Assembly (NCBI RefSeq): GCF_024508315.1
Contig: NZ_CP101987.1
Coordinates: forward strand, 620,001 to 684,000
Length of the DNA stretch: 64,000 nt
Reading direction: 5' to 3'
Origin: Cellulomonas xiejunii
GTDB lineage: Bacteria; Actinomycetota; Actinomycetes; Actinomycetales; Cellulomonadaceae
Positions 1 through 64,000 of the stretch are shown here, piece after piece. The position numbers and the translations under genes were made by a program. Position 1 is the stretch's first letter; each line of letters opens with the position of its first letter. The notes beneath the pieces were generated by a model that saw nothing but the letters and a program-made list of their open reading frames with translations, did no database searches and was not told where the DNA came from.

Positions 1-711
1 CACCGGGAACCCGGCGTGCGGCTTCCACGCGAGGTCGAAGTCCCACTCGCCGCCCGTGTCGCGGTGCAGCGCCCGGCCGTAGTGCGGCGCGATGGTGCGC
101 ACCGGGACCCGCGGCGCGGGCCGTCCGACGACGTGGACCGCGCGCGCCAGCAGGTTCTGCTCGAACCACGAGCCGCGCAGGTCGAGCCACGGCGAGTTGA
201 GGACGAGGGCGTCGACGAGCCCCTGCCCTCTGCGCGCGTCCGCCCAGAGCGCGGCGGTCAGCCCGCCGGTGGAGTGGCCCAGCAGGACCACCACGTCGTG
301 GTCCGCGCGCAGCAGCCGGACCGTGGCGTCGATCTCCTCGGTGTAGGTCGCCAGGTCGGTGGTCTCGTTGGGCGGTCGGCCGGGGCGGATGGACCGACCG
401 TGGTCGCGCAGGTCCAGGGCGTACGTGTCGTACCCGGCCGCGGCCAGCGCGTCACCGACGTGCGGGTGGAAGAAGTAGTCGACGAACCCGTGCAGGTACA
501 GCACCGCGCGCCGGGTGGGCGGGGCGTCGGGGTCCGGGACGCGCCGCACGAGGGTGGCCTCGGGGTCGACGTGCGTCCGGCGAGCGACCGCGTCGGGCCG
601 CAGGTGCAGCGTGCGCGCACGCCACCGCTCCCCGAGCACGTCGGTGCGCTCGTCGTCCCACCGGTCGCGCACTGCGCCGTCGGGCAGGGCAGGGGTGTCG
701 TCGTCGGCCAC
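1..711 (-). CDS. alpha/beta hydrolase, C-terminus cut by window edge
   Basis: Serine hydrolase of the alpha/beta fold, probably a lysophospholipase-like esterase. The frame shows an oxyanion-region motif (YLHGFVDYF), DLRDHGRS, and the nucleophile elbow GHSTGG (GxSxG), followed by LNSPWLDLRG. The acid and His of the triad should lie beyond base 1, so the gene is partial. I chose the GTG at 711 because GAGGA sits 7 bases upstream. No stop separates this frame from the luciferase-like segment at 712-1027, so a longer fused protein is possible. Substrate unknown. Confidence 0.8.
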   Translation of the reverse strand, partial: MADDDTPALPDGAVRDRWDDERTDVLGERWRARTLHLRPDAVARRTHVDPEATLVRRVPDPDAPPTRRAVLYLHGFVDYFFHPHVGDALAAAGYDTYALDLRDHGRSIRPGRPPNETTDLATYTEEIDATVRLLRADHDVVVLLGHSTGGLTAALWADARRGQGLVDALVLNSPWLDLRGSWFEQNLLARAVHVVGRPAPRVPVRTIAPHYGRALHRDTGGEWDFDLAWKPHAGFPV

Positions 712-1024
712 GCGCAGATCCTCGCACGGGGCCCGCACGTGCTCGAAGGACCGCGGCGGGCGCTGTCTGACGCGGTCGGGCGCCCCCGTCCGCGCGAACG
801 CCAGGCTCTCCTCGACCACGGACACGACCTGCTCGAGCTCGGCCGCGTCGCGCGGGCCGTAGAGCATGATCTCGGTGCCGAAGTCGGCGTACTGGTGCGG
901 CTCGGCCCAGCCCAGCCGGACGAGCTCCGCGCACCGCTCCGGGGGCAGGGTCAGGTGGATGCTCGTGTCCTCGACGCCGTGCAGGTGCACCGGCTCGAGG
1001 AGGGTGGGCGCGGCCAGGCAGAGG
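712..1024 (-). other. luciferase-like (DUF5519) C-terminal segment in the hydrolase frame
   Basis: This stretch reads in the same frame as the hydrolase and encodes the second half of a DUF5519/luciferase-like domain: EPVHLHGVEDTSIHLTLP, then ELVRLGWAEPH, then MLYGPRDAAELEQVV. The usual N-terminal half is absent and the frame upstream overlaps the phosphatase gene. The only conventional start inside is a GTG at 990 with no clear ribosome site. It is either a degraded gene fragment or an extended N-terminus of the hydrolase. Family assignment is from memory of the motif pattern. Confidence 0.5.
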
Positions 1025-1681
1025 TCAGGCGACGGACGGCACGGGCGTCGGTGTGCGCATCGGACGTGCGGCGACGTGCCCCTGCCCGGCGACGTCGACC
1101 GCGAGGCTCGTGATGCGGGCGGTCCCGTCCGGCTCGACCTCGACGGTCGAGACCGACGCGTTGGGCAGCGGCACGAGCCCGACCTCGTCGACGGTCGCCA
1201 GGTACGCGCCGAGCGCGAGCCCGTGGCCGACGACCAGCACGTGCCCGTCGCGGTGCGTGTCCGCGATGCGGGCGAAGACGTCGCGCGTGCGGTCCATGAA
1301 GTCGGCGCCCGGCTCGCCCCCCGGCAGGCCGGGGTGGGTCCCGGCCAGGACGTCGGTGACGAGGTCCGGCCACGCGACGACCTCGTCGAGGACACGCTCG
1401 GGCCGCTGCTCGTAGATGCCGAAGGCGTACTCCCGAAGGTCGGGGTCGGTGCGCAGGGGGACGTCGGGGTGGGGGCGCAGCAGCTCGACGGCGGTGGCGA
1501 CGGCCCGCCCCGACGGCGACGCCCACGCGGCGGTGAACGGCGTGCGTGCCAGGTGACGGGCGGTGGCGCGGACGCCGGCGCGGCCGTCGCGCGTCAGCGG
1601 GGAGTCACAACGGCCCTGCAGGATGCGGCGGGCGTTGAAGTGGGTGCGGCCGTGGCGGACGAGCGTCATGGTGAGGGTCAT
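1025..1681 (-). CDS. histidine phosphatase family protein (phosphoglycerate mutase-like)
   Basis: 218-residue member of the histidine phosphatase superfamily. The N-terminus has the catalytic LVRHGRT motif (RHG, His nucleophile near residue 7), and the second catalytic His is in VVGHGLALG near residue 150. The length fits a single-domain phosphatase. The start is the ATG at 1681, downstream of GAGAGAGCAGGG; an ATG four codons later is the alternative. Substrate cannot be told from sequence; relatives act on small phosphorylated metabolites. It is divergent from clpB. Confidence 0.88.
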   Translation of the reverse strand: MTLTMTLVRHGRTHFNARRILQGRCDSPLTRDGRAGVRATARHLARTPFTAAWASPSGRAVATAVELLRPHPDVPLRTDPDLREYAFGIYEQRPERVLDEVVAWPDLVTDVLAGTHPGLPGGEPGADFMDRTRDVFARIADTHRDGHVLVVGHGLALGAYLATVDEVGLVPLPNASVSTVEVEPDGTARITSLAVDVAGQGHVAARPMRTPTPVPSVA

Positions 1682-1789
1682 CGGTGCCCTGCTCTCTCTC
1701 GGTGGTCGCCCTGACGCTAGGAGCGGCACGTGTCCGGTGGGCGACGCCGGTGTGACGCGGGCGTGACGGTTCCGCCGGGTGCGCCGATG

Positions 1790-1814
1790 AAGTTGAGCGG
1801 AATAGACTCAACTT
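1790..1814. promoter_or_regulatory. HAIR element (HspR operator) upstream of clpB
   Basis: Inverted repeat AAGTTGAG-9 nt-CTCAACTT, containing TTGAGC-N7-ACTCAA. This matches the actinobacterial HAIR consensus (CTTGAGT-N7-ACTCAAG) with one changed base in the core. HspR bound here would repress clpB until heat shock. It lies 67 bases before the clpB start. Confidence 0.85.
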
Positions 1815-1824
1815 CGGATCCCGT

Positions 1825-1847
1825 TGTGATCGACAGACCAGATCACA
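1825..1847. promoter_or_regulatory. second inverted repeat in clpB leader
   Basis: TGTGATC-9 nt-GATCACA, perfect 7-base arms, between the HAIR element and the clpB start. It could be an operator or a hairpin in the 5' untranslated RNA. The arm spacing does not fit a CRP site. Confidence 0.4.
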
Positions 1848-1880
1848 CGCGACACACGCACGCACGCACCGGAGGTTTCG

Positions 1881-4472
<2,592 letters not shown>

Positions 4473-4535
4473 CGGTCCGCACCGCAGGACGGTCCGCCCC
4501 GCACGCTGATCACGGCGCGCGGGGCGGCCGACGTC

Positions 4536-5237
4536 GTGGCAGCATCCGATGGCGTGCCTGTCCTCGCCGCTGCCGCAGCCGCCGCGGCCGACGCGGAGCT
4601 GACGGGCCTCGCGGGGTGGGTGGTGTCGGTCATCGACGCGCTCGGGCCGGTCGGCGTCGGGATGCTCGTCGCCCTCGAGAACCTGTTCCCGCCCATCCCG
4701 TCCGAGGTCGTGCTGCCCGTCGCGGGGTACGTCGCGTCGCAGGGCGGGATGTCCCTGGGCTGGGCGGTCGTCGCGGCGACGATCGGGGCCGTCGCCGGTG
4801 CGCTGATGCTGTACGGGCTGGGTGCGTGGTTCGGGCGCGCCCGCCTGCGGCGCTGGCTGGAGCGCATCCCGCTCATGGAGGTCGAGGACCTGGACCATGC
4901 CGAGCAGTGGTTCGTGCGCCACGGCGGGCTCGCCGTCCTGGTCGGGCGCTGCGTGCCGGTCGTCCGCAGCCTCATCTCGATCCCGGCGGGCGTGGAGCGC
5001 ATGAACCTGGCGCGGTTCACGCTGTACACGACGGTGGGGTCGCTGGTGTGGAACGGCGGCCTGGTGTGGGCCGGGTACGTGCTGGGCTCGCAGTGGCACG
5101 ACATCGGCCGCTACAGCGACGTGCTCAACGGCGTCGTGTACGCCGTCATCACGCTGGTGCTCCTCCGCTTCGTGTGGACGCGCACGGGGAGCCGCGGCGA
5201 GCGTCGCCGCGCAGCGCGCGTCACCACGGAGGGCTGA
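4536..5237 (+). CDS. DedA family membrane protein
   Basis: Integral membrane protein of the DedA/SNARE-associated family, members of which act in lipid carrier transport and membrane homeostasis. The diagnostic ENLFPPIPSEVVLP motif lies near residues 48-61 and GRCVPVVRSLISIPAG near 147. Four to five hydrophobic segments are visible, and the tail is Arg-rich and cytoplasmic. 233 residues from the GTG at 4536; a GTG at 4554 is also possible. It follows clpB by 63 bases on the same strand but is unlikely to share its function. Confidence 0.9.
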   Translation: MAASDGVPVLAAAAAAAADAELTGLAGWVVSVIDALGPVGVGMLVALENLFPPIPSEVVLPVAGYVASQGGMSLGWAVVAATIGAVAGALMLYGLGAWFGRARLRRWLERIPLMEVEDLDHAEQWFVRHGGLAVLVGRCVPVVRSLISIPAGVERMNLARFTLYTTVGSLVWNGGLVWAGYVLGSQWHDIGRYSDVLNGVVYAVITLVLLRFVWTRTGSRGERRRAARVTTEG

Positions 5238-5242
5238 CGACC

Positions 5243-5851
5243 TCACCCCCCGGGAGGCACGCTCACCGTGACGAACGAGCCGGTCACCGGTTCCGGCGGC
5301 ACCGCGAGGCACAGGCCCGTGCGGTCACCGGCCGCCCAGCCGGCCGCCGTCGGGGCCCACGTCACCACACGCACGCCGGCCGCGACCTCGTCGTCGTTCA
5401 GGACGCACGCGCGCGCGACCCGCGCGTGCGCGCCCTCCTGACCCGGCCACACGGCGGCGGGGTCGAACGCGTACTGCGCGACGACCTGGGCCGCGTGTGG
5501 TTCGGCGCACGGCACGACCTCCACCCGGCCGACCTCGCCGTCACCGGGGAGCTCCGCGAGGCACGACCCGGTGACGAGCTGCACGGCATAGGCCTCGGTC
5601 GTCGCGGTGACGTCGGCGGCCAGCGGCCGGCTGCGGGCGTCGGTGACGGCCCGCGTCCCCAGGACGGTCCCGCCCGCGAGCAGGGCGACGGCGCCGACCG
5701 CGGCGGACGCGACGGTCACCCGGCGACGAGCACGCGCGCGCTGGGCCCGCGCGGCCTCCCACCCGGCCGCGTAGTGCGTCGGCGGGTTCGGGTCCTCGGG
5801 GATGTCCGCGGCACCGCCGGTGGGCGTCCGCGCGTCGCCGGCGGAGGTCAG
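5243..5851 (-). CDS. septum formation-like secreted/membrane protein, start codon unclear
   Basis: One transmembrane segment (from VTVASAAVGAVALLAGG) followed by an outside domain with paired Cys residues (GSCLAELPGD, VVPCAEPHAAQVV, RACVLND, GLCLAV). The C-x-PH pattern is typical of the septum formation domain family (PF13845). No ATG, GTG or TTG opens the frame before the membrane segment. The only candidate that keeps the N-terminus is a CTG at 5851 that overlaps the TGA of the upstream gene (CTGA), in the manner of the ATGA/GTGA coupling seen elsewhere here. The first standard start is GTG at 5719. Function unknown. Confidence 0.65.
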   Translation of the reverse strand: MTSAGDARTPTGGAADIPEDPNPPTHYAAGWEAARAQRARARRRVTVASAAVGAVALLAGGTVLGTRAVTDARSRPLAADVTATTEAYAVQLVTGSCLAELPGDGEVGRVEVVPCAEPHAAQVVAQYAFDPAAVWPGQEGAHARVARACVLNDDEVAAGVRVVTWAPTAAGWAAGDRTGLCLAVPPEPVTGSFVTVSVPPGG

Positions 5852-7302
5852 GACGACATCCCGGACGGTGCCGTCAGGGACGTGTCGCTGCCGACGACGT
5901 CCTCGTAGACGCAGTACCCGACGACCTGGCCTGCGGCCACCTGGTCGGGGTGGGGGAGCCACACGTCGAGCACGCCCCACGCCAGGAGCCCGGGGTCGAT
6001 CGCGCCGACGGCGGTCTCGCACTCGACGTAGGCGGCCGAGAGCACGGGGTCCTCCACGGTGAGGTCGGTCGCCGGCGCGCCCGTCGCGGTCAGCACGGCC
6101 ACGACCTCGGCCTCGTGCTCCTGCGTGCACGGGACGGCCACGGCGTCCGACAGGTCGTAGTACTCGGGGACGGACTCCCAGCACGTGCCGGCGACGACGT
6201 CCTGGGGGAGCGCGTACGACGGCAGGACGTCGAGCTGCTCCTCGCCCAGCCCCTCGAGCTGCTTCTGCAGCTCGCCGAGCAGCTGGTCGAGGTCCTCGGG
6301 CGACGTGCCGCTGCCGCCGCTGCCATCGCCGCCGCCCTCGAGGCCCTCGAGACCCTCCATGCCTTCGAGGAGCTCGTTCAGCCCCTGGCCGCTCAGGGCG
6401 TCGTTCGCCTGCTCCGCGGTGTTCGCGCCCCACTGGACGAGTGCGAGGACCGCCAGGACCAGGACGGTGGCCACGACGGTCCCGACGATGCCCACGACGA
6501 TGCCCGCGATCGCCATGCCGCGGCCGCGCGCCCCGGTGCGGCGGATGCGCGAGAGCGCACCGATCCCCAGCCCGACGCCGACGGGCCCGGGCGCACCGGC
6601 CAGGAGCACGAGCCCGCCGACGGACGTGATCAGCGACGCGACCGCGAGCCCGTCCGTGGGGGCGGCCGGGGCGTAGCCGTACGGCTGGCCCGGGGGACCG
6701 TAGGCGGGTGCGCCGAGCACGGACTGCGGGGGCGGGCCTCCAGGAGGCTGCTGGGCGCCGTACGGCTGCGGGGCGCCGTACGGCTGCTGGCCCCAGGAGG
6801 GCGGCTGCCCGGCGCCGGGCGCCGGGGGCGTCCCGAACACGGGTGCCGGCGCTCCGTACGCGTTCAGGCCGGGTGCGGGTGGGACGGGAGGGCCTTCGGC
6901 GACGGGGGCGCCGTAGGGGGACGTGCCGGTCGGCGCACCGGCCGGTGCCGCGGAGGGCCCGCCGCCACCGGGGACGAGCGCGGGCGGGACCGGCGCGCCC
7001 CACGTGAGCGGCTGGGTGTCGTTCATCCCGGTCGCCAGGGGCTGGGTGTCGTTCATCCCGGTCGCCAGGGGCTGCGTGTCACCGGCCGCGGGTGTCGGGG
7101 TGCCGCCGCCGTAGACCGGCGACGCGGACGTCCCCCACGAGGCGGAGTCGGGCACCGCCGGTGGTGCGGGGCTCTCGCCGGGTGGTGGGACCTCAGGGTC
7201 GGGCGCCGACGCCTGTCCCTGCGGAGCGGGCGGTTCCGGCACGGACCCGGTGCCCGAGCCCTCGGTGGGCTCGGGTGCGTGGTCGTCGGGCGTCGACGTC
7301 AT
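5848..7302 (-). CDS. DUF4190 domain membrane protein with septum-formation-like C-terminus
   Basis: 484 residues. The N-terminal 200 or so are low-complexity Pro/Gly/Tyr/Gln-rich, with three copies of a NDTQPLATGM-type decapeptide. A DUF4190 membrane domain with two hydrophobic helices follows at about 217-300 (DGLAVASLITSVGG, GRGMAIAGIVVG). The C-terminal outside domain (about 375-484) has Cys pairs (AGTCWESVP, VPCTQEHEAEVV, YVECETAV, GYCVYED) resembling the next gene. The ATG at 7302 fits a leaderless promoter, TAGGTT 7 bases upstream. The neighbouring gene overlaps its stop, so the two are probably co-translated. Likely a cell-envelope protein. Confidence 0.8.
   Translation of the reverse strand: MTSTPDDHAPEPTEGSGTGSVPEPPAPQGQASAPDPEVPPPGESPAPPAVPDSASWGTSASPVYGGGTPTPAAGDTQPLATGMNDTQPLATGMNDTQPLTWGAPVPPALVPGGGGPSAAPAGAPTGTSPYGAPVAEGPPVPPAPGLNAYGAPAPVFGTPPAPGAGQPPSWGQQPYGAPQPYGAQQPPGGPPPQSVLGAPAYGPPGQPYGYAPAAPTDGLAVASLITSVGGLVLLAGAPGPVGVGLGIGALSRIRRTGARGRGMAIAGIVVGIVGTVVATVLVLAVLALVQWGANTAEQANDALSGQGLNELLEGMEGLEGLEGGGDGSGGSGTSPEDLDQLLGELQKQLEGLGEEQLDVLPSYALPQDVVAGTCWESVPEYYDLSDAVAVPCTQEHEAEVVAVLTATGAPATDLTVEDPVLSAAYVECETAVGAIDPGLLAWGVLDVWLPHPDQVAAGQVVGYCVYEDVVGSDTSLTAPSGMSS
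7012..7080. repeat. 30-bp in-frame tandem repeat
   Basis: Two full copies and one partial copy of a 30-base unit containing GGCTGGGTGTCGTTCATCCC, encoding repeats of ATGMNDTQPL in the DUF4190 protein. The two full copies look identical, which suggests recent expansion. Confidence 0.85.
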
Positions 7303-7309
7303 GGACGGC

Positions 7310-7315
7310 AACCTA
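7310..7315 (-). promoter_or_regulatory. leaderless -10 (TAGGTT)
   Basis: TAGGTT on the minus strand ends 7 bases before the ATG at 7302; the transcript would begin at or next to the start codon. Confidence 0.6.
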
Positions 7316-7378
7316 GCCGAGCGCGGGCGCCTCGCGGAGCCCCGGCGCCGAGACCGCCCGATCTGCGGCGCCGCACGG

Positions 7379-8173
7379 TCACGGTGCGTCGATCTCGAGC
7401 ACCACGGGCACGTGGTCGGACGGCTGCTTGCCCTTGCGCTCGTCACGTTCGATGCGCACGCCGCTGACGCGCGCCGCCAGGGCCGGGCTGGCGTACGTGA
7501 GGTCGATGCGCATCCCCTCGTTGCGGGGGAAGCGCAGCTGCTGGTAGTCCCAGTACGTGTACGTGTGCTCGCCAGGCACGTGGAAGCGCGACACCTCGGT
7601 GTAGCCGGCGTGCGCGATCGCCTCGAACGCGTCCCGCTCCGCGGGGGTCACGTGCGTGCGGCCGGCGAACCGCTCGATGTCCCACACGTCGGTGTCGAGC
7701 GGGGCGATGTTCCAGTCCCCGACCATCGCGACCTGCGCCTGCGGGTCGGCCGTGAGCCAGCCCTGCGCGGCGTCGCGCAGCGCGGCGAGCCAGTCGAGCT
7801 TGTAGGTGTAGTGCGGGTCGGCGATCTCCCGCCCGTTCGGCACGTACAGGCTCCACACGCGCACACCGCCGCAGGTCGCGCCGATGGCGCGGGCCTCGGC
7901 GGCTGCCGGGTCGCCCCAGGTCGGCTGCCCGGGGAAGCCGCGCTCGACGTCGTCCAGGCCGACGCGGGAGACGATCGCGACGCCGTTCCACTGCGAGTAC
8001 CCGTGCGTCGCCACCTCGTAACCGAGGGCCTCGAACGGCTCGCGCGGGAACGCCTCGTCCTTCACCTTCGTCTCCTGGAGCGCGAGGACGTCGACCCCCG
8101 TGCGTTCCAGGAAGGCCACCGCACGGTCCACCCGTGCTCGGATCGAGTTGATGTTCCAGGTCGCGAGGCGCAT
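7379..8173 (-). CDS. xth: exodeoxyribonuclease III (AP endonuclease)
   Basis: 264-residue enzyme of the exonuclease III/AP endonuclease family that cuts at abasic sites and trims 3' ends in base excision repair. Motifs in order: RLATWNINSIRAR at the N-terminus, LALQETKVKD (metal-binding Glu34), YVPNGREI, GDWNIAP (catalytic Asp and Asn), RIDLTYAS and SDHVPVVLEI (catalytic His at the end). Length is typical. Starts at the ATG at 8173; TAGCCT lies 8 bases upstream, so it may be leaderless. Divergent from the GH43-like gene. Confidence 0.95.
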   Translation of the reverse strand: MRLATWNINSIRARVDRAVAFLERTGVDVLALQETKVKDEAFPREPFEALGYEVATHGYSQWNGVAIVSRVGLDDVERGFPGQPTWGDPAAAEARAIGATCGGVRVWSLYVPNGREIADPHYTYKLDWLAALRDAAQGWLTADPQAQVAMVGDWNIAPLDTDVWDIERFAGRTHVTPAERDAFEAIAHAGYTEVSRFHVPGEHTYTYWDYQQLRFPRNEGMRIDLTYASPALAARVSGVRIERDERKGKQPSDHVPVVLEIDAP

Positions 8174-8323
8174 GGCGTCCGAGGCTACCGGCGCCCACCG
8201 ACGACCGAGGTCGGCCCACAAGTTTCGCGCCCTCGCGCGCAACACTCGGAGGCTACGGCCCGGTAAGGTGCGGTCGCGTCGTGTCCGACGGGGGCGCGGG
8301 AGCGGTGAGCAGATGGGCGGCAC

Positions 8324-9358
8324 GTGGTGAGCGGAGCAGGGACCGGCGTCGAGGACGTCACGCGGACGACGACGGCGGCGGATGCCGTGGCGCCCGAGGT
8401 GGCGCTGATCGACGGGCCGCTGGTCGACGGCGTGTTCACGGCCGACCCGTCGGGCCACGTGTGGGACGGCGTGCTGTACGTCTACGCGTCGCACGACGAG
8501 GACACGGGTGCCTCGGACAGCGACGAGGGAGGGCACTACGACATGCGCGACTACCGCGTGATCGAGCTGCGCGACCTCGCCGGCCCCGCGATCGAGCACG
8601 CCCAGGTCCTGCACGTCGACGACGTGCCGTGGGCCGCCCGCCAGATGTGGGCGCCGGACGCCGCACGTCGGGGCGACACGTACTACCTGTTCTTTCCCGC
8701 GCGTGACCACGAGGGCGTCTTCCGCATCGGCGTGGCGACGTCGTCCTCGCCGACCGGACCGTTCGTCGCGGAGTGCCAGCCGATTGCCGGCATCGGCAGC
8801 ATCGACCCCGCGGTGCTCGTCGACGACGACGAGAGCGCGTACCTGTACGTCGGCGGGCTGCAGGGCGGTCAGCTGCAGCGCTGGGACGGCGACACGTACA
8901 CGGGCGTCGACACGTACCCGGCGGACGACGCCCCGGCGCTCGGCCCCCGCGTGGCGCGGCTCACCGACGACCTGCTCGCGCTCGCCGAGCCGACGCGCGA
9001 GGTCCTCGTCACCGACGAGACCGGGACACCGCTGACGCAGGGCGACCCCCGCCGGTTCTTCGAGGGGCCCTGGGTCTCGCGGGTCGACGGCGTCTACCAC
9101 CTGCTCTACTCCACCGGCAGCACGCACACGCTCGTCCACGCCACGTCGGACTCCCCGTACGGGCCGTTCACGTACCGCGGCACCGTGCTCGAGCCCGTCG
9201 CCGGCTGGACGACGCACGGCTCGATCGCGCAGGTCGGCGACCGCTGGTACCTGCTGTACCACGACGCGCAGGTGTCGGGTCGCGACCACCTGCGCAACGT
9301 GCGGATCGCCCCGCTGACGGTGCACGCCGACGGGCGGCTGACGGCCGAGGTGCGCTGA
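8324..9358 (+). CDS. family 43 glycoside hydrolase-like protein
   Basis: 344-residue five-bladed beta-propeller protein of the GH43 type (arabinofuranosidases, xylosidases). The three expected acids are visible: a general base Asp in FTADPSGHVWDG near residue 40, a second Asp in GSIDPAVLVDDDE, and a general acid Glu in RRFFEGPWVSRVDG. Aromatic motifs (YYLFFPARD, YHLLYSTG, WYLLYHD) match blade strands. No signal peptide is visible, so it probably acts inside the cell on short oligosaccharides. Two adjacent GTG codons, 8324 and 8327, could start it. Substrate not determined. Confidence 0.85.
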   Translation: MVSGAGTGVEDVTRTTTAADAVAPEVALIDGPLVDGVFTADPSGHVWDGVLYVYASHDEDTGASDSDEGGHYDMRDYRVIELRDLAGPAIEHAQVLHVDDVPWAARQMWAPDAARRGDTYYLFFPARDHEGVFRIGVATSSSPTGPFVAECQPIAGIGSIDPAVLVDDDESAYLYVGGLQGGQLQRWDGDTYTGVDTYPADDAPALGPRVARLTDDLLALAEPTREVLVTDETGTPLTQGDPRRFFEGPWVSRVDGVYHLLYSTGSTHTLVHATSDSPYGPFTYRGTVLEPVAGWTTHGSIAQVGDRWYLLYHDAQVSGRDHLRNVRIAPLTVHADGRLTAEVR

Positions 9359-9412
9359 GTCGGGGCGCGGCACCCCGGCCCAGCGCCCGGCTCGGTCCTG
9401 GCCCGGGTCGGC

Positions 9413-9970
9413 TCAGCGCCGCCGCAGGGCGCGCAGCAGCGCGAACGCCGCGGCGGCACCGACGATCCACGGCCCGCCGACGATCAGCGGGTCGAGGACC
9501 TGGTGCCGTACGTCGACCCGCCCGCGCCGCGACGCGATCGGGTGCCGACGCGGCTCGGCCAGGATCCCCGTCTCGGTGATCGGGTTGTCCGGCCGCAGCG
9601 TCAGCAGCGAGCGCAGGTGCGCCCCGCCGGCATCGACCCGGTCGGCGGCGATGAGCAGCAGCCAGTGCGCGGCGCGGCCCTCGCTGAAGCGCTCGTAGGA
9701 GTAGCGGCGGATCTTCCCCGACAGCCCGTGCAACGGCTGTGCGGTGCCGAAGACCGGGGGCAGCATCTCGTGCTCGATCGACCTCTCGCGCGGGTACGTC
9801 TCGGGCTGCCGGTCGGGGAAGTCCCAGTGCGCGCCGGAGTCGAGGTCGGACCGCTCGCGCGGGACCGACGGACGGTCGGCCGGGTCCAGGTCGGCGCCCC
9901 AGCCGGGGATGCGCGCGCGCAGCTGGTCCGGGGTCTCGGGGAGCGGGGGCTTGCCTGCGGTGTAGGGCAT
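9413..9970 (-). CDS. conserved hypothetical protein, C-terminal membrane anchor
   Basis: 185 residues, not recognised as a named family. The N-terminal part is polar and Pro/Arg/Asp-rich (PETPDQLRARIPGWGADLDP, HWDFPDRQPETYPRER), the centre has GKIRRYSYERFSEGRAAHWLLLIAADR, and the end has one hydrophobic stretch (IVGAAAAFALLRAL) before RRR. Its start lies 13 bases after the alcohol dehydrogenase stop, so the two genes are probably one operon and this protein may assist or anchor that enzyme. The ATG at 9970 is preceded by GAGGAC. Confidence 0.75.
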   Translation of the reverse strand: MPYTAGKPPLPETPDQLRARIPGWGADLDPADRPSVPRERSDLDSGAHWDFPDRQPETYPRERSIEHEMLPPVFGTAQPLHGLSGKIRRYSYERFSEGRAAHWLLLIAADRVDAGGAHLRSLLTLRPDNPITETGILAEPRRHPIASRRGRVDVRHQVLDPLIVGGPWIVGAAAAFALLRALRRR

Positions 9971-9983
9971 GGCGCGGGTCCTC

Positions 9984-11132
9984 TCAGTCCTCGGACGGGA
10001 TGATCAGGGGCTTGATGCAGCCGTCGAGCTTGGACGACATCACGTGGTACGCCTCGGCGATGTGCTCGAGCGGGATGCGGTGCGTGACCAGGTCGCTCGG
10101 CGTGAGGTAGCCCGCCTGGATGTGCTCCAGCAGCCGAGGCCACTGCCGCTTGACCGGTGCCTGGTTCATGCGCAGCGTCAGGCCCTTGTTCACCGCGTCA
10201 CCGAACTTCACGGCGGAGAAGATCGGCCCGTACGCGCCGAGGACGGACACGGTCCCGCCCTTGCGCACCCCGTCGATCGCCCAGTTCAGCGCGACCGGTG
10301 AGCCGCCCTGCAGCTTGAGCTTCGCGCCGGTGACGTGCTGCATGAGGTTGCCGTCCGCCTCCGCGCCGACGGCCTCGACGACGCGGTCCGCGCCCAGCCC
10401 GTCCGTCGTCTTCTTCAGCTCGACCACGATGTCGTCGAACTCGGCGTAGTTGCGCGTCTCCGCGTAGGCGAACTCGCGCGCCTTCTCCAGGCGGTACTCG
10501 AGCTGGTCGACCACGATCACGCGCCCGGCGCCCATGAGCCACGCCGACCTGGCCGCGTACAGCCCGACCGGCCCGGCGCCGAGCACCACGACCGTGTCGC
10601 CCTCGGCGATGTCCGCGAGCTGCGCGCCGAAGTAGCCGGTGGACAGCGCGTCGGTGAGCAGCACGGCGTCGTCGTCGTCGAGCCAGTCGGGGATCCTCGA
10701 CGGACCGACGTCCGCGAACGGCACGCGCACGTACTCGGCCTGGCCACCGTCGTACCCGCCGGTCGTGTGCGAGTACCCGTAGATGCCGCCGACCGCCGTG
10801 GCGTTCGGGTTCACGTTGTGGCAGTTGGAGTACAGGCCGCGCGCGCAGAAGAAGCACGAGCCGCAGTAGATGTTGAACGGGACCATCACCCGGTCGCCCA
10901 CCTGCAGGTTCTGCACCGACGGCCCGACCTTCTCGACCACGCCGACGAACTCGTGGCCGAAGGTGTGACCGATGCGGGTGTCCGGCATCATCCCGTGGTA
11001 AAGGTGCAGGTCGGAGCCGCAGATGGCGGCTCGCACGACCTTGACGACGGCGTCGTTGGGGTGCTCGATCGCCGGGATGTCCTTCTCCTCGACGCGGACC
11101 TTGTACGGCCCGCGGTAGACCATCGCTCGCAT
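9984..11132 (-). CDS. zinc-dependent alcohol dehydrogenase, formaldehyde-dehydrogenase-like
   Basis: 382-residue medium-chain dehydrogenase. Catalytic zinc ligands: ICGSDLHLYHG (Cys38) and GHTFGHEFVG (His and Glu). Structural zinc site: CGSCFFCARGLYSNC (four Cys). Rossmann motif GAGPVGLYAARSA. The long insert (SHTTGGYDGGQAEY) and the AADGN/IDGVRKGG region resemble the glutathione-independent formaldehyde dehydrogenase (FdhA-like) group, so it may oxidise an aldehyde or hydroxymethyl adduct with NAD. The ATG at 11132 follows GGGAGGACAGCG. First gene of a likely two-gene operon with 9413-9970. Confidence 0.9.
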   Translation of the reverse strand: MRAMVYRGPYKVRVEEKDIPAIEHPNDAVVKVVRAAICGSDLHLYHGMMPDTRIGHTFGHEFVGVVEKVGPSVQNLQVGDRVMVPFNIYCGSCFFCARGLYSNCHNVNPNATAVGGIYGYSHTTGGYDGGQAEYVRVPFADVGPSRIPDWLDDDDAVLLTDALSTGYFGAQLADIAEGDTVVVLGAGPVGLYAARSAWLMGAGRVIVVDQLEYRLEKAREFAYAETRNYAEFDDIVVELKKTTDGLGADRVVEAVGAEADGNLMQHVTGAKLKLQGGSPVALNWAIDGVRKGGTVSVLGAYGPIFSAVKFGDAVNKGLTLRMNQAPVKRQWPRLLEHIQAGYLTPSDLVTHRIPLEHIAEAYHVMSSKLDGCIKPLIIPSED

Positions 11133-11399
11133 CGCTGTCCTCCCGCTCGGGTGGCCACCAGGGTGCGGGGGTCTGCCTCCGGGCGCATCTCGGGGGCGGG
11201 GCGTTCTCGCCGTGCGGTGTCCCCGCCGAGCGCCTACGGTCGAGGGCGGCGGGGTTCGCGAGCCCCCGATCTCTTCGCACCGACGGAGGAAGCCCGTCGG
11301 TGTCATCCCGGCCTGCCGGGCGTCGCCGCGCGTCGGCCCCGCCCTGCAGCCGAGTCCTGCAGCACTCCCGCGCACCCGAGATACGGGTGAGGAGGCGCC
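11133..11399. other. intergenic, no gene seen
   Basis: Divergent spacer between the alcohol dehydrogenase and the catalase-like remnant. I see no convincing open frame, hairpin terminator or clear -10 element. The alcohol dehydrogenase promoter should lie here. Confidence 0.5.
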
Positions 11400-11579
11400 A
11401 TGTTCTTCCGAAGTCAAGAGCTCCAGCACAGAGCGACACCGGACCGCCCCGACGCGGTCCACGCCCGCAAGCTCCAGGAGGTCGAGAAGGCGCCCGTGGG
11501 CGTCACCGAGGACGCGTGCCCAGCAGCGTCCCGCTGGACGAGGAGCACCGCGAGGTGTCGTACCACGCCGCCCACGTAG
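11400..11579 (+). pseudogene. probable remnant of a manganese catalase gene
   Basis: An ATG behind GAGGAGGCGCC opens a frame whose first 28 residues (MFFRSQELQHRATPDRPD, then AVHARKLQEV) match the N-terminus of non-haem manganese catalases (LQ..PDRPD....K.QE pattern). After LQEV the similarity stops: no GGQ.GE metal-ligand region follows, and the frame ends at a TAG after 59 codons. Another coding-like piece (VPLDEEHREVSY) lies in a different frame at about 11535. The picture is a gene with a large internal deletion and a frameshift. An intact enzyme would be about 290 residues. Family call is from memory. Confidence 0.55.
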
Positions 11580-11678
11580 CCGTACCCCCGGCTGTACGGG
11601 ACGACGGCCACGGCCGAACCCCGTCGAGAAGGTCACCGGGAAGTTGAAGGACACGTTCACGAGTGAGTGGAGATGACG

Positions 11679-12530
11679 ATGAGCACGCACGACACGAAGG
11701 GTGCGGCCGCTGCGGCGGCGAGCACCGCGAAGGACGAGGCGTCGAGCCTCGCCCACACCGCCGCGGGTAGCGGCCAGGACCTGTACCAGGAGGTCAAGGG
11801 CGGAGCGTCCGACGTGGTCTCCGAGGCCGCCGGGCAGGCGCGCGACCTGTTCGGGGAGGCCCGGACGGGCCTGACCGAGCAGGCGTCCGAGCAGCAGGTC
11901 CGCGCTGCGGCCAGCCTGCGGGCCCTGGGCGACGAGTTCGGCCGGATGGCCGACAGCTCCGACGAGGGCGGCCTGGGTGCGGACCTCGTCCGCCAGGTGG
12001 CCCAGCGCACGGGCGGCGTCGCGACGTGGCTCGAGGACCGCGAGCCCGGCGACGTCCTGCAGGAGGTCGCCGACTTCGCACGGCGGCGTCCGGGAGTGTT
12101 CCTGGCGCTCGCCGCGGGCGCCGGCGTGCTCGCCGGCCGCGTGACGCGTGGTCTGAAGGACGCACCTCCGGCGAGCCCGCGCACGGCGTCGTCCAGCCCC
12201 ACGGGCGCCGCCGCGACGCCGGCGGCCGCTGCGACCCCGACGGGTCCCGTCCCGACGTGGACCGAGCCCTCCATCACCGAGCCCGCGACGCCCACCGTGA
12301 CCGGCTCGACCGGCGTGTCCGGTGGCGCGACCGGGGCCGGTGTGACCGGAGCCGGTGCGACGGGACCGGGCCTGACGGGCGCCTCCGCGCACCCCGAGCA
12401 CGAGGCGTGGCACGCGGCCGGCGGGTCCGCGCCGGTGGCACCGGTGTCGGGGCGCGTCCCCGCGTCGGACCAGGAGGGCACGGCGGGCGGCGACCCGCTG
12501 GCCGGCGTGCTGCGTGAGGACCGACCGTGA
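11679..12530 (+). CDS. hypothetical protein, LEA-like helical with Pro/Thr-rich tail
   Basis: 283 residues, no named family recognised. Residues 1-100 are Ala/Gln/Glu-rich with helical repeats (STAKDEASSLAHTAAGSGQD, YQEVKGGASDVVSEAAGQAR), like the small stress proteins found next to holin-X and DUF3618 genes. A short hydrophobic segment (PGVFLALAAGAGVLAGRV) lies near residue 145, and the rest is Ala/Thr/Pro/Gly low complexity. The ATG at 11679 has GGAG 6 bases upstream. First gene of a three-gene unit; the next GTG overlaps its TGA. Confidence 0.75.
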   Translation: MSTHDTKGAAAAAASTAKDEASSLAHTAAGSGQDLYQEVKGGASDVVSEAAGQARDLFGEARTGLTEQASEQQVRAAASLRALGDEFGRMADSSDEGGLGADLVRQVAQRTGGVATWLEDREPGDVLQEVADFARRRPGVFLALAAGAGVLAGRVTRGLKDAPPASPRTASSSPTGAAATPAAAATPTGPVPTWTEPSITEPATPTVTGSTGVSGGATGAGVTGAGATGPGLTGASAHPEHEAWHAAGGSAPVAPVSGRVPASDQEGTAGGDPLAGVLREDRP

Positions 12531-13090
12531 CCGGGCCGGGTGACCCGACCGTCGCTGCCGGCCGGCATGCGCCGGCCGGGAGCGGGTTCCCGCCGCCGGT
12601 CGCCGACCCTCTCGGTGCTGCCGACCCTCTCGCTGCCGGTGGCCCCCGGGTGGCCGGTGACCCCCTGGGTGCGCCGCTGGGGACAGCGGCACCCGACGTC
12701 GAGCCCGACGGGCGCCCGTCGCTGGGCGACCTCATCGGTGCCGTCACGGAGGACCTGTCCCTGCTGGTCCGGCAGGAGGTCGAGCTGGCCAAGGCCGAGC
12801 TGACCGCCTCGGCCAAGCAGGCAGGCAAGGGCAGCGGGATGCTCGCGGGGTCCGGCCTGGCCGGGTACTTCGTGCTGTTCTTCCTGTCCTGCGCGCTGTG
12901 GTGGGGGCTGCCCATGGGCCGGGCCTGGGCGGCGGTCGTCGTGGCCGTCGTCTGGGCGGTCGTGGCTGCCGTCCTCGCCCTGCGCGGACGTGGCGAGCTG
13001 CGCCGCGTGAAGGGTGCGCCCCGCACCGCCGAGACCATCAAGAAGATCCCGAACGCCCTGAAGGGTGACGAGGAGGCCAACCATGAGTGA
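12527..13090 (+). CDS. phage holin family (holin-X superfamily III) membrane protein
   Basis: 187 residues. After a Pro/Gly/Asp-rich lead, the core is the actinobacterial putative holin-X domain: LGDLIGAVTEDLSLLVRQEV, ELAKAELTASAKQAGKGSGM, then two membrane helices. Despite the name it is chromosomal in actinobacteria and is not evidence of phage; a role in the envelope or in stress response is likely. The GTG start overlaps the previous stop (GTGA) and its end overlaps the next start by 8 bases, so the three genes are co-translated. Confidence 0.85.
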   Translation: MTGPGDPTVAAGRHAPAGSGFPPPVADPLGAADPLAAGGPRVAGDPLGAPLGTAAPDVEPDGRPSLGDLIGAVTEDLSLLVRQEVELAKAELTASAKQAGKGSGMLAGSGLAGYFVLFFLSCALWWGLPMGRAWAAVVVAVVWAVVAAVLALRGRGELRRVKGAPRTAETIKKIPNALKGDEEANHE

Positions 13091-13700
13091 GAGCCCGGAA
13101 GAGATCCGCCAGCGCATCGAGGCGACGCGTGCCGACCTGTCGGCCAACGTGGACGCGGTCGGTGACACGCTCGACCCGCGGCAGGTCGCGCACCGCCAGG
13201 CCGACAAGGTGCGCAGCAAGGTCGGTTCGGTCCGTGACCGCGTGATGGGCACGGCGTCGGACGCCCGCGACTCCGCGGGCGCCTCCGCAGGGGGTGCGGC
13301 CGGCACGGCCCGGTCCGCGGCGGGCTCCGTCGCGCAGGGGGTGAAGGACGCGCCCGCGGCTGTCGTGCAGCAGGCGCAGGGCAACCCGCTGGCCGCCGGC
13401 CTCATCGCGTTCGGGGTCGGGTGGCTGGCGTCGTCCCTGGTGCCGACGTCGGCCCCGGAGCAGCGTGCCGCCCAGGCCGTCAAGGAGCAGGCCCAGGCCA
13501 TGGCCCCGCAGGCCAAGGAGGCGGCGCAGCACATGGCCGAGGGGCTGCGCGAGCCCGCCCAGGAGGCCGTGCAGGCCGTCAAGGACCGCGCGACCCAGGC
13601 GGCGTCGGACGTCAAGGAGCACGGTGCGCAGGCCGCGACCGACCTGCGCGACCAGGCGCAGGACTCCGCCCACGAGGTGCGGCAGGCGCCGCAGCAGTGA
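13083..13700 (+). CDS. DUF3618 domain membrane protein
   Basis: 205 residues. The N-terminus has the DUF3618 signature (SPEEIRQRIEATRADLSANV, DAVGDTLDPRQVAHR). One membrane segment follows (LAAGLIAFGVGWLASSL, about residues 104-120), then a long Ala/Gln/Lys helical tail with repeats of the form VKEQAQAMAPQAKEAAQ. Such proteins regularly accompany holin-X proteins and are probably part of an envelope stress-protection unit. The ATG at 13083 follows GAGGAGG. Exact role unknown. Confidence 0.85.
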   Translation: MSESPEEIRQRIEATRADLSANVDAVGDTLDPRQVAHRQADKVRSKVGSVRDRVMGTASDARDSAGASAGGAAGTARSAAGSVAQGVKDAPAAVVQQAQGNPLAAGLIAFGVGWLASSLVPTSAPEQRAAQAVKEQAQAMAPQAKEAAQHMAEGLREPAQEAVQAVKDRATQAASDVKEHGAQAATDLRDQAQDSAHEVRQAPQQ

Positions 13701-13705
13701 GATAC

Positions 13706-13757
13706 CGGTCGGCCGGGGGTGACCTGCGGGTTCGCGGCGTCCACCCCCGGCCGACCG
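13706..13757. terminator. strong hairpin after the DUF3618 gene
   Basis: 16-base perfect arms CGGTCGGCCGGGGGTG / CACCCCCGGCCGACCG with a 20-base loop, just after the stop at 13700. No T-run, as is common in high-GC actinobacteria. Confidence 0.8.
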
Positions 13758-13904
13758 CGTGCCCCCGCCAGTGTCGGTCCGGCCGGATCGGTGCGACACG
13801 GGCGGAGTACGGGGCGTCGCCGCACAGTTGTCGGGTTCAACCCATGGCGTGAACGGCCGCCTCAGGACGTGGGGCGACATGCCGACCCGCCTGGGGGCGA
13901 TGTC

Positions 13905-14237
13905 ATGCCCGTCAGCTCCATCGCCGTCGGCATGAGTTCCACCGGTCTCCTCGTGCGTCTGCGGGGCGAGATCGATGTCTCCCTGCGCGACGAGGCCGCA
14001 CGTGCGCTGGCTCAGGTCCGCGACGCCCGTGAGCCCGTCACCCTCGACCTCGCCCAGGTGCGTCTGCTCGGCGCCCCCGGCCTGGCGCTCCTCGTGCAGT
14101 GCGAGGAGGCGTGCTCGCAGCGCGGGCTGCCCTGCGTGCTGCAGAACGTGCCGCCGCATGCTGCGCGGGTCCTCGCGGCCCTCGAGCTCGCGGGTCTCCT
14201 GCGCGGCGCCGAGCCCCGCAAGTCGGTCTCGTCGTGA
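13905..14237 (+). CDS. STAS domain protein (anti-anti-sigma factor-like)
   Basis: 110-residue single STAS domain: VRLRGEIDVSLRDEAARALA, then TLDLAQVRLLGAPGLALLVQ. The usual anti-anti-sigma signature is D-(F/L)-S-x-(L/V)-x-S-x-(A/G), with a phosphorylatable Ser. Here the equivalent region reads LAQVRLLGAPGLA, so the usual Ser is not evident, suggesting control other than simple RsbV-type phosphorylation. The ATG at 13905 follows GGGGGCG. The next gene (ANTAR) starts inside its stop codon. Confidence 0.82.
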   Translation: MPVSSIAVGMSSTGLLVRLRGEIDVSLRDEAARALAQVRDAREPVTLDLAQVRLLGAPGLALLVQCEEACSQRGLPCVLQNVPPHAARVLAALELAGLLRGAEPRKSVSS

Positions 14238-14848
14238 CCCCGGGGACCGACCGCCCCTCGGGCGCGGTCGACGTCTCGCCCGCCGTGCCGGCCGTCGTGA
14301 CGCTCCTGCAGAGCGCCGTCGAGCGCAGGCTCGGCCAGTGCGTCGACGTGCGCGTCGAGGCCGAGGTCCGCGGGCGGCGTCACCACCTCATGTCGACGCT
14401 CGGCGCCGCCGCGCCCGACGTCCGGTGGCCCCGCGGCTGCACGCCGGGGCCCCGTGTGGTGGTCGCGCAGCACGGCACGACGGGCGTGCTGACGAGCGTC
14501 GCCGTCCGCACGCACGACGCCGTCGACTGGTCAGGCGTGACCGGAGACGTGGGTGCGGCAGCGGTGGTCCTGGCCGGCATGGTCGCCGACCGCGTCGCGC
14601 TGGCCGACCTGCGCCAGGACATCGCCGACCTGACGGCCTCGATGCGCAGCCGCGAGGTGATCGACCAGGCGCTCGGCGTCGTGATGGCCCGGCGCTGCTG
14701 CCCGCCCGACCGGGCGCTCGAGATCCTGCGGGTGACGTCGCAGCACCGCAACGAGAAGATCAGCGCGCTCGCGGCGCGCGTCGTGGCGAGCACCGGCGGA
14801 GCGCAGCCCGAGGGGTCGCGCCCGTTCGTCCCGCGCCGGCACACGTAG
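14234..14848 (+). CDS. ANTAR domain RNA-binding regulator
   Basis: 204 residues. The C-terminal ANTAR domain (about 125-190) reads LRQDIADLTASMRSREVIDQ, ALGVVMARRCCPPDRALEIL. ANTAR proteins bind paired RNA hairpins and prevent transcription termination. The N-terminal part (VVTLLQSAVERRLGQCVDVR) resembles a degenerate GAF-type sensor. The GTG at 14234 overlaps the STAS stop (GTGA), so the two are translated together; STAS may control the ANTAR protein. Confidence 0.85.
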   Translation: MTPGTDRPSGAVDVSPAVPAVVTLLQSAVERRLGQCVDVRVEAEVRGRRHHLMSTLGAAAPDVRWPRGCTPGPRVVVAQHGTTGVLTSVAVRTHDAVDWSGVTGDVGAAAVVLAGMVADRVALADLRQDIADLTASMRSREVIDQALGVVMARRCCPPDRALEILRVTSQHRNEKISALAARVVASTGGAQPEGSRPFVPRRHT

Positions 14849-14860
14849 ACGCCGCAGCCG

Positions 14861-14880
14861 CTCCCGGCGGACGCCGGGAG
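14861..14880. terminator. hairpin between convergent genes
   Basis: CTCCCGGC-GGAC-GCCGGGAG, 8-base stem with a tetraloop, just after the ANTAR gene. First of two adjacent hairpins. Confidence 0.65.
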
Positions 14881-14900
14881 ACCGCCCGGCTGCATGACGA

Positions 14901-14929
14901 GGGCCGCCGCGGAGCTCCCGCGGCGGCCC
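14901..14929. terminator. strong bidirectional hairpin
   Basis: GGGCCGCCGCGG-AGCTC-CCGCGGCGGCCC, 12-base perfect stem between the convergent ANTAR and surface-protein genes; it can serve both strands. Confidence 0.85.
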
Positions 14930-14940
14930 TGCGTCGTGTC

Positions 14941-17763
14941 TCAGACCCGGTGCGCGCGGCGTGCGACGAGGACCGCGCCCGCGCCGGCGACCAGCAGCCA
15001 CAGCGCCAGGAGCGCGCCCGAGCCGGCCGGTGCGCCCGTCACGGCGAGCTCGTCCGGCTCGTCCGCCGCGGCTGCCACGAGGACCCCGGCGGCGACGCTC
15101 ACGAGCGTCCCGTCGGCACGCGTGCCGTTGATCTGCAGCGTGTGCCGGCCTGCGGGCACGCCTGCGGGCAGCCGCAGCCGACCGGCGAACGTGCCGTCGG
15201 CCTGGACCGTCACCGACCCGAGCAGGACGGGCGTCGAGAACAGCCAGACGTCGACGACCTCACCGGGCGCGAACCCGCCGCCGCTGACGGACACGAACCC
15301 GTCGGGGTCCACGACGACCCGGCCCGAGGCGTCCACCGGGAGCTGCGTGCCCCGCGCGTCCACGCCGCCGAGCGTCACGTCGAAGCCCTGCCCGGCGGCC
15401 GTGCGCCGTCCGTCCTGCACCCCGACGGTCACGGGCGCCGGCGCGCCACCGGCCCATGCCTGGACGACGCCCGGCTCGACCCGCGGGCGCGCGGGCGTGC
15501 CGTCGTCGCCGGGGACCGTCACGGGTGCCGCGACGGGGGTCCCGGTGGCCACCGCGCTCGCCGCACCGGCACCGACCGCGGTGACGGCCCGGACCTGGAC
15601 ACGGTAGGTCGTGCCGTTGACCAGTCCGGTCAGCTCGAACGGCGAGCCGTCGACCGCCGCCCACGTCCGCCCGCCGTCGAGCGTGCGCTCGTAGCGGACC
15701 ACCGGCGAGCCGCCGTCCGACGCGGGAGCGGCGACGGTGACGTGCAGCCGGCGGTTGTCCGGCTGCACCCGGGTGATCGACGGTGCGGCGGGCGGGCTCA
15801 CAGGTGTCGCCGTGACGGGGGCGCTCCAGGCGCCGTGACCGAGCCCGTTGACGCCACGGACCCGGAACGAGACGGGTGTCCCGTCGACCAGGGCGTCGAG
15901 CGTCGCGCGGGTGCTCGTCGTGGTGCCCGCTGACGCCCACACGGTGCCGTCGCGCGAGGTCTGCAGCTCGTACCCCGTCGGGTCTCCCGCGGGCTCGGCC
16001 CACGAGAGCGCCACCGAGCCGGAGCCGGCCTCCGCGACGAGCACGGGCGCCCCCGGGACGTCGGCGTCCGACAGGTGCAGGGGGAAGCTCGACGTCCCGA
16101 CGAGCACGTGGCGCGCATCGGCGGCCTGCGCCGTGACGAGGACGTCCCCGGTGAGCGCGTGCGTCCCCGCCGCGACCGGCACACCGTCGACCAGGTACGC
16201 GACCCCGGTGACCTGCGGGATCGTGACCCGGTCGAGCACTGTCCCCGGCTGGTCCACGACCGTCGGCGCGAGCGCGCTCACGTGCGTGATGTCGGTGAAC
16301 GTGTGGGTGAACCGGGTGGCGCCGGTCAGGCCGTACCCGGTGGTGGCGGCGGCATCGACGGTGACCGTGCCGGTGGCGGGGTAGGTGCCGGGGGCCACGG
16401 CCTCGCCGTCGACGGAGTACTGCACGCCGGTGACCGACGGGATCGTGTAGGTGTCCTCGTCCGTGCCTGATGCGTCGGTCCACGTCGGCTCGACGGCGGT
16501 GACCTGCCGGATATCGGTGAACGTGTGGGTGAACCGGGTGGCGCCGGTCAGGTCGTACCCGGTGGTGGCGGCGGCGTCGACGGTGACCGTGCCGGTGGCG
16601 GGGTAGGTGCCGGGGGCCACGACGTCGCCGTCGACGGAGTACCGCACGCCGGTGACCGACGGGATCGTGTAGGTGTCCTCGTCGGTGCCCCACGTGTCGG
16701 TCCACGTCGGCTCGGTGGCGGTGACCTGGGCGATGTCGGAGAACACGAGCGTGAACTGCGACGGGCCGGACACGGCGTAGCCGGCCTGTGCCTGCGCGGT
16801 CACGACGACGGTCCCGGTGCCCGGGTAGGTGCCCGCCGCGACCGGCGTGCCACCGACGGAGTACGTGATGCCCTCGGAGGCGGGGACCGTGTACGTGTCC
16901 CCGGCGGTGCCGGACACGTCCACCTGGGTCGGTGCCGCCGCGGAGACGAGGATCTCCGTGGGGTTCGACGTCGCCCCGGGCCGGCAGTCGTCGGCGGGGT
17001 CGTCGACCGTCCCGAGGCGCAGGTGGTCGATCATCACGGCGGAGTCGAGTTCCGCGTCGCCCTGGTCGAGGATGCTGAAGAAGAGCTTCTGCTGCGTGCC
17101 GCCGGTCAGCGGCACCTGGGCCGTGAGCTTCGGGGTCGCGCCGTTGAAGACCGTGCCCACGGCCTCCGCGGTGGCGGAACTCCCGTCGAACAGCCCCGAG
17201 TTGACGCTGATGAAGCGACCCGCGCTGTCGAACGCGAAGTTGTCGGGCGCGTTGATCGTGCCGCCGGTGACCGACCACGTGGTCGCACCCGCCTCGGCGA
17301 TGAACACGTCGTTGTAGCCACCCCCGACGAAATCGGGGAACTCGTCGGAGAGGAACCGGAACGTGACCCCGAGCAGGCAGTTCGCTCCCTGTGGGACGTT
17401 CAGCGTGAGCTCGAGGGTGGTCACGTCGAAGGCACCGCCCCGCGTGGCGGAGGACGAGTACCCGGTCGACGCCTCGAAGCCCTGACCTGCGCTGGTGAGC
17501 TCGGTGGCGTCGCCGGTCGACAGCACCGCGTACGTCCCCCCGGCGCGGCTCGGGAACCCTGCCACCGAGTCCGTGCGCACCGCGCTCGCGCTGTCGCTCG
17601 GCGTGGTGATCGTCGACCCCGTGAGGTGGGCCGCGGCGGCCGGGGTGAGGATCGCGGACGCCAGGTTGCTCGCCGACGCGGCGGCCGCGGGCGCGGCGCT
17701 CCAGATCGTCCCTGCGACGAGGGCGACCGCCGCTGTCGTCGCCACTGGCTTGCGCACGCGCAT
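14941..17763 (-). CDS. large LAVTG-anchored surface protein with fibronectin-type and repeat domains
   Basis: 940 residues. Signal peptide at 1-29 (ATTAAVALVAGTIWSAAPAAA). The next 220 residues look like a choice-of-anchor L domain (FRFLSDEFPDFVGGGYNDVF, then VMIDHLRLG). Four repeats of about 84 residues of the type TYTIPSVTGVRYSVDGDVVA follow, the middle two nearly identical, then two fibronectin type III domains (VPGAPVLVAEAGSGSVALSW) and an Ig-like region. The C-terminus has LAVTG near 906, a hydrophobic helix and a basic tail, a class E sortase (LAxTG) signal. Probably a cell-wall-bound adhesin. GGGAGG lies 9 bases before the ATG. Confidence 0.9.
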   Translation of the reverse strand: MRVRKPVATTAAVALVAGTIWSAAPAAAASASNLASAILTPAAAAHLTGSTITTPSDSASAVRTDSVAGFPSRAGGTYAVLSTGDATELTSAGQGFEASTGYSSSATRGGAFDVTTLELTLNVPQGANCLLGVTFRFLSDEFPDFVGGGYNDVFIAEAGATTWSVTGGTINAPDNFAFDSAGRFISVNSGLFDGSSATAEAVGTVFNGATPKLTAQVPLTGGTQQKLFFSILDQGDAELDSAVMIDHLRLGTVDDPADDCRPGATSNPTEILVSAAAPTQVDVSGTAGDTYTVPASEGITYSVGGTPVAAGTYPGTGTVVVTAQAQAGYAVSGPSQFTLVFSDIAQVTATEPTWTDTWGTDEDTYTIPSVTGVRYSVDGDVVAPGTYPATGTVTVDAAATTGYDLTGATRFTHTFTDIRQVTAVEPTWTDASGTDEDTYTIPSVTGVQYSVDGEAVAPGTYPATGTVTVDAAATTGYGLTGATRFTHTFTDITHVSALAPTVVDQPGTVLDRVTIPQVTGVAYLVDGVPVAAGTHALTGDVLVTAQAADARHVLVGTSSFPLHLSDADVPGAPVLVAEAGSGSVALSWAEPAGDPTGYELQTSRDGTVWASAGTTTSTRATLDALVDGTPVSFRVRGVNGLGHGAWSAPVTATPVSPPAAPSITRVQPDNRRLHVTVAAPASDGGSPVVRYERTLDGGRTWAAVDGSPFELTGLVNGTTYRVQVRAVTAVGAGAASAVATGTPVAAPVTVPGDDGTPARPRVEPGVVQAWAGGAPAPVTVGVQDGRRTAAGQGFDVTLGGVDARGTQLPVDASGRVVVDPDGFVSVSGGGFAPGEVVDVWLFSTPVLLGSVTVQADGTFAGRLRLPAGVPAGRHTLQINGTRADGTLVSVAAGVLVAAAADEPDELAVTGAPAGSGALLALWLLVAGAGAVLVARRAHRV
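16285..16720. repeat. long tandem repeat within the surface protein
   Basis: Two copies of a unit of about 222 bases are almost identical at DNA level. Landmarks such as GTGAACGTGTGGGTGAACCG recur at about 16294 and 16517, and the GTGTAGGTGTCCTCGT region at about 16446 and 16669. Recombination between copies could change the repeat number. Confidence 0.85.
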
Positions 17764-17915
17764 GGCGGGTGCCTCCCGTTTCTGGGCGCGACCATGTCGG
17801 GCGCCATCGTCAACTCATCGGCGCTCTGACCTGGGACTTGAGCCCGCGGCCGGGACTTGGGTCCCACGGGTCCGGGTTACGGGGGTACGCCCTGGCGTCG
17901 CCCGGCGCCAGACAC

Positions 17916-17954
17916 GCGCGGGGCCGGGGTGCGGTGTGCACCCCGGCCCCGCGC
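17916..17954. terminator. strong hairpin after glpK
   Basis: 17-base perfect arms GCGCGGGGCCGGGGTGC / GCACCCCGGCCCCGCGC with a 5-base loop, 18 bases past the glpK stop on the minus strand. Confidence 0.9.
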
Positions 17955-17971
17955 ACGGCGGTCGTCCGCGC

Positions 17972-19492
17972 CTACCTCACGTCGTCGTCGACCCAGTCGA
18001 ACGACTTCGTGACGGCCTTCTTCCACAGCCGGTACTGCCGGTCGCGCTCGTCGGCGTCCATCGCCGGCTCCCAGCGCTTGTCCTCCGCCCAGTTGTCGAT
18101 GACGTCCTGCTCGCCGGACCAGTAGCCGACAGCGATGCCCGCCGCGTACGCCGCGCCCAGTGCCGTGGTCTCGGGGACCTTCGGGCGCACGACCGGGACG
18201 CCGAGGATGTCGGCCTGGAACTGCATGAGCGCCTCGTTGGCGACCATGCCGCCGTCGACCTTGAGCTCGGTGAGGTCGACGCCGGAGTCGGCGTTCATGG
18301 CGTCGAGGACCTCCCGCGTCTGGAAGGCCGTGGCCTCCAGCGCGGCCCGTGCGATGTGCTCCTTGGTCACGTACCGCGTCAGCCCGACGATCGCGCCGCG
18401 GGCGTCGGCCCGCCAGTAGGGCGCGAACAACCCGGAGAACGCGGGCACGAAGTACACGCCACCGTTGTCCTCGACGGCACCCGCCAGCCGCTCGACCTCC
18501 GGCGCCGACGAGATGATCCCCAGGTTGTCGCGCAACCACTGCACGAGCGAGCCGGTGACCGCGATCGAGCCCTCCAGCGCGTACACGGTGTCGCGGTCGC
18601 CGATCTTGTAGCAGACGGTCGTGAGCAGGCCGTTCTGGGAGGCGACGGGCTCGGTGCCGGTGTTGATGAGCATGAAGTTGCCCGTGCCGTACGTGTTCTT
18701 CGCCTGTCCGACCTCGAAGCACGCCTGCCCGAACGTCGCGGCCTGCTGGTCGCCCAGGATCCCCGCGATCGGCACGCCCGGCAGCAGACCGCCCCTGCGT
18801 CCCTCGCCGTAGACCTCGGACGACGAGCGGATCTCCGGCAGCATCGAGACAGGGATGCCCATCTCGCCCGCGATCTCCTCGTTCCACGTGAGCGAGTCGA
18901 TGTTCATGAGCATCGTGCGGGACGCGTTCGTCGGGTCCGTGACGTGGATCCCGCCGCGGGTGCCGCCCGTCATGTTCCACAGGATCCAGGAGTCGGTGTT
19001 GCCGAACGCGAGCCGACCCGCCTCGGCCTTCTCCCGCGCGCCCTCGACGTTGTCGAGGATCCAGCGGATCTTGGGGCCGGAGAAGTACGTGGCCAGCGGC
19101 AGGCCGACGCGGTCCTTGTACCGCTCGGTGCCGCCGCCCAGGGCTGCGAGCTCGTCGCAGATCTTCTGCGTGCGGGTGTCCTGCCAGACGATCGCGTTGT
19201 AGACCGGCTCACCGGTCTCGCGGTCCCACACGACCGCCGTCTCGCGCTGGTTGGTGATGCCGACGGCGGCCATCTCCTCGTGCGTGAGGCTCGCGCGGCC
19301 CAGCGCCTGGCCGACCACCTCGCGGGTGTTGGTCCAGATCTCCTTCGCGTCGTGCTCGACCCACCCGGCCTTCGGGAAGATCTGCTCGTGCTCCTTCTGC
19401 CCCACGGACACGACCTGGCCGCCGTGGTCGAAGATCATCGCGCGGGTGGACGTCGTGCCCTGGTCGATCGCCATCACGAACGTGTCGGTCAT
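17972..19492 (-). CDS. glpK: glycerol kinase
   Basis: 506-residue FGGY kinase, typical length, that phosphorylates glycerol to glycerol 3-phosphate with ATP. Phosphate-binding [13 protein letters not shown] starts at Asp10. [17 protein letters not shown] and AIVWQDTRT are glycerol kinase signatures, and the FGGY-type region is seen in [20 protein letters not shown]. Starts at the ATG at 19492, with GAGAAGAGGC upstream. It follows glpF by 41 bases and ends at a strong terminator, forming a glpF-glpK unit. Confidence 0.97.
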
Positions 19493-19533
19493 GCGTCTGC
19501 CTCTTCTCGGGACGGTTCAGGGGATGGGGGCGG

Positions 19534-20271
19534 TCAGCCGATGTACACGCCGGCGGCGAGCCCGGCGAGCACGCCGCCGACCAGCGGTCCGGCGATCGGG
19601 ACCCACGAGTAGCCCCAGTCGGACGAGCCCTTGCCCTTGATGGGCAGCAGGGCGTGCGCGATGCGGGGGCCGAGGTCACGGGCCGGGTTGATGGCGTACC
19701 CCGTCGGGCCACCGAGGCTCGCGCCGATGCCGACGACGAGCAGCGCGACGGCCAGGGGACCGACCTCCGCGGGCGTCTCGCCGAACGCCAGGACGATGAA
19801 GACGAGCACGAACGTCGCGACGACCTCCGTGAGGAAGTTCCAGCCGTAGGAGCGCAGCTCCGGGCCGGTCGAGAAGACGCCCAGCTTGGTGGCGGGGTCG
19901 GCATCCTCGTCGAAGTGCTTCTTGTAGACGAGGAACGCCAGGAGCGCACCGACCGCGGCACCGAGCATCTGCGCGACGACGTACAGGAACCCGTTGACCG
20001 CCGTGACCTCGATCCCCGGGGCGAACTCCTCGGCGCCCGACGCCCAGATGCCGATCGTCACCGCGGGGTTGATGTGGGCACCGGACTTGAACGACGCGTA
20101 GACGCCCGCGAACACCGCGAGGCCCCACCCGAAGTTGATGAGCAGCCAGCCGCCGCCGAACCCCTTGGTACGCGGCAGGATGACGTTGGCCACCACACCG
20201 GCACCCAGCAGGATGAGGATCGCGGTGCCGATCGCCTCGGACCAGAACGCATCACCGATCGTGTAGTCCAC
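19534..20271 (-). CDS. glpF: glycerol facilitator (aquaglyceroporin)
   Basis: 245-residue MIP channel for glycerol entry. Both half-helix motifs are present: GAHINPAVT (NPA at 68-70) and GYAINPARDLGPR (NPA at 195-197). The Asp after the second NPAR is the mark of glycerol-conducting rather than water-only channels. Six membrane helices can be seen. First gene of glpF-glpK; it is separated from glpD by a strong hairpin, so it probably has its own promoter. Confidence 0.95.
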   Translation of the reverse strand: MDYTIGDAFWSEAIGTAILILLGAGVVANVILPRTKGFGGGWLLINFGWGLAVFAGVYASFKSGAHINPAVTIGIWASGAEEFAPGIEVTAVNGFLYVVAQMLGAAVGALLAFLVYKKHFDEDADPATKLGVFSTGPELRSYGWNFLTEVVATFVLVFIVLAFGETPAEVGPLAVALLVVGIGASLGGPTGYAINPARDLGPRIAHALLPIKGKGSSDWGYSWVPIAGPLVGGVLAGLAAGVYIG

Positions 20272-20341
20272 TTCAGACCTCTCTCGTCGACGTCGTTGTC
20301 GCTAGGTCACCGCCGGGTGGAGCCGTCGCCGCGAGGCGGCG

Positions 20342-20379
20342 CCCGGGGGTGCGGAACGGCGGCGGTCCGCACCCCCGGG
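20342..20379. terminator. hairpin after glpD
   Basis: 14-base perfect arms CCCGGGGGTGCGGA / TCCGCACCCCCGGG, directly after the glpD stop on the minus strand and before glpF. Confidence 0.85.
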
Positions 20380-20382
20380 TGC

Positions 20383-22194
20383 TCAGGTACCGGCGGGTCC
20401 CGACGAGCCCCGGCCGGCCGGCGACCCGGGCTTGGTGCCGGGGTCCACGTCGGTGCCCAGCGGCAGCAGGGGAGCGACGTCCGCTGCACGCAGGCGCACG
20501 CGCTCCGCGGCGGCGTCGTCCGGCTCCGCGGCGGCGGCGGCCTCGGCCTCGGCCCGGGCGCGGTAGGCCTCGATCTCGCGGCGCCGCGTCGCGTCGTCCC
20601 AGCCCAGGACGGGTGCGACGAGGTCCGCGATCTCCTCGAGCGCGCCCGTCCCCTTGTCGGCCTGCTCGTAGTTCAGGCGCGTCCGGTGCATGAGGACGTC
20701 GTCGAGGTGCAGGGCGCCCTCGTGGCTCACGGCGTAGACGACCTCCGCACCGATGTACGCCGGGGCGTGCTCCAGCGGCTGCGCGAGCTCGGGACGCTCG
20801 TCGCACAGGTCGGTCAGCTCCTGCAGGAGCGAGCCGTACCGGTGCAGCAGGTGGTCGAGGCGCGGCCGGTCCCAGCCGTAGCGGGCGCCGGTCGCCCGCG
20901 CCTGGCGCTGCACGACCCGCAGGCCCTCGGCGCCGACCAGCGGCACGTCATGGGTGATCGACGGCAGCGTCGTGGCGCGCGACCCGAGCGCGAAGTCGAC
21001 CGCGTCCTTCGCCATCACCCGGTACGTCGTGAGCTTGCCCCCCGCGACGACCGTCAGCCCGGGCGTGGGCGAGGCCACCGTGTGCTCGCGCGACACCTTC
21101 GCCGACGACGTCCCCTCCTTCGTCCCGGGCTGCAGCAGGGGCCGCAGGCCCGCCCACGTCCCGATGACGTCGTCCCGCGTGATCGGGCGCGACAGCACCT
21201 GGTTCGCGTGGTCGATGACGTAGTCGATGTCCGCGCTGGTGGCGACGGGGTGCGTGAGCTCCTGCTCCCACGGGGTGTCGGTCGTGCCGATCACCCAGTA
21301 GCGGGACCACGGGATGATGAACAGGACCGACTTCTCGGTCTGCAGGATCAGCCCGGTGTTGCCCTCGATCCGGGCCCGGGGCACCACGATGTGGATGCCC
21401 TTGGACGCCAGCACGCGCAGCCCGCCCTCGCTGCCCGCGAGGGACTCGGTCTCCTCGGTCCACACGCCGGTCGCGTTGATGACGTGCCGCGCGCGCACGT
21501 CGATCCGGTCGCCGGTCTCGAGGTCGACGACCTCGGCGCCGGTGACCGCACCGCCCGTCGTCGTCTGCAGACCGACGACCTGCGTGCGTGACGCGGCGTG
21601 CGCGCCGTAGCTGACGGCCGTGCGCACCAGGGTCCCGACGAGGCGCGCGTCGTCGACGCTCGCGTCCCAGTACCGCACGGCGCCGATCGCAGCGTCGTGC
21701 CGCAGGTCGGGGAACAGCCGTTCCATGCCCTTGCGGGTCAGGTGGCGGTGGATGGGCATCGCGCGACGGGTGCCGGACATCGAGGCGAGGGTGTCGTACA
21801 GCGCGACGCCCGCACCGACGTACGCCCGCTCCCACACGCGGTTCTCGAGCGGGTACAGGAAGCTCACGGGCTTGACCAGGTGCGGCGCGAGGCGCGTGAT
21901 GAGCAGGTCGCGCTCGGTGAGCGCCTCGCGGACCAGGTGGAAGTCCAGCATCTGCAGGTACCGCAGGCCACCGTGGACGAGCTTGCTCGACCGGCTGGAC
22001 GTGCCCGAGGACCAGTCCTGCCCCTCGACGATCGCGGTGGACAGCCCGCGGGTGACCGCGTCGAGCGCGATCCCCGCACCCGTGACACCGCCACCCACGA
22101 CGAGCACGTCGAGCTCCTGGCCCCGCTCGGAGCTGCGGCGCAGAGCCTCCAGCGACTCCTGCCGGGCCTGGGCCGTCAGCGGTGCGGTCCTCAT
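20383..22194 (-). CDS. glpD: glycerol-3-phosphate dehydrogenase, aerobic FAD type
   Basis: 603 residues. Oxidises glycerol 3-phosphate to dihydroxyacetone phosphate and passes electrons to quinone at the membrane. FAD-binding VVGGGVTGAGIALDA at 32-46, the family motif GTSSRSSKLVHGGLRYL, then VINATGVWT and AGGKLTTYRVMA near the substrate pocket. The C-terminal extension from about 530 is Ala/Glu/Pro-rich and disordered, longer than in E. coli GlpD. Divergent from the SorC-type regulator across a 175-base spacer, which suggests direct control. Confidence 0.96.
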   Translation of the reverse strand: MRTAPLTAQARQESLEALRRSSERGQELDVLVVGGGVTGAGIALDAVTRGLSTAIVEGQDWSSGTSSRSSKLVHGGLRYLQMLDFHLVREALTERDLLITRLAPHLVKPVSFLYPLENRVWERAYVGAGVALYDTLASMSGTRRAMPIHRHLTRKGMERLFPDLRHDAAIGAVRYWDASVDDARLVGTLVRTAVSYGAHAASRTQVVGLQTTTGGAVTGAEVVDLETGDRIDVRARHVINATGVWTEETESLAGSEGGLRVLASKGIHIVVPRARIEGNTGLILQTEKSVLFIIPWSRYWVIGTTDTPWEQELTHPVATSADIDYVIDHANQVLSRPITRDDVIGTWAGLRPLLQPGTKEGTSSAKVSREHTVASPTPGLTVVAGGKLTTYRVMAKDAVDFALGSRATTLPSITHDVPLVGAEGLRVVQRQARATGARYGWDRPRLDHLLHRYGSLLQELTDLCDERPELAQPLEHAPAYIGAEVVYAVSHEGALHLDDVLMHRTRLNYEQADKGTGALEEIADLVAPVLGWDDATRRREIEAYRARAEAEAAAAAEPDDAAAERVRLRAADVAPLLPLGTDVDPGTKPGSPAGRGSSGPAGT

Positions 22195-22313
22195 GTGGCG
22201 GTCCTTCCGTGGAACCCGTCGATTCGTGGTCGCGGTCCGGCGGCAGGGGCGCCCTCGCCCCCCGGGTGCGTCGCGCTATCGTCATCACGTCCAGAACGGA
22301 CGCGCAACTTGGA

Positions 22314-22327
22314 TGCACAAACGTGCA
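22314..22327. promoter_or_regulatory. possible operator between glpD and its regulator
   Basis: Inverted repeat TGCAC-AAAC-GTGCA in the divergent spacer. It is the best palindrome there and is placed to control both genes. Assignment to the SorC-type regulator is inference. Confidence 0.4.
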
Positions 22328-22369
22328 CGGGTTGACGTTTCCTTGGGGCTGACGAGAGGCGGCGTTGGG

Positions 22370-23350
22370 GTGCTCGTGGAGCGGGAGCAGGACGTGCTGC
22401 GTGCGGCCTCCATGTACTACCTCCAGGACCTCAAGATGGAGGTGATCGCCCGGCACCTCGGGACGTCCCGGTCCACCGTCTCCCGGCTGCTGCGGCACGC
22501 CCGCGACACGGGCCTCGTCGAGATCACGCTTCGCCCGTCGAGCACACGCGCCCCCGGGCTGGGCCGCTCGATCTCCTCGACGTTCGGCATCGACACGTAC
22601 GTCGTCCCCGTGCCCGACTCCGCCGGGTCCGTCGAGCGGCTCGATCAGGTCGCGATGACCGCGGCACGCCTCATCGGGTCCTGGTTCGACTCCGACATGG
22701 TCATGGGCGTGGCCTGGGGCACGACGATCGCCGCGGTCTCCCGCTACCTCGCGCCCAAGCCGACGCGCGGCTCCGCCGTCGTCCAGCTCAACGGTGCCGC
22801 CAACATGCGCACGTCCGGCGTCGAGTACGCCGCCGACCTCATCTCGTCGTTCGGCAGCGCGTTCGACGCCGCCGTGCACCACTTCTCCGTGCCCGCGTTC
22901 TTCGACTACCCCGACACCAAGGACGCCATGTGGCGCGAGCGGTCCGTGCGGCGGGTGCTCGACATGCAGCGGCGCGCCGACCTCGCGGTCTTCTCCGTCG
23001 GTGCCGTCGCCGGTGCCGTGCCCTCGCACGTGTACTCCGCGGGCTACCTCGACGAGAGCGACGTGCGCCGCCTGCACGACGACGGCGTCGTGGGTGACGT
23101 GTGCACCGTCTTCCTGCGCGCCGACGGGTCCTGGGCCGACGTGTCGCTCAACGGCCGCGCCACCGGCCCCACGCCCGCGCAGCTCGAGCGCGTCCCCCGG
23201 CGCGTGTGCGTCGTCGCCGGTGACAACAAGGTCGCGCCGCTCCTCGCGGCACTGCGCGCCCGCGTGGTGACGGACCTCGTCGTCGACGAGGTGACGGCGA
23301 CCGCGCTCGTCGAGGTCGTCGGCACCCGCACGTCTGCGCGCCCTCGCTGA
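22370..23350 (+). CDS. SorC/DeoR-type sugar-binding transcriptional regulator
   Basis: About 326 residues. N-terminal HTH (RAASMYYLQDLKMEVIARHL, GTSRSTVSRLLRHARDTGLV) followed by a SorC-type sugar-phosphate-binding domain (VMGVAWGTTIAAVSRYLAPK, SAGYLDESDV, VVAGDNKVAPLLAALRA). The place next to glpD argues that it senses a glycerol-derived phosphate. The start is uncertain: GTG at 22370 or 22376, with AGAGG about 11 bases before the first. No histidine-rich or membrane parts. Confidence 0.88.
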   Translation: MLVEREQDVLRAASMYYLQDLKMEVIARHLGTSRSTVSRLLRHARDTGLVEITLRPSSTRAPGLGRSISSTFGIDTYVVPVPDSAGSVERLDQVAMTAARLIGSWFDSDMVMGVAWGTTIAAVSRYLAPKPTRGSAVVQLNGAANMRTSGVEYAADLISSFGSAFDAAVHHFSVPAFFDYPDTKDAMWRERSVRRVLDMQRRADLAVFSVGAVAGAVPSHVYSAGYLDESDVRRLHDDGVVGDVCTVFLRADGSWADVSLNGRATGPTPAQLERVPRRVCVVAGDNKVAPLLAALRARVVTDLVVDEVTATALVEVVGTRTSARPR

Positions 23351-23391
23351 CCCGCGGGCGGCGGTGCGTGCGGGCCGGGCCGGTGCGTGCG

Positions 23392-23397
23392 TAGGTT
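23392..23397 (+). promoter_or_regulatory. leaderless -10 (TAGGTT)
   Basis: TAGGTT is followed by exactly 6 bases and the GTG at 23404. Confidence 0.65.
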
Positions 23398-23403
23398 GTG
23401 CGC

Positions 23404-23919
23404 GTGAGCACCCCCGCCGCGGTCGAGGTCGCACCCGCACTGCCTGCCGACGTCCGCGCGATCCGCCGGCTCGTCGAGCCGTACGCCCAGGAGCGGATCC
23501 TGCTCGCCAAGGAGTGGGTCGGGTACTACGAGGCGGTCCAGGAGTTCCTCGTGGCGCGGCCCGCGGGCGGCGGTGACGCGGTCGGGTGCGGCGCCCTGCA
23601 CGTCATGTGGGAGGACCTGGCCGAGATCCGCACCCTCGCGGTCGCCCCCGAGGTGCGCGGGCGGGCCGTCGGGCACCTGCTCGTCGACGGGCTGCTCGAC
23701 CGGGCGCGCCGCCTCGGGCTGCGCCGCGTGTTCTGCCTGACGTTCGAGGTGGACTTCTTCGCACGGCACGGCTTCCGCGAGATCGACGGCACACCCGTCC
23801 CGCCCGAGGTCTACGCCGAGCTGCTGCGGTCCCACGACGACGGCGTCGCCGAGTTCCTCGACCTGGCCCGCGTGAAGCCCAACACGCTGGGGAACACCCG
23901 CATGCTCCTCGAGCTCTGA
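23404..23919 (+). CDS. GNAT acetyltransferase, amino-acid N-acetyltransferase (ArgA-like)
   Basis: 171 residues. GNAT fold with the acetyl-CoA loop VAPEVRGRAVGHLLVDGLL and motif B CLTFEVDFFARHGFREID, as in the short actinobacterial ArgA-like N-acetylglutamate synthases that feed arginine synthesis. GALHVMWEDLAEIRTLAV matches their central strand. GTG 23404 is chosen because it follows the TAGGTT element at leaderless spacing; GTG 23398 is two codons earlier. No other arginine genes nearby, so the substrate is an inference. Confidence 0.8.
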   Translation: MSTPAAVEVAPALPADVRAIRRLVEPYAQERILLAKEWVGYYEAVQEFLVARPAGGGDAVGCGALHVMWEDLAEIRTLAVAPEVRGRAVGHLLVDGLLDRARRLGLRRVFCLTFEVDFFARHGFREIDGTPVPPEVYAELLRSHDDGVAEFLDLARVKPNTLGNTRMLLEL

Positions 23920-23978
23920 CGCCCGGCACCTCCCACCGGGCGCGGTACCCGGTCGCGGCCAGTGGGGGCGTGCCCGCG

Positions 23979-24965
23979 TCAGTGGGGGAGGCGGTACGTC
24001 GCCGCGTCCGGGTCCGGGTCGGCGCCCGCCGCGTCCTCGCGCACGACGAGGCCGTCCGCGACGAGCGCGTCCAGGCAGCGCGCGAGCTGCGCGCTGTCCG
24101 GCCAGACGGCGGCGACCGCGTCGTGGGGGACCGGCCCCAGCGCCTCGCGCAGCAGCGCCATCACGCGCCCCCGCGCCTGACGGTCCGTGCCCGTCCACGC
24201 CTGCGCGCGACGCCGATGCGCGTACACGTCCGCGGGTCGCCCCGCCGCGAGCCAGCGGCAGCGGTCCGCCACGGGACACACGTCGCACCGCGGCGCGCGC
24301 GCCGTGCAGACCAGCGCGCCGAGCTCCATCGACGCGCCCGACCAGCGGGCGGCCGCGGTGTCGTCGTCCGGCACCCACGCGGCGGCGAGCCGTCTCTCCG
24401 CGACCGTCTGCGACGGCGCCGGCAGGGCCTCGCCAGCGGAGAGCCGCGCGAGGACGCGCCGCACGTTGGTGTCGAGCACCACGGAGCGTCGGCCGAACGC
24501 GAACGCCCGCACCGCCGCCGCCGTGTACGTGCCGACGCCCGGCAGGGCGAGCAGCGCGGCCTCGTCGTCGGGCAGGTCGCCCCCGTGCCGCTCGACGACG
24601 ACGCGCGCGCACTCCTGCAGCCGCAGCGCACGCCGCGGGTACCCGAGCCGGTCCCACGCGCGCAGCACGTCGGCGGTGGGCGCGGTCGCGAGGTCCGCCG
24701 GCGTCGGCCACCGGCCCATCCACGCGCGCCACGCGGGCTCCACGCGCACCACAGGCGTCTGCTGCAGCATCACCTCGCTGACCAGCACGCCCCACGGGGT
24801 CCGGTCCGCTGCCCGCCACGGGAGGTCCCGCGCGTGGTCGTCGAACCAGGCGACGACGTCCTGGCGGGCACCGGCCACTGCGTCCGACGTCCCGCCGGCC
24901 TCGTGCCGCGCGCGGGCGTCACCGGACGCGGGCGTGGGCCGGGAGGCGGAGCGCGTGGTGGGCAC
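23979..24965 (-). CDS. mutY: A/G-specific adenine glycosylase
   Basis: 328 residues. Removes adenine mispaired with 8-oxoguanine. HhH-GPD motifs: LVSEVMLQQTPVVRVEPAW (catalytic Glu), LPGVGTYTAAAVRAFAFG (helix-hairpin-helix), VVLDTNVRRVLAR (catalytic Asp). The 4Fe-4S cluster Cys are at CTARAPRCDVCPVADRC (C-x6-C-x2-C-x5-C). The C-terminal part is shorter than in E. coli and lacks a clear NUDIX-like 8-oxoG domain, as in other actinobacteria. Convergent with the acetyltransferase. Confidence 0.93.
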   Translation of the reverse strand: MPTTRSASRPTPASGDARARHEAGGTSDAVAGARQDVVAWFDDHARDLPWRAADRTPWGVLVSEVMLQQTPVVRVEPAWRAWMGRWPTPADLATAPTADVLRAWDRLGYPRRALRLQECARVVVERHGGDLPDDEAALLALPGVGTYTAAAVRAFAFGRRSVVLDTNVRRVLARLSAGEALPAPSQTVAERRLAAAWVPDDDTAAARWSGASMELGALVCTARAPRCDVCPVADRCRWLAAGRPADVYAHRRRAQAWTGTDRQARGRVMALLREALGPVPHDAVAAVWPDSAQLARCLDALVADGLVVREDAAGADPDPDAATYRLPH

Positions 24966-25165
24966 GCCCCATCGTGCCGTCGCCGGTCACGGGGGCCAAC
25001 TCGGTGTCGGCGACGGCGAGCCGGCGGTGCGCGGCGCACGTGCTGCGCACCGCCCCTCGGGGCGGCACGCAGTGCGCGGGCGCGTCGTGCGTCGCGTGCT
25101 CGGTGTCGGCCTCGTACCGTGGTGCGCGCGCCGGGCACCCGGCCACGCCCACCCGGAGGTCCCGC

Positions 25166-25798
25166 ATGAACGACCGGACGCCCCCGGCGGGCCGCGGACC
25201 CCGGCCCGCACGACCGGCGCCGCCGCCGCGGCCGCCCGTGCACGTGTTCTGGATCCGACGGTTCGTCGTCCTCGGTCTGCCGCTGCTCCTGATCATCGCG
25301 CTCGTGGTCTGGTGGTCCGGCCGTGGGGCCGACGCCGCGCCGCAGGACGCACCCACCGTGGCCGCGGCGCCGACCCCGACGCCGACGCCGACGGCGGAGG
25401 CCGGCGTCCCCGACTGCGCCCCGACGCAGCTCGCGCTCGCGGTCACGCCGACCGCGGAGACGTTCCCCGCCGGGGTCGAGCCCACCTTCGAGGTCACGGT
25501 CACCAACTCGGGGCCGGAGCCCTGCCTCGTCGACGCCGGGGACGCCCAGCGCGAGGTCGTCATCACCTCGGGCCAGGACCGCGTGTGGTCCAGCGTCGAC
25601 TGCGTCCCGGCGGATGCGGACGCGCGCACGCTGCTGCTGGCGGGCGAGCAGGCCGACGCCACGCAGCTGGTCTGGCCCCGGGTGCGGTCGGCACCCGGCT
25701 GCGCCGGGGACCTGCCCACGCCGGGCGCCGGGACCTACTCGGTCACCGTCACGGTCGGCGGTGCGGCGTCACCTCCCGCGGTCTTCGGCCTGGGCTGA
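25166..25798 (+). CDS. membrane-anchored hypothetical protein
   Basis: 210 residues. Short Pro/Arg-rich cytoplasmic lead, one membrane helix (FVVLGLPLLLIIALVVWW, about 32-50), a Thr/Pro linker, then an outside beta-rich domain with spaced Cys residues (VPDCAPTQ, PEPCLVDAG, SSVDCVPAD, APGCAGDLP). It resembles actinobacterial secreted proteins of the DUF4232 kind but I cannot be firm. The ATG at 25166 follows GGAGG by 7 bases. Convergent with disA; the tandem repeat at 25831-25924 lies between them. Confidence 0.72.
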   Translation: MNDRTPPAGRGPRPARPAPPPRPPVHVFWIRRFVVLGLPLLLIIALVVWWSGRGADAAPQDAPTVAAAPTPTPTPTAEAGVPDCAPTQLALAVTPTAETFPAGVEPTFEVTVTNSGPEPCLVDAGDAQREVVITSGQDRVWSSVDCVPADADARTLLLAGEQADATQLVWPRVRSAPGCAGDLPTPGAGTYSVTVTVGGAASPPAVFGLG

Positions 25799-25830
25799 GG
25801 ACGGAGCCGCGTTGCTGTCTGGCGGACGTC

Positions 25831-25924
25831 GGTCAGACGTACCGCCGGTCAGACGTACCGCCGGTCAGACGTACCGCCTGTCAGACGTACCGCCGGTCAG
25901 ACCTGCCGTCAGACGTACCGCTCC
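25831..25924. repeat. 16-bp tandem repeats copied from the disA 3' end
   Basis: Four units of GGTCAGACGTACCGCC (the fourth with one change), a 13-base imperfect unit, then the copy inside disA itself. Read on the minus strand, each unit contains the last disA codons and the TGA stop, so this is a tandem duplication of the gene end into the spacer. Confidence 0.9.
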
Positions 25925-26985
25925 AGGATGCTCGACTCCGCGAGACGCGACAGGCCCTCGCGCACCGAGCGCGCGCGCTGCTCGCCGACGCCCTCGACGG
26001 TCATGAGGTCGTCGATCGTCGCGGCCAGCAGCTTCTGCAGCCCACCGAAGTGCCCGACGAGCCGGTCCACGACCGGGCCCGGCAGGCGCGGCACCTTCGA
26101 GAGCAGGCGGTAGCCGCGGGGTCCGACGGCCGCGTCGAGCTCCTCACCGCCGCCGGGCAGGCCGAGCACACGTGCGATGTGCGCGATGTCGAGCAGCTGG
26201 GTGGAGTCGAGCTCTCCCAGCGCGTCGGGAACGGCCTCGACCGCGCGTCGTGACGTGTCGACGTAGTCGCGGATGACGAGCTCGCGCTCCGTGCCGACCC
26301 CGCCGACGAGCTCGTCGAGCTGGAGGGTCAGCAGGCGGCCGTCCGTGCCGAGCTCGACGACGTAGCCGGCGATCTCGTCGGAGATCCGGCGCACCATCTC
26401 CAGGCGCTGCACGACCGCGGACACGTCACGCACCGTGACGAGGTCCTCGATCTCGAGGGCGGACAGCGTGCCGCTGACCTCGTCGAGACGTGCCTTGTAG
26501 CGCTCGAGCGTCGCGAGCGCCTGGTTGGCGCGCGACAGGATCGTCGTGGAGTCCTCGAGGACGTACCGCTGCTCGCCGACGTACAGCGCGACGATCCGCA
26601 TGGACGCGGACACCGAGATCACCGGTAGGCCCGTCTGCTTGGCGACGCGCTCGGCGGTGCGGTGCCGGGTGCCGGACTCCGTCGTCTGGATCGAGGGGTC
26701 GGGCAGCAGCTGCACGGCGGCCCGGACGATGCGGTCGCGGACGGGGTCGATGACGACGGCGCCGTCCATCTTCGCGAGCTCGCGCAGGCGGGTGGCGGAG
26801 AACTCGACGTCGAGGACGAACCCGCCGGAGCACAACGACTCGACGGTGGCGTCCATCCCGAGCACGATGAGCGCGCCTGTCCGACCCCGCAGGATCCGCT
26901 CGAGGCCGTCGCGCAGCGCGGATCCGGGCGCGACGGCGAAGAGCGTCGACCTCAGCAGGTCATCGTGATGGTGCGGATGGGGCAC
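25909..26985 (-). CDS. disA: DNA integrity scanning diadenylate cyclase
   Basis: 358 residues. Makes cyclic di-AMP from two ATP and pauses at branched DNA. The N-terminal DAC domain has DGA at 74-76 and GTRHRT at 105-110, the catalytic motifs. A helical spine follows, and the C-terminal RuvA-like HhH domain reads [23 protein letters not shown] 26985 is chosen because TACGAT lies 6 bases upstream. It starts 44 bases after radA, the known radA-disA arrangement. Confidence 0.95.
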
Positions 26986-26991
26986 TGACGA

Positions 26992-26997
26992 ATCGTA
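26992..26997 (-). promoter_or_regulatory. leaderless -10 (TACGAT) for disA
   Basis: TACGAT on the minus strand, 6 bases before the GTG at 26985; it would give disA an internal promoter besides read-through from radA. Confidence 0.55.
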
Positions 26998-27029
26998 TCG
27001 GTGGCGCGCGGCGTTGTCCGAGCCGCCAC

Positions 27030-28451
27030 TCACGCGTCGCCCGACGGGGCGAGGCCCGCCAGGACGGCGGCCGCCAGGTCGGGGGCCTCGACGACCCGCA
27101 GACCGTCGGGCACCGTCACCTCGTCCAGCGTGCCGGCCGGCACGACCGCGCGCGTGCAGCCGAGGCGCGCCGCCTCGGCCAGGCGCCGGCCTACGCCCGG
27201 GACCGGACGGATCTCCCCGGCGAGCCCCACCTCGCCGACGGCGACCAGCCCGGCGTGGACGGCGACGTTCTCGCGGCCGCTGACGGCGGCGAGCGCCAGC
27301 GCGAGGTCGGCGGCGGGCTCGACGACGCGCGCGCCGCCGACCGTCGAGACGTAGACGTCCTGGTCGGCGAGGCGCGCGCCGAGCCGGCGCTGCAGGACCG
27401 CCAGCACCATCGCGAGCCTGCTGCCGTCCACGCCGCTGGTCGTCCGGCGGGGGTTGGGCACGACGCTCGGGGCCACGAGGGCCTGCACCTCGGCTGCCAG
27501 CGGTCGCCGGCCCTCGAGGGTCACGGTGAGGCAGGTACCCGGCACGTCGCTCACGAGGCGCGAGGTGAAGAGCCCCGACGGGTCGGCCAGCCCCACGATG
27601 CCGTGCTCCGACAGGTCGAAGCAGCCGACCTCGTCCGTGGGCCCGTACCGGTTCTTGGTGGCGCGCAGCAGCCGCAGCCGCGAGTGCCGCTCGCCCTCGA
27701 ACTGGCAGACGACGTCGACGAGGTGCTCGAGCGTCCGCGGCCCCGCGACGGACCCGTCCTTGGTGACGTGCCCGACGAGCACGACGGGCAGCGCCCGGGA
27801 CTTCGCGGCGGTGATCAGCGCAGCCGTCACCTCCCGCACCTGCGAGACGCCGCCGGGCGTCCCCTCCACCTGAGCGGACGTGAAGGTCTGCACCGAGTCG
27901 AGCACCAGCAGGTCCGGGTCGACGCTCTCGATGTGGCCGAGCACCGTGCCGAGGTCCGTCTCCGCGGCCAGCAGGAGCGTCGGCGCGAGCGCGTGGATGC
28001 GGCCCGCGCGCAGCCGGACCTGCGCGGCCGACTCCTCGCCGGTCACGTACAGCACGCGCCTGCCGGTGCGGGCGGCGCGTGCGGCCACGTCCAGCAGCAG
28101 CGTCGACTTGCCGACGCCCGGCTCGCCCGCCAGCAGCACGACGGCCCCGGGCACGAGCCCGCCGCCCAGCACGCGGTCGAGCTCGTCCACGCCGGTCGGG
28201 CGGGCGGCTGCCGCGGCGACGTCGATGTCCTCGATGGGACGCGCCGGGTTACGTGTGGGGGCGACCGCGACCGTCCGCGGACCGCCGGACCCCGGCCCCG
28301 CGTCCTCGACGACGCAGCCCCACTCCTGGCACTCGCCGCACCGGCCGACCCACTTGCTCGTCGTCCAGCCGCACTCGGTGCAGCGGAAGCCGGGACGTTC
28401 GGTGGGTCGCTCGCCCCCGGCGCGGGGGCGGCGTGTCGTCGTCTGGCTCAC
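27030..28451 (-). CDS. radA: DNA repair protein RadA
   Basis: 473 residues. RecA-like ATPase that helps branch migration in recombination repair. Zinc finger Cys24, Cys27, Cys38, Cys41 (RCTECGW and GRCGECQ). Walker [10 protein letters not shown] at 109-117. The RadA-specific KNRYG motif is in [15 protein letters not shown], and the C-terminal Lon-protease-like domain is present but non-proteolytic. The GTG at 28451 follows TACCGT by 7 bases. Upstream gene of the radA-disA pair. Confidence 0.96.
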
Positions 28452-28458
28452 GTCCCGC

Positions 28459-28464
28459 ACGGTA
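28459..28464 (-). promoter_or_regulatory. leaderless -10 (TACCGT) for radA
   Basis: TACCGT on the minus strand, 7 bases before the GTG at 28451. Confidence 0.6.
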
Positions 28465-28573
28465 CGTGCCGCCACCGACAACCCGCGCCGTGCCGCCCCG
28501 GCGGGTGGTCGCTCGGTAGGCTGCCCGGTGGTCCGGCAGCGGCCGGCCGTACGACACGAGGGGGATGCCCACC

Positions 28574-29362
28574 ATGAGCGACCTGGGACGACCCGGCGAG
28601 CCCGAGCAGCGGCCCGAGGCCACCGGACCGACGCACCGACCCGCGGTGACCCCGCACGGCGTGCCCGGACCCGTCGCGAACGGTGCACCCGAGCCGGTCG
28701 ACACCGACGTCGCGCAGCGCGAGGGGAACGACGGCGGTCGGCCCGCGTGGCTCGTGCCCGTGGCGATCGGCGTGGCCGCCGTGGTGCTCGTGGGCGTCGT
28801 GGTCGGGGTCCTCGTCGGCCGTGGCGCGGATGACGACGCCGCGCCGGCACCCGCCGCGTCGACCGTCCTGCTCCCGCCCCCGACGCCGGGCGTCGAACCC
28901 GCTGCCCGGGCGGCGACGAGCGCCTTCGCGACGGCGCTGCCGACCACGGTCCTGCAGTACGCGCTCGAGTCCTCGCAGGACGACGCCGAGCTGATCGGCG
29001 CGGGGGCCCTCGAGGCGTACACCGAGACGTTCACCGACGGGGACGGCGGCACGCTCACCGTGCGTGCGGCGCAGCTCGAGACGCCGCAGGAGGCCACCGC
29101 GCTGCTGGAGCAGATCGTCTCGACGCTGCCCGCCGCGGCGCCGGACACCGGCGCCCCCACGTCGACGGAGTCCGCCGACATCGACGTGGACCTGCCGCAG
29201 ACCGGTGACGTCGTGGTCGGCGGCCAGCCGGTCGGCACGTTCACGGTGGTCGACGCGGGCGACGGCACAGGCGTCGCGGTGTGGCAGAACGGCACGGGCG
29301 TGTTCCAGCTGACGGCCCCGCTCGCGGACGTGCTCGACGCCTACCTCGCGTACGGCCTCTAG
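28574..29362 (+). CDS. single-pass membrane protein, unknown function
   Basis: 262 residues. Cytoplasmic low-complexity lead, one membrane helix (WLVPVAIGVAAVVLVGVVVG, about 59-80), a Pro linker, then an outside domain of about 150 residues that looks folded (AFATALPTTVLQYALESSQD, EAYTETFTDGDGGTLTVRAA). No family recognised; the outside domain may sense or bind something at the surface. The ATG at 28574 has GAGGGGG upstream. It converges on the response regulator and shares its stop bases (CTAG at 29359-29362). Confidence 0.75.
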   Translation: MSDLGRPGEPEQRPEATGPTHRPAVTPHGVPGPVANGAPEPVDTDVAQREGNDGGRPAWLVPVAIGVAAVVLVGVVVGVLVGRGADDDAAPAPAASTVLLPPPTPGVEPAARAATSAFATALPTTVLQYALESSQDDAELIGAGALEAYTETFTDGDGGTLTVRAAQLETPQEATALLEQIVSTLPAAAPDTGAPTSTESADIDVDLPQTGDVVVGGQPVGTFTVVDAGDGTGVAVWQNGTGVFQLTAPLADVLDAYLAYGL

Positions 29363-30135
29363 CGCGCCGGCGTGCCGGCGGCTGCGGCCGCCGGCCGCAG
29401 CACGTACCCGACGCCCCGCACCGTGTGCAGCATCGGCTCGCGGCCCTTGTCGATCTTGCGGCGCAGGTACGACACGTACAGCTCGACGATGTTCGCCTGC
29501 CCCCCGAAGTCGTACTGCCACACCCGGTCGAGGATCTGCGGCTTGCTCAGCGCGCGGCGCGGGTTGCGCATGAGGTACCGCAGCAGCTTGAACTCGGTGG
29601 CGGTGAGGCGGACGGCGTCGTCGCCCCGCCACACCTCGTGGCTGTCCTCGTCCATCCGCAGGTCCCCGACGACGAGCACCGCGTCCGCGCGCTGCTCGAC
29701 GACTCCTGCGCGCCTTGCCACGCCGCGCAGCCGCGCGACGACCTCCTCGACGCCGAACGGCTTGACCACGTAGTCGTCGTCGCCCGTGGTGAGGCCGGCC
29801 GCGGCGCCCGCGACCTCGTCGCGCCCCGTCAGGAGCAGGACGGGCACGTGCGGTTGCGCCGCGCGCAGACGGCGCAGCACGTCCTGGGCGGACAGGTCCG
29901 GCAGGGTCGTGTCGAGCAGCACGACGTCCGGGGCCGACGTGCGGGCCTGGTCGATCGCGGCTCGTCCCGACCGCGCGTGCGTGGCGTGCCAGCCCTCGTG
30001 ACGCAGCGCCATGCACAACAGCTCGCCGAGCTTCGCCCCGTCGTCGACGACGAGGACCCGCAAGGGGCTGCCGTCGGGGCGGGTGAGGGGCGCGGGTCGG
30101 CGCGACGTGGGCCGGGCCGGTGCTGTCGTCGACAT
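29359..30135 (-). CDS. OmpR/PhoB-type response regulator, no adjacent kinase
   Basis: 258 residues. The receiver domain begins after a 25-residue Pro/Arg lead: LRVLVVDDGAKLGELLCMAL (acidic pocket Asp31, Asp32), phosphorylation Asp75 in VVLLDTTLPD, and conserved Lys in YVVKPFGV. The C-terminal winged helix (VRLTATEFKLLRYLMRNPRR, VELYVSYLRRKIDKG, VRGVGYVLRP) is canonical. VDDG replaces the usual VDDE/VDDD at the third position. No histidine kinase lies beside it. Confidence 0.92.
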   Translation of the reverse strand: MSTTAPARPTSRRPAPLTRPDGSPLRVLVVDDGAKLGELLCMALRHEGWHATHARSGRAAIDQARTSAPDVVLLDTTLPDLSAQDVLRRLRAAQPHVPVLLLTGRDEVAGAAAGLTTGDDDYVVKPFGVEEVVARLRGVARRAGVVEQRADAVLVVGDLRMDEDSHEVWRGDDAVRLTATEFKLLRYLMRNPRRALSKPQILDRVWQYDFGGQANIVELYVSYLRRKIDKGREPMLHTVRGVGYVLRPAAAAAGTPAR

Positions 30136-30223
30136 GCGAGCATGCTGGCCACGCGTCCTGGGCCGCCCCTGGGGCGAGCCTGTGAGTCGACTGGGAACGG
30201 CCCGGGGTGCTCCGCCGGTGCCC

Positions 30224-30229
30224 TACCGT
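30224..30229 (+). promoter_or_regulatory. leaderless -10 (TACCGT)
   Basis: TACCGT is followed by 6 bases and the GTG at 30236. Confidence 0.6.
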
Positions 30230-30235
30230 GTGACG

Positions 30236-31198
30236 GTGCACGAGGGCCCCTCCGTCCCGGTCGACCCGGGTCCGCCCGCGCCGCGCCGAGCGCGTGCGCG
30301 GGTTGGTGTCGTGCTCGTCTGCGCAGCCGTGGCCGTCGCCTGCGCCGTCGGCGTGGTGCTCCTGTGGCGCGTGTTCGTCGAGACGTGGGCAGGGCAGCGC
30401 GTCGAGGACGCCGCGCTCGACGGTGCGGCGATCGGGCAGGGCCACCTCTGGCGCATCGCCTCGCCGCTCCTCGACGTCGTGTCCGTGGGGTTCGTCGCAG
30501 GAGGGCTGCTCACGGCGGCGGCCGTGGCGCTGGTGCGGCGCAGGCTGTCCCTCGCGGTGCAGGTCGCGGTCCTCGTCGGCGGCGCCAACCTCACCACCAG
30601 GATCTGCAAGGAGTGGGTCTTCGAGCGGCCGCTGCTCGGCGTCGGCGCGGACTACGGCAACACGCTGCCGAGCGGTCACACGACGGCGGCGGGATCCGTG
30701 GCCGCCGCGCTCCTGCTCGTCGCCCCGCCCCGCGCACGTCCGCTGGTCGCGGTGCTCGGCGTCGGTTACACCGCCCTGACGGGCATCTCGACGCTCGTCG
30801 GGCAGTGGCACCGGCCGTCCGACGTCGTCGCCGCCACGCTCGTCGTGCTGGGCTGGACTGCGCTCGTGTGCGGTGCCATGGCGGCGCGCCGCGGCTCGAC
30901 CGCGACGGCCACGGCCGCGCTGCGTCGCGTCGACCCGGCGGACAGGTCGTGGGTCCGTACGCGGCGGACGGCGCTCGCGATGGCCGTCGTGGGTGTGGCA
31001 TCCGGGGTCGCGGCGGGCGCCCTGCTGGCGCGCACCTGGGCCTACCGTGCCGGCACGGCGGGCCGCGAGGGCGAGCTCCTGGCTTACGGTGGGGGTGTCG
31101 CGAGCGTCGTCGCGGCGTGCAGCCTGACCTTCGCCCTCATGCTCCTGCTGCGGCACGCGGCCGGTTCCCGGGACGAGACGCCGTCCGCGTCGGGTTGA
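30236..31198 (+). CDS. PAP2-type membrane phosphatase
   Basis: 320 residues. Lipid phosphate phosphatase family, likely acting on undecaprenyl or other lipid phosphates at the outer face. The three catalytic motifs are KEWVFERPLLG, TLPSGHTTAAGS and GISTLVGQWHRPSDVVAA. Six or so hydrophobic helices. An extra C-terminal region with two more membrane helices goes beyond the basic PAP2 domain. GTG 30236 fits leaderless spacing; GTG 30230 is the alternative. Confidence 0.88.
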   Translation: MHEGPSVPVDPGPPAPRRARARVGVVLVCAAVAVACAVGVVLLWRVFVETWAGQRVEDAALDGAAIGQGHLWRIASPLLDVVSVGFVAGGLLTAAAVALVRRRLSLAVQVAVLVGGANLTTRICKEWVFERPLLGVGADYGNTLPSGHTTAAGSVAAALLLVAPPRARPLVAVLGVGYTALTGISTLVGQWHRPSDVVAATLVVLGWTALVCGAMAARRGSTATATAALRRVDPADRSWVRTRRTALAMAVVGVASGVAAGALLARTWAYRAGTAGREGELLAYGGGVASVVAACSLTFALMLLLRHAAGSRDETPSASG

Positions 31199-31208
31199 CG
31201 CCAGGACG

Positions 31209-31214
31209 TAGAGT
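31209..31214 (+). promoter_or_regulatory. possible -10 for topA (TAGAGT)
   Basis: TAGAGT about 100 bases before topA; unlike most genes here topA would have a leader, with GGAAGG near the start. Confidence 0.35.
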
Positions 31215-31313
31215 CCCCTCGGAAGTGGGGTCCAAGCCGTCGTGGGCCGCCGCGCTCGCCACGACGTCGTCGTCACACACATCCCACAGCCCACGGCACG
31301 GAAGGCCGGTCAG

Positions 31314-34046
31314 ATGTCTGCAGGTCGCAAGCTCGTCATCGTGGAGTCCCCCGCGAAGGCGCGCACGATCGCCGGGTACCTCGGCGAGGGTTATGACGTG
31401 GAGGCGTCCGTCGGGCACATCCGCGACCTCCCACAGCCCTCCGAGCTGCCCGCGGACATGAAGAAGGGTCCGTACGGCAAGTTCGCGGTCGACGTGGAGA
31501 ACGGGTTCGTCCCGTACTACGTCGTCGACGCGGACAAGAAGAAGAAGGTCGCCGAGCTCAAGAAGCTCCTCAAGGAGTCCGACGAGCTCTACCTCGCCAC
31601 CGATGAGGACCGCGAGGGCGAGGCCATCGCGTGGCACCTGCTGGCCGAGCTGAAGCCGAAGATCCCCGTCAAGCGCATGGTGTTCCACGAGATCACGCGC
31701 GAGGCGATCGCCCGCGCGCTGGAGAACACCCGTGAGCTCGACGAGCGGCTGGTGGACGCGCAGGAGACCCGCCGCATCCTCGACCGGCTGTACGGCTACG
31801 AGGTCAGCCCGGTGCTGTGGCGCAAGGTCCGCCAGGGCCTGTCGGCGGGTCGCGTGCAGTCCGTCGCGACGCGGCTCGTCGTCGAGCGCGAGCGCGAGCG
31901 CATGGCGTTCGTCGCCGCCGACTACTGGGACGTCACGGGCACGTTCGCCGTGGCGGATGCCGCCGAGCCGAAGTTCTCGGCGCGCCTGACGGGCGTCGGT
32001 GGCGCGCGCGTCGCCAGCGGCCGGGACTTCGACGACCGGGGCGCGCTGAAGACGCGCGACGCCGTGACGCTCGACGAGGCGCGCGCGAACGCGCTCGTCG
32101 CAGGGCTCGAGGGCGCCGCGTTCGCGGTGCAGTCGCTCGAGACCAAGCCCTACACGCGTCGGCCCGCCGCACCGTTCACGACGTCGACGCTCCAGCAGGA
32201 GGCGTCCCGCAAGCTGCGCATGAGCTCGCGGCAGGCCATGCGGACGGCGCAGTCGCTGTACGAGAACGGCTACATCACCTACATGCGGACCGACTCGCCC
32301 GCGCTGTCGACGCAGGCGATCGACGCCGCGCGCCGCCAGGTCGCCGAGCTGTACGGGTCGGAGTACGTGCCCGACAAGCCGCGTCTGTACACGTCGAAGG
32401 CCAAGGGCGCGCAGGAGGCCCACGAGGCCATCCGGCCCGCGGGTGACCACTTCCGCACCCCGGCCCAGGTCGCGCGCGAGCTGTCCGGCGACCAGTTCAA
32501 GCTGTACGAGCTGATCTGGAAGCGCACGGTCGCCTCGCAGATGGCCGACGCGCGCGGGCAGACCGCGTCCGTGCGTCTCGCGGCCACCGCGACGACGCCG
32601 GACGGGCCGGTGGAGACCGTGTTCTCCGCGTCCGGCACGGTCATCACGTTCCGCGGCTTCCTCGCCGCGTACGAGGAGGGGCGCGACCGCGGCCGCTACG
32701 ACGAGGCGGAGGGCGGGGCCGCGGCCGGTGCGTCCGACGACGCGCGTCTGCCGCAGATGGCCCAGGGCGACCCGGTGACGGGCACCGACCTGACCGCCGA
32801 CGGCCACCGTACGTCCCCGCCGCCGCGCTTCACCGAGGCGTCCCTCGTCAAGGCGCTCGAGGAGCGCGGCATCGGCCGCCCCTCGACGTACGCCGCGACC
32901 ATCGGCGTCATCCAGGACCGCGGGTACGTCACCAGCCGCGGGCAGGCGCTCGTTCCGACGTGGCTCGCGTTCGCGGTGACCCGGCTGCTCGAGGAGAACT
33001 TCGACCGGCTCGTGGACTACAACTTCACGGCCGGCATGGAGGAGAGCCTCGACGCCATCGCCGCAGGTCAGAAGGGCCGCGTCGACTGGCTGACCGAGTT
33101 CTACTTCGGTGACCGGTCCGACTCGCTGGAGACCGGCGGCCTGCGCGGTCTCGTCGACAACCTCGGCGAGATCGACGCGCGCGAGGTCAACTCGATCGAC
33201 ATCGGCGACGGCATCACGCTGCGCGTCGGGCGCTACGGGCCGTACCTCGAGGCGCCGGGGGAGGGCCCGGACGACGAGCCGCGTCGCTCGTCGGTCCCCG
33301 AGGACATGGCACCGGACGAGCTGACGGTCGAGAAGGCGCGCGAGCTCCTGGAGACCATGCCCGACGGCGACAAGGTGCTCGGCACCGACCCGACGACGGG
33401 GACGCAGATCGTCGCGCGCAACGGCCGGTACGGCCCGTACGTCACCGAGGTGCTGCCGGAGCCCGAGCTCGACCCGGGGCTGTCCGCCGCGGCGCGCAAG
33501 AAGGCGCTGGCGGCCGCGCCGAAGCCGCGGACGGGCTCGCTCTTCAAGTCGATGTCGTTGTCCACGATCACCCTCGACGACGCGCTGCGGCTGCTCTCGC
33601 TGCCGCGGGTGGTCGGGGTCGACCCCGAGTCGGGCGCAGAGATCACCGCGCAGAACGGCCGCTACGGCCCGTACCTGAAGAAGGGCACGGACTCGCGGAC
33701 CCTCGCGTCGGAGGAGCAGCTGTTCGACATCACGCTCGCCGAGGCGCTCGCGATCTACGCGCAGCCCAAGCGTGGCCGTGGTCAGACCGCGACGCCGCCG
33801 CTGCGTGAGCTCGGTGCCGACCCGACGAGCGGCAAGCCGATCGTCGTCAAGGACGGCCGCTTCGGTGCGTACGTGACCGACGGGGAGACGAACCGCACCC
33901 TCCCGCGCGACGTCACCCCGGAGTCGATCACGCCGGAGCAGGCCGTCGAGCTCCTGGCCGAGAAGCGCGCCGCCGGGCCGGCCAAGAAGCGCACGCCGGC
34001 CCGCAAGCCGGCCACGACCCGCAAGAAGGCCCCGGCCAAGCGCTGA
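31314..34046 (+). CDS. topA: DNA topoisomerase I
   Basis: 910 residues. Type IA topoisomerase relaxing negative supercoils. TOPRIM motifs KLVIVESPAKARTIAGYL and YLATDEDREGEAIAWHL (acidic metal site). The active-site Tyr is about residue 323 in ITYMRTDS. Four C-terminal repeats of the actinobacterial kind (GRYGPYV in three of them) replace zinc fingers, and a Lys/Arg/Ala/Pro tail ends the protein, as in mycobacterial and Streptomyces TopA, where it supports processivity. The ATG at 31314 follows GGAAGGCCGG. Confidence 0.97.
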   Translation: MSAGRKLVIVESPAKARTIAGYLGEGYDVEASVGHIRDLPQPSELPADMKKGPYGKFAVDVENGFVPYYVVDADKKKKVAELKKLLKESDELYLATDEDREGEAIAWHLLAELKPKIPVKRMVFHEITREAIARALENTRELDERLVDAQETRRILDRLYGYEVSPVLWRKVRQGLSAGRVQSVATRLVVERERERMAFVAADYWDVTGTFAVADAAEPKFSARLTGVGGARVASGRDFDDRGALKTRDAVTLDEARANALVAGLEGAAFAVQSLETKPYTRRPAAPFTTSTLQQEASRKLRMSSRQAMRTAQSLYENGYITYMRTDSPALSTQAIDAARRQVAELYGSEYVPDKPRLYTSKAKGAQEAHEAIRPAGDHFRTPAQVARELSGDQFKLYELIWKRTVASQMADARGQTASVRLAATATTPDGPVETVFSASGTVITFRGFLAAYEEGRDRGRYDEAEGGAAAGASDDARLPQMAQGDPVTGTDLTADGHRTSPPPRFTEASLVKALEERGIGRPSTYAATIGVIQDRGYVTSRGQALVPTWLAFAVTRLLEENFDRLVDYNFTAGMEESLDAIAAGQKGRVDWLTEFYFGDRSDSLETGGLRGLVDNLGEIDAREVNSIDIGDGITLRVGRYGPYLEAPGEGPDDEPRRSSVPEDMAPDELTVEKARELLETMPDGDKVLGTDPTTGTQIVARNGRYGPYVTEVLPEPELDPGLSAAARKKALAAAPKPRTGSLFKSMSLSTITLDDALRLLSLPRVVGVDPESGAEITAQNGRYGPYLKKGTDSRTLASEEQLFDITLAEALAIYAQPKRGRGQTATPPLRELGADPTSGKPIVVKDGRFGAYVTDGETNRTLPRDVTPESITPEQAVELLAEKRAAGPAKKRTPARKPATTRKKAPAKR

Positions 34047-34118
34047 CGCCCTGGCACCACGAGACGCCCGTCGGTGTGCCGCGCGGGGCGCGGTCCGCCG
34101 GGTGCCGCCCGCGGGCGC

Positions 34119-34124
34119 TAGGTT
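34119..34124 (+). promoter_or_regulatory. leaderless -10 (TAGGTT)
   Basis: TAGGTT is followed by exactly 6 bases and the ATG at 34131. Confidence 0.7.
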
Positions 34125-34130
34125 GGCGCC

Positions 34131-35144
34131 ATGGCACGCACCGAGGACCCCCGCACCGCCCCGCCGATCCGCTGGGGCATCATCGGCGCTGGCGGCATCG
34201 CCAGCCAGTTCGCCAACTCCGTGCGTGAGTTCACGCGCGCGCAGCTCGTGGCGGTCGGCTCGCGTCACCGCGACCGTGCCGAGCGGTTCGCCACCGCGCA
34301 CGGCATCCCGACGACGCACGTGGGCTACCGCGACCTCGTCGAGGACCCGCAGGTCGACGTCGTGTACGTCGCGACCCCGCACTCCGAGCACCGTGAGCAC
34401 GCGCTGCTCGCGATCGCGGCCGGCAAGCACGTGCTGGTCGAGAAGGCGTTCGCGCGCAACACGGCGGAGGCGCGGGAGGTGCTCGACGCGGCACGTGCGG
34501 CCGGCGTCTTCGTCATGGAGGCGATGTGGACGCGGTTCCTGCCGCACGTCGCCGCGCTGCACCAGGTGATCGACTCGGGCGAGATCGGCGAGATCGTCAA
34601 CATCCGCGCCGACCACGGCCACCACTTCCCGTTCGACCCGACGAGCCGCCTGTACGACCCCGCGCTCGCGGGCGGCGCGCTGCTGGACCTGGGCGTCTAC
34701 CCGGTGTCGTGGGCGCACGACTTCCTGGGCGTCCCGGCCGGTGTGCACGCGTTCGGCCAGCTCACCGAGACGGGCGTCGACGGGCAGGTGTCGATGATCC
34801 TCGACTACGGCAACGGCACGCAGGCGACCCTCAACACGACGCTGTGGTCCAGGACGCCGACGACGTCGTCGATCTCGGGTACCGAGGGGTACATCCGCGT
34901 CGCGGGACCGTTCTACGGCCCCACGTCGTTCCGCCTGGAGCGGCGCGACGGACGGCAGTGGACGTTCGATCTGCCGGCCGCGCGCGGTCTGCAGTACGAG
35001 GCCGCGGAGGTCGCTCGGCGCGTCGCCGCCGGGGACACCGAGAGCCCGCTGATGACGTGGCAGGGCACGCTCGACGTCATGACGACGCTGGACGAGATCC
35101 GTCGGCAGGTCGGGGTCGTCTACCCGGGGGAGCAGCCCGCCTGA
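34131..35144 (+). CDS. Gfo/Idh/MocA family oxidoreductase
   Basis: 337 residues. NAD(P)-dependent dehydrogenase acting on a sugar or cyclitol. Rossmann motif GIIGAGGIASQFAN near 17-30, then YVATPHSEHREHAL and GKHVLVEKAFARN (catalytic Lys in the EK(P/A) motif), and the C-terminal sheet domain with GGALLDLGVYPVSWAHDFLG. The catalytic motif EKAF replaces the usual EKP. It resembles trans-1,2-dihydrobenzenediol dehydrogenase-like members; substrate unknown. Stand-alone gene with its own leaderless promoter. Confidence 0.9.
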   Translation: MARTEDPRTAPPIRWGIIGAGGIASQFANSVREFTRAQLVAVGSRHRDRAERFATAHGIPTTHVGYRDLVEDPQVDVVYVATPHSEHREHALLAIAAGKHVLVEKAFARNTAEAREVLDAARAAGVFVMEAMWTRFLPHVAALHQVIDSGEIGEIVNIRADHGHHFPFDPTSRLYDPALAGGALLDLGVYPVSWAHDFLGVPAGVHAFGQLTETGVDGQVSMILDYGNGTQATLNTTLWSRTPTTSSISGTEGYIRVAGPFYGPTSFRLERRDGRQWTFDLPAARGLQYEAAEVARRVAAGDTESPLMTWQGTLDVMTTLDEIRRQVGVVYPGEQPA

Positions 35145-35178
35145 CGTCGCGCGGTGCCGACGTGTCAGCCGCGGCGGT

Positions 35179-35184
35179 TAGCCT
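35179..35184 (+). promoter_or_regulatory. leaderless -10 (TAGCCT) for tmk
   Basis: TAGCCT is followed by 6 bases and the GTG at 35191. Confidence 0.6.
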
Positions 35185-35190
35185 GACGCC

Positions 35191-35952
35191 GTGAGCACCG
35201 ACCCCGCGTCCGTCGTCCCGGGGCCCGTCATCGACGTGGTCGCCGATCAGGGGCCGGCCGGCCTGTTCGTGTCCTTCGAGGGCGGTGACGGCGTCGGCAA
35301 GTCCACGCAGGTCGCACTCCTGGGGCGGCACCTCGCCGCCCTGGGGCGCGAGGTCGTCGTGACGCGTGAGCCCGGCGGCACCCCGCTGGGGGTCGAGCTG
35401 CGGCGCGCGGTGCTGCACGGCGAGGACCTCGACCCCCGCACGGAGGCCCTGCTGTACGCGGCCGACCGCGCGCACCACGTCGCGTCGCTCGTGCGGCCGG
35501 CGCTGGAGCGCGGCGCGGTGGTGCTGACCGACCGCTACCTCGACTCCTCGGTCGCCTACCAGGGCACGGGCCGCGGGCTGGGCGCGGACGAGGTGGAGCG
35601 GCTCTCGCTGTGGGCGGTGCAGGGGCTCCTGCCGCACCTGACCGTCCTGCTCGACCTGGACCCCGCCGTGGGGCTGGCCCGGCTCACGGGTGACCCGGAC
35701 CGGCTGGAGTCGGCGGGCGACGAGTTCCACCGGCGCACGCGTGAGGCGTTCTGGGCCCGCGCCGCCGCGGAGCCGCACCGGTGGCTCGTCGTCGACGCGT
35801 CGCAGCCCGCCGAGGACGTCGCGGCGCAGGTCCGTGCGCGCCTCGCGCCGCTGCTCGCGGCACCTGCCGCGGTACCTGCCCCGGCACCCGCCCCCCCGAC
35901 CGCGGAGCGGTCCGTCGGGACGCCCGCCGTGCCGACGGGTGGTGCGGCATGA
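35191..35952 (+). CDS. tmk: thymidylate kinase
   Basis: 253 residues. Phosphorylates dTMP to dTDP. P-loop [11 protein letters not shown] at 30-39, the DR(Y/H) motif in [15 protein letters not shown], and [13 protein letters not shown] 25-residue N-terminal lead and a Pro/Ala-rich C-terminal tail of about 35 residues exceed the usual 210-residue core. The stop overlaps the holB start (ATGA), so the two are co-translated. Confidence 0.95.
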
Positions 35953-37085
35953 GCGTGTGGGACGACCTCGTCGGGCAGGAGCCTGCCGTCGCGGTGCTGC
36001 GTCGGGCGGTCGAGGACCCGTCGGCGATGACCCACGCGTGGCTGCTCACCGGGCCGCCCGGGTCGGGCCGGTCCAACGCGGCACGCGCGTTCGCGGCGGC
36101 CCTGCAGTGCGTGGCCGGAGGCTGCGGCACGTGCCACGCGTGCACCACCGTGCTGTCCGGGGCGCACCCGGACGTCACGCTCGTCGCGACCGAGGGCGTC
36201 TTCATCCGCGTCGACACCACGCGCCCGCTCGTGGAGCTCGCGCAGCGTTCGCCGTCGCAGGGCCGTTGGCGGGTCATCGTCGTCGAGGACGCCGACCGGT
36301 TCAACGACCAGAGTGCCAACGTGCTGCTCAAGGCCATCGAGGAGCCCCCGCCGCGCACGGTGTGGTTGCTGTGCGCACCGGGCCCCGAGGACGTCCTGGT
36401 GACCATCCGTTCGCGCAGCAGGGCCGTGGGCCTGCGCGTGCCGCCCGTCGACGCCGTCGCGGAGCTGCTCGTGCGGCGCGACGGCGCCGACCCGCGCACC
36501 GCACTGGTCGCCGCACGCGCCGCCCAGAGCCACATCGGGATCGCACGACGCCTCGCGCGCGACCCGCTGGCACGTGAGCGGCGCGCGGCGGTGCTCTCGC
36601 TCGCGTCGCGCGTGCGGGGAGTCGGCGACGCGGTGCTCGCGGCGGGCGACCTCGTCGAGACCGCGCAGGCGGACGCGAAGGCGGCGACGGAGGAGCGGGA
36701 CGCCGCCGAGCGCAACGAGCTGCTGCGCGGCATGGGGGCCGAGGCGGCGAACACCCTGCCGCCGTCGCTCCGTGCGCAGGTCCGGCAGCTCGAGGAGGAG
36801 CAGAAGCGCCGTGCGACGCGCGCGCAGCGCGACGTGCTCGACCGCGCGATGGTCGACCTGCTCTCGCTGTACCGGGACGTGCTCGTCGTGCAGCTCGATG
36901 CCGGTGTCGACCTCGTCAACGTCGAGCAGGAGGACGCCGTCCGCGCGCTCGCCGCCGGGAGCACCCCGGAGCAGACGCTGCGCCGTATGGACGCCGTCGG
37001 ACAGGCACGCACGCGGCTGGCCGGCAACGTGGCCCCTCTCCTGGCCGTCGAGGCGATGGCGATCGCCCTGCGGCCGCAGGGCTGA
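35949..37085 (+). CDS. holB: DNA polymerase III subunit delta'
   Basis: 378 residues. Clamp-loader subunit. Contains the P-loop-like GPPGSGRSN (Arg in place of Lys at the ATP site, so it probably does not hydrolyse ATP), a Cys cluster ([12 protein letters not shown]) for structural zinc, and [20 protein letters not shown] and [14 protein letters not shown], typical of the AAA+ lid region, then a helical C-terminus with a coiled-coil stretch ([20 protein letters not shown]). Overlaps tmk by 4 bases. Confidence 0.95.
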
Positions 37086-37186
37086 CGCGTCGCGCACGCC
37101 CCCGGGGGTGGTGCGCCGTCGCAGATGCGGCGCAGGCCGGTTGCGCGCACGACCGGGTCGTGCCCGGACGTGCCGTCGCGGACCAC

Positions 37187-37192
37187 TACCGT
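37187..37192 (+). promoter_or_regulatory. leaderless -10 (TACCGT)
   Basis: TACCGT is followed by 6 bases and the ATG at 37199; AGGAG within those 6 bases may instead be a weak ribosome site. Confidence 0.55.
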
Positions 37193-37198
37193 AGGAGC

Positions 37199-38722
37199 AT
37201 GCCGACGCGACCTTCCCTGCGCCGGTGCGCCCTCGTCGCGCTCGTCGCCCTCGGTCTGACCGGATGCGTCGCGCCGAAGCACCAGGCCTCGTCCCCGACC
37301 TCCGGCGCGTCGGCGTCCAGCACGTCCGACCCCGCCCTCGCCCGGTTCTACGACCAGGTCCTGGAGTGGACGACCTGCGGCGACGAGCAGTGCGCCGACG
37401 CGACGGTGCCCCTCGACTGGGAGGAGCCCGGTGGCGAGACGATCACGATCGCCCTGCGACGCGCGCCGGCGTCCAGTGGGTCACCCGTCGGATCGCTGCT
37501 GGTCAACCCGGGCGGGCCGGGCCGTTCCGCGATCGACACGATCGGCTTCTTTCGCCAGATCGTGTCGCGCGACGTGCTCGCGGCGTACGACCTGGTCGCC
37601 TTCGACCCGCGCGGCGTGCAGCACTCGTCGCCCGTCACGTGCGTGGACCCGGCCGAGCTCGACGAGCTCGCGGCGTGGGTGCCGGACTGGTCGACCGACG
37701 AGGGCATCGCCGAGGCCGTCGCCCGCAACGGTGAGTTCGGTGAGGCGTGCCTGGACCGCACCGGTCCGTTGCTGGGCCACGTCGACACGCGCAGCGCGGC
37801 CCGCGACATGGACGTGCTCCGCGCGGCGCTCGGTGACGAGGCACTGACGTTCCTCGGGTTCTCGTACGGGACCGAGCTGGGCGCGACGTACGCGGCACTG
37901 TTCCCGGAGCGCGTCGGCCGGTTCGTCCTCGACGGGGCACTGGACCCGACGCTGGACTCGGGCCAGGTCGCAGCCGGCCAGGCCGCGGGGTTCGAGAGCG
38001 CGCTGCGGGCCTACGTGACCGACTGCCAGGCCGCGGCGACGTGCCCGCTCGACGGTGACGTCGACGCCGGGCTCGCGCAGATCGAGCGCCTGTTCGACCG
38101 GACGCAGGCCAACCCACTGCCGACGGGAACGGACCGTGAGCTCACGTCGTCGCTCGCGTTCAGCGGTGTGGCGGCGGCGCTGTACGCGCAGTCGAGCTGG
38201 CCCCTGCTCACGCAGGCGCTGACCAAGGCGATCGACGCCGGCGACGGCTCGGTGCTGCTGCAGCTCGCCGACAGCTACTACGGGCGTGCGGCGGACGGCA
38301 CGTACGCGTCGAACCAGAACGAGGCGTTCTCCGCGATCCTGTGCCTCGACGACCGGCCGTCGGCAGACCCCGACGACATGCGCGCGGACGCCGCCGAGGT
38401 GACGGCCGTCGCCCCGACGGTCGGGCAGTTCTTCTCCTACGGCGGTGCGTCGTGCGCGCAGTGGCCGGTGCCGGCCGTCGGCTCGCTGGAGTCCTACGCC
38501 GCGGAGGGCGCCGCGCCGATACTCGTCGTCGGCACCACCAACGACCCGGCGACGCCGTACGCGTGGGCGCAGTCGCTCTCGGAGCTGCTCTCGTCCGCGG
38601 TGCTGCTCACCTACGAGGGCGAGGGGCACACCGCGTACGGCCGCTCCAACCGGTGCGTGAAGGACGCGGTGGACACGTACCTGCTGACCGGCGAGCCCCC
38701 GGCCGACGGCACGACCTGCTGA
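37199..38722 (+). CDS. secreted alpha/beta hydrolase lipoprotein (tripeptidyl aminopeptidase-like)
   Basis: 507 residues. Lipoprotein signal with LTGC (Cys23 as lipid site). Alpha/beta hydrolase fold with the TAP-like C-terminal domain: oxyanion region LLVNPGGPGRSAID, nucleophile in FLGFSYGTELGATYA (GxSxG), acid in GTTNDPATPYAWA, and His in YEGEGHTAYG. Disulfide-type Cys pairs at CGDEQC and SNRC...TTC. Proteins of this kind (SlpD/E, Tap) cleave tripeptides from extracellular peptides; activity on esters is possible. Confidence 0.9.
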   Translation: MPTRPSLRRCALVALVALGLTGCVAPKHQASSPTSGASASSTSDPALARFYDQVLEWTTCGDEQCADATVPLDWEEPGGETITIALRRAPASSGSPVGSLLVNPGGPGRSAIDTIGFFRQIVSRDVLAAYDLVAFDPRGVQHSSPVTCVDPAELDELAAWVPDWSTDEGIAEAVARNGEFGEACLDRTGPLLGHVDTRSAARDMDVLRAALGDEALTFLGFSYGTELGATYAALFPERVGRFVLDGALDPTLDSGQVAAGQAAGFESALRAYVTDCQAAATCPLDGDVDAGLAQIERLFDRTQANPLPTGTDRELTSSLAFSGVAAALYAQSSWPLLTQALTKAIDAGDGSVLLQLADSYYGRAADGTYASNQNEAFSAILCLDDRPSADPDDMRADAAEVTAVAPTVGQFFSYGGASCAQWPVPAVGSLESYAAEGAAPILVVGTTNDPATPYAWAQSLSELLSSAVLLTYEGEGHTAYGRSNRCVKDAVDTYLLTGEPPADGTTC

Positions 38723-38800
38723 CTTTGGACTCGGGGCGCGCGCCGGGTACAGTGGGCGCGCTCGCTGATCGACCGCGGTTCTCCGCGCCCCGACGGTGAT

Positions 38801-38873
38801 GCCGCCTTAGCTCAGTCGGCAGAGCGTCTCACTCGTAATGAGAAGGTCTGGGGTTCGATTCCCCAAGGCGGCT
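38801..38873 (+). tRNA. tRNA-Thr (anticodon CGT)
   Basis: 73-base cloverleaf. Acceptor GCCGCCT pairs with AGGCGGC, discriminator T. D-arm TAGCTCAGTCGGCAGAGC, anticodon stem TCTCA/TGAGA with loop CTCGTAA (anticodon CGT, reads ACG), T-arm GGGGTTCGATTCCCC. CCA not encoded. Followed by a hairpin terminator. Confidence 0.97.
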
Positions 38874-38878
38874 CGTCC

Positions 38879-38923
38879 ACGAAGGCCCCGTCACCAGCGG
38901 AAACGCGGGTGCGGGGCCTTCGT
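38879..38923. terminator. hairpin after the tRNA
   Basis: ACGAAGGCCCCG / CGGGGCCTTCGT, 12-base perfect arms, 21-base loop, starting 6 bases past the tRNA end. Confidence 0.85.
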
Positions 38924-39126
38924 CATGTCCCCGTGGCAGGTGCGTTCCGCGTGCGACGACGCCGATCCCACCCCGGCGACCTCGCCGACGCCCGCGAGGT
39001 CGCCCGACGAGGCCTCACCCGCACCGACGTCCACGGACCGAGGTCCCTGGTCCGGGCCCCGCGGTACTCCTAACCTGCGATGACGGCCCCAATGGCGGGG
39101 CATGGCGTCTCGGCAAGGAGGCCGAC

Positions 39127-39321
39127 ATGCGGGTTCGTCCGTACCACTCCGCGCGCAGCACCGCGGCGCACGTCTACCACGAGGACGACGACTGCCCGGC
39201 AGGGCGGAACCTCGCCTGGTTCGACAAGGTCGAGGGCAGCGAGGACTGCGAGCCGTGCCCGCAGTGCGTACGGACGGTGACGTCCTGCCTCGACCACCCC
39301 GCCACGGCGACGGTGTCGTAG
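39127..39321 (+). CDS. small Cys-containing protein
   Basis: 64 residues. AAGGAGG lies 6 bases before the ATG, so expression is likely. The pattern VYHEDDDCPAGRNL ... CEPCPQC resembles small actinobacterial proteins of the form VYH..T.CTEGNNI..C..C that may bind a metal with two or more Cys (here four to five Cys plus His). No function known. Stands alone between the tRNA and a LiaF-like gene. Confidence 0.72.
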   Translation: MRVRPYHSARSTAAHVYHEDDDCPAGRNLAWFDKVEGSEDCEPCPQCVRTVTSCLDHPATATVS

Positions 39322-39361
39322 CCGGCCCGTGCGCCTGCTGAGGACCCGTCGGGTACCCCGC

Positions 39362-39367
39362 TAGGTT
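39362..39367 (+). promoter_or_regulatory. leaderless -10 (TAGGTT)
   Basis: TAGGTT is followed by exactly 6 bases and the ATG at 39374. Confidence 0.7.
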
Positions 39368-39373
39368 GATCGC

Positions 39374-40078
39374 ATGGAGTCTCGGCGCTCGTACGGTCAG
39401 GTGCTGGTGGGGGTGCTCGTCGTTCTCGCCGGGGTGGTCCTGCTGCTCGAGCGCACCGGCGTCGTCGAGGTCGACCTGGGGACCGTCGCCGCCACCTTGT
39501 GGCCGCTGCTCGTCGTGCTCGTAGGCGTGACGTCGCTGCTGCTGGTGCCGCGTGCGTGGTTCGGGCCCGCGGTGATCACGGCCTCCGGTGTCGTGCTGCT
39601 GCTCGACCGGCTCGACGTGCTCGACGTGAGCCTGTGGGAATACCTGTGGCCGGTCGCGGTCATCCTCATCGGGCTCGGCATCACCTTCGGGGCTGCCGCG
39701 CGCAACGAGCGGGAGGACCACGTCACGGCGATCGCGTTCTGGTGGGGCACGGAGCGGCGCACCCGCACGCAGCAGTTCCGTTCCGCGAGCCTCACCGCGA
39801 TCATGGGCGGCATCGAGCTCGACCTGCGCGATGCCGACATCCAGGGGTCGGCCCGCATCGACGTCTTCACGTTCTGGGGCGGCGTCGACATCAAGGTGCC
39901 GCGCACGTGGGAGGTCCGCACCACGGGCCTGCCGCTGCTCGGCGGCTGGGAGAACAAGGCCGAGCTGCCCGTGGGCGGGGGACCCGTGCTCGACGTCCGC
40001 ATCGTCGCGATCATGGCCGGCGCCGAGGTGCGCAACGGCAAGCAGAGGGTCGAGCGCGGCATCCAGGACGCGCGCTGA
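39374..40078 (+). CDS. LiaF-like/DUF5668 membrane protein
   Basis: 234 residues. Four hydrophobic segments in the first 115 residues, with LWPLLVVLVG and LWPVAVILIGLG typical of LiaI/LiaF-like (DUF5668) repeats. The C-terminal domain (SLTAIMGGIELDLRDADIQG, FTFWGGVDIKVP, VRIVAIMAGAEVRN) is the cell wall-active antibiotic response (LiaF C-terminal) beta-helix type. Such proteins monitor envelope stress. No LiaRS two-component genes lie next to it. Confidence 0.85.
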   Translation: MESRRSYGQVLVGVLVVLAGVVLLLERTGVVEVDLGTVAATLWPLLVVLVGVTSLLLVPRAWFGPAVITASGVVLLLDRLDVLDVSLWEYLWPVAVILIGLGITFGAAARNEREDHVTAIAFWWGTERRTRTQQFRSASLTAIMGGIELDLRDADIQGSARIDVFTFWGGVDIKVPRTWEVRTTGLPLLGGWENKAELPVGGGPVLDVRIVAIMAGAEVRNGKQRVERGIQDAR

Positions 40079-40109
40079 CGGACCGACGTCCTGACGGCGC
40101 GGGCGCCCG

Positions 40110-40196
40110 TCAGCCGCCGACGTACGCGAGCGCCTCGGCGATCCGCAGCTCGGCGAACGCCTCGGCCACCGCGTGCAGACGTGCCGCCGGCACCGC
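40110..40196 (-). pseudogene. 28-codon coding-like tail after an in-frame TAG
   Basis: Directly after the TAG at 40197-40199 the same frame continues for 28 sense codons (AVPAARLHAVAEAFAEL, RIAEALAYVGG) to a TGA at 40110. Third positions are almost all G or C, as in real genes here, and the peptide is a plausible helix. It looks like the original C-terminus cut off by a nonsense change. The GTG at 40193 could also start a tiny peptide. Confidence 0.5.
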
Positions 40197-41534
<1,338 letters not shown>

Positions 41535-41638
41535 TCCTGGCTCATCGGCGCGGACGACCCGCGTCTTGAGCCCTCCGCGGTGTGATGTCCGGGAGTCGGG
41601 GGCGTACCTCCGTTCCGCCGCCGCGGCGCCCGGGCGCC

Positions 41639-42703
41639 TCAGCGCGGGCGGTCGCGGTCCTTGCTCGGCTGCACCCGCTTGGGCTCACCGGGCATCTTCG
41701 GGTACTCCGGCGGGTACGGCAGGTCGCCGTGGCCCTCGTCGCGTTCCTGGCGCTCGGCGAGCTCCAGGAGCGAGTCGATCCGGTAGCGGGGCGTGGTGTG
41801 GGCGACGAGCGGCGCGTAGAGGTCACCGACCGTGGCGAAACGCTCGGGCATCGTCAGGACGTCGAAGTCGTCGGGATGCACGTCCGGCACCTCGTCCCAG
41901 GTCAGCGGTGCGGACACGGTCGCGCGCGGGTTGGAGCGGATGGAGTACGCCGACGCGATGGTGCGGTCCCGGGCCATCTGGTTGTAGTCGACGAAGATCT
42001 TCGACCCGCGCTCCTCCTTCCACCACTTCATCGTGACGTCGTCGGGCAGCCGCCGCTCCAGCTCGCGGCCGAACGCGATGGTGGCCCGGCGGGCGTCGGT
42101 GAACGACCACTCCGGCACGATCGGGACGAAGACGTGCAGGCCGCGCCCGCCCGACGTCTTGGGGAAGCCGTCCAGGCCGTGCTCGGCGAGCAGCTCGCGC
42201 ACGTGCGGGGCGACGCGGGCGGCGTCGGCGAAGTCGGTACCGGGCTGCGGGTCGAGGTCGATGCGCACCTGGTCGGGGTTCTCGACGTCGTCGCGGACCA
42301 CGGGCCACGGGTGGAACGTCAGCGTGCCCAGGTTCGCCGCCCACACGACCACCGCGACCTCGGTCGGGGCGACCTCGTCGGCCGTCCGCCCCGACGGGAA
42401 CGCGATCCTCGACGTCTCCACGTACCCCGGGGCGCCCTGCGGCACGCGCTTCTGGTAGAACGCGTCCCCCGACGAGTCCTGCCGCGTCGCCATCCGCGCG
42501 CCCTCGAACACGCCCTTCGGCCAGCGCTCGAGGGTGGTCGGCCGGTGCAGCAGCGCACCGAGGATGCCGTCACCGACGTCGAGGAAGTACCGCACCACGT
42601 CGAGCTTGGTCAGCCCGCGCTCCGGGAACACGACGCGGTCCGGGCTGCTGACGCGCACGGTCCGGCCGCGCACGTCCAGCTCCACCGCGGGGGTCTGTGC
42701 CAT
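41639..42703 (-). CDS. LigD-type DNA polymerase/primase domain protein
   Basis: 354 residues. Stand-alone archaeo-eukaryotic primase-type polymerase domain as in LigD, used in end joining or gap repair. Motifs: VRIDLDPQPGTDF (catalytic Asp pair), KTSGGRGLHVFVPI (SGGRGLHV), IFVDYNQMARDRTIASAYS (third Asp and Arg motif). No ligase or nuclease domain and no ku gene in the window. The ATG at 42703 follows TACGGT by 7 bases. May work with Ku and LigD encoded elsewhere. Confidence 0.92.
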   Translation of the reverse strand: MAQTPAVELDVRGRTVRVSSPDRVVFPERGLTKLDVVRYFLDVGDGILGALLHRPTTLERWPKGVFEGARMATRQDSSGDAFYQKRVPQGAPGYVETSRIAFPSGRTADEVAPTEVAVVVWAANLGTLTFHPWPVVRDDVENPDQVRIDLDPQPGTDFADAARVAPHVRELLAEHGLDGFPKTSGGRGLHVFVPIVPEWSFTDARRATIAFGRELERRLPDDVTMKWWKEERGSKIFVDYNQMARDRTIASAYSIRSNPRATVSAPLTWDEVPDVHPDDFDVLTMPERFATVGDLYAPLVAHTTPRYRIDSLLELAERQERDEGHGDLPYPPEYPKMPGEPKRVQPSKDRDRPR

Positions 42704-42710
42704 GGCTCAC

Positions 42711-42716
42711 ACCGTA
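42711..42716 (-). promoter_or_regulatory. leaderless -10 (TACGGT)
   Basis: TACGGT on the minus strand, 7 bases before the ATG at 42703. Confidence 0.5.
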
Positions 42717-42882
42717 GGGCCGAGCGCCGACACCCGCTTCCCGCCGTCGTCGCCCCGGGAGCGCGGGCGAGCAGACCACGTGCGGACCTCGGGGTCGGAT
42801 CAGGGACGGATGGGGGGCCACCCCGGAGGCGGGTGCGTCGGCCGACGGCCACAATCGTCCCAACGACGAGCAAGGAGGACGG

Positions 42883-43116
42883 ATGGACTCGGTACGCGAG
42901 ACGTTCGCACGTGCAGGGCTGTCACGGCCGCAGACCGGGCGCTGGCTGGCCGGGGTGTGCGCGGGCGTGGCGGCGAGGCTCGGGATCGACACCTGGATCG
43001 TGCGCCTCGTGCTGCTCCTGCTGCTCGTCCTGCCGGGGAGCCCGTTCGTCATCTACGCGATCCTGTGGATCTGCATGCCGCCCCAGGGCTGGATCCCGCC
43101 GGTCCGCACCCCCTAG
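42883..43116 (+). CDS. PspC domain small membrane protein
   Basis: 77 residues. PspC domain: GRWLAGVCAGVAARLGIDTW, then IVRLVLLLLLVLPGSPFVIY and AILWICMPP. One amphipathic part and one membrane helix. PspC-type proteins respond to envelope stress. AAGGAGG lies 5 bases before the ATG; CACAAT further upstream may be its -10. The stop is next to the following HATPase frame. Confidence 0.9.
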   Translation: MDSVRETFARAGLSRPQTGRWLAGVCAGVAARLGIDTWIVRLVLLLLLVLPGSPFVIYAILWICMPPQGWIPPVRTP

Positions 43117-43200
43117 GTGTCGCAGGTGGCGCGTCCAGGTCGGGTGTCCGGGTCGTGGTCCGGTCGGCAGGACCGGCGCGCGTCAGGCACCCTGGTGACC

Positions 43201-43635
43201 GTGGGAGAAGTCCGTGACCTTCGCAGCCGCCGTGGCACACCCCCGCCCCTGCTCGACGACGAGGTGGTCCTGACCGCCGAGCGCAGTGCACCTCGCCAGG
43301 CGCGGCACTGGGTGATGCGCGCGGTCGCCGACGCGGGCGTCGGAGGCACGTCCAACCAGGTCATCGAGCTGCTCGCGGGTGAGCTGGTGTCCAACGCCGT
43401 CGTGCACGGCCCGGCCGGGGAGCCGGTCCGGGTGGCGGTGCGCGTGGACGGGCCCGTCGTCCGCGTCGCCGTCACCGACCGCGGTGGCGGTGTCCCGCAG
43501 GTGCGCCACCCTGAGCCGACCGCGGCCAGCGGACGCGGCATGGCGCTCGTCGACGCGCTGTCGACCGCGTGGGGCTCGGCGCAGTCGCCGGACGCCGGCA
43601 CGACCGTGTGGTTCGAGGTCGACACCGACGAGTGA
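43201..43635 (+). CDS. anti-sigma-type ATP-binding protein (RsbW-like HATPase)
   Basis: About 144 residues. GHKL ATPase fold: N-box IELLAGELVSNAVVHG, G1 VTDRGGGVPQV, G2 GRGMALVDALS. Such proteins are anti-sigma factors or regulators paired with STAS proteins. The start is uncertain; GTG 43201 keeps the domain and has CACCCT 7 bases upstream, while GTG 43117 adds 28 residues without clear homology. The STAS gene at 13905 is far away, so a pairing is only a guess. Confidence 0.8.
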   Translation: MGEVRDLRSRRGTPPPLLDDEVVLTAERSAPRQARHWVMRAVADAGVGGTSNQVIELLAGELVSNAVVHGPAGEPVRVAVRVDGPVVRVAVTDRGGGVPQVRHPEPTAASGRGMALVDALSTAWGSAQSPDAGTTVWFEVDTDE

Positions 43636-43799
43636 CGGCCTTTGGGGGCTGAGCTGCAGGTGCTTGCGGCACGCCGCCGCTCACGTCCGTTGTGCGCGCA
43701 TGCTGGACTGGCGATACGTTCGTCCGGGATGTGGCGTGCTCGCGCCTGCGGGGTGCCGGTGACGGTGGTCGCGTGCCGGGCAGGACGTAGGGAGCAGAG

Positions 43800-45431
43800 A
43801 TGACGCGCAAGAGCGGCAACGTGGCGATGGAGCCGAGTACCTCGACCGGTGCGGTCGAGGCGACGGCGGTCGGGTCGACCGCACCGACGACCGGAGCGGT
43901 CGCTGCCGCGCCGCAGGGGCCGGACCGGCCGGTCCACCTGCCGCAGATCTCCGCCGAGGTCCGCGAGGACGGAACCGGCGAGATCAGCGTCGACGGGGTC
44001 CGCGAGAGCATCGCGATGGCCGACCTCGCGGAGGCGGGTGCGGCTATCACGGGTCGGATCGCCGCCCTCGCGGCGGAGGCCGGACGCCCGCTGCCGGTCG
44101 AGGTGCGTGACCCCGACGGTCTGTGGGCGCTGCTCATCCACCCCGACGGTCGTGTCGACGAGGCCGACGAGACCGACCTGGCGGCGTTGAGCGCGCCCGT
44201 GCCGGTCGTCGACCCGGCGTGGTCGCAGCCCGACCCGCTCTCCGCCCCGACGCCCGTCGTGCCTACCGGCGCGACGCCCGCGGTCCCCACCGGCGCGACG
44301 CCCGCGGTTCCCACCGGCGCCACGCCCGCGGTTCCTCACGGCGCGCCGCCCGCGGTTCCGTCGCACGTGGACGCGGACCCGGTGCCGTCGGGGGAGCAGC
44401 CCGTCGCGCCCGAGCCCGTCGCCGCGGCGCCCACGGCCGAGTCCCGCGGCGCGGCGCGGGGCGAGACCCGGGCCGAGCGTCGTGCCGACACCGGCTCGTT
44501 GCCGACGCTCGACGACCTGCTGGCGGCCCGCCACCCCGCCCACGAGGGCCCCGCGGAGCACGGTTGGCAGCGCACCGTGCGTCGCCTGACGCTCGGCGCG
44601 GTCAAGCCGCAGCCCGGTGCCGCCGAGCGCGCGCGCCGCTCCCAGGTGGGCGCGATCCGCCGCACGTTCGACGGTCCGCGCACGGTCGTCGTGGTCAACC
44701 CCAAGGGTGGTGCCCACAAGACGACCGCGACGATGCTGCTGGCCTCGACCTTCGGCCTGGCGCGCGGGGGCTACACGCTCGCCTGGGACAACAACGAGAC
44801 GCGCGGGACGCTCGGCTGGCGCTCCTCGCACGCCGACCACCAGCGCACCGCCGTCGACCTGCTGCACGCGCTGCCGGACCTCACGCAGCGCGGCACGCTG
44901 CGCATCGGCGACCTGGACTCCTACGTCCGCACGCAGCAGGACGAGCAGTTCGACGTGCTCGCGTCCGACGAGAACGCGGCGTCGATCGAGAGCGTCGACG
45001 CGGCGTCGTACCGCGCGCTGCACGACGTGCTCACGCAGTTCTACCGGGTGCTCGTCGTCGACACGGGCAACAACATGCGTGCCTCGAACTGGCAGGCCGC
45101 GGTGCAGTCGGCCGACCAGCTCGTGGTCGTCTCGACGCTGCGCGAGGACACCGCCCAGTCGGCGGCGTGGGCGCTCGACGCGCTGCGGGCCACCGGCCAG
45201 GACGAGCTGGTGCGGCAGGCCGTCACGATCCTGTCCTTCCCCGAGCCGAAGGTCGACAAGGACCTGCGGCACCGGCTGCGCTCGCACTTCGGTGCGCTGA
45301 CGCGAGCCGTCGTCGAGGTGCCGCACGACAAGGCGCTCGTGACGGGCGGCCCGATCGACCACGCGCAGCTGCGGCCGGCGACGCGTGACGCGTGGTTGCG
45401 CGCCACCGCGATCGTCGCGGACGGGCTCTGA
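43800..45431 (+). CDS. ParA/MinD-like ATPase with proline-rich N-terminus
   Basis: 543 residues. The first 280 are low complexity, with four PTGATPAV-type repeats near 157-185. The ATPase half starts near 290 with VVVVNPKGGAHKTTATMLLA: the deviant Walker A signature Lys and catalytic Lys remain, but the usual VG before the second Lys is AH. LAWDNNETRGTLGWRSS is the switch region and RVLVVDTGNNM the Walker B. Related proteins are found near secretion and partition genes; none is adjacent here. GGGAGCAGAG lies just before the ATG. Role unknown. Confidence 0.82.
   Translation: MTRKSGNVAMEPSTSTGAVEATAVGSTAPTTGAVAAAPQGPDRPVHLPQISAEVREDGTGEISVDGVRESIAMADLAEAGAAITGRIAALAAEAGRPLPVEVRDPDGLWALLIHPDGRVDEADETDLAALSAPVPVVDPAWSQPDPLSAPTPVVPTGATPAVPTGATPAVPTGATPAVPHGAPPAVPSHVDADPVPSGEQPVAPEPVAAAPTAESRGAARGETRAERRADTGSLPTLDDLLAARHPAHEGPAEHGWQRTVRRLTLGAVKPQPGAAERARRSQVGAIRRTFDGPRTVVVVNPKGGAHKTTATMLLASTFGLARGGYTLAWDNNETRGTLGWRSSHADHQRTAVDLLHALPDLTQRGTLRIGDLDSYVRTQQDEQFDVLASDENAASIESVDAASYRALHDVLTQFYRVLVVDTGNNMRASNWQAAVQSADQLVVVSTLREDTAQSAAWALDALRATGQDELVRQAVTILSFPEPKVDKDLRHRLRSHFGALTRAVVEVPHDKALVTGGPIDHAQLRPATRDAWLRATAIVADGL
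44262..44350. repeat. 24-bp in-frame tandem repeat
   Basis: About three and a half copies of a 24-base unit (CCCACCGGCGCGACGCCCGC and the next 4 bases) encoding PTGATPAV in the ParA-like protein. Confidence 0.85.
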
Positions 45432-45519
45432 GGGCCTGACGGCGCGGCGTCGCGACGGCGCGGTGAGAACGCGGTGACGATGCACTGACGTGCAGGACGA
45501 ACCGGTGCGCGGGGGCGTG

Positions 45520-45525
45520 CAAGAT
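45520..45525 (+). promoter_or_regulatory. possible leaderless -10 (CAAGAT)
   Basis: CAAGAT, then 5 bases to the ATG at 45531 of the sigma factor. Weaker match than other sites. Confidence 0.4.
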
Positions 45526-45530
45526 TCGCC

Positions 45531-46196
45531 ATGCCCGCGACACCAGGGGATGAGGGCGGTGCCCGCACCGCTCTGCCTGCCCGTCCGTCCGCCGACCCGG
45601 GAGCCGCAGTGCCCGCGCACCCTGAGCACGACACCGACGACCGAGCAGCCGCGGGCGTACCCGAGGACGGGCCGGTCGGCGACGGTCCACCTGCCGGTCC
45701 GCCCGCCGGGCCGCGCGACGCGGTGTGGTTCGAGCGTCTCGTGGACGACCACGCGACCGCGGTGCACCGGTACGTCGTACGCCGGGTCGGACCGTCGGAC
45801 GTCGAGGACCTCACGGCCGACGTCCTGACCGTCGCGTGGCGCCGCCGCGGGGACGTCCCGGAGGGCGCCGAGCTGCCGTGGCTGTACCGGACCGCGGCCT
45901 ACGTCGTGGCGAACCACCGCCGCAAGAGCCGACCCGTGCTGGTCGCGGAGGTGCCGGAGCGGGTCGACGGCGACGACCCGGCGCTGCGGGCGGTCCGCGA
46001 CGACACGGTGCGGACCGTGCTGGCCGGGATGTCGGCCCGCGACCGGGAGGTCCTGCTGCTGCACGCGTGGGAGGGCCTGGCGGGCGACGCGCTCGCGGCG
46101 GCGCTCGGTGTCGGACGGGGAGGTGCGGACGCGGCGCTGTCCCGCGCACGGTCGCGGCTGCGCGCGGCGTTCGACGAGGTGGGCGTCACCCCCTGA
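45531..46196 (+). CDS. ECF-type RNA polymerase sigma factor
   Basis: 221 residues. A 60-residue disordered Pro/Asp-rich lead precedes sigma region 2 (WFERLVDDHATAVHRYVVRR, VEDLTADVLTVAWRRRGDVP, ELPWLYRTAAYVVANHRRKS) and region 4 (VLAGMSARDREVLLLHAWEG, ALGVGRGGADAALSRARSRL). The long lead is unusual. The next gene on the same strand, a membrane protein starting 117 bases later, is the probable partner. Likely controls an envelope regulon. Confidence 0.92.
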   Translation: MPATPGDEGGARTALPARPSADPGAAVPAHPEHDTDDRAAAGVPEDGPVGDGPPAGPPAGPRDAVWFERLVDDHATAVHRYVVRRVGPSDVEDLTADVLTVAWRRRGDVPEGAELPWLYRTAAYVVANHRRKSRPVLVAEVPERVDGDDPALRAVRDDTVRTVLAGMSARDREVLLLHAWEGLAGDALAAALGVGRGGADAALSRARSRLRAAFDEVGVTP

Positions 46197-46312
46197 CGCA
46201 CCCGTCACGCGTGTCCCGCGGTGCGGCGTCGCGGCCAGCTGCAAGACGCGGCCCGCTCGGCACACAGAGGGGGCAGAGACAGATCGGGCCCGAACGCCCC
46301 CAGGAGGACCTC

Positions 46313-47803
46313 ATGGACGAGACGCGCGACCCCCACGACGGCACGCCCGTCGACGGCACGACCGACGGGCGCACGACCGACGGGCGCACGACCGACGGGC
46401 GCACGACCGACGGGCGCACGACCGACGACGCGGCGAGCGACGCTGCCGTGGCCCGCGTGCGTGCCGCCGACCCGGCTGCCGGTGCCGTCCCCGACGGCGC
46501 CCGGCTGCGCGCGCGGCTCGCCGACGCGACGGGCGCACCTCTCGCGGCGGGCACGCCGGTGGCCGAGCCGGTCGACGACGAGCTCGCCGCGGCGCGAGCG
46601 CGGCGCCGACCGGCCGCACGGTGGCTCCAGGTCGCCGCGGTCGCGGCCGGGGTCGCGCTCGTCGGCGGCGGTGGTTACGCCGTCGGCGCCTCGGGTACCC
46701 AGGACCCGGCCGCGCCGCCCATCGCCCTGCAGGGTGCGGACGGCACGGGTCCCGGTGCCGGGCAGGAGATGGCGGCGGCCGACTCGCGCAGCATGGTGGC
46801 ACCGGGGTGGTTCGGTGGCCGCACGGTGTTCAGCGGCAGCGGGCTCGACGGGGCGGCCGGCTCCGGCCGGGCGTGGGCGTTCGACGCGACGTCCGCGGCG
46901 ACGGCCGGGACGGCGGCGCGTGTCGCCGAGGTGCTCGGCGTGCCCGGTGAGCCGCGCCAGGAGTGGGGTCAGTGGGTCGTCGGGACCAACGACGGCCTGT
47001 CCGCCACCGTGCAGGTCGGCGTCGACGGGCAGGCGAGCATGTGGTTCTACGACCGGGCGTGGGACCCGTCGGTGTGCACGAGCGGCACGGGGGCGGCCGA
47101 CCAGGGCACGATCGAGCCGGACGTCGCCGTGGAGCCGGTGCCCGCCCCCGACGCGCCCGGGGAGCCTGCACCTGCGGATCCCAGCGTCTGCGACCCGTCC
47201 TCCACCCCCACGGGGGACGCCGCCGTCGCGAAGGCGCGCGACCTGATGGGTCGCCTGGGCGTCGACACCGCGGGGTACGAGCTCACGGTCGCCGACGACA
47301 CCGGGGTGCCGGGGCTCGTGAGCGTCACGGGCGCCCAAGTGGTCGACGGCACGCAGACCGGCCTCGGCTGGTCCGTGCAGCTTGCGGGCACCGGGGTGCA
47401 GTCCGTGTCGGGCCCCCTCGCGACCCTCGTCGAGCTCGGCACGTACGACCACATCAGCGCGGACGAGGCGGTCGAGCGGCTCAACGACCCGCGGTTCGGG
47501 GCGTCGTACGGCGGCATGATGCCGCTGGCGAGGGCCGCCGGCGCCGCCGCCGACGACGCCGTGACGATGGAGGAGCAGCCAGTCGACGAGCCGACGGTGC
47601 CGCCCGTCCCGGCACCCGGGGACCCGGTCGCGTGGCCCGTGCAGGACGTCACGATCACGGGCGCGCGTCTCGGCGTCACGCTGCTGACGACGCCCACGGG
47701 CGCCACCCTGCTCGTGCCGGCGTGGGAGCTCACGGACGCGGACGGCGGCACGTGGAGCGTGATCGCCGTGGTGGAGGACCAGCTCGACCTCGACCCGGCC
47801 TGA
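46313..47803 (+). CDS. membrane protein, putative sigma-factor partner
   Basis: 496 residues. The N-terminus has four TDGRT repeats, then ARVRAADPAAGAVPDGARLR, similar to the cytoplasmic part of sigma-linked membrane proteins. One membrane helix (WLQVAAVAAGVALVGGGGYA, about 103-122), then a large outside domain (GSGRAWAFDATSAATA, AKARDLMGRLGVDTAGYEL) and a Pro linker. No zinc ZAS motif, so it is not a classic anti-sigma factor. GGAGG lies 6 bases before the ATG. It follows the sigma gene by 116 bases. Confidence 0.75.
   Translation: MDETRDPHDGTPVDGTTDGRTTDGRTTDGRTTDGRTTDDAASDAAVARVRAADPAAGAVPDGARLRARLADATGAPLAAGTPVAEPVDDELAAARARRRPAARWLQVAAVAAGVALVGGGGYAVGASGTQDPAAPPIALQGADGTGPGAGQEMAAADSRSMVAPGWFGGRTVFSGSGLDGAAGSGRAWAFDATSAATAGTAARVAEVLGVPGEPRQEWGQWVVGTNDGLSATVQVGVDGQASMWFYDRAWDPSVCTSGTGAADQGTIEPDVAVEPVPAPDAPGEPAPADPSVCDPSSTPTGDAAVAKARDLMGRLGVDTAGYELTVADDTGVPGLVSVTGAQVVDGTQTGLGWSVQLAGTGVQSVSGPLATLVELGTYDHISADEAVERLNDPRFGASYGGMMPLARAAGAAADDAVTMEEQPVDEPTVPPVPAPGDPVAWPVQDVTITGARLGVTLLTTPTGATLLVPAWELTDADGGTWSVIAVVEDQLDLDPA
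46361..46420. repeat. 15-bp tandem repeat
   Basis: Four exact copies of ACCGACGGGCGCACG encoding TDGRT near the N-terminus of the putative sigma partner. Confidence 0.9.
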
Positions 47804-47853
47804 CGTCCGGGTTGCACAGGACAGCGAGTCGCAGGGGCTCGCGCACAGGCGTG

Positions 47854-47883
47854 GCCGGGTGGTGCTGGAGGGCGCCACCCGGC
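47854..47883. terminator. hairpin after the sigma partner gene
   Basis: GCCGGGTGG / CCACCCGGC arms, extendable to 12 pairs with one wobble, 50 bases past the stop. Confidence 0.65.
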
Positions 47884-47931
47884 TTCGCACGTCACGGACG
47901 CACCTGCGGGACCCGTGTGGGCGGATGTCGG

Positions 47932-47937
47932 TAGCGT
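47932..47937 (+). promoter_or_regulatory. leaderless -10 (TAGCGT)
   Basis: TAGCGT is followed by 6 bases and the ATG at 47944. Confidence 0.6.
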
Positions 47938-47943
47938 GCCCCC

Positions 47944-48918
47944 ATGACCGCCACCGCCGGCCCCGCCGGGCGTCTGCTGCTGCTCGACTCCGCGTCCCTG
48001 TACTTCCGGGCGTTCTTCGGGGTGCCGGAGTCCGTGCGCGCGCCCGACGGCACACCCGTCAACGCGGTGCGCGGGCTGCTCGAGATGATCGCCCGGCTCG
48101 TCGCCGACCGGCACCCCACGCGCCTCGTCGCGTGCTGGGACGAGGACTGGCGTCCTGCGTTCCGCGTCGAGGCCGTGCCGTCGTACAAGGCTCACCGGGT
48201 CGCGCGTGAGGTCCCCGGCACGACAGGCGAGGAGGAGGTCCCCGACGCGCTGAGCGCGCAGGTGCCGGTCATCGTCGAGGTGCTCGCCGCCCTCGGCATC
48301 GCGCGCGTGGGAGCGCCGGGGTACGAGGCGGACGACGTCATCGGCACGCTGGTCGCGCGGGAGGCTGCGCGTCCGGCGGGTACGCGCGCTGCCGTCGACG
48401 TCGTGACCGGCGACCGGGACCTGTTCCAGCTGGTCGACGACGACGTGCCGGTGCGCGTCCTGTACCCCGTCAAGGGGGTGAAGGAGATGCTGGTCGTCGA
48501 CCAGGGCGTCCTCGTGGAGCGCTACGCGGTACCCACCGGGCGCGCGTACGCCGACATGGCGGTCCTGCGCGGGGACCCGAGCGACGGCCTGCCCGGCGTG
48601 CCGGGCATCGGGGAGAAGACCGCGGCGGCACTGCTGCGACGGTACGGCTCGCTCGAGGGCGTCCTGGCGGCGCGCGACGCGGGTGACAAGGGACTGACCG
48701 CCACGCAGCGCACCCGCCTGACCGAGGCGGCCGACTACCTGGCGGTCGCGCCCCGGGTCGTCACCGTCGCGCCCGACGCCCCGGTCACGGACGTGGACGA
48801 CCGGCTGCCCACCGTGCCGGCGGACCCCGACGCGCTCGTCGCCCTGGCGGAGCGCTGGGGCCTGTCCTCGAGCGTCCGGCGGATCGTCGACGTGCTCACC
48901 GACGCCGCCGACGGGTGA
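47944..48918 (+). CDS. 5'-3' exonuclease (FEN-like, Pol I N-domain homologue)
   Basis: 324 residues. Flap-endonuclease fold without polymerase: LLLLDSASLYFRAFFGV, VPSYKAHR, GYEADDVIGTLVA, VVTGDRDLFQLVDDD (metal acids), and the helix-3-turn-helix DGLPGVPGIGEKTAAALLRR. Processes RNA primers or repair flaps. Common in actinobacteria as a second copy besides Pol I. Confidence 0.92.
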   Translation: MTATAGPAGRLLLLDSASLYFRAFFGVPESVRAPDGTPVNAVRGLLEMIARLVADRHPTRLVACWDEDWRPAFRVEAVPSYKAHRVAREVPGTTGEEEVPDALSAQVPVIVEVLAALGIARVGAPGYEADDVIGTLVAREAARPAGTRAAVDVVTGDRDLFQLVDDDVPVRVLYPVKGVKEMLVVDQGVLVERYAVPTGRAYADMAVLRGDPSDGLPGVPGIGEKTAAALLRRYGSLEGVLAARDAGDKGLTATQRTRLTEAADYLAVAPRVVTVAPDAPVTDVDDRLPTVPADPDALVALAERWGLSSSVRRIVDVLTDAADG

Positions 48919-48936
48919 GGCTGACCCGCAGGCCGC

Positions 48937-49470
48937 TCAGCCGGCGGCAGGCGCGTCGAGCACCCACACGTTCGACCCCGCGGCGCGCCAGCCGTCGTCC
49001 GTGTCGGGTGCGGGGGCCTCGTCCGCGCCCAGACGGACGCGGGCGCCGTCCGCGCCGGACAGCGTGACGACCGCCTTCGTCGAGGGCGCGACGCACGCGA
49101 CCCGGGGGACGTCACCGTCGGGCACGGCGACGAGGCACAGGTCGCCGTCCCACCGCAGCGCCGCGAAGTGCTGGCCGGCCTCGGTACGCACCGCGAAGCG
49201 CGCGCTCGTCGGGTCGATGCCCGTCTCGTCGACGACCGACTCGGCCACCTCGTCGGTCGGCTCCCCCTGACGCGTCAGGAGATCGACGGTCATCTGGTCG
49301 GCCGCTGCCCCCTCGGAGTCGCGGACCGCGAGCAGCCACACCACGCCCGCGACGACCAGGGCCGCGGCGACGACGAGCACGACGGCCCCCCGCCCGCGAC
49401 GCGGAGGGGCCGGCTCGCCCGGGAACTGCTCGTCCAGGTCGAACATGCCGGTGTCGTCGAACGTCGTCAC
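48937..49470 (-). CDS. single-pass membrane protein, unknown function
   Basis: 177 residues. Short acidic cytoplasmic lead, one membrane helix (GAVVLVVAAALVVAGVVWLL, about 28-48), then an outside domain (SARFAVRTEAGQHFAALRWD, GDLCLVAVPDG, RVACVAPS) with two Cys that may form a disulfide. No family recognised. The GTG at 49470 follows GATACT by 6 bases. Convergent with the exonuclease gene. Confidence 0.75.
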   Translation of the reverse strand: MTTFDDTGMFDLDEQFPGEPAPPRRGRGAVVLVVAAALVVAGVVWLLAVRDSEGAAADQMTVDLLTRQGEPTDEVAESVVDETGIDPTSARFAVRTEAGQHFAALRWDGDLCLVAVPDGDVPRVACVAPSTKAVVTLSGADGARVRLGADEAPAPDTDDGWRAAGSNVWVLDAPAAG

Positions 49471-49476
49471 GGGACC

Positions 49477-49482
49477 AGTATC
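49477..49482 (-). promoter_or_regulatory. leaderless -10 (GATACT)
   Basis: GATACT on the minus strand, 6 bases before the GTG at 49470. Confidence 0.5.
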
Positions 49483-49543
49483 GGCACGTTCCGGGTCCGG
49501 GGTGAGCCGACGCGCGGCGTCCGCGCCACGTCCCGCCGACGTG

Positions 49544-49593
49544 CACGGGCCCCGGCTGCCTCCGGGGGGACGGTGAGGCGGCCGGGGCCCGTG
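49544..49593. terminator. hairpin after the DUF3806 gene
   Basis: CACGGGCCCCGGC / GCCGGGGCCCGTG, 13-base arms with a 24-base loop, just past the stop on the minus strand. Confidence 0.75.
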
Positions 49594-49605
49594 GGTCGCA
49601 GGGCG

Positions 49606-50619
49606 TCAGTCGTCGGCCGCGCCGGGTCCCCGCGCGATGCCGTGGACGACCGTCTCGAGGTGCCGGAGGAACCACCCGGGGGTGGCGTCGTCCCATGCCT
49701 GGGCGACGGCCGCGATCGGGTACACCAGGACCTCCGGGTCCTCCCGGGCGAGGACGATCTCGGTGCCGTAGCGGTCGGAGCACGTGGCCCAGCCGAGGTC
49801 GTCGACCTCCGCGCACACGAGATCGCCGAGGGCGACGCCGAAGACGTCCGCCAGGGGGCGCACGTCGGGCCGGTCGTCCGCCTGCGTCCACTGCGCGTGG
49901 ACGCGGTCGAAGAGCGCGCTGACGGCCGCTGCGTCGCAGGGGCCGGGGCACAGCCCGGTGACCAGGGCCCGCTGCTGACCCAGGAAGAGGCGCTCGGCGG
50001 GGTTGAGCTCGTCGATGCGGTGGCGGGTGTCCGAGAGGGCAGCCGCGACGGGACCGGGCTCGTACGCGGGTGGCGCGGCGGGCGGTGTGGTGGGGATCGC
50101 GGCCGTCGCGTCCCGGGCGTCGGCGTCCTCGGACGGCGGCCGGGTGTCGTCGGTGACCTCGGGGGCGTCGTCGTCGGGGGCGTCGTCGTCGGTGACCTCG
50201 TCGTCGGCGTCCTCGTCGAGGGCTGCGTCGGCGTCCGGCTCGTCGGTGTCATCCGCTGCCGGCTCGTCCGTGGCCGGCTCGTCCAGGGCTGGCTCGCTCG
50301 CTGCCGCGTCGTCCGTGGCCGGCTCGTCCTGCGCCGGCTCGTCCTCGTCCTCGTCGTCCGTGGCCGGCTCGTCCTCGTCCGCGTCGTCCTGGTCCGCGTC
50401 GTCCGCGTCGCCCTCCTGCTCGGGCTCGCCCGGCTCCAGGTCGCCGTCCGGCACGTCCGCGAGGTGCTCGACGACGCGCAGGAGCGCCACCTCGTCCGGC
50501 GTGCTGCCCTCGGCCACGGCGTCGTCCTGCGCCTCCGCGGGCACCGGCCCGTCGGTCGGTCCGTGGGGTGTGGGCAGCACGGATCCGCTCCCTTGCGGCG
50601 TCCGTCGGTCCAGTCCCAT
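49606..50619 (-). CDS. DUF3806 domain protein with acidic linker
   Basis: 337 residues. N-terminal 50 residues polar; residues 60-165 are an extremely acidic, repetitive Asp/Glu/Ala/Pro region. The C-terminal DUF3806 domain (about 190-335) has LFDRVHAQW, ADVFGVALGDLVCAEVDDLG, WATCSDRYGTEIVLAREDPE and WDDATPGWFLRHLETVV. It is related in pattern to the protein at 40197-41534. Function of DUF3806 is unknown. The ATG at 50619 is chosen; one eight codons earlier is possible. Confidence 0.8.
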   Translation of the reverse strand: MGLDRRTPQGSGSVLPTPHGPTDGPVPAEAQDDAVAEGSTPDEVALLRVVEHLADVPDGDLEPGEPEQEGDADDADQDDADEDEPATDDEDEDEPAQDEPATDDAAASEPALDEPATDEPAADDTDEPDADAALDEDADDEVTDDDAPDDDAPEVTDDTRPPSEDADARDATAAIPTTPPAAPPAYEPGPVAAALSDTRHRIDELNPAERLFLGQQRALVTGLCPGPCDAAAVSALFDRVHAQWTQADDRPDVRPLADVFGVALGDLVCAEVDDLGWATCSDRYGTEIVLAREDPEVLVYPIAAVAQAWDDATPGWFLRHLETVVHGIARGPGAADD

Positions 50620-50660
50620 GCGGCACCATCGGCGCTCGGGCACGTGTCCTTGACATGTCG

Positions 50661-50702
50661 GAGCGGGCGTCGCCCGGACGGACCTCCGGGCGACGCCCGC
50701 TC
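50661..50702. terminator. very strong hairpin after the S8 protease
   Basis: GAGCGGGCGTCGCCCGGA / TCCGGGCGACGCCCGCTC, 18-base perfect arms with a 6-base loop, 19 bases past the stop on the minus strand. Confidence 0.9.
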
Positions 50703-50720
50703 GACGCGGGACGGGTGACG

Positions 50721-53700
50721 TCAGCCGATGCGGATGACGTGCGCCGTCCCGGTCGGCAGGTACCCGCCGTCACCCGCGTAGAGCGCCGTGACGACGCCCG
50801 ACGTCCGGATGGCCGGCAGCTTCACGGTGGCCGCGCCGTCGACCAACCGGAAGGTGCCCACGGGCCGCAGGCCGAGCAGCACGGTGACGCGACCGGTGGC
50901 TGCCGGTGCGCCCTCGCCGCCGCCCACGCGGACGGTGACGGTGGGCGTGCTGCCCCGCGGCACGGTCCACGTCGGGGTCTCGAGCGTCACCTGCGACTGA
51001 CCCGGGACGACCCGCACCTGAGCGGTGCCCTCCGACCGTGCGACGTCGGTGGTGCCCTCGAACACCGCCACGAGCCGACGGGTGCCGGTCGCCAGGGTGC
51101 GCGGCAGCTCGACGGACGCGGTGCCCGTGAGCCCGTCGACCGTCACCTCGGCGGTCGCGAGCACCTTGCCGCGCTCGCGGATCGTCACGGTCCCCGAGGG
51201 CGCCCAGCTCTTCCCCTTCACCGTGACGGTCGCCGTCGCCGGCTGCCCGTACCGGACGACTGCCGGTGTGACGCGCAGCGTCGTGGTCGACGTCGACGCC
51301 GCGATCACCGTCTCGACCACGTCGGACGTCGACGGTGCGTACCGCGGGGTGTCCGGCGTGTACTGCGCGCGGAGCCGGTGCGTGCCGGCACCCAGCGTCG
51401 TGGTGCTCCAGACGCCCGCGCCGTCGACGACCTCGGTGGTGCCGAGCTCCGTGTCGCCGTCGAACAGCGTGAACGTCCCGGTGGCCTCCGCCGGCGTGAC
51501 CGACATCTGGAGCAGCGTCTCCTCGCCGGCGGTCCCGGCCGACTCGACGTCGAGCGTCGTGGTCGTCCCGATGGCCTCGGGCACGTCCACCCCGACGACC
51601 TGGGCGCGGTCGCCCGTGGCGTTGAGGTGGTGCAGCACGAGGATGTCCGCGTCCGCGGCGCCCGGGCCGCCGTGCACCTCGACGGTGGCACCGTCGAACG
51701 CCTGCGACACGAAGTCGGCGTTGAGGTTCTGCTCGAACCACAGCGGCGGGTTGTAGGGGTCGACCGTGAACTCGACCTCGTCCACGATGCCGTCGGCCGG
51801 GAACGCGTACGTGCTGCGCATCTGCGCGGTGACGCCCACCGTGGTGCCCGGCTCGATGCCCAGCGCCGAGAGCGGGACGGGGACGACGACCGTGCTGTTG
51901 TCGAACGCGCCCATCTCGATCTCGCCCGCGTAGGGGTAGAGCAGCTCGGGCCCGGTGATCAGGTCGCCCGTCTCCCAGTCGTAGGTCTCCACGACCGAGT
52001 AGTCGGTGTCGACGAGCTTGCTCGCGATCGAGACGACGTCGGTCTCGCCGTCGCCGTCGGTGTCGAGCAGGACCCATGGCGTCAGCGCGTGCCCGAGGAC
52101 CGCCCAGTCGGCGTCGGTCGCGATGCCGACCCCGAGGTAGCCGTCGACGGCGGGGTCGCCGCCGGCCGCGGCGACCGCGGGCGCGGTCGACGCCCACCCG
52201 GCGTGCCGGATGTCACCGGCCGCGATCGTCGAGCGCGACGTCTGGGCGTTCGCCGGCAACGCCTCCAGGCGCGGGGAGTCCGCGCCGTGCACCAGCGGGC
52301 TGGCCAGGCCGTACCAGCCGGAGGCCGGGGTGTCGCGCCCGCTGAAGACGAGCTCGGCGGTGCCGGCGGCCGGGTCGGGGAACGTGACGTCCGCGGCCTC
52401 GATGTCGGTCGTGGGCCGGGGCGTGCCCTGCACCGGCAGGCGCCACTGGGTGTCGCCCGACGTGAGGACGAGCCGGCCGGACACCTGGGACACGTACTCG
52501 CGCAGCGTGCCGGAGATCTGCTCCTCCTGCTGCGTCGGGTCGATGTCACGGGCGACGGTGGCCGGGTCGGCCGTGAACGTCAGCGTGACGATGCCGGTAC
52601 CGCCCGCGGGCACCCGCAGGCTCGCGGGCGCCGCCGTGATGGTCGCGTCGCCGGACGTCGTGCTCGACGTGACCTGCGTGCTGTAGGTGCGGGCGGTCGA
52701 GCCGAGGTTCTGCACGGTGACGGCCTTGCGGATCGTCACGGGCTTGTCGGCGAGCGGCACGACGCCGAAGCTCACGGACGTCTGCTGCGGCTGCTCGGCG
52801 TTGTAGAGCAGCGTCTCGTTGGTGACCGCTGCGAGCGCGTCGACCCGCCCCGAGCCGACGCGTGCCGGTCCGTAGAACAGGTCACCACCGGGCTCGGTGG
52901 CGACGTCGTGCGTCGCGGTGTTGATGATGGCGGCCTTGATCTGCGCGGCCGTCCAGCCCGGGTGCGCCTCGCGGACGAGGGCGGCGATGCCGGCGACGTG
53001 CGGCGACGCCATGGAGGTGCCGTTGCTCGACGAGGCTCCGGTACCCGTGCCGACGTTCGCGGACACGATCTGCTGTCCCGGTGCCGCCACGTCGGGCTTG
53101 CCCCAGCCGAGGGAGCCGTGCGCGCCACGGGACGACGACGGGCTGAGCGTGTCCGCCGCGACGTCCTGCCGCGTGCTGAGGGCCAGCCCGGGGTCGATGC
53201 GCGCGACGAGCGTGCCGGCCTCGATCTCGGGCAGCAGCGCGTCGGTGGTGGCCGCCGTCATCTGGAAGCCCGGGATGGCCGTGTTGCCGGCGATGCCGGC
53301 GGCGAAGACCGGGAGCTCGGTCGGCAGGAGCACGCCGACCGCACCGGCGGCCGTCGCGTTGTTGAAGCGCAGGCCCGAGCCGCACGCGCGGGTCGCGTCG
53401 TCGTCGTCCCACCACAGGTAGGCGATCTTGCCGGCGACGGCTGCGGCCTGCTCGGCCGTGAACGCGGTGCACCCGTCGAACCGCGCACCGACGTACGCGA
53501 CCGGGGCCGTGACGTCCTCGCCGGCGTAGCTGACGGAGTTCTGACCGGCGTGCTGCCCGACGAGGCCGGTGTCGGACGCCTCGACGACCTCCATCGCGTC
53601 GAACGCCAGGTCCTTGCCGACCGACCACGCGACCGTCAGGCCTGCGGCGCCGTTGCCGGGCGAACCGCCGATGTCCTCGACGTCGCCCTCGTTGCCGGCG

Positions 53701-54845
53701 GACAGCACGACGGTCGTGCCGAGCGCGGTGAGCTCGGCCACCTGCGCCGACTCGGGGTCGTCGGCGGGTGCGCCGGCCGCCCCGAGGGAGAGGTTGAGCA
53801 CGTCGATCCGGTCGTCGTACGCGCCGTCGCCGTTCGGGTCGGCCGCCCAGTCCAGCGCGAGCGACGTGAGGTCGGTCGAGCCGGCGACGTCACCGAAGAC
53901 CTTGAGGGCGTACAGCCCGGCCTCGGGGGCCGTACCGGGCCCGACGGGCCAGTCGAGCACGGACGCGAGCGCGGTGTAGTCGCCGTCGAAGGTCTCGCCG
54001 TCCGGGGTGATGCCGTACCCGGCCGCGGTGCCGGCGACGTGCGTGCCGTGCCCGTGCACGTCGATGGGGTTCTGGTCGGGCGCGGGGACGCGCTGCGCGG
54101 CCTCGCCGCCCGCGTCGTAGTCCCGCCCGGCGAAGTCGTAGCCGCCGAGGTACTTGGTGGGGTCGAACGCGTCGGCCGGGACCGGGCCGGTGCCGTCCGC
54201 GCCGTACGCGGCCTCGTACGCCTCGACCGTGCCGGGGCCGCCGAAGTCGGCGTGCGTGTAGTCGATGCCGGTGTCGATGATGCCGACGGTGACGTCGGTC
54301 CCCAGGACCCCGGTGCTCTGCCACGTCGCGAGGGCCTTCGTGAACTCGACCTGCGCGGCGTTGTCGAGGGTGCGCTCGGCGACCAGGCGCACGGAGCGCA
54401 CGTCGGGGTCGTCGGCGAGCGCGCGCACCTGCGCGGCGTCTCCGAGCACGAGGGCACCGGACACGAGGTTGGTCGTCGTCGCGAGCCGCTGCGGCTCGCT
54501 GGTCGCGGCCTGCACGGTGCTCGGCGACGCCTCGGCCGGGACGACGTCCTCGGCCGTGGCCTGGGTGACGGCGGCCGCTGCGCGCACCTGCGCGGGGCTC
54601 CCGCCGTCGGCGGCGACCTCGACGCCGGACGGGGTGGTCAGCTCGACGAAGGCGGTGACGTGCCCGTCGGCCTCGGCGAGCGCGTCGCCGACGCCCTCGA
54701 CCCGGTCGATCGTGACGTCACCCGCGACGGCGAGGCCGGACAGGTCGTCGGGTGGTGGCGCCGCCGTGGCTGCGGGTGCGCCCAGCAGGGCACCGGCGAG
54801 GACGACGGAAACGGCTGTCAGCGCGGAGATCGGACGACGTGGCAT
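50721..54845 (-). CDS. secreted S8 family subtilisin-like protease
   Basis: 1374 residues. Signal peptide at about 1-28 (AVSVVLAGALLGAPAATAA), inhibitor-like propeptide, then the S8 domain: Asp near 193 in IIDTGIDYTHADFG, His near 264 in DVHGHGTHVAGT, Ser near 610 in NGTSMASPHVAG. A protease-associated domain is inserted between His and Ser. The C-terminal 700 residues hold Fn3-like and big Ig-like repeats (TTTLRVTPAVVRYGQPATAT). Probably an extracellular degradative protease. No sortase anchor at the end. Confidence 0.94.
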   Translation of the reverse strand: MPRRPISALTAVSVVLAGALLGAPAATAAPPPDDLSGLAVAGDVTIDRVEGVGDALAEADGHVTAFVELTTPSGVEVAADGGSPAQVRAAAAVTQATAEDVVPAEASPSTVQAATSEPQRLATTTNLVSGALVLGDAAQVRALADDPDVRSVRLVAERTLDNAAQVEFTKALATWQSTGVLGTDVTVGIIDTGIDYTHADFGGPGTVEAYEAAYGADGTGPVPADAFDPTKYLGGYDFAGRDYDAGGEAAQRVPAPDQNPIDVHGHGTHVAGTAAGYGITPDGETFDGDYTALASVLDWPVGPGTAPEAGLYALKVFGDVAGSTDLTSLALDWAADPNGDGAYDDRIDVLNLSLGAAGAPADDPESAQVAELTALGTTVVLSAGNEGDVEDIGGSPGNGAAGLTVAWSVGKDLAFDAMEVVEASDTGLVGQHAGQNSVSYAGEDVTAPVAYVGARFDGCTAFTAEQAAAVAGKIAYLWWDDDDATRACGSGLRFNNATAAGAVGVLLPTELPVFAAGIAGNTAIPGFQMTAATTDALLPEIEAGTLVARIDPGLALSTRQDVAADTLSPSSSRGAHGSLGWGKPDVAAPGQQIVSANVGTGTGASSSNGTSMASPHVAGIAALVREAHPGWTAAQIKAAIINTATHDVATEPGGDLFYGPARVGSGRVDALAAVTNETLLYNAEQPQQTSVSFGVVPLADKPVTIRKAVTVQNLGSTARTYSTQVTSSTTSGDATITAAPASLRVPAGGTGIVTLTFTADPATVARDIDPTQQEEQISGTLREYVSQVSGRLVLTSGDTQWRLPVQGTPRPTTDIEAADVTFPDPAAGTAELVFSGRDTPASGWYGLASPLVHGADSPRLEALPANAQTSRSTIAAGDIRHAGWASTAPAVAAAGGDPAVDGYLGVGIATDADWAVLGHALTPWVLLDTDGDGETDVVSIASKLVDTDYSVVETYDWETGDLITGPELLYPYAGEIEMGAFDNSTVVVPVPLSALGIEPGTTVGVTAQMRSTYAFPADGIVDEVEFTVDPYNPPLWFEQNLNADFVSQAFDGATVEVHGGPGAADADILVLHHLNATGDRAQVVGVDVPEAIGTTTTLDVESAGTAGEETLLQMSVTPAEATGTFTLFDGDTELGTTEVVDGAGVWSTTTLGAGTHRLRAQYTPDTPRYAPSTSDVVETVIAASTSTTTLRVTPAVVRYGQPATATVTVKGKSWAPSGTVTIRERGKVLATAEVTVDGLTGTASVELPRTLATGTRRLVAVFEGTTDVARSEGTAQVRVVPGQSQVTLETPTWTVPRGSTPTVTVRVGGGEGAPAATGRVTVLLGLRPVGTFRLVDGAATVKLPAIRTSGVVTALYAGDGGYLPTGTAHVIRIG

Positions 54846-54855
54846 GCGGTCTCAT

Positions 54856-54974
54856 CCCGGGGGTCGGACGAAGTGGTGCGGGCAGGCGTCACGACGGCGG
54901 ACCCCCGGGACGTCATACCCGGGTGTGGCTGCTGTCACAGCCCGGGCACGGGGTGCACGCTACTGACCAGTAGC
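54856..54974. promoter_or_regulatory. inverted repeats upstream of the S8 protease
   Basis: Two palindromic elements: CCCGGGGGT / ACCCCCGGG arms at 54856-54864 and 54901-54909, and GCTACT-GACC-AGTAGC at 54959-54974. They may be operators or leader hairpins of the protease gene. TATGAC between them is a possible -10. Confidence 0.35.
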
Positions 54975-55055
54975 CGATTCGTCACGTCATCTCCACAAAA
55001 TCCGCCTCGCACGCTTCGCCCGGTTCAGCGGCGGGGGCCGTGGGGCGGTCCGTGG

Positions 55056-55484
55056 TCAGCGTGGGACGAGCGTCTCCACGCCGTGCGGCGGGGTGGGGAC
55101 GGACGTGCGTGGCGTCGCCTCGGCGGCCCCGGTGCGCTCGGCGATGACGCGGGCGGTGACGATCGGGATCGACCCCGTCCGTGGGACGTCCGCCGCGGCC
55201 GGCGCTGCCGTGAACCGCGGCTTGCGGCCGGGTCGACCCCGGAACCGGCGGGCCTCGATGCCCTCGAGGGTCGACGCGCGCCACACGGCGCCACCGTTGA
55301 GCCGCCCGTCGGGCTGCGGGAGCCACGCCACCTTGCGGGAGAGCCAGACGCGGATCGTGGCGTGCTCGACGTCGAGGCGCCGCGCGAGCCGCGCGATGTC
55401 GTAGAGGTCGTCGAGGCCGGTGGGGGGAGCGGGGGTCGAGGGGACGGTGCCGACCGGGTCGGGCCGCACGTCGTCTGCAGGCAC
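55056..55484 (-). CDS. small HTH (MerR/AlpA-like) DNA-binding protein
   Basis: 142 residues. Winged-helix-like segment LYDIARLARRLDVEHATIRV, WLSRKVAWLPQPDGRLNGGA, VWRASTLEGIEA is typical of HTH_17/AlpA or MerR-type DNA binding. The C-terminal half is basic and Pro-rich (RRFRGRPGRKPRF), without an effector domain. The GTG at 55484 follows TACCCT by 6 bases. Divergent from the VanY-type gene. Confidence 0.78.
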   Translation of the reverse strand: MPADDVRPDPVGTVPSTPAPPTGLDDLYDIARLARRLDVEHATIRVWLSRKVAWLPQPDGRLNGGAVWRASTLEGIEARRFRGRPGRKPRFTAAPAAADVPRTGSIPIVTARVIAERTGAAEATPRTSVPTPPHGVETLVPR

Positions 55485-55490
55485 GGGCCA

Positions 55491-55496
55491 AGGGTA
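55491..55496 (-). promoter_or_regulatory. leaderless -10 (TACCCT)
   Basis: TACCCT on the minus strand, 6 bases before the GTG at 55484. Confidence 0.6.
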
Positions 55497-55598
55497 GGCG
55501 ACTCGGGACGCGATTGTGTGACGGCTGGGTAACAGGATGTGCACAACATCTTCGCGCGCTCGAGGCCTCAAGTGGTCTGGACGTCCGTCCGAGACACT

Positions 55599-55604
55599 TA
55601 ACGT
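55599..55604 (+). promoter_or_regulatory. leaderless -10 (TAACGT)
   Basis: TAACGT is followed by 7 bases and the GTG at 55612. Confidence 0.55.
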
Positions 55605-55611
55605 GTTTCGC

Positions 55612-56853
55612 GTGAGTGACAGAAAGTTCGGTCTGCGTCGGCGCTCGGGCGGCAGGCACGCCGCCCCGGCCCCCGCGTCGGCGTCCATGCCCCGCGCCCT
55701 GAGTCTCGTCCGCGTCCCCCGGCGCATCGCCCAGGGGGGTGTCGCGCTCGGGCTCGTGCTGAGCACGGGCGCCGTCGTCGTGACCGCCCAGGCGGACGAG
55801 CGCGCCCCCACATCCGTCGTCGCCGGGGGCACCCTGGCGCGGGCCTCCGCCGACGCCCCCCCGACGGGCCTGGCGGCGCTGTCGCGCGCCGAGGCGGTCG
55901 ACGACGCGATGGCCGCCGTCGACGAGGTCTCGCGCGTCCGGGCCGAGGCCACGCAGGCCGCCGTGCCGGACGACGCCCTCGCCGAGCTCGACGCCGCCAC
56001 GGCCGAGCTCCAGGCGGCGATCGCGGAGGCCGACGTCGAGCCGGTCGTCCCCCGCGAGCGCTCCGTCTCCCGCAACGCCGAGCGCTCCGACGCGGACGTC
56101 ACGACTGATGACGCCGAGACGCCGAGCACGCTCACCCCCGACGCGGCCACCGTCGAGCCCGAGACGCCCGCCCCCGACGCGCCGGAGGAGCCTGCCGAGG
56201 CGGCGTCCGACGCCGACGTGCTGACCGGGTCGACGCTCCCCGACGTCACCGATCCCGCGACGGCGCCGCTGCGGGAGGCTCTCGACCGCGTCCGCGAGGC
56301 CGCGCAGGTCGTGCTCACCACGACCGAGCAGAAGCGCGCCGAGGCGGAGGCGGCACGGGTGGCCCAGCAGGTGGCCGAGCAGGCCGCCGCGGCCGAGGCC
56401 GAGCGCGTCGCCGCCGAGCAGGCGGCCCGGCGCGCCGCGTGGAAGGCGTCCCTGCAGGGGTACCAGAACGGCAAGGTGCCCGCCGAGGCCCTGTGCGGCC
56501 TGTCGTTCGCCGCCGGTGCGCAGCTGCGCTGCGACGCGGCCGAGGCGCTCGAGGCTCTCGGTGCCGCGTACGCCGCACGGTTCGGGACGCCGCTGGCGGT
56601 CACCGACTCCTACCGCTCGTACGGCGGCCAGGTCGCGTGCCGCGCCGCCAAGGGCAGGCTCTGCGCGACACCCGGCACGTCGAACCACGGCATGGGCGTG
56701 GCGGTCGACCTCGCCGGCGGCGTGCAGACCTTCGGCAGCGCGCAGCACCAGTGGATGCGCGAGAACGCCCCCGCGTACCAGTGGACGCTGCCCGGCTGGG
56801 CGCAGGCCGGCGGCAGCAAGCCGGAGCCGTGGCACTGGGAGTACGTCGGCTGA
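55612..56853 (+). CDS. secreted D-alanyl-D-alanine carboxypeptidase (VanY-like)
   Basis: 413 residues. N-terminal membrane/signal segment (GGVALGLVLSTGAVVVTAQA), a long acidic and Ala/Glu-rich coiled-coil region (RAEAEAARVAQQVAEQAAAA) to about 280, then an M15B peptidase domain: TDSYRSYGGQVACR, GTSNHGMGVAVDL (zinc His and Asp) and PWHWEYVG (zinc His). It trims D-Ala from cell-wall stems. The GTG at 55612 is chosen on leaderless spacing. Confidence 0.9.
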   Translation: MSDRKFGLRRRSGGRHAAPAPASASMPRALSLVRVPRRIAQGGVALGLVLSTGAVVVTAQADERAPTSVVAGGTLARASADAPPTGLAALSRAEAVDDAMAAVDEVSRVRAEATQAAVPDDALAELDAATAELQAAIAEADVEPVVPRERSVSRNAERSDADVTTDDAETPSTLTPDAATVEPETPAPDAPEEPAEAASDADVLTGSTLPDVTDPATAPLREALDRVREAAQVVLTTTEQKRAEAEAARVAQQVAEQAAAAEAERVAAEQAARRAAWKASLQGYQNGKVPAEALCGLSFAAGAQLRCDAAEALEALGAAYAARFGTPLAVTDSYRSYGGQVACRAAKGRLCATPGTSNHGMGVAVDLAGGVQTFGSAQHQWMRENAPAYQWTLPGWAQAGGSKPEPWHWEYVG

Positions 56854-56857
56854 GTCA

Positions 56858-56863
56858 TACGAT
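56858..56863 (+). promoter_or_regulatory. leaderless -10 (TACGAT)
   Basis: TACGAT is followed by 7 bases and the ATG at 56871. Confidence 0.5.
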
Positions 56864-56870
56864 CGGCTGC

Positions 56871-58025
56871 ATGACCGAGCCGACGTCACCGGCGCGCCCC
56901 CTCGTCGGACGCGGGGCGGAGCTCGACGACCTCGACGAGCTCCTCTCGTCCGTCGCCACGGGGGGCGGCGCGACCGTCCTGCTGGAGGGCGAGGCAGGTG
57001 TGGGACGCACGCGGCTCGTCGAGGCGCTGCAGGGCACCGCCGAGCTCCTCGGCGTCGAGGTCCGCCTGGGCCGGGCCGTCGGGCCGGGGGCGGCGCCCTA
57101 CGCGTTGCTCACCGACGCCCTCCTCGGTCCCGCACGCGGACGCGACGACGCCGGCCCCGTCGTCGCCGAGCTCGCGGCGCTCCTCGAGGTGCTGCCGCCC
57201 GAGCGTGCCGACGCACCCGCGCGGTTCGCCCGGGCCGACGAGCTGTTCGCAGCGCTCGTGCGTCGCCGTGGTGAGCAGGGGCCGTGGGTCCTGGTGCTCG
57301 AGGACGTGCATCTCGCGGACACCTGCACCCTGCACCTGCTCGCGGCCCTCGCGGGTGAGGGTGCGCTCCCGCGGGCCCTGACCGTGATGACGATGCGCGG
57401 CGTGCCGCACCGCGCGGAGCTCGACGTCGTCGTCGCCGGGTGGACGCGTGCCGGCGCCCGCTACCTCGAGCTGCGGCCGCTGGGGCCGGCGGCCACCGTC
57501 GAGCTCGCGCAACGGCTGCTGAACGCCCGGGTCGGCCCGGCGCTGCGCGGCGTCCTGGCGACCACCGGCGGCAACCCGCGGCTCGTCGTCGACGTCATGC
57601 GCACGGCTGAGGCGTGCGGGGTGCTCGAACGCAGCGGCGGGGTCGTCGAGGCCGTGGGCACGGGCTGGCTCGACGAGCTCGACGAGGTCGGGCGGGCGCA
57701 CGTGCAGCACCTCGGCCCGCAGGTCCTGACCATGCTCGCGCAGGCGTCGGTGCTCGGCGGGTCGTTCGTCGTCGGGGACCTGGCCGCGCTCGCCGGCGAG
57801 CCGGTCACGGAGTGCTGGCGCACGCTGCGCCACGGGCTGGCGGCAGGCGTCGTGCACGCCCGCGGCGACCGGCTCGTGTTCCGCCACGACCTCGTGCGCA
57901 CCGCGCTGTACGCCGCTCTCGACGAGGGCCAGCGGCGGTCCCTGCACGCACGCGCCGCGTGGGCGCTGCGGGCCGCCGGGGCCCCGCCGCACGTGGTCGC
58001 GGCGCACCTGGAGCGCGCACGCTGA
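56871..58025 (+). CDS. truncated LuxR-type STAND ATPase, no HTH
   Basis: 384 residues. N-terminal AAA/STAND ATPase as in large LuxR/MalT-like regulators: LVGRGAELDDLDELL, Walker A-like LEGEAGVGRTRLVEALQ (40-49) with Arg46 where Lys is usual, Walker B VLVLEDVHLADT, and RLVFRHDLVRTALYAAL before the end. The family continues with helical repeats and a C-terminal LuxR HTH (about 900 residues); here it ends after AAHLERAR. It is a truncated gene or a stand-alone variant. The OsmC gene follows. Confidence 0.78.
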   Translation: MTEPTSPARPLVGRGAELDDLDELLSSVATGGGATVLLEGEAGVGRTRLVEALQGTAELLGVEVRLGRAVGPGAAPYALLTDALLGPARGRDDAGPVVAELAALLEVLPPERADAPARFARADELFAALVRRRGEQGPWVLVLEDVHLADTCTLHLLAALAGEGALPRALTVMTMRGVPHRAELDVVVAGWTRAGARYLELRPLGPAATVELAQRLLNARVGPALRGVLATTGGNPRLVVDVMRTAEACGVLERSGGVVEAVGTGWLDELDEVGRAHVQHLGPQVLTMLAQASVLGGSFVVGDLAALAGEPVTECWRTLRHGLAAGVVHARGDRLVFRHDLVRTALYAALDEGQRRSLHARAAWALRAAGAPPHVVAAHLERAR

Positions 58026-58092
58026 CGGCGTGCCCCCTAGGGTCGGACGTGGGCGCAGGCCGCGCCCGCCCACCGACGTACGAGGAGTGGAC

Positions 58093-58533
58093 ATGCCCAC
58101 GCGCACCGCACGGACCGCCTGGAACGGCACGCTGCAGGACGGCGGCGGCCAGGTCGAGCTCACCAGCTCGAAGGTCGGCACGTACGACGTCTCCTTCCCC
58201 AAGCGCGCGGCGGACGACGCCGGCGGGACGACGAGCCCCGAGGAGCTCATCGCCGCGGCGCACTCGTCCTGCTACGCGATGCAGCTCTCGGCGGACATCG
58301 CCGAGGCCGGCGGCACGCCCGTCGCGCTCGACGTGACCGCCGACGTCAGCCTGGGCCCGGACCCCGCGGGTGGCTTCCGGATCACCGGCATCGCGCTGAC
58401 GGTGCGCGGCGAGGTCGAGGGCCTGGACGCCGCGGGCTTCCAGAAGGCGGCCGAGGCGGCGAAGGCCGGCTGCCCGGTGAGCAAGGCCCTGACGGGCACG
58501 CAGATCACGCTCGACGCCGCGCTCGAGTCCTGA
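58093..58533 (+). CDS. OsmC/Ohr family peroxidase
   Basis: 146 residues. Thiol peroxidase for organic hydroperoxides. Two reactive Cys: AAHSSCYAMQLSAD and AGCPVSKAL. SPEELIAAAHSSC is the OsmC-group signature (rather than Ohr). AGGAGTGGAC lies just before the ATG. Full length. Detoxifies lipid peroxides using lipoyl or thiol reductants made elsewhere. Confidence 0.92.
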   Translation: MPTRTARTAWNGTLQDGGGQVELTSSKVGTYDVSFPKRAADDAGGTTSPEELIAAAHSSCYAMQLSADIAEAGGTPVALDVTADVSLGPDPAGGFRITGIALTVRGEVEGLDAAGFQKAAEAAKAGCPVSKALTGTQITLDAALES

Positions 58534-58544
58534 CGGCCCGCAGC

Positions 58545-58561
58545 ACGAGCCACCGGCTCGT
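58545..58561. terminator. short hairpin after the OsmC gene
   Basis: ACGAGCC-ACC-GGCTCGT, 7-base stem, 12 bases past the stop. Confidence 0.5.
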
Positions 58562-58581
58562 CGCCGGGGACCTCGGTCCCG

Positions 58582-58600
58582 TGAGGTAAGGCTTACCTTC
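58582..58600. promoter_or_regulatory. IdeR/DtxR iron box before feoA
   Basis: TGAGGTAAGGCTTACCTTC contains the perfect palindrome AGGTAAG-G-CTTACCT and matches the IdeR/DtxR consensus TTAGGTTAGGCTAACCTAA at most positions. It overlaps the promoter of feoABC, so iron-loaded IdeR would repress it. Confidence 0.88.
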
Positions 58601-58604
58601 GGTC

Positions 58605-58610
58605 TAGGTT
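58605..58610 (+). promoter_or_regulatory. leaderless -10 (TAGGTT) for feoA
   Basis: TAGGTT is followed by exactly 6 bases and the GTG at 58617, right after the iron box. Confidence 0.7.
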
Positions 58611-58616
58611 TGCCAC

Positions 58617-58901
58617 GTGGACCTGAGCAGTGTGCCGACCGGCGCCTTCGCCCGCGTGCTGAGCGTCGACCTCGACGAGGGGCCGCGCGTGCGGCTGCGG
58701 GAGCTGGGCGTGCGGCCGGGCGGCGAGCTGCGGGTCACCCAGCGGGGCGCGTTCGGCGGGCTCGTGGTGGGCGTCGGCGCGGACCGGTTCGCGGTCGACG
58801 CGAGCACCGCGGCGTCCATCCGCGTCGCCCCGGTGGTCGGCCCGGCGGCGCCCGCCGCCGGTCCGACGTCCCCGACGGGCTCGCCGGGCGGAACGCCATG
58901 A
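58617..58901 (+). CDS. feoA: ferrous iron transport protein A
   Basis: 94 residues. SH3-like FeoA domain: GAFARVLSVDLDEGPRVRLR, ELGVRPGGELRVTQRGAFGG, ADRFAVDASTAASIRV. It assists FeoB at the membrane. A 20-residue Pro/Gly-rich tail follows the domain. The iron box lies upstream and its stop overlaps feoB (ATGA). Confidence 0.92.
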   Translation: MDLSSVPTGAFARVLSVDLDEGPRVRLRELGVRPGGELRVTQRGAFGGLVVGVGADRFAVDASTAASIRVAPVVGPAAPAAGPTSPTGSPGGTP

Positions 58902-60889
58902 GCTGCCACGACGCACCGACGCACGGCACGCCCGCCGGCGGCGCGACGGCCACGGTCGACGCGCCGCTCGTCGTGCTCGTCGGCAACCCCAACGTCGGCA
59001 AGTCGACGCTGTTCAACGCGCTCACGGGTGGTCGGCAGCGCGTCGTCAACGCGCCGGGGACGACCGTCGAGCTGCAAGCCGGCACGTGGCGGCCCGGACC
59101 CGCCGCCGGGCACGCCGCCGGACCTGGTGCCATGCCCGCGGCGGACGCGGTCCGCCGGCTGCGGCTGGTCGACCTGCCGGGCGCGTACAGCCTGCTCGCG
59201 CGCACCCCGGACGAGCAGGTCAGCGCCCACGTCGTCGCCGGCGAGAGCGCGCTGGGGCGTCCGGACCTCGCGGTGGTCCTGGTCGAGGCCGGTGCGCTGT
59301 CGCGCTCCCTGTACCTGCTGGGCCAGGTCGCGCGGCAGGGCCTGCGGGTCGTGGTCGCGCTGACGATGCTCGACGTGGCACGCACGCGGGGCGTCGAGAT
59401 CGACCCGGGCGCGCTCGCCGACCGGCTCGGCGTGCCGGTCGTGCCCGTCCACCCGCGCAGCGGGAGCGGCACCGACGACCTCGCGCGCGCCGTCGTCACG
59501 ACGCTCGCCGCGGGTCCGGCGGGCGGCGTGCTGCGTCTGCCGGAGGAGCCGGGCGACGCGTCGGGCGACGACGTCGATGCCCTGTTCTCGTGGGTGGACG
59601 CCGTGGTCCGGTCGGTGGGCGGTCACCCGCCCACGGGCGTGCGGACGTGGTCGGACCGCGTCGACCGCGTCCTGCTGCACCCGCTGCTGGGCGTGCCGGT
59701 CCTGCTCGCCGTCGTGTGGGCGCTGTTCCAGCTCGCGACCGCGGCCGCCGCCCCTTTGATGGAGGCCGTTGACGGCGTCGTCACCGGCGCGCTCGCCGAC
59801 GCGCTCACGTCCGCCCTCGGTGCCGTGCACGCCCCGGCCTGGCTCGAGGGCCTGCTCGTCGACGGTGTGCTCGCCGGGGTCGGCACGGTCGCGGCGTTCG
59901 TCCCGCTCATGGCGCTGATGTTCCTGGCCGTCGCCGTGCTCGAGGACTGCGGCTACCTCGCGCGCGCGGCGTTCGTCGCCGACCGCGCGATGCGGGCCAT
60001 CGGCCTCGACGGGCGTGCGATGCTGCCGTTCGTCGTCGGCTTCGGCTGCAACCTGCCCGCGCTCGCCGCGACCCGCACGCTGCCGCACGCGCGCCAGCGC
60101 CTCCTGGTCGGGCTCCTCGTGCCGTGGACGTCGTGCCCCGCACGCCTGACCGTGTACGTGCTGCTGGCGTCGGTGTTCTTCCCCGAGCGGGCGGGCACCG
60201 CGATCTTCCTCATGTACGTCGCGAGCGTCGCGCTCGTCGTGCTCGGTGGCCTGCTGCTGCGCGTGACGCTGTTCCGGGACCTGCGCCGCGAGCCGCTCGT
60301 GCTGGCACTGCCGGCCTACCAGCGGCCGCGGGTGCGTGCGCTCGCGGCGTCGACGTGGGCGCGGGTGCGCTCGTTCCTCACCAAGGCCGGTCAGGTCGTC
60401 GTCGTCACGCTCACGGTCGTGTGGGTGGCGCTGGCGGTGCCGGTGGCCGGTGGGCACGCGGTGGGAGACGTGCCGGTCGCGGACTCCCTGTACGGCCGTG
60501 CCGCGCAGACGGTCGCGCCGGTCCTGGCGCCCGCCGGGTTCGGGGACTGGCACGCGTCGGCGGCGCTCGTGACGGGATTCGTCGCCAAGGAGGTCGTCGT
60601 CGGCGCGCTCGCGCAGGCGTACGCGGTCGACGAGCCCGCCGACCCGGCCGCGTCGGGCGACCTGGGGGACCGGCTGCGCGCCACGTTCGAGGTCTCGTCC
60701 GGTGGTCACGCCGCGGCGGCCGCGGCGGCGTTCATGGTCTTCGTGCTCGCCTACACGCCGTGCCTGGCGACCGTCGCGGAGCAGTGGCGCCTGTTCGGGG
60801 CGCGCTGGACGCTCGGGTGCGTGGGTGCCCAGCTGGTGGTCGCGTGGCTGCTGGCCGTGGCGGTGTTCCGGGTGGGGGTGTGGCTGTGA
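58898..60889 (+). CDS. feoB: ferrous iron transporter B
   Basis: 663 residues. N-terminal G-protein domain: G1 GNPNVGKST at 29-37, G3 DLPGAYSL. Then the FeoB cytosolic spacer and two Gate domains with many membrane helices. WTSCPARLTVYVLL contains the conserved Cys of the pore region. Imports Fe2+ under low oxygen or low iron. Overlaps feoA and the next gene, so feoABC is one operon. Confidence 0.96.
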   Translation: MSCHDAPTHGTPAGGATATVDAPLVVLVGNPNVGKSTLFNALTGGRQRVVNAPGTTVELQAGTWRPGPAAGHAAGPGAMPAADAVRRLRLVDLPGAYSLLARTPDEQVSAHVVAGESALGRPDLAVVLVEAGALSRSLYLLGQVARQGLRVVVALTMLDVARTRGVEIDPGALADRLGVPVVPVHPRSGSGTDDLARAVVTTLAAGPAGGVLRLPEEPGDASGDDVDALFSWVDAVVRSVGGHPPTGVRTWSDRVDRVLLHPLLGVPVLLAVVWALFQLATAAAAPLMEAVDGVVTGALADALTSALGAVHAPAWLEGLLVDGVLAGVGTVAAFVPLMALMFLAVAVLEDCGYLARAAFVADRAMRAIGLDGRAMLPFVVGFGCNLPALAATRTLPHARQRLLVGLLVPWTSCPARLTVYVLLASVFFPERAGTAIFLMYVASVALVVLGGLLLRVTLFRDLRREPLVLALPAYQRPRVRALAASTWARVRSFLTKAGQVVVVTLTVVWVALAVPVAGGHAVGDVPVADSLYGRAAQTVAPVLAPAGFGDWHASAALVTGFVAKEVVVGALAQAYAVDEPADPAASGDLGDRLRATFEVSSGGHAAAAAAAFMVFVLAYTPCLATVAEQWRLFGARWTLGCVGAQLVVAWLLAVAVFRVGVWL

Positions 60890-61122
60890 GCCTGCTGGCG
60901 GACGTCGTCGCGGCGGCCGGGCGCGGTGCGGGACCGGCGACGGTCGCGCGCGAGCTGGGCGTCGACGTGGGCCTCGTCGAGACGGTCCTGGACCACGCGG
61001 CGCGCGTCGGCCTCGTCCAGACGTCGTCCTCGGCACTGGGTCGCACCCCGTGCGGGACCTGCCCGCCCCGTGACGCGCGCCCGCCCGCGTGCGCCGGCTG
61101 CCCCCTGACGGGCCGGCCGTGA
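60886..61122 (+). CDS. FeoC-like winged-helix protein with C-terminal Cys cluster
   Basis: 78 residues. N-terminal HTH (VVAAAGRGAGPATVARELGV, DVGLVETVLDHAARVGLVQ) as in FeoC-like regulators. C-terminal CGTCPPRDARPPACAGC gives two C-x2-C pairs, apt for an Fe-S cluster or other iron site, so it may sense iron or oxygen and regulate FeoB. The GTG at 60886 overlaps the feoB stop (GTGA). Confidence 0.78.
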   Translation: MSLLADVVAAAGRGAGPATVARELGVDVGLVETVLDHAARVGLVQTSSSALGRTPCGTCPPRDARPPACAGCPLTGRP

Positions 61123-61201
61123 CGTGGGTCGCCCGACGCCCCGGGGTCGAGGACGTGGGCACGTGCGCGGGTCCCGGGTGGTCGGTGGGAGACTGCCCAT
61201 C

Positions 61202-64000
61202 GTGGCAGTGACGAGCGACACGAGCGGGACCGCCGTCCGGGACATCGCGCACGCGCTGCGCGCCGTCGTGCGCGGGAGCGTGGACGACTCCTCCCGGCGC
61301 CGGGCCGAGTACTCCACCGATGCGTCCAACTACCGCGTGGTCCCGCAGGTCGTCGTGTTCCCGCAGGACACCGACGACGTGCTCGCGGCGCTGTCCGTGG
61401 CACGCGAGACCGGGACGCCCCTGACGTCCCGGGGCGGCGGCACGTCGGTGGCGGGCAACGCGGTCGGCACGGGCATCGTCCTGGACTTCTCGCGGCACGT
61501 GAACCGGGTCCTGGACATCGACCCCGAGGCCCGCACGGCCCGCGTCGAGCCCGGCGTCATCATGTCCCACCTGCAGCGGGCGGCCGCGCCGCACGGCCTG
61601 CGGTTCGGCCCCGACCCGTCGACGCAGGCGCGCGCGACCCTCGGCGGCATGATCGGCAACAACGCGTGCGGGCCGCGTGCCGTGGCGTTCGGGCGCACGG
61701 CGGACAACGTCGTCGAGCTCGACGTCGTCGACGGCACGGGACGCCGGTTCACCGCCGGCGCCGGGGCGGGCGCGCTGGACGTCGTCCCGGGCCTGGACGC
61801 GCTGGTGCGCAGCCACCTCGACGTGGTCCGCACCGAGCTGGGCCGGTTCCGCCGCCAGGTGTCCGGGTACTCCCTCGAGCACCTGACGCCCGAGAACGGC
61901 ACCGACCTGGCCAAGATGCTCGTCGGCACCGAGGGCACGCTCGTGACCCTGCTGGGCGCGACCGTGAACCTCGTGCCCGTGCCGTCGGCGCCCGTGCTCG
62001 TCGTGCTCGGCTACCCGGACATGCCCACGGCCGCCGACGCCGTCCCCGCGCTGCTCGCGCACGCCCCGCTGGCGATCGAGGGCATGGACTCGCGGCTCGT
62101 CGACGTGGTGCGCCGCGTCAAGGGCGCGGCCGCGGTCCCCGACCTGCCGCCCGGCGGTGGCTGGATGATGTGCGAGGTCGGCGGCGCGACCCTCGACGAG
62201 GCGATGGCGACGGCCCGCGCGCTCGCGGCCGACGCGGGCACCGACGCCGTCGGGATCTTCCCGCCGGGGCCGGACGCGGCCGCGATGTGGCGCATCCGCG
62301 AGGACGGCGCCGGTCTGGGCGGGCGGACCCCGTCCGGCGCGCAGGCGTGGCCGGGCTTCGAGGACTCCGCCGTGCCGCCCGAGCGGCTCGGCGCGTACCT
62401 GCGCGAGCTCGAGGCGCTCATGGCCGACCACCGCGTCGACGGCCTGGCGTACGGGCACTTCGGTGACGGCTGCGTCCACCTGCGCCTCGACATCCCCCTG
62501 ACGCGGTCCGGCGACCCGCTGCGCGCCTTCATGGAGGACGCCGCCGTGCTCGTGGCGCGGCACGGCGGCTCGCTGTCGGGCGAGCACGGCGACGGACGCG
62601 CCCGCTCGGAGCTGCTGCCCGTCATGTACTCGCCGCGCACGATCGAGCTGTTCGGCGCGGTCAAGGACCTGTTCGACCCGCGCGACCTGCTGAACCCCGG
62701 CGTCCTGGTGCGCCCCCGACCGCTCGACGCGGACCTGCGGCGTCCGGCGGCCCGGCCGCTGCTCGCCGGGTCCGGCGGGTTCGCGTTCACGCACGACGAC
62801 GGCGACATGACGACGGCCGTGCACCGGTGCGTGGGCGTCGGCAAGTGCCGCGCCGACAACACCGCGACCGGCGGCTTCATGTGCCCGTCGTACCTGGCGA
62901 CCAACGACGAGAAGGACTCCACCCGGGGCCGCGCGCGCGTGCTGCAGGAGATGGCGAACGGCACGCTCGTGTCCCGCGGCTGGTCCTCGCCCGAGGTGCA
63001 CGAGGTCCTCGACCTGTGCCTGAGCTGCAAGGCGTGCTCGTCGGACTGCCCCGCGGGCGTCGACATGGCGCAGTACAAGGCCGAGGTGCTGCACCGCACC
63101 TACAAGGGCCGGCTGCGGCCGGTCAACCACTACGCCCTGGGCTGGTTGCCGCGCTGGGCCCGGCTCGTCACGGGGGTGCCGGGGCTCGCGTCGCTCGCGA
63201 ACGCGGTGCTCGGCGTGCGCCCGATCGCGAAGGCCGTCCTGGCGCTCGGCGGGATGGACACCCGTCGTCGCATGGTGAGCTTCGCGCCCGTGCCGTTCCG
63301 CGCGTGGGCACGGCAGGCGGGACGGCGGTCCGGCGACGTCCGCGTCGTCGGCCGTCGGGACGCCGCGACCGTGACGCTGCCCGCCGACGCGGTCGACGAG
63401 GCGGGGATGCCCGACGACGCCGGCGCCCCCGCACCCCGCCCGCCCGTGCTGCTGTGGACCGACTCGTTCAGCGACACGCTGGCCCCGTCGGTGGCGCACG
63501 CGGCCGTCGCGGTGCTGCGCGACGCGGGCTACGAGGTGCTGGTGCCCGACCACGACGCCTGCTGCGGCCTGACCTGGATCAGCACGGGCCAGCTCGACGG
63601 CGCCCGCCACCAGCTCGAGCACCTGCTGGAGGTCCTCGGACCGTTCGCGGTCAACGGCATCCCGATCGTCGGGCTGGAGCCGTCGTGCACGGCCGTGCTG
63701 CGCAGCGACCTCGTCGACCTGCTGCCGGACGACCCGCGGGCCGTCGCGGTGCAGCGTGAGACGCGCACGCTCGCGGAGCTGCTGACCGCGCCGGCACCCG
63801 TGGGCCCGGGCGAGCGCTGGCAGGTCCCCGACCTGTCCGACGTCACGGCCGTCGTCCAGCCGCACTGCCACCACTACTCCGTCATGACGTGGACGGCCGA
63901 CCGTCGCCTGCTCACCGACGCGGGGGCGACGTTCTCCGCGCTCGCGGGCTGCTGCGGCCTGGCGGGCAACTTCGGCATGGAGAAGGGCCACTACGAGGTG
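61202..64000 (+). CDS. FAD-binding and Fe-S oxidoreductase (GlcD/LldE-like fusion), cut by window edge
   Basis: At least 933 residues, 3' end missing. The N-terminal FAD_binding_4 domain (TSRGGGTSVAGNAVGTGIVL, LGGMIGNNACGPRAVAFGRT) and FAD-oxidase C-terminal domain (YGHFGDGCVHLRLDIPL, LSGEHGDGRARSELL) are as in D-lactate/glycolate/2-hydroxyglutarate dehydrogenases. A ferredoxin-type region follows (CVGVGKC, CLSCKACSSDCPAGVDMA: two 4Fe-4S sites), then CCG domains (HDACCGLTW, ALAGCCGLAGNFGMEKGHY). It feeds electrons from a 2-hydroxyacid to the chain; the substrate is not determined. GTG 61202 has GAGACT 7 bases upstream. Confidence 0.9.
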   Translation, partial: MAVTSDTSGTAVRDIAHALRAVVRGSVDDSSRRRAEYSTDASNYRVVPQVVVFPQDTDDVLAALSVARETGTPLTSRGGGTSVAGNAVGTGIVLDFSRHVNRVLDIDPEARTARVEPGVIMSHLQRAAAPHGLRFGPDPSTQARATLGGMIGNNACGPRAVAFGRTADNVVELDVVDGTGRRFTAGAGAGALDVVPGLDALVRSHLDVVRTELGRFRRQVSGYSLEHLTPENGTDLAKMLVGTEGTLVTLLGATVNLVPVPSAPVLVVLGYPDMPTAADAVPALLAHAPLAIEGMDSRLVDVVRRVKGAAAVPDLPPGGGWMMCEVGGATLDEAMATARALAADAGTDAVGIFPPGPDAAAMWRIREDGAGLGGRTPSGAQAWPGFEDSAVPPERLGAYLRELEALMADHRVDGLAYGHFGDGCVHLRLDIPLTRSGDPLRAFMEDAAVLVARHGGSLSGEHGDGRARSELLPVMYSPRTIELFGAVKDLFDPRDLLNPGVLVRPRPLDADLRRPAARPLLAGSGGFAFTHDDGDMTTAVHRCVGVGKCRADNTATGGFMCPSYLATNDEKDSTRGRARVLQEMANGTLVSRGWSSPEVHEVLDLCLSCKACSSDCPAGVDMAQYKAEVLHRTYKGRLRPVNHYALGWLPRWARLVTGVPGLASLANAVLGVRPIAKAVLALGGMDTRRRMVSFAPVPFRAWARQAGRRSGDVRVVGRRDAATVTLPADAVDEAGMPDDAGAPAPRPPVLLWTDSFSDTLAPSVAHAAVAVLRDAGYEVLVPDHDACCGLTWISTGQLDGARHQLEHLLEVLGPFAVNGIPIVGLEPSCTAVLRSDLVDLLPDDPRAVAVQRETRTLAELLTAPAPVGPGERWQVPDLSDVTAVVQPHCHHYSVMTWTADRRLLTDAGATFSALAGCCGLAGNFGMEKGHYEV

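Follow-up and report, generated by a model that had tools for sequence, protein, structure and literature searches.

The closest described counterparts of the locus reported here are the dimanganese catalases of Pfam family PF05067 (1jku and 1o9i). For the solved Mn catalase 1jku, we take the metal ligands to be Glu35, Glu66, His69, Glu148, and His181. Bacterial pseudogenes decay by stepwise deletion. Positions 11400–11670 of the window (the 64,000-nt stretch of the Cellulomonas xiejunii genome that was analyzed; this genome is G000 below) are almost certainly a pseudogene of a dimanganese catalase of PF05067, hereafter type A, because collinear similarity to intact genes is combined with disabling lesions and because an intact homolog occupies the syntenic place in the related genome G060. 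The locus is like the described catalases in the first residues of the remnant, but it retains no catalytic core and is no longer a catalase. It is also like other bacterial pseudogenes in having deletions and frameshifts with both ends kept and the downstream genes intact, but differs from them in that the same gene occurs in many decay states across one clade. The locus is a case of ordinary decay of a gene from a known family, of mild interest for the repetition of that decay and for a leader hairpin that has outlived the gene; it presents a catalase caught in mid-disappearance, the copies in sister species ranging from intact through half-gone to nearly erased. None of the titles or abstract openings found in the literature on manganese catalase names this locus.

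The first-pass annotation had read a manganese catalase remnant from a 59-codon frame with a good ribosome site, and both features are present on the forward strand: the frame at 11400–11579 in the open reading frame list of the window, and the Shine-Dalgarno-like motif AGGAGG, read from the sequence, at 11390–11395. The PF05067 profile matches residues 1–28 of the frame (E 4.6e-4) at 19.7 bits, below the curated cut-off of 27 bits for the family, and 1jku aligns weakly with residues 1–38 (E 0.047 only). A search with the frame across the genus (81 genomes) gave matches within residues 1–36 in 32 of the 80 other genomes, at E 2.1e-10 to 1.2e-6, and the next matches listed have E 0.003 or weaker. 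An intact type A gene has 882 nt, and the remnant is collinear with it from codon 1 to codon 294 in five blocks, all on the forward strand, with edges that shift by a few bases according to the reference used (G060 or G045). Block 1 (11400–11481; catalase codons 1–28, nt 1–82; 68/82 nt identical to G060) is followed by an in-frame deletion of 159 nt and block 2 (11482–11514; codons 81–92, nt 242–274; 32/33 nt identical to G045). After a 334-nt deletion the reading is shifted in block 3 (11515–11565; codons 203–220, nt 609–659; 48/51 nt identical to G045), and a 119-nt deletion leads to block 4 (11566–11610; codons 260–275, nt 779–823; 38/45 nt identical to G060). One extra base, at 11606 or 11611 depending on the reference, precedes block 5 (11612–11670; codons 275–294, nt 824–882), which is identical to G060 at 40/48 nt over 11612–11659 and to G045 at 50/64 nt over 11607–11670. 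The alignment of the remnant to the G060 gene scores 286, against a maximum of 115 among 390 other stretches of the window.

Neither the 334-nt nor the 119-nt deletion is a multiple of three, although their sum is. The coding-like piece VPLDEEHREVSY, previously noted in another frame, corresponds in the alignment to catalase codons 203–220 in shifted frame. The TAG that closes the 59-codon frame (11577–11579) lies within block 4, at a site that reads CAG in the intact G045 and G022 genes; at the old stop codon, the remnant has TGG (11668–11670) relative to G045 and G022, whereas the G060 alignment has a 4-nt gap instead. The earlier proposal of a deletion plus a frameshift was therefore correct in kind, since both are present, but the gene has undergone three deletions and gained one base rather than suffering a single deletion; likewise, the remnant does start at 11400 but extends beyond 11579, to the old stop position at approximately 11670, directly before the next gene at 11679. 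The alignment to 1jku places the five ligands at codons 35, 66, 69, 150, and 183 of the intact gene, and all five positions fall in the first two deletions. Between the remaining pieces and G060, 15% of sites differ, and codon positions 1 and 2 hold 0.55 of these differences; the corresponding value is 0.35–0.50 for G060 against 21 other intact genes, but the maximum over 231 intact pairs is 0.60, so that this is a weak sign of lost constraint. Intact references for the alignment, the codon-position comparison, and the catalase tree were drawn from 22 of the 30 type A loci, with G017, G019, G028, G031, G032, G038, G039, and G080 left out by a strict start-motif filter and G029 having no locus.

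In the history that we propose, a dimanganese catalase was once the first gene of a four-gene operon, followed by genes for the protein orfA, a holin-like protein, and a DUF3618 protein. Three internal deletions and a one-base insertion have removed the metal-ligand positions and broken the frame; still in place are the leader with the ribosome site and start codon, the 3′ end, and the genes downstream. The left neighbor of the remnant is a divergent gene for a zinc-dependent alcohol dehydrogenase (9984–11132, reverse strand; PF08240, E 3.4e-26; PF00107, E 8.7e-16), which is 90–97% identical in the nine clade relatives and served as the locus marker in the clade. To the right, on the forward strand, are orfA (11679–12530), which encodes a low-complexity protein with no Pfam match and is the first intact gene of the downstream operon, a gene for a holin-superfamily III membrane protein (12527–13090; PF07332, E 3.7e-31), and a gene for the DUF3618 protein (13086–13700; PF12277, E 6.3e-15). 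For the earlier description of this as a stress-type operon, the only support is in the family names PF07332 and DUF3618. In G060 the dehydrogenase, an intact 293-residue catalase, orfA, the holin gene, and the DUF3618 gene are found in the same order as in the window, so that the comparison with related genomes suggested earlier does yield a full catalase at the same locus. The G060 catalase aligns with 1jku over residues 1–270 (E 5.8e-64), and the G060 dehydrogenase is 97% identical to that of C. xiejunii, the highest value among all relatives. orfA lies directly after the catalase both in G060 and in operon-bearing outgroups.

An rpoB tree built from 73 of the 81 genomes unites ten species (G000, G003, G010, G018, G033, G060, G069, G073, G078, and G079) in one clade with support of 0.99; G060, a MAG, is represented in it by only 366 residues of rpoB. 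Within this clade the type A gene is intact in G060, differently broken in seven genomes, and without recognizable trace in two (G069 and G073). Each of the seven broken copies, that of G000 included, outscores 300 of 300 shuffles, with only the part adjoining the dehydrogenase used for G003 and G033. In G078 the start, into which a base has been added, and codons 151–294 survive; the G079 copy has a duplicated start and mainly codons 246–294, in broken frames. In G033 the ATG is changed to ACG, 78 nt are deleted at approximately codons 35–60, one base is lost near codon 124, and the 3′ end is absent. The G003 copy keeps codons 27–44, and what is left in G010 and G018 amounts to approximately the final 16 and 23 codons, respectively, with an internal stop in G010. 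A remnant first read by eye in G069 was rejected, as its score is reached by 31 of 300 shuffles; G073, with 3 of 300, was likewise counted as having nothing recognizable. As separate observations, the broken catalase of G033 (C. phragmiteti; locus L067, from approximately 2180) runs after about codons 204–207 into a coding stretch that by eye looks ANTAR-type, with the operon lost between, and G069 has two equal-scoring rpoB matches on one contig (C1:3196777–3198594 and 3285797–3287614), approximately 89 kb apart.

If the G060 gene was inherited, the rpoB tree as drawn calls for six losses, and even the most favorable resolution of its weak nodes (0.29 and 0.31) leaves no fewer than four. We infer that the type A catalase probably died more than once within these ten species. 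Approximately codons 45–60 are absent from every broken copy, and several independent losses are less certain for that reason, since a shared first lesion could have occurred there, followed by a regain in G060. Under such a scenario, to which we give a minor but real share of belief, a single loss in the ancestor of the clade was followed by further erosion of the broken copies, and homologous recombination restored an intact allele to G060 at the same place. That exchange may happen is suggested by G049, which lies outside the clade in the rpoB tree and groups with the G033 copy in the catalase tree at 0.95, and support around G060 in the catalase tree is low (0.2–0.3), as a single loss with regain would allow. 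However, no breakpoint judged by eye is common to any two broken copies, and the sisters G078 and G079, as well as G003 and G010, retain different parts. G060 clusters in the catalase tree with the remnants of G000, G078, and G079 rather than with a distant donor, at a support of only 0.28.

It is far less probable that the 59-codon frame represents a genuine small gene whose likeness to the start of a catalase is superficial. The retained start codon and ribosome site, and the fact that the first deletion is in frame, are what such a gene would have, but none of the 32 strong matches in the 80 other genomes is a short frame, all of them beginning open frames no shorter than 235 aa, and codons 39–55 of the frame correspond to a segment of the catalase read out of frame. 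A conserved small gene of 59 codons, named earlier as the finding that would overturn the catalase reading, was thus not seen among these matches, and the frame should not receive a gene annotation. Least credible of all is an assembly or sequencing artifact of an intact gene, for which no positive sign was seen, given that the genome is one contig of 4.19 Mb, that the pieces differ from G060 to the extent given above, and that other lesions occur at the same place in relatives.

The remnant might also have derived from the organism's own second Mn catalase, a possibility that was rejected. Like type A, this gene (type B; C1:2127821–2128600) belongs to PF05067, with a match above the cut-off that covers 1–243 of 284 positions, but it scores 230 bits against 328–344 for type A and has a different N-terminus. 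C. xiejunii also retains a PF00199 heme catalase (C1:1758420–1759562), so that the change of oxidative defense proposed by the first-pass annotation would be a limited one. KatG was matched in 3 of the 81 genomes, and G000 was without a match. Besides type A, every one of the ten clade genomes has exactly two full-length catalases, which are type B and one heme catalase in six genomes and two heme catalases in four. Outside the clade, only 3 of 30 type A genomes have two other full-length catalases, and we infer on these grounds that redundancy is the likely reason for the loss: selection on type A was probably relaxed because the clade had gained a second spare catalase (either type B or another heme enzyme), with small deletions eroding the gene. 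This reading is weakened by the genomes outside the clade that lack type A, since 14 of these 41 also lack both other kinds and 17 have one, with two in the remaining 10 (kinship ignored). The 31 genomes with an intact type A gene comprise 24 with one other catalase, 3 with none, and 4 with two (G051, G013, G030, and G060); kinship is ignored throughout these catalase counts, which also exclude three heme catalase matches that are fragments, two of them in G071 and one in G065. Of the 81 genomes, 31 have type A and 29 have type B, and both types are present in 3 (Fisher p 1e-4, kinship ignored). The constancy of the two other catalases across the clade makes the redundancy reading testable.

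The operon persists in seven clade members, and operon-class holin genes are missing from the genomes of G003, G033, and G073. For the 55 operon-class holin genes, type A lies within 6 kb in 15 cases and type B in 13, on the same strand with one exception each; the occurrence of type B near such genes implies that the operon pairs with either catalase type. In other Cellulomonas lineages (G080, G025, G043, G044, G024, and others), the type B catalase was observed downstream of the same kind of holin gene. In G067 and G074, whose operons are catalase-free, the sequence ahead of the operon showed no trace of a catalase, with 7 and 130 of 200 shuffles, respectively, reaching the score.

Approximately 115 nt upstream of the old start codon, on the forward strand at 11278–11302, lies a hairpin, CACCGACGG-AGGAAGC-CCGTCGGTG. 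Of 22 intact leaders, 7 contain the general pattern, CCGRCGG-ARGAAGC-CCGYCGG, about 110–135 nt upstream of the start codon (this pattern only), and it is also found in the leaders of G000, G033, G069, G078, and G079; 5 of the 81 genomes have a single exact copy of the 19-mer, always at this locus. The hairpin is also upstream of the catalase-free operon in G074, and by eye it is absent from G010 and G018. Both sides of the stem vary together in G012 (CCGACGG/CCGTCGG) and G072 (CCGGCGG/CCGCCGG), and these two-sided changes suggest a paired element, with one stem pair G-U or mismatched in G058, G063, and G079. An Rfam search of the window and of loci L062, L071, and L074 returned only one tRNA (window position 38801) and assigned the hairpin to no Rfam family. 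The pattern occurs in 9 of 396 genomes of the order, three of them in the genus; the six matches outside it were taken as chance, as their 3-kb loci contain no match to the window's operon proteins, the dehydrogenase, or the catalase.

Taken as a whole, the losses may tentatively be read as the same operon-leading Mn catalase disappearing at least four separate times in one Cellulomonas clade after a second spare catalase was gained, with most members keeping the holin/DUF3618 operon and several the leader hairpin; we hold this fuller account to be somewhat less likely than not. If true, the clade would provide a natural series in which catalase dosage, not type, was held steady, and the leader would serve the operon and not the catalase. 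As an observation in its own right, the hairpin with its conserved loop is kept in several Cellulomonas genomes in which the catalase is broken or gone.
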